From Irineochytrium annulatum (taxonomy: Eukaryota; Chytridiomycota; Chytridiomycetes; Chytridiales; Chytridiaceae), in contig JADGJL010000620.1 of assembly GCA_027600665.1 (NCBI GenBank), forward strand, positions 1-17,107: a stretch of 17,107 nucleotides of DNA, given 5' to 3'. Made by a program: the position numbers and the translations under genes. The notes beneath the pieces are model-generated. The model saw only the letters and a program-made list of their open reading frames with translations, ran no database searches and had not been told where the DNA came from. This document shows, in pieces, positions 1 to 17,107 of this stretch (position 1 is its first letter; the number at the start of each line of letters is the position of its first letter).

Positions 1-3000
1 CACAGGGCCGGTCGACATACCCGGCTGCGCCGGCGGCGGGTTGGACGTGTAGGAAAGGGGCAGATTCGCCGAGAACGTGGGGGACGGGGGGGCGGGTACG
101 TCGGTAGGGGATCGGGATGATGGGGAGTCGGTCGAGGCGCGAGGGTAGAGGGTGTCAGAGGGCGGGACGAGAGACGGGCTGTTGGACCGTTTCGTGGATC
201 TACGGATGATACGGTCAAACCAGTTACATGCTTACAGACGACAAAACTTACGGTTCGAGGTTCACGGTAATATCGCGGAGAAGACCCTTCATTTTGCTCT
301 TGTTCTTTTTTGCGGACGCGACCATGATGATATTATCCGTCTCTGGAACGTCGGTGGAGTTCTTGCCGTCGAGAACATCGAGAAGATCCTCAACCTTCAC
401 CGCAGCCGACGGAGCCTCCGATTTCTAGGCATCGCAATTAGGTTCAAGAACCGCTCCTTGACAAAGTTGCTCTTAACTTACAATAGATGTAGATTTGACG
501 GAGGTGGAAACCTTGGGATCCTTGCCCCCCGCGGTTGGCGCCAGCATCCCATCGACCGTCGTCACGTTCGCGGGCGGAACCACCGCCCCCGCCGCCGTCG
601 TCCCCACAGCCCTCCCAAGGCCGCCCTTCGGCGCCCATGAGCCCCTCCTCTCCAAACCCGAGCTCGCAAGGGCGATAGCCTCCCTCAGCTCCCGCTCCTC
701 CTCCCCAGGTACATACACCCTCCCCAGTTTGGCGACCGCGGACTCGCCCGCCCGCGCAACCTCGGACGACGACATCAGGCTCGCTACAATCGACGGCATA
801 TCCATCAGGAGCGGCGACGACACGCGCGCGAGGGCAGTCCGCTCCTCGATCGTCAGGTCGGCCTCTAGCGACTGGAGAGTTTTCGGAAGGAGCTCTTCAA
901 GGGCTTCGTCGAACGCGATGGGATCGGTGACAAGGGTTGGGTCGGAGGGGGTATAGATCGTTGTGAGGTTCGAGGACCATTGACCGGATGCCGTCCGCTC
1001 CTGGCGAAGGTGGGCAATCCGGTTCAGGAGGTCCGGGAGGGAGTACGTTGCTGCGATATGGGACATGAACTCGACCGTGAGCGTCCCAACGGCCCGCTGG
1101 TGCGAACCCGATGCGATCTCTCCACTAATCATGGCAGACTGCGTCCATCGCGTTAGTACGAATGCCTTCGATATGAAGCAGTACCTGAAGCCTGAATATA
1201 ATAGGAACAATAGAGCAAAGCTCATCCGCAAAGTATCTCCGAATCAACATTGCGAACAAAGTCCCAACCAAAAAATAGTCGGCGGGGCCGTTCCACTCTG
1301 CGAGAGCGTACCGATACAGTGAGGTATGCAGTAACGCCAAGAATTCGGCGGGCGACACCCCGCCTGATGAATTTGCCGAGGAAGCGGTCTTCATCGTCAG
1401 GAACGTGACAAGAGGGCTTGTCGCTCCCTCCAGAATTTCAAGGCAGAGTAGGTGGTGAAGGAATCTACCGGTCTCGATCCGGACCGACTGCGTCTCGTCC
1501 TCGAGAAGCACCACAACGGGGACCAGCAGCGGCGTAGCAACCGGATGCCGAGAGACCACCGATGACCGCCTCGACGTGGTGGAACCCGACTTGATGCTCT
1601 CGTATCTCGTCACCAAGGCCCTCGACAAGCACTGAAGTAGCCCCCTCCTAATCTCGTCCACGCTGCCCCCCTCCACAGACGGCGGTCTCGGCGCACCACC
1701 GCCGGCCTCGGGTAGCCGTAGGCGGTTGACAACGTACGAGATGATGTCGTTGAGCTGCTCCGGGTACTCCAAGTTGATGGCCAGCGCGCCGATGCACTCC
1801 ACCAGAGCAAGCTGGAACTGCGCCGCGTTTTCCTGAGCCGACGATGTCGTCTGCCCGTCGACAAACCCGCTCGCGACCACGGACCGCTGGAACTGAGTCA
1901 CGAGCGTGCTGAGAAGCTCCATGACGGCGATACCGACCGTACTGCCGCCAGTGACGATGAGGAGGCGGAGCGTGAGAACGAGCGTGGTTTTAACGTGAGG
2001 CTCCTTCGTGAAGGTCTCATCGTTGTTGAGGCGATCGAGGAGGACGGAGAGAATGACGTATCGATGCTGAGGCTGGACCCCGCCCGCGATGATCCGAATA
2101 ACGGCAGTGATCAGGTCCGGGGCCGTGGACCACTCGCGATTGTCGTCGAAGAAGGAGAGAACGCGGTTGAGAAAGAGTCGGAGAGTGGCGGTGTTGGTTC
2201 TGGAAACAAGTTCCTGCAGCGAGGCTTCCGCGGAATTCTCGAGCTCAACCTCGGTAAAAAGGTCGTCGGTGATGGAGGTTCGCTTTGGCAGTGCTGTTTC
2301 TTCCTTCTCCTCGTCCGAACTGGCGCGGATCTTGCCCCGACGCACATCCTTATTTTTGATGTTCGTTAAAATAGCCGGGATGATCTTCGACACGTAGGAT
2401 TCGAGTAAAGGGTTCATCAAGAACGTTTCGCTCGAGACAATCGCTTTAATGGCCTTCAAACCGGATAAATGCATCCTAAGGAGCGAAATATAAGAGATTG
2501 CGCAAGGCGACGGGTTAACGTACTTATGCTGCATCAAGCTGTCGTCTGTTTCGTACGTGGAGAAGTCACAAAATCGAACGACAAGCTTGGAGTACAAATC
2601 GGAAAACTCCTTATCGACAATAAAATCATGACTATGGACAGCGCTGAACTTCACGAACTGTTCCATACAAGATTAGGAAATAAACTGATTGCAGAAGCGA
2701 GGGAAGGCACATATAACAAAGGCACGGCAATGAGTTAACACTTACAGTTGTGGTAGCCTGCAAGAACAGGTCTGGTTCAGGAGAACCCATAACCTCATCC
2801 ACAATCCTCAACAGGCTCTTCGAGATGATATTGATATGAACAGTGCAGTTGTCGATCAAGGCATTTAATATGTCCAACGTAACGGTGGTGAACCTTCAAC
2901 AAAGTCAGCACATAATTCGACATGAATAACCTAATTAACACAACGCACCCGCTTCGATTCTTCCTCATGTCCACCCTAAGCTTCTTCTCCAAATACAGGC

Positions 3001-3154
3001 CGACCTTCTCCAGCTTCTGCGGCTTTGAAGATGCATAGAAGACCAGGAGCGAGAGGGCACTGCCGCGGGGGCCCGTCTCGCCGGGTTCCGACGGGTACAC
3101 GTTGTTGACCAGGGTGACATGGTTGTAAAAGCGGCCGCAGCACACCGCGGACAT
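1..3154 (-). CDS. EFR3: EFR3-type plasma-membrane scaffold protein (C-terminus truncated by window edge)
   Basis: Efr3 proteins are palmitoylated, armadillo-like scaffolds that hold the PI4-kinase complex at the plasma membrane. Hand-built exons on the minus strand: 3154-2949, 2893-2746, 2657-2524, 2475-1185, 1138-482, 424-252, 199-<1. Introns are 46-88 bp, with donors GTGCGT, GTAAGT, GTACGT, GTACTG, GTAAGT, GTAAGT; the intron at 1139-1184 carries a perfect TACTAAC branch site. All phases agree and give about 936 residues, still open at the edge. Family hallmarks are the N-terminal Cys5-Cys6 pair (likely palmitoylation), the segment FYASSKPQKLEKVGLYLEKK (about 40-59), TVTLDILNALIDNC, and HLSGLKAIKAIV. 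The C-terminal part is low-complexity, Ser/Pro-rich, as in fungal Efr3. Family identity is by recognition of these conserved blocks, not by a search. The gene is divergent from the F-box/R3H gene. Confidence 0.88.
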
Positions 3155-4245
3155 CGCTCCTGCTCAGAAGCCGCCGTTGTTCAGACGGTGGTGGCGGAGA
3201 GGCGGACGTCGACAGGGCCAGCGGATCCTCAGAGAGGGCCGGTTAGGAGGAGGCAGCAGGTCCCCTTACGATGGCAACTGAACCGACGGCGATCGTGAGG
3301 CCGTCGAGCGATACAGCCAGTCCTCCCCGAGCGAGCAACACAAAGGGATGGTGATGCAAAGCCCGAAAACTTGCACTTAAACGTGTTGCAGGTTAATAAC
3401 ATAATAACATCAGAAGATTAAGGTCATAAAATGGCCTTGGAGCAATTTAATTAGGGGGAATTTTTTTTTTTTTTTTTGGTGTTTTTCTCCGGTGGACAAG
3501 GTGAGGATAATGTTTGCCGTAGAACTTCAGCTGCTGGCTGGGTCCCAGATGACCTCCGAGCGCTCCTTTGGGCCCTCACATCACGCTCTGCCGCCCTCTG
3601 GTCTCTTGTCCTCCGGCCGCGTCTTCCAGCGGGTCTCTGGAGTTAGCGGCATCCCGCTCCACGTTCAGGCTCCATGATCTTCCATCGGTGCTAAGTCATT
3701 CGGGCATCCATGGCATTCGAACGGCTGAGGGCGACGACGATCAGACATGCAAGGGTGAGGAGACGGGTAGATGATGATAGGCGCGATCAGGCAGTGACAT
3801 GCGAGACCGAATGCGTGAGCGACCAACATGGAGCGGTCATCGACGATTCAACGATCGAGTGGTCTGTTCTGGCCACTCGCGACAACTGGGTATGATGACG
3901 AGAGCATGCAATGATTGCTCCTGCTTTGGGTTCATCCCAACAACTCCGACCAGCAGCTCAAGAACGTGCATCGCCTCCGCCCATTAGTCGCCATCTTTAT
4001 TTCCGGACCCCGCGCTCGTGGAGCTGACAGAATCCGCGCCCTGGAGCCGTTCAGACGTCAACGTTAGGAGCCTGAGCCTCCAGACATCATCCGGGCGGCA
4101 TCGGTTCGCCACCGGGAGCCACGCGACGCCACATCTACAGCAGTAGGCTGGCAACAAGATCCAATCGGCTTGATCAACCCCAGGCCTGAAGTAAGGCCGG
4201 ATCCTACGGTCACGCAGTCAGCAGCGGTCTGAGCCACGCCACAAC
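3155..4245. other. Divergent intergenic region between EFR3 and the F-box/R3H gene
   Basis: About 1.1 kb between two start codons facing away from each other, so it should hold both promoters and 5' leaders. A 17-T homopolymer lies at 3461-3477, next to an AT-rich patch (about 3380-3460); such poly(dA:dT) tracts often exclude nucleosomes in fungal promoters. Short open frames here (for example near 3492-3987) show no family resemblance and look like chance. I see no tRNA, repeat array or transposon ends. Confidence 0.5.
3461..3477. repeat. Poly(T) homopolymer tract
   Basis: A run of 17 T residues is visible in the divergent promoter region. It is probably a nucleosome-depleting poly(dA:dT) element, though its length could also be affected by assembly error. 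Confidence 0.6.
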
Positions 4246-6124
4246 ATGGCGCCGAGGAAAAGGTCCGGCGGCGGTATGTTGTCCCACATCTCACCCGTGC
4301 TCATCCTTCAACCCAGACGCCGGCCGATCGCAGCAGCAGCCTCAGGTGCAGCCGCGCTCGCGAAGCCGGCACTCCCCACGATCGAAGCCGGAGCCTTTGT
4401 CGCCCGTGTCGCCGTCGCTGCTGGCCCTCCCACCACCGCTTCTCCTCGACCCCGCAGAGCTCGATGACGCTCCAAGCAAGCCCGGTCGCGGGTTTAGGTC
4501 GCGATCGTTGACGCGGAAAGAGTCGGGAGCGAAGGGGTTAGTCCTACCACCGTCACCGACGCTCGAGCCGCTTCCACCGCCTGCCTTGGGCACGCCGACA
4601 CCGGCTCCGGCGTCATTGCGGGGCACGCGAGACGTGTTCAGGCCTCATGTCCGCCCCGGCGGTCACATCCTAGACCTCGCGCCTTACGAGATCTGGGAGA
4701 TGATCGTGGGCCTCCTCGGACCAGCGGACGCGTTTGTCCTCCGGGGGCTGTGCTCGACAATGCGCGGGGCGTTTAGGGCCGACCTAACGGAGCGTGCAAT
4801 GGCGGGGGAGATTTTGGTTCAGCTGAGAGCCTTCGCTGTTGATGCCTTTTTGGCCGGAATGGAAGTGGGCGGTGCGGGCGTCGGTGTCGAGGGTTCAGGT
4901 GGGGCGGAGGTGGGAGCGAGGCTGTCGGTGGCGAGCTCAGGGGAGACGGCGATGTCATCGTCGCCTTCCCTTGCGCCACACGGCGGTTGGTTCACCGCGC
5001 GGCCGCCCGCGTCGCCGCGGTTCCGTCCATCGGTGTACGGCAACGGTAGCGGCGGGACCGTCTTCTCGTCCTCGTCTTGCTCGACCACCACGTTCGTGGA
5101 CCCTGGCGACCCCGTCCGCCTGCACCACCACATCGACGCCTTCCTCATCCGCGCGCTCGGCGCCGAGCCCGATCGCCACACGGATGACTTCACGGAGTGG
5201 GCTGGGTACGACCCTTCGTTGACGGGCCTGGCCATGGCCGAGCGGCGGGACGAGTGGCTGCGAAAGGGCGGTGGGAGCAGGGGTCGCAGCAGGAGCAGGA
5301 GGCATGTAGAGTGGGAAGCGGCCATGGTCGCAATGTCCGGGGAGATCAAAGCGCTGCTGTGCAGGGTGTGGGCCATATCGGGCAAGTTGTACCCGTTCTC
5401 GAAGGCCGAGAATGGGGTCTGGAAGGAAAGGAAGCGCGCCAGGCTGGTGAAGGAGAAGGCTGCGGCCGAACGCGAAAAGGTTAGAGGGGCCGAGAAGGGG
5501 AAGAGGTGCGGGACGGGGGATCAGAGCAGCAGGGAGGCTGGTGGAAAGCAGGAGGCCGAGGATGAGAAGACGTGGGAGAAGACTCCCAGGAAGCCAAGAA
5601 GGCCCAATCGTTCAGGGTCGCCGGACTTCCACCGGTCTATTCTCGCTGATCACAGGACGATTGACTATTATGTAGCGAACTTGGGCGGTCAATTAGTCAA
5701 ACCCATGTTAGGGGAGGGGCGGCTGAGTCAGGCGACATTAACGGAAATGGACGGTCTTTTGGTCGCCCCCGTATCACCGTCGACTGGCTTTACACCCTTT
5801 ACATCAGCATCAGTTCCGGACCTATCGACAGTGCACATTGATTTGGCGGCGGCCGGAAACGAAGCTTCCCTGTCGTCCTCGCCAGCGCCCACCACCGCCG
5901 TTCTGCCAGGCTCACAGCGGGAAGTGTGCAGGGCCTGCCTTTCCCTTTTCACTGAGGACGGCGGCTGTCGCGTGCTTCGGTTTCCGCCATCCCTCGATGC
6001 AGAATCAAGGAAAAGTCTACACATGGCCGCCCAGCGGTTGGGGTTGAGGACCTGTTCGTTTGGGGATGGGACGAAGCGGTTCATGGTGGCGGTCAAGAAG
6101 GGAGTGACGATTTTTAGGGATTAG
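4246..6124 (+). CDS. F-box-like protein with R3H-associated-like segment and C-terminal R3H domain
   Basis: Model: exon 1 at 4246-4273, a 43-bp intron at 4274-4316 (GTATGT...CAACCCAG), exon 2 at 4317-6124; 611 residues. The long frame has no in-frame ATG upstream of the F-box, so the short first exon starting MAPRKRSGG supplies the start; phase fits. Residues about 127-165 are F-box-like (ILDLAPYEIWEMIVGLLG, then a Cys-containing helix), which in SCF ubiquitin ligases binds Skp1. Residues about 276-347 (HHHIDAFLIRALG ... AERRDEWLRKG, then an Arg/Ser-rich stretch) resemble the N-terminal region that accompanies R3H in fungal R3HDM4-like proteins. Residues about 561-606 are an R3H domain, with the Arg-x3-His signature at R574/H578 (RKSLH) after LRFPPSLDAES; R3H binds single-stranded nucleic acid. 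The N-terminus is Pro/Ser-rich. A Lys/Glu-rich, coiled or disordered stretch lies near 375-440. The domain combination is unusual; substrate unknown. Confidence 0.83.
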
Positions 6125-6781
6125 ATATACGCGAATGTTATCGCTGATGCTTCTCCTTGTTATGGTAATCGTCTTTCTCTTCGCCTGTTGCCCCCGTGTG
6201 TGATTTCCTGTTGGCGCTTGCCCGTGACTACCTCCTGAACAATCTGCTTTTGCCTGGGCGCATCTTTGCAGTTGCGACATGAACCATTTTTCTTGTTTGC
6301 CCGCCTTAATGCTGCGAAAAACTGAACAAAATATTCATCTGCTGCATCAATCCTTCTTTCAATCCTCGCGATTGATATCTTTTAAAGATATAATTATTTG
6401 TATTTGTATTTTTAGTTTGAACGGTCGATGGAAGGTTTGGGTCGAGCATTGCTTTTACAGCTTTTTCCCTCATATTTTCTCACAGCGGAGAGATGATAGT
6501 CGCATATTTATAATATTGTACCAGTCATGTTGGAGAGAACCGCCGCCAGGGAGAAAAGTAGTGCCTAAGTGAAGGTAGGGAAACATTAAGGTACGAGTTT
6601 GGCCAATAGCCGCCCGAATAGAAGAGAGTATTGTATAGTAATAAATCACATCAAAGATATCTATGAGAAGCCCGCCCCGGGATATCTTATTCACAATGAG
6701 CGGGACCTATACACTCGAAAAAGTCCAAATGTACCAAAAAGTAAAAAAAAAAAAGGGATTCAAAAGCGAAAGTATGACATC
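6125..6781. other. AT-rich convergent 3' intergenic region
   Basis: This 657-bp stretch separates the stop codons of the F-box/R3H gene (plus) and the 7TM gene (minus), so it holds both 3' ends. It is clearly more AT-rich than the flanking genes and includes a 12-A run at 6743-6754 and an AATAAA-like hexamer near 6640. No convincing coding sequence is seen; the short open frames are A/T-driven. Confidence 0.5.
6375..6391. repeat. Short perfect inverted repeat
   Basis: An 8-bp arm ATATCTTT is followed after one T by its reverse complement AAAGATAT. A second pair with the related arms AAGATATC and GATATCTT lies near 6653-6688. Both sit in the convergent 3' region. They may be chance in AT-rich DNA or may contribute to 3'-end structure. 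Confidence 0.4.
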
Positions 6782-8316
6782 TCAAGTATTCCTCCAACTC
6801 CCCCGATCGGCTCCGACCACCCCCGGCGACCTCATCGAGCCGCTCTCCCACTCCAGGGCGGCGTCCCACGCCCTCCCCGTGCCAAGCGACCCGGCGCGGT
6901 CACGTGACGCGCCGCCGCCACCGCCGCCTAGCTGCGTCAGCGCCGGCGAGGGCGGCGACATGATCGAGTTCCCCGACAGCGTTGAGAACGATGAGCCGTG
7001 AGATCGGATGGTGCTGCCGCGTGGGAGGGACGACACCGAGTACACCTCCGGCGGTGATGGTGTCTGGGCTGAAGGAAGAGGCCCAGGGTCTCGAAGCTTA
7101 CGGACGAGCGCGAAGGAGAGGGTGATGAAGACGGCGAGGGAGAAGAGGGTCGGGGAGCTGTCGTTTTACAAGGCGTTAGCGGGTGAAGGAATCGATAGGG
7201 GTGACAGAGAAGGTACGTACCACCAGTTAAAGAGCAGGACGAGGAAGACGAGGTAGTCCGGCTGCACGCTTCCGTTAAGCGAGACCTGGAAGCCGCAGAA
7301 AATAACCTCGAAGACAAGGAAGGCGCCCTGGCAGATGACAGCCCAGCCGAGCGTCGCGATCGCCGACTCGAGGTTCTGGAGTTGCTCCGGGTTCGAGTTC
7401 TAATACACACCACCGCGCGCGATGAGTCGCCATGAAAAGAAACAGAACTTGCAGGGGAAAGTTACTCACCACCGTTCCAGGTGTTCTAAACGACATCGCC
7501 TTCCCCGTGACCCTTATCTCCATCTGCTCCAGCGCTTTCAGCTCCCTCGCGTACCTCCTCAGCTTGCCCCTGCCCCACATGACAAACACGATGATGACGG
7601 CGAACGCGCCGATAAACAGGACGCTCGTGAAGATCATGACAAGGTTGAACACCTTAACGGTGTCGGTCATCCCAAGGCGAGAGCGCTCGGACAGAACGCC
7701 TTGAAAGATTGTTACGAGCGTGAGGAGCGTGAGGTACGGCAAGAAAACGCGCCGCATGAGTGTGCGAACGCGGGACGTCGGGTTGTTGGAGGCCGTGGTG
7801 GCGAGGAGAGAGTCCATGTGGAGGACGATGGCAGAGATGACGATCGTGTTGCGGACGGACATGAGGCAGCTATTGAGAGGAAGGTGTTATGTCAGTCAGC
7901 GATAACTTCCAACCGCACGCGCAGTGGCATCTGCATTGTACATACTAGAACGTGATAGAGTCTGTGTTGCGAAAAGAGCTCAGCGTGAGCGCGACGGCGC
8001 CCAAGAACGTGTCGACGGTTAGCAGCGCGATGAACCACTCGAACACGGTCAAGCATCGCCAGACCGCCCGGCACGTCCGTCGCACCCCGCTCTCCCTCTC
8101 GTCCCCGCCACCGCCAAACACGACGGCGACAGCATCCGCCTTGCGTCTCCGTCTTCTTCGCAGCGTGACCTCTGTGACTATCAGCGCCAGGCCAAGCGCG
8201 AACGTGGCCCAGGACGCTAGCGCGAGGGCTCTCCCGAACTCTGTGAAGCCGGGTCGGACGGCGCCGCAGTCGATGATGCGGGCGTAGAAGCAGTCGCTCT
8301 TCGTCGTCGAGTTCAT
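6782..8316 (-). CDS. Orphan seven-transmembrane (GPCR-like) membrane protein
   Basis: Exons on the minus strand: 8316-7946, 7869-7470, 7399-7221, 7157-6782. Introns are 76, 70 and 63 bp, with donors GTATGT, GTGAGT, GTACGT and clean AG acceptors; phases agree, giving 441 residues. Hydrophobic segments lie at about 30-52, 89-113, 121-147, 165-183, 197-222, 270-292 and 306-335, so seven helices. The N-terminus is short with a possible glycosylation site (N2-S3-T4) and two Cys (9, 17). A basic hexa-Arg run follows helix 1. A long loop (about 223-269) sits between helices 5 and 6, as in many GPCRs, and the tail (336-441) is Ser/Pro/Gly-rich, suited to phosphorylation. Helix 7 contains FNWCSPTLF, but I see no diagnostic family motif. 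The frame is open upstream to an ATG at 8466; I prefer 8316 because the extra 50 residues look like leader. It is divergent from the TIR/HMG gene. Ligand and G-protein coupling are unknown. Confidence 0.8.
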
Positions 8317-9083
8317 CTTGTGTTGGTGAGAGACGGGGGAGGCCAGACCAGGCGTCGAAAGCCAGCCGTCAAGTGGTGTTGATTCTAATTCGACACGACG
8401 CACGGGGTTGAACGGACCAACGCGTTCGGCACACACTTTGCACACCGAAACGTGAATCCAGCCCACGGCTTTCCGGCGTTAGCTGCGTTGGTGCATCGCC
8501 CAACGACGCCGAAGATATTCATCCTCTTCTTTTTTTTTTTATTTTATTTTTGAAAGCTTCATCACTTAAGTCGTGCATATTTTCTTTTCTTCATTTTTTT
8601 ATTTTCATTTGTATTTTTGGTTTGGAGCCAAATCGCTTTTACGGATTCATCTTTCATTGAAAATGTGAACCATGGTTGTTCAACACATACATTAGTGACT
8701 GCTATTTTATGCCTGTTCAGCGCACGTTGTAGCAATAATAATATTGATTGCATAAGTTCGTCGCGACGCTGACGTGGATGCATTGAAATTGCCTGCTAAT
8801 GTAGTTGGATATGGTTTAACCACAGGGAAAAGATTCTTGTTACATGTTGGACATGTTGAAAGGGGTCGGAAGTGCGATTGGTAACAACCCTTTCATCTCA
8901 CAAGCCACCCAGAGCTGGTGTGGTCACCACGAAGGACCTATCGCGGGGTCAACACCGAGTGCTCGCTCTTCTGACGGAAGATGGATTGTGCTTGAACGAG
9001 AACCCGCCTCGTTCTACCAATGCACATTTGCAAGCAAAACGATGGAGAGCACCTTTTCCTTCCAACGACGTTTGTGCATATGA

Positions 9084-9215
9084 CATCCGGAGGATCTGGA
9101 CATTGCGGGGTATGAGGCTTTGACCTTGGTGAGTAGGGCAGATTTGTATGCATGTCACTTCTGTGGTACTGAAGCGCAGGTTATATCGGGCAATCCAATA
9201 CGAGCACAAAAGTAA
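9084..9215 (+). pseudogene. Possible exon or gene remnant with a Cys-x2-Cys motif
   Basis: The frame starts right after a stop codon (9081-9083) and runs 43 codons to TAA. Its translation looks protein-like, including ALTLVSRADLYACHFCG with a C-H-F-C zinc-binding-like pair. A GTAAGA at 9212 could be a splice donor, with a pyrimidine-rich stretch and an acceptor at about 9287, but the phases I tried do not give a long downstream frame. Upstream, another frame (8872-9123) is also open and may have been joined by a frameshift. This could be an exon of an unrecognised gene, a decayed gene, or chance. No family assigned. Confidence 0.22.
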
Positions 9216-9710
9216 GATTCAGATGCTGTAATCATCCACCACAGTGTCTGCTTCCCTTTTTTGTTCTGATGATCTCCCGATTACAAGGAGTGTGCTCTTG
9301 AGGTACTTGCTTTTACATCTCAGGGTCACATTGTGTTGAGCATGCCGCTTGAGAAGGCCTTGCGCCACAGCACCTTCGTCCGGCTACTTGCGTTGCCGAA
9401 CGAAACTACTTCATTCGTCAAGTCTTGATCCGCCGAGGAAGGGCCCCCGCTTCGATTGTCACTACTCGGCAACCATCTTTCAGCGCGAGATATCAGCTGC
9501 TCCCTATCACTGAACAGTGAAGGTCTTCATTTCTTTTCACCGATCTTCTTCCACAGTTTACACCGTTGTTATATGCACTGATCGTCATCTGTTTGCGCCA
9601 GCTTGGTCCCTCAAGCGAGATATGCGTCCACGCCCGGAGTTGTTTCTTTATAACCCCTTTTTTCTCAACGCGTAGAGTATTATTTCCACTCGAGATCAAC
9701 ATGACATTTT

Positions 9711-9720
9711 AATTATATAT
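9711..9720 (+). promoter_or_regulatory. TATA-like element upstream of the TIR/NB-ARC/HMG gene
   Basis: AATTATATAT stands out in otherwise GC-rich DNA, about 195 bp upstream of the ATG at 9916. The position suits a fungal core promoter with a roughly 150-nt leader. Only composition and placement support it. Confidence 0.3.
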
Positions 9721-9915
9721 CCCACTCTGTTTCCAGATTTGACAGCGGCCCTTAGCCTGCGAATGCTGTAAAATTTCCCTAGCATTTGACATTCCCATCG
9801 CACAAGGGAAGAGGGGGCCGAACGAGATCCATACCATACCCACACCTCGCCCGACGCCTCGACCTCCGCCGACGTCGTCCGCTGAGGTTCATTCCCCGAA
9901 GACGACCCCGCTGCC

Positions 9916-12900
9916 ATGTCTACAACGGGAGGTGCCGCGGGGACCGGCCGCGGCCAGTCGGACACCTCGGCCAACGGCAATGCTTCCGGGGTGACCCCTC
10001 CACTCCACCCGCATGCCTACCCGAGCAACATTGCCTACATGAATATCCAGCAGGGCATCGCGACGGCGAACGCGGGCCAGATGCCGCCAGGCCCTCCTTA
10101 CGGCTACTTTATGCCAATCGATCAACAACACCAACTCCTCCACCAGCAGCAGCAAGCCCAGCAGGCTCAACAGCAGCAGCAGCTAAATAATCAGAACAGC
10201 CACCAGCGGAGAACGAGCATGCCGTTCGGGGGGGACCCGACGACCGCCCAATCTATGTCCGCCGCGGCAGCACAGGTCGCGGCCGCGGCCTCGGCGGCCC
10301 ACTTCTACGACCCAGCGCACCTTTTAAATCAGCAGAGCTCGCTATTGCGCCAAGCATACCCACCTGCCTCCGCGGTCCCCAGCGGCTCGGGATCAGCCGG
10401 CGTCAGCCCGGTCATGATGGCCTATCCGCAATTCAACCCCGCGAACAACACCACCCAGCGGGGCCCTTCACCCGTTCAGCCACTTGGGATAAGCCTCCAG
10501 GCACTTAACAACAACATGCGAAAGTACCGCCCTTTCCCCATGAACAACAATCAACCACCCCAGATGGGATCTCATTTTCACCCGCCCACCACTGCCGCGC
10601 TCGCGCAGCTCCAGCAGCACGCTGGTGGCGCGGGCGGGATCGCCGCCTTGACTGGTGCGTCCGCCGCCGCGGCCGCCGTCACCGCCTCCCAGCTGCCCAT
10701 GACGAGCATGGTCAGCCAGGCGCCGTGGAAGTGCGAGAAGCACGCATCCTCGAAGCCGCACCACGGGTTCCTCTCCTACCGTCCCTTGACGGATTCCCGC
10801 CTCGCGTCCGCGATCCTGAACGCGTACGAGAGCCTCTGCAGGCACGGCCTGATCGCTGGCGCGCATCACGGCGGTCCCGGTGGCGCGCCCGTGGTCTCGG
10901 CGGACGGGAGGAGGAGGACGGGCAAAGGCGTGCCGGGGGCCACGGATGGGAGGGAGATGTACGCGGACTTTGCGTGTTATGGGAGCGAGGATCCGAGGAG
11001 CAGCTCGTATGTGACGCCAACGGGGTATATGGGGATGATGGTGAGCGGGGCGCAGCAGACGGCGACGGCGCTGACGCAGGGCTTGAGGAGGAGCCAGTGG
11101 ATTGTGTATATTGTGTCGGAGGCGAGTCTGGATGTGATGGTGGCGAGGACGGGGAGGGGGGTGAGTTTATTCATCTTTAGTCTTTCTACCGTTATTTATA
11201 TTTCCGTTTCTTTCTTATTCTCTTCTATATTTGGTCCGTCACTCATTTTTGTTGGATAACTAGATGGCCGACCCGCACTTAGCCGAAATGGAGGAAGGGC
11301 TTCAGCTAGAGCGTCGCGGCTTGACTACGATTCTGCCCATCTTTATCGGCCGGAGTAACCCGGACGGATCGCGTTCCCGTTTCTCGCAGTCTTACCGAGA
11401 ACGTGCTCAGTATGGCATTTCGGCGAAAGTGAAATCCGTTTTGGCATCTCTGTTCTCGGCAAAGCACTCGGTGAGATTCGCCGGGTCGGTGGAAAACATG
11501 GCGTTGGAGATTTTGAGGCATATCGATCCAGAGGCATACTCATGTGAGTAAATTGCGCCCTTTCATTCTTGTAATCAGTATATTGTTAACGTGATCACCA
11601 TTAGATCTAACCAATTTCCCGCCGCCTCAAATGACCCCGTATCTATCGTCAACACATGTCATCCGGCCCGTCGAGTTTCAAAAGCTGTCGGAGAGCATCA
11701 AAATTTGGGGATATGGCGTGATTGCCGGAGGTCCGAACGTCGGGAAGACCTTGTTGGCGTCCCAGTATGCGCTCGCACATCGTGCAAAGTATAGCCACGT
11801 ACTTTGGATATCCTGCAAGAGCCAGGATGACGTTGTGGATTCCTTCGCTCTGCTAGTGCGGGAACTCTGCCCGGAGGTGGCCGCCGGCGCGACAACGAAT
11901 ACCCCATTTCTCTCTATCCTTGATGAGCTCGAGCGGCCCGTCCTCCAGTGGCTCCAGAGCAGCAGCACGTACCTTCTCATTCTCGACGGTCCCCGCGACA
12001 AATCCTTCCTCCGCTCCATCTTTCACGACATTAAGAACTTTCACGGCAACCTGATCATCATCTCGGAGGACCCAACGATCGCGGACGCTCTCAACCTGAA
12101 GAAGGTCTCGAGCACGATGGAGGACCCGTCGACGCGGGTCGTCTTTCTTAGGGATTGGGGAAAAGCCGAGAGCCGCGCTATGCTGGGTTACTACTCGACG
12201 CAGGAAATTGACGTCCAGCGAAGCATCGATTGGCTGGCGAAGCGGATCAAAAATTCGTTGCCGTGCGCGCTCACGCTGGCGTACATGGCGAGCGAGAACG
12301 TTACGGTGGGGGAGGTTATGAGGCGCGTGCAGAAGGTCGAAGAGATGATGGAGGAGCCCGACGAGAATGGCGTGAGGGGACAGGCACCGTCGTACCTCAA
12401 CATCATCTTCCACCTGGCAATATCGACGCTGGTTAACGGTGGCAGCGCGGGGAGTTGCGCCATGGCGATCCTTGACGTTGTGGCCTTCACGTCGCCACAG
12501 CATGCGGTGCCCATCGTGCCGTTCGCGACTGCGGCAGTTTTCGGGGGTGATCCGGATCTGTACCATCGTGCGCTGCAGCTCCTCGAGGACAAGAACCTGG
12601 TCCAGAGGCAGACGTCATTTTTAGGACCGTCCCTCACGTGCCACACGACTGTGAGGAAGTTGGTGCGGGCGAGGGACCTGAGCAGATCTATCAGAGCGTC
12701 GATAGGATCCAGTGGCGGCAGGGCCAGCGGTCACGGCGCGGACGCGGCTGGGGCGATGGTTACTGTGGACACCGCCGACGACCGGGATCCATTAGATAAG
12801 CTCGCCGAGCTTCTCTCGGTGGGGTACGAGGCCATCGACTCCGGGCCCTCGCTTCAGCCCGGATCAAAGCAGGACGTGTCGTACCGCCATATGATGCTTG

Positions 12901-15416
12901 ACCACATCCTCGACGGCTGCCTCTCGATCCGCGTCGCCCTCCGCGACAACGCCGGTACGCTCGACGCCGACTCCAAGGGCTGGCGAATGCTCGACGCCGC
13001 GCTCCACGAGCTCGCCCTCCGCACCGTCGCGTCCGGTCAGCGCCAGCACGGCGACATGGCGCTCGACCTCCTCCTCACGCTCCAGTCCCACGTGCACGGC
13101 ACGCGCGCGCACGAGAGCGTCGCCAACACGTTGGACACCATGGCTTGGCGCTCGACAGAGCTGGGCGACCCGGAGCGAGCGAGGGAGCTGCACGAGCAGT
13201 GCCTGACAGCGTGCGCGGGACACTACGGGACCAGGGACCACGTGTCGGTCGCGAGGCAGTTTGCGAGCTTGGCGGCGCTTGCGAGGGGGGACAGGGATTT
13301 GGCCAACTCGAGAGCATACAGCGAGGCCGCGCTCGCGACGTTTGCGCGGGTGCATGGGACGTGGGAGCATATGGATGTCGTCAACACGTTGGGCATCTTA
13401 GCGGCCGTGTCGAGGGAGGACGGGGACACGGACGCGGCGAGGCGGTACCTGCTGAGGGTGGTTGAGATTCTGGACGGGATGTTTGGGGAGGAGCTGATGA
13501 AGGATACGGGGGGCGTGACGGTTGGAGGTGTCGACAGTGCGTTCACGAGCACTGGCGTACATGTGAACGGGGGCGGGTTATGGAAGGGCAATGATGGGGC
13601 CATGATGACGGCGAGGAAGGTTAGGGTGAAAGTGAACGCGGCGTTGGAGGAGTTAGAGGCGCAGAGGGAAGCTAAGGTCATTCTCGATCTGGCGCGGCGT
13701 AGGGTCAGGCGGAAGAATGCCACCGTTAAGGTAATTGCTTTGTTTGGTGATAAGATTGCTGATGTGTTTCTTCAGCCAATTATCCCTCCACCTCCTGTTG
13801 TCGTCGTGACATCTGTCGACGAAGCGACTGATATGGCGGTAGATAACGTCTATGGTGGTTCAAAAGAGATATCAACCACTCCAATGGGTTCACCGCCGAG
13901 ACGTTTCCATCCACTGTCGACCGCGCCGTCACCGATGATCACGGTACACGAAGGCAGAGTCTCGGCCATTCCGGATGAAATGGATGAGGAGAATTGGAAT
14001 GAGGAGGAGGAGGAGATCTGGGATGAAGATGACGTCTTTTCTTTAAAGGTGGGGATTTTACCATTGTTGGTCGGTGCGAGAGAAAAAAGTATTAAAGGTC
14101 CTTTACAGCAAATGGATGCGATAGATACTTCTCGGAATTCCTCGCCGCGGGGTCGTTCCCGGAAGAAGCCGCGGGCGCGGGACCCCGCCGTCCCGCCGCG
14201 TCCGCGGAACTCGTTTATCCTCTACCGCATCGACAAGCAGCACGAAATCTTCGAGGAGCGGAAGCGCGTCGCGCAGGCCTCAAGGCTCGGCGGCGGCGGA
14301 AGCGGGAAGGAGTCCTCCCTCTCGGATAACCTCGCTGCTGCTGCCTCAGCCAACCCGCTCGCGAGCCAAATACTTGGCAACGAGAACGGCGCCGACTACG
14401 CGGACCTTGGCAAGCTAATCGGCGAGATGTGGCGGCGCGAGAGCCCCGAGGTGAAAGCTCTCTACCAGAAGCGCGCAGAGGAGGGCCGGATCGAGCACAA
14501 GCGCGTTCACCCGAACTATAAGTACAACATGTCGAGGTCCAATAGCGTCGGGCCCGACGGGCCGGACTCTAGGCCCGGCAGTGCACTCGCGTCCGCCAAG
14601 ACGTCTCCGAGGCCGAAAAAGAAGAAGGTTAAACTCGAGAACGGTGAGGAGGTGTCGGCGCCGCCATCGCGCGTCCTGACCCCGATGCCGATGCTAGGCG
14701 GATTTCCGGTGGAAGCGGATAGGCATGCGGAAGCTGACGGGGCTTTGGAGGAAGTTGGTGACATGGAGGATACGCCGACAGCGGCCGCCTTAGTTCTCGG
14801 GCTGGGATCGTTGAGACCACCGGCAGGTGCGACCTGGGCGGTCGCGTACCAGCCGGGTCAGCCGGGTGTGTCGATTTTGGGCAAGGGGCCTGGTGAAACG
14901 GAGTGGAAGAGTGTACGGTTAGCGAGGGCGTTGGTGGATGGGGTGGAGGCGCGCGAGGAAGGCGAGGGCGGAGAGGACGAGGAGGGAATTGCTGGGGATG
15001 AGGATGCCGAGGACGGCGGCGATAAGGGCCCGCCGCCGCCACCCGGGTCGTCGGGGGCTGGCGGCGGGTCCAACGGCGAGGGTGGAAGTGGGGGCGGGAA
15101 GTCGGATTTCGGGGCCGATGATAGGATGGATGAGGATGGGGATGGCGGTCACGATGAAGGTGGCGGGAGCTCGAAACCGACGAATGGAGGCGTCGTGGAT
15201 GGAGCTGGGATGGCGCACTTTGCCGCGGGACGGGTGCCTGATGTCTGCAGTCCGCCCACTTCACCTAAGAAACGGTCCTTTATTTCGCCCGTTAAGTCAT
15301 CACCACGGCGTCTAACAACGACGAAGATGATTGATGGGAGTGCGACGAAGGTTGCTGCTAAATCGCTGATGATGTCGCCGATGTCACCTGAGAAGGCTCA
15401 CCAGCACGCATTGTAA
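9916..15416 (+). CDS. TIR - NB-ARC - TPR receptor continuous with an HMG-box DNA-binding domain (NLR/transcription-factor fusion)
   Basis: Exons: 9916-11160, 11264-11543, 11605-13730, 13776-15416; about 1763 residues. Introns: 103 bp (GTGAGT), 61 bp (GTGAGT, branch GTTAACG), and a 45-bp stop-free one (GTAATT...TTCTTCAG); a second in-frame 60-bp intron at 14049-14108 is possible. Order: Q/N- and Ala-rich region (1-270); TIR-like domain about 283-445 (GFLSYRPLTDSRLA, VYIVSEASL, DPHLAEMEEGLQL, ILPIFIG; candidate catalytic Glu423/425); NB-ARC-type NTPase with P-loop GGPNVGKT (550-557), Walker B LLILDG (Asp636), sensor-like IIIS662 and an LPCALTLAYMA motif; TPR repeats about 1000-1135 with 43-residue spacing (GTRAH, GTRDH, GTWEH); acidic linker; HMG-box about 1357-1467 (PRPRNSFILYR, IGEMWRRESPEVKALYQ, HPNYKY) with a roughly 40-residue insert; NLS KKKKVK (1498-1503); acidic and Ser-Pro-rich tail. 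TIR-NB-ARC-TPR receptors sense and oligomerise; the HMG class binds DNA and includes fungal mating-type regulators. Single-gene status is inferred from the uninterrupted frame. Confidence 0.78.
13731..13775 (+). other. 45-bp stop-free intron inside the TIR/NB-ARC/HMG gene
   Basis: GTAATTGC... to ...GTTTCTTCAG has a donor, a branch-like TTGCTGAT and a pyrimidine-rich acceptor. It is 45 bp, a multiple of three, and has no in-frame stop, so an ORF finder reads through it. It is AT-rich against a GC-rich exon, which supports intron status. Retention would only insert 15 residues between the TPR region and the linker. Confidence 0.6.
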
Positions 15417-15806
15417 AGGTTTTGATGCTGGATGGGAGAAGTGGAGGTCGGGTTATTCGCGTTTACTTCCAAGGATGCCTTAGCCACTTCGCTCATCTTG
15501 TTCATTGATGCTGTTCTCCTAGATAATGTCTCTTCTCTTCATAATGCTCTGCTTATTTATGGTTTATTTTGCTTATTTTTTTTTATCCATATTCCCCGGG
15601 AAGATTTACATTTTTGCGCATACCAGTAAAGTGCAATTACATCACATGGTTCATTTGTTCTCTATCTGACTTCCTTTAAATTTGGTCGCAGTAAAAGCCG
15701 AAAGTGTACAAATTGGGATGTACTCGTGGCCAGATTAAGCGAAAATGCGGTCTCGCCCAGCCAGAAACCTAGTCCCCACTTCAAGTCTATTCTACCCATA
15801 CGACGC
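15417..15806. other. Convergent 3' intergenic region
   Basis: This 390-bp stretch lies between the stop of the TIR/NB-ARC/HMG gene and the stop of the minus-strand phosphatase gene. It is T-rich (a nine-T run near 15576) and presumably holds both 3' untranslated regions. No coding sequence is supported. Confidence 0.5.
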
Positions 15807-17107
15807 TCATTTGCCCCTCAACACCGACGCCAAGGCCTTGTAACAGAACAGGAGCTGTTCTGGCCGGTCGAGCATTCTTAGACGCTGCAGTCTGAGAAGT
15901 TTAGAAGCTCGGTTGCATTCAGGACGGGCTCACCTCATGCACCAGAACAGCTCATGCACCACATCCGTCACCCCGACTCGCCGACCGAAACGCTCGACAT
16001 CATTTCTTAACGCGGTCCTCAACCCATGCATAAGAATAAACGTCCCCGACCGCCCGCACCCGGCGCTGCAGTGTACCACCATAGGTGCAGGTTTTACTTC
16101 ACAAACATCCTTGGGGGCCACGGCGGCCGCTCCCCGTGAAACCTCGCCTCCCACCACGATCGCCATCAGCTCGTTAAACTGTTCCAAATCCGGCGCTTTT
16201 CCGTCGCCCCAGGAAGTGTAATGCAGCTGCCTTACCACCCGCGGCGGGTCCGATGGCGGCAGGAAAGCACCGGGCGGTGGGGGTGTGATTGCACTCGCAA
16301 CCGAGAGACTAAAAATCCTTTCGCGAATAGTCGTCTGCTCGATCTGGGCGTCGCGCGTGCACTCCACCGTCAGGGCCGTTTTTGCGGAGGGAAGCGGGTA
16401 GTTGACCGACTGCGAGGCGTCGGGCCAGTAGTGAGCGCATTTTTGCTGCAATGGGACACGTTAAGATGGGGCCAACGGACAAAACGTCGTTGATAACGAT
16501 GCAGACGCCGGAAGAAGAAGGCAATAACGACCATAGCATACCATTCCTTTTTCAATCTCGTTTGCGAGCATTATGATGGTATCCGCGCCAGACTCGTATA
16601 CCATCTGCCAAAAGTCCCCCGCTGTCTCCTCTAAAGGCCCTTGGGTCGATATATAGGTATAAGGGTTATCAGGAAGCTTAATAATAGCGTCAGAGAAGAC
16701 GAGAAATTGCGGGCTAAGAAGGAAAAGGCTCAGGACAACCAAGCAATTCAAGAGAGCGATAATACAGTTACAACCGACCGACCTGTATCGTACTTGCGTT
16801 AACGTAGTCAGTTCGTGACCCCTTGCTAAGTCGGAAACGATTTCGGTCGAAGGGCAAGATATCCCGATATCGATTCAGTTTCATGTTCATCAGCGCATCC
16901 GAGATGCAGTAATGCTCGCCCAACTCCTTGGCCTGCTGAGCGATGAGGTGGTCGAAGAGAGAGTCCGCCGACTGCAGCGACCATTTACGTTAGCAATGAT
17001 GCGATTCAAGCAATGGAGAGTATGAGGGGCTAGCCTGGAACGCCTCTGGGAATCTGGAACGGGCCCCAGCACTCCCGGCTTGGATCACACCAACCCTTCA
17101 TCCACCC
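15807..17107 (-). CDS. Classical (non-receptor type) protein tyrosine phosphatase, N-terminus outside window
   Basis: Removes phosphate from phosphotyrosine by a Cys-phosphate intermediate. Exons on the minus strand: 17035 to about the window end (tentative), 16971-16783, 16676-16542, 16445-15934, 15891-15807. Introns of 63, 106, 96 and 42 bp have consistent phase. PTP motifs in order: NRYRDILPFDRNRFRLS and DYVNAS; LPDNPYTYISTQGPLEET and DFWQMV; EKGMQKCAHYWPD; HYTSWGDGKAP (the WPD-loop equivalent, Pro replaced by Gly, acid Asp kept); the P-loop HCSAGCGRSGTF (16073-16038, nucleophile Cys and binding Arg intact); and the C-terminal DRPEQLLFCYKAL. The stop is at 15807-15809. The first visible intron may use a GC donor, and the most upstream exon is uncertain; residues before SADSLFDHL depend on it. 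In fungi such enzymes dampen MAP-kinase signalling; the actual substrate here is unknown. Confidence 0.92.

Follow-up and report, generated by a model that had tools for sequence, protein, structure and literature searches.

What appears to be a single gene on the forward strand of contig JADGJL010000620.1 of the chytrid Irineochytrium annulatum (assembly GCA_027600665.1) carries, in this order and in one open frame, an apparent TIR domain, a nucleotide switch, TPR repeats and an HMG-box, of which the last two belong to the TPR and HMG families. The window analysed is the whole stretch of 17,107 nucleotides (positions 1-17,107). In our view the product is probably an NLR-type (STAND) receptor with an integrated DNA-binding domain, judged by its anatomy and by the logic of its switch. 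This reading overlaps with a non-immune alternative considered below, which assumes the same anatomy, and the likelihoods given here do not sum to one.

Three exons (9916-11160, 11264-11543 and 11605-15416) splice in frame to give a protein of 1778 amino acids. The parts that frame its domains are as follows.

9916-10725, + strand: low-complexity N-terminus rich in Gln, Ala and Pro (residues 1-270 of the 1778-residue model)
11161-11263, + strand: intron 1, GTGAGT...CTAG, 103 bases (splice sites, G+C 0.31, also in P0002)
11544-11604, + strand: intron 2, GTGAGT...TTAG, 61 bases (splice sites, G+C 0.36, also in P0002)
14634-15416, + strand: C-terminal tail of low complexity, acidic and Gly-rich, with the stop codon (translation)

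The preliminary description had placed everything downstream of the TIR part in one uninterrupted exon-3 frame (11605-15416), joined to the TIR part through two introns, and both statements are borne out. The region 11607-15413 is open over 1273 residues (1261 from the ATG at 11631 to 15416 in the same frame), and both introns are of the GT-AG type with low G+C. The public model P0002 (HK101_009700) is likewise one continuous protein, of 1612 residues, with two introns identical to the reconstructed ones. It starts at an internal methionine at 10414 rather than at 9916; this start falls within the low-complexity N-terminus, where codon bias favours the frame of the gene. The proposed order of TIR, switch, TPR and HMG in one gene is supported as well.

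The central part of exon 3 contains the switch and the repeats.

11718-12668, + strand: NB-ARC-like STAND nucleotide-binding and winged-helix region (NF040586, BLASTP with P0003)
11727-11750, + strand: Walker A, GGPNVGKT, within the switch region
11973-11987, + strand: Walker B, LLILD, within the switch region
12642-12644, + strand: MHD-like histidine, within the switch region
12999-13493, + strand: TPR repeats of the kinesin-light-chain type

By homology, the central switch is an NLR-type STAND nucleotide-binding module. Alone it matches positions 29-328 of NF040586, a bacterial NB-ARC-TPR family (E 2.9e-14), and the exon-3 protein matches the same family at E 1.6e-24, with a score (86.4 bits) far below the curated cut-off of 300 bits for this FxSxx_TPR equivalog. 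The extent of the match suggests that a winged helix is present. P0003, which has NB-ARC and TPR among its Pfam matches, is found by BLASTP at 1e-18. In a three-sequence alignment the invariant columns include Walker A, Walker B, an LPxAL motif and the MHD-like histidine, and Gly38, Lys39, Thr40 and Asp119 are invariant with respect to P0003 and P0004. A switch profile that includes two relatives, both contributing to the match, finds bacterial AfsR in the PDB at 5.7e-12; no NB-ARC protein appeared when the PDB was searched with the exon-3 protein sequence (E up to 1), the matches being HMG proteins and a single antibody chain. When prokaryote genomes were searched with the switch-TPR alignment, at least 20 loci were found, all in bacterial records among the matches listed. 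Homology to such bacterial STAND proteins (NF040586, AfsR) is thus detectable in the switch and TPR parts, and the matches exclude the TIR and HMG parts.

Pfam searches for the domains named in the preliminary description succeeded for two of them. In the whole protein TPR_12 (1.5e-8), TPR_10 (4.2e-7) and HMG_box (5.5e-10) exceed their cut-offs, whereas TIR and NB-ARC are absent from the matches up to E 10. As fragments, the switch reaches 13.1 of 23.5 bits against NB-ARC (PF00931; E 0.055) and the TIR part 12.5 of 28 bits against TIR_2 (E 0.22), both below the gathering cut-off; a search of the genome with Pfam NB-ARC gave 0 matches at E 0.001. An AlphaFold model of the switch-TPR part, built from three sequences, has a mean pLDDT of 56.6 and is good over the TPRs only. 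It matches kinesin-light-chain TPRs in a fold search, the list of which was filled by the TPR part, with the switch barely probed. The STAND-TPR structure 6mfv appeared 44th (E 2.3e-4) and was rejected as support, as its TM-scores are below 0.25.

The putative TIR domain is divided between the first two exons.

10726-11160, + strand: TIR domain, first part (WKCEKH...HHGFLSYR...SQWIVYIVS), at the end of exon 1 (hhalign, three own-genome TIR proteins)
11264-11543, + strand: exon 2, remainder of the TIR domain with a putative catalytic Glu (splicing, hhalign alignment)

Because Pfam, NCBIfam and PADLOC gave only sub-threshold or distant matches, this part was compared by hhalign with TIR proteins of the same genome; PADLOC has no match for the TIR/NB-ARC gene, nor does the TIR fragment match any PDB sequence up to E 10. 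Against three templates, chosen by eye among the eight TIR loci of this genome, the probability is 93.3 and the score 50.9, compared with a mean of 12.3 and a maximum of 21.8 for 200 residue shuffles. The templates, each left out in turn, give probabilities of 97.9-98.6. No similarity is detectable to the five other TIR cassettes of the genome (probability 0.2), which the three templates themselves barely match (6.3). The first part holds an insert of about 60 residues. Glu423 (11285-11287) aligns with the LLEWE of two other TIRs, the usual catalytic position. These comparisons support, though less strongly than in the case of the switch, a divergent TIR domain, which may have enzymatic activity.

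The C-terminal third of exon 3 contains the DNA-binding part and a basic signal.

14193-14537, + strand: HMG-box, PPRPRNSFILYR...HPNYKYNMSR (Pfam HMG_box 8e-13 on the fragment)
14610-14633, + strand: basic stretch RPKKKKVK, candidate nuclear localisation signal (sequence)

The box has PRPxNSF at the start of helix 1, which we take to be a mark of the sequence-specific type, and it looks like a member of that type. Its best solved match in the PDB sequence search is SOX-9 (1.2e-4). Between helices 1 and 2 lies an insert of about 36 residues (at about 14271-14378); an unspliced intron was considered here and set aside because the insert is G+C-rich and, by eye, lacks an AT-rich GT...AG stretch. 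A single-sequence AlphaFold model of the HMG part has a mean pLDDT of 51.2, which is low confidence, and was not used. RPKKKKVK presumably resembles basic-type nuclear localisation signals, and the protein would be located in the nucleus and bind DNA.

The preliminary description also suggested a role in mating or self/non-self recognition, built on a mating-type HMG-box. The closest boxes in the genome (C378, 44.6%; C479, 44.0%) are both of the PRPxNSF type, and six others compared are less similar, which would suit such a role; transcription factors with no part in mating share this type, however. Nothing resembling a mating-locus gene turned up in a scan of five neighbouring frames, and blastp with mating-type proteins gave no significant matches in the chytrids analysed, according to the available part of that study (PMC6572847). 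The suggestion thus finds no support and we regard it as highly improbable.

The critical stretch for a single protein is that between the TPR and HMG parts.

13731-13775, + strand: candidate intron in frame, GTAATT...TTCTTCAG, 45 bases, no stop (splice-like ends, G+C 0.36)
13776-14048, + strand: linker, Pro-rich then acidic (sole open frame of six, codon bias)
14049-14108, + strand: candidate intron in frame, GTGGGG...TTTACAG, 60 bases, no stop (G+C 0.42)

G+C, GC3 and codon bias all dip over 13731-14180, as in an intergenic or intronic stretch, and an ATG at 14114 follows the second candidate intron, shortly before the HMG part. These features would fit two neighbouring genes on the same strand, with the receptor splicing into another frame and an HMG gene starting at this ATG. 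Since the frame itself has no stop, such a model needs a frame-shifting splice, and suitable pairs exist: a 77-base splice (13699-13775) would reach a stop after 18 codons and a 112-base splice (13731-13842) after 31, and the enumeration contains further pairs of this kind. However, an open linker (13731-14113) arises in only 5 of 5000 dinucleotide shuffles, the gene frame being the only open one of six; its 273-base core is open in 59 of 5000, and random intergenic frames of 273 bases in 22 of 2000. The public model, moreover, is a single gene. The two-gene model is therefore disfavoured and in our judgement improbable. Among 2000 random intergenic segments, 1.3% attain the codon-bias margin of the linker core when the forward frames are considered, and 2.8% when all six are. 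The linker is probably coding, and these data also support, somewhat less strongly, its presence together with the HMG part in the same mRNA as the receptor. Promoter and terminator predictions for the linker were set aside as evidence, the patterns behind them being bacterial.

Within a single gene, one or two of the intron-like stretches may still be spliced out. In the gene frame the 15 codons of 13731-13775 have a coding score (0.22), which argues against an intron; 14049-14108 has no coding bias in that frame. P0002 treats both as exon, which counts against splicing in either case. As both are multiples of three without a stop, their removal could leave the mature mRNA with a frame shorter than the genomic one.

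On the receptor reading, the divergent TIR would be the N-terminal signalling or enzyme part, the NB-ARC-like ATPase and winged-helix module the switch and the TPR repeats a sensor or scaffold, while the C-terminal HMG-box and basic signal would put the protein on nuclear DNA. At rest the protein would be nuclear, its C-terminus either occupying HMG-type sites or poised close to them. The switch would be freed when a ligand or effector engages the TPR or HMG part, after which the subunits would oligomerise and the TIR domain would signal. In all this it would most likely resemble plant TIR-NLRs bearing a transcription-factor domain, with a presumed role in immunity. A more specific version, in which ligand sensing by the TPRs is coupled within one molecule to DNA binding and bending by the HMG-box, so that an activated receptor would alter transcription directly, alongside TIR signalling, seems to us rather unlikely.

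The same fused protein might instead have no immune role, for example as an HMG transcription factor with a STAND switch, acting AfsR-like in development or on chromatin. In bacterial AfsR an NB-ARC-TPR switch is combined with a DNA-binding part, and AfsR is what the switch profile, helped by its two relatives, finds in the PDB; the HMG-box and basic signal suit a regulator, as does the Gln-rich N-terminus, such termini being frequent in transcription factors. A TIR-like N-terminus would, however, be unusual for a plain regulator, and we consider this alternative possible but not likely.

The receptor reading has parallels in plants. Arabidopsis RRS1 (TIR-NB-LRR-WRKY) has an N-terminal TIR, a central NB-ARC-type switch and LRR repeats, and likewise unites these with a DNA-binding domain in one protein; the chytrid protein differs in having TPR rather than LRR repeats, an HMG-box rather than a WRKY domain, and a fungal host. 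The analogy drawn earlier with plant NLRs bearing a DNA-binding domain is a fair one, although an HMG-box serving as output and one serving as decoy would look alike in sequence. The integrated-decoy idea took shape around plant NLRs with transcription-factor domains. The plant TNP group, defined by phylogeny, is a second parallel. The WRKY domain of RRS1-R is described in the available part of PMC4599002, and that of PMC10586772 gives for TNPs the order TIR, NB-ARC, TPR, as in the chytrid protein, and mentions no HMG-box. No second NLR is present among the five neighbouring frames scanned.

Protein searches at E 0.001 gave 3, 1 and 1 proteins, including the gene itself, and no other of the same architecture. 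They scored 8000, 7998 and 16 candidates, the first two sets being those sharing most words with the query, which makes the lack of relatives weak evidence. A genome search of limited reach found no second copy of the fusion in I. annulatum, and a literature search without most subscription journals found no published NB-ARC/TIR-HMG fusion. So far the fusion has been seen in this one genome, at the level of sequence. If the receptor reading is true, receptors gain DNA-binding domains outside plants too, by the same logic with different parts, and an early-diverging fungus becomes available in which receptor output at DNA is testable.

The view that fungal NLRs usually carry other effector domains needs correction: TIR domains are reported in NLRs of Chytridiomycota in the available part of PMC9815663, and one frame in this genome combines TIR with NACHT. 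What is new here is the HMG fusion; the gene otherwise joins the TIR-bearing NLR-type proteins of chytrids as a further case. The TIR-NACHT protein (C388, locus L032), on whose contig no HMG-box was matched, has a NACHT switch (PF05729, over cut-off) and other repeats, unlike the NB-ARC-like and TPR parts described here, but its TIR is of the same class, with a shared WKC lead-in and SYR motif.

The window is one contig (C680) of an assembly of 26.9 Mb in 1082 contigs, and public records list the gene's product as HK101_009700, a hypothetical protein from the chytrid Irineochytrium annulatum (family Chytridiaceae). The single uninterrupted frame claimed in the preliminary description holds, with no stop in the gene frame at 11607-15413. 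Two GT-AG introns (11161-11263 and 11544-11604) connect it to the upstream frame from 9916, giving a 1778-aa protein; the proposed joining of the TIR part through two introns is borne out, as both are identical in the public model, which starts later (Met at 10414; 1612 aa). Both models place the TIR, switch, TPR and HMG parts within one protein. The window also carries an R3H domain frame (4346-6121, +; 5e-7) and, directly downstream of the gene and convergent with it, a protein tyrosine phosphatase frame (15933-16451, -; Y_phosphatase 1.8e-17).

In the linker between the TPR and HMG parts (13731-14113) the gene frame is the sole open frame among six. It stayed open in 5 of 5000 dinucleotide shuffles over the linker and in 59 of 5000 over the linker core (13776-14048); 22 open frames were found among 2000 random 273-base control segments from parts of the window that we assumed to be intergenic. 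Measured against nine frames elsewhere in the genome, picked for length and homology (4985 codons), codon usage in the core favours the gene frame by a margin that was equalled or exceeded in 1.3% of these 2000 controls when forward frames were compared and in 2.8% when all six were, a result interdependent with that on openness because stops depress the codon score. Over the other forward frames the core's margin is 0.36, larger than the 0.15 obtained for the TIR-coding portion of exon 1. The drop of G+C, GC3 and codon bias in the linker speaks against a fusion, as does the lack of coding signal in the gene frame over the 150 bases that begin at 14031. Two stretches are intron-like:

13731-13775, + strand: 45 bases, yet its 15 codons score as coding
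14049-14108, + strand: 60 bases, without coding bias

Their lengths are multiples of three and they contain no stops, so splicing both would preserve the frame; the public model treats both as exon. Two separate genes would require a frame-shifting splice in the linker, and such splice pairs do occur in the sequence (for example 13699-13775 and 13731-13842). We consider it quite probable that the TPR and HMG parts are fused in one gene.

The domain assignments fared unevenly in profile searches: the HMG-box and TPR lie above the Pfam cut-offs, but NB-ARC on the switch fragment (E 0.055) falls under its cut-off and TIR_2 on the TIR part reaches only E 0.22. The family profile NF040586 (FxSxx_TPR) matches the exon-3 protein at 1.6e-24 and the switch part (11718-12668) alone at 2.9e-14. 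BLASTP aligns the protein with P0003 (1e-18, 23% identity), a JGI protein, probably bacterial in origin, whose listed Pfam domains include NB-ARC and TPR. No NB-ARC protein was found in a PDB search with the exon-3 protein alone; a switch profile built with two relatives of the P0003 kind, which contribute to the scores, matched in the PDB AfsR (5.7e-12), an NB-ARC protein (3.8e-7) and NRC1 (7.8e-5). The TPRs are similar to kinesin light chain. TPR-type matches to NF040586 also occur on contigs C740 and C197 (several on the latter), where TPR frames (L033 and L034, respectively) have a shared stretch close by, MTTKGVRLSF/MTTLGVRLSF.

TIR_2 matches 16 places in the genome, ten above cut-off, and eight were obtained as loci. 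From this set, C258, C184 and C388 were selected by eye on a common SYR motif and served as hhalign templates, to which the gene's TIR part aligns with probability 93.3 and score 50.9 (maximum of 200 residue shuffles, 21.8). The other five are of a different TIR type, to which the probability is 0.2 for the gene's TIR part and only 6.3 for the templates. An insert of roughly 60 residues interrupts the gene's TIR domain. The LAEME glutamate of exon 2 aligns with the LLEWE glutamate of two other TIRs, at a position that we take to be catalytic in TIR domains, and the putative catalytic position therefore appears to be filled. The second TIR type forms five short cassettes (L025-L029; C8, C524, C295 twice and C118) with WLDVDxLxxG...ISDEYAxSxxCxxEF, on contigs separate from the SYR-type TIRs.

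A search of the genome found ten HMG-box matches on seven contigs, all above cut-off. With its insert omitted, the window box is 44.6% identical to that on C378, 44.0% to that on C479 and 17-30% to the six others compared, which we presume to be HMGB-type; the comparison left out a partial box on C1032. None of the six other box-bearing contigs is among those listed for the NB-ARC-TPR family, although contigs in this assembly are short. The suggested mating role of the HMG-box finds no support here.

In NLRs the switch is ADP-bound at rest, and engagement of the repeats or of an integrated domain makes the receptor oligomerise. The switch described here would accordingly keep ADP at rest and oligomerise upon such engagement. 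PMC10586772 describes integrated domains as baits, and PMC4599002 reports an NLR which binds and distorts DNA upon pathogen perception. The HMG-box could be either bait or output. We lean towards a nuclear receptor tied to DNA by its predicted DNA-binding HMG part.

TIR-bearing NLRs are already known in chytrids, because PMC9815663 states that NLRs of Chytridiomycota have been reported to carry TIR, and contig C388 of the genome studied here bears a TIR-NACHT frame. NLR hits were absent in chytrids according to Dyrka et al. 2014 (PMC4986451). No description of a TIR-NB-ARC-TPR-HMG protein was found in the part of the literature covered. Four NACHT places in the genome lie above cut-off. At the C388 locus (L032 1627-4368, G000:C388) the TIR-NACHT frame precedes another frame whose sequence resembles WD40 and ankyrin repeats, the repeats being named by eye.
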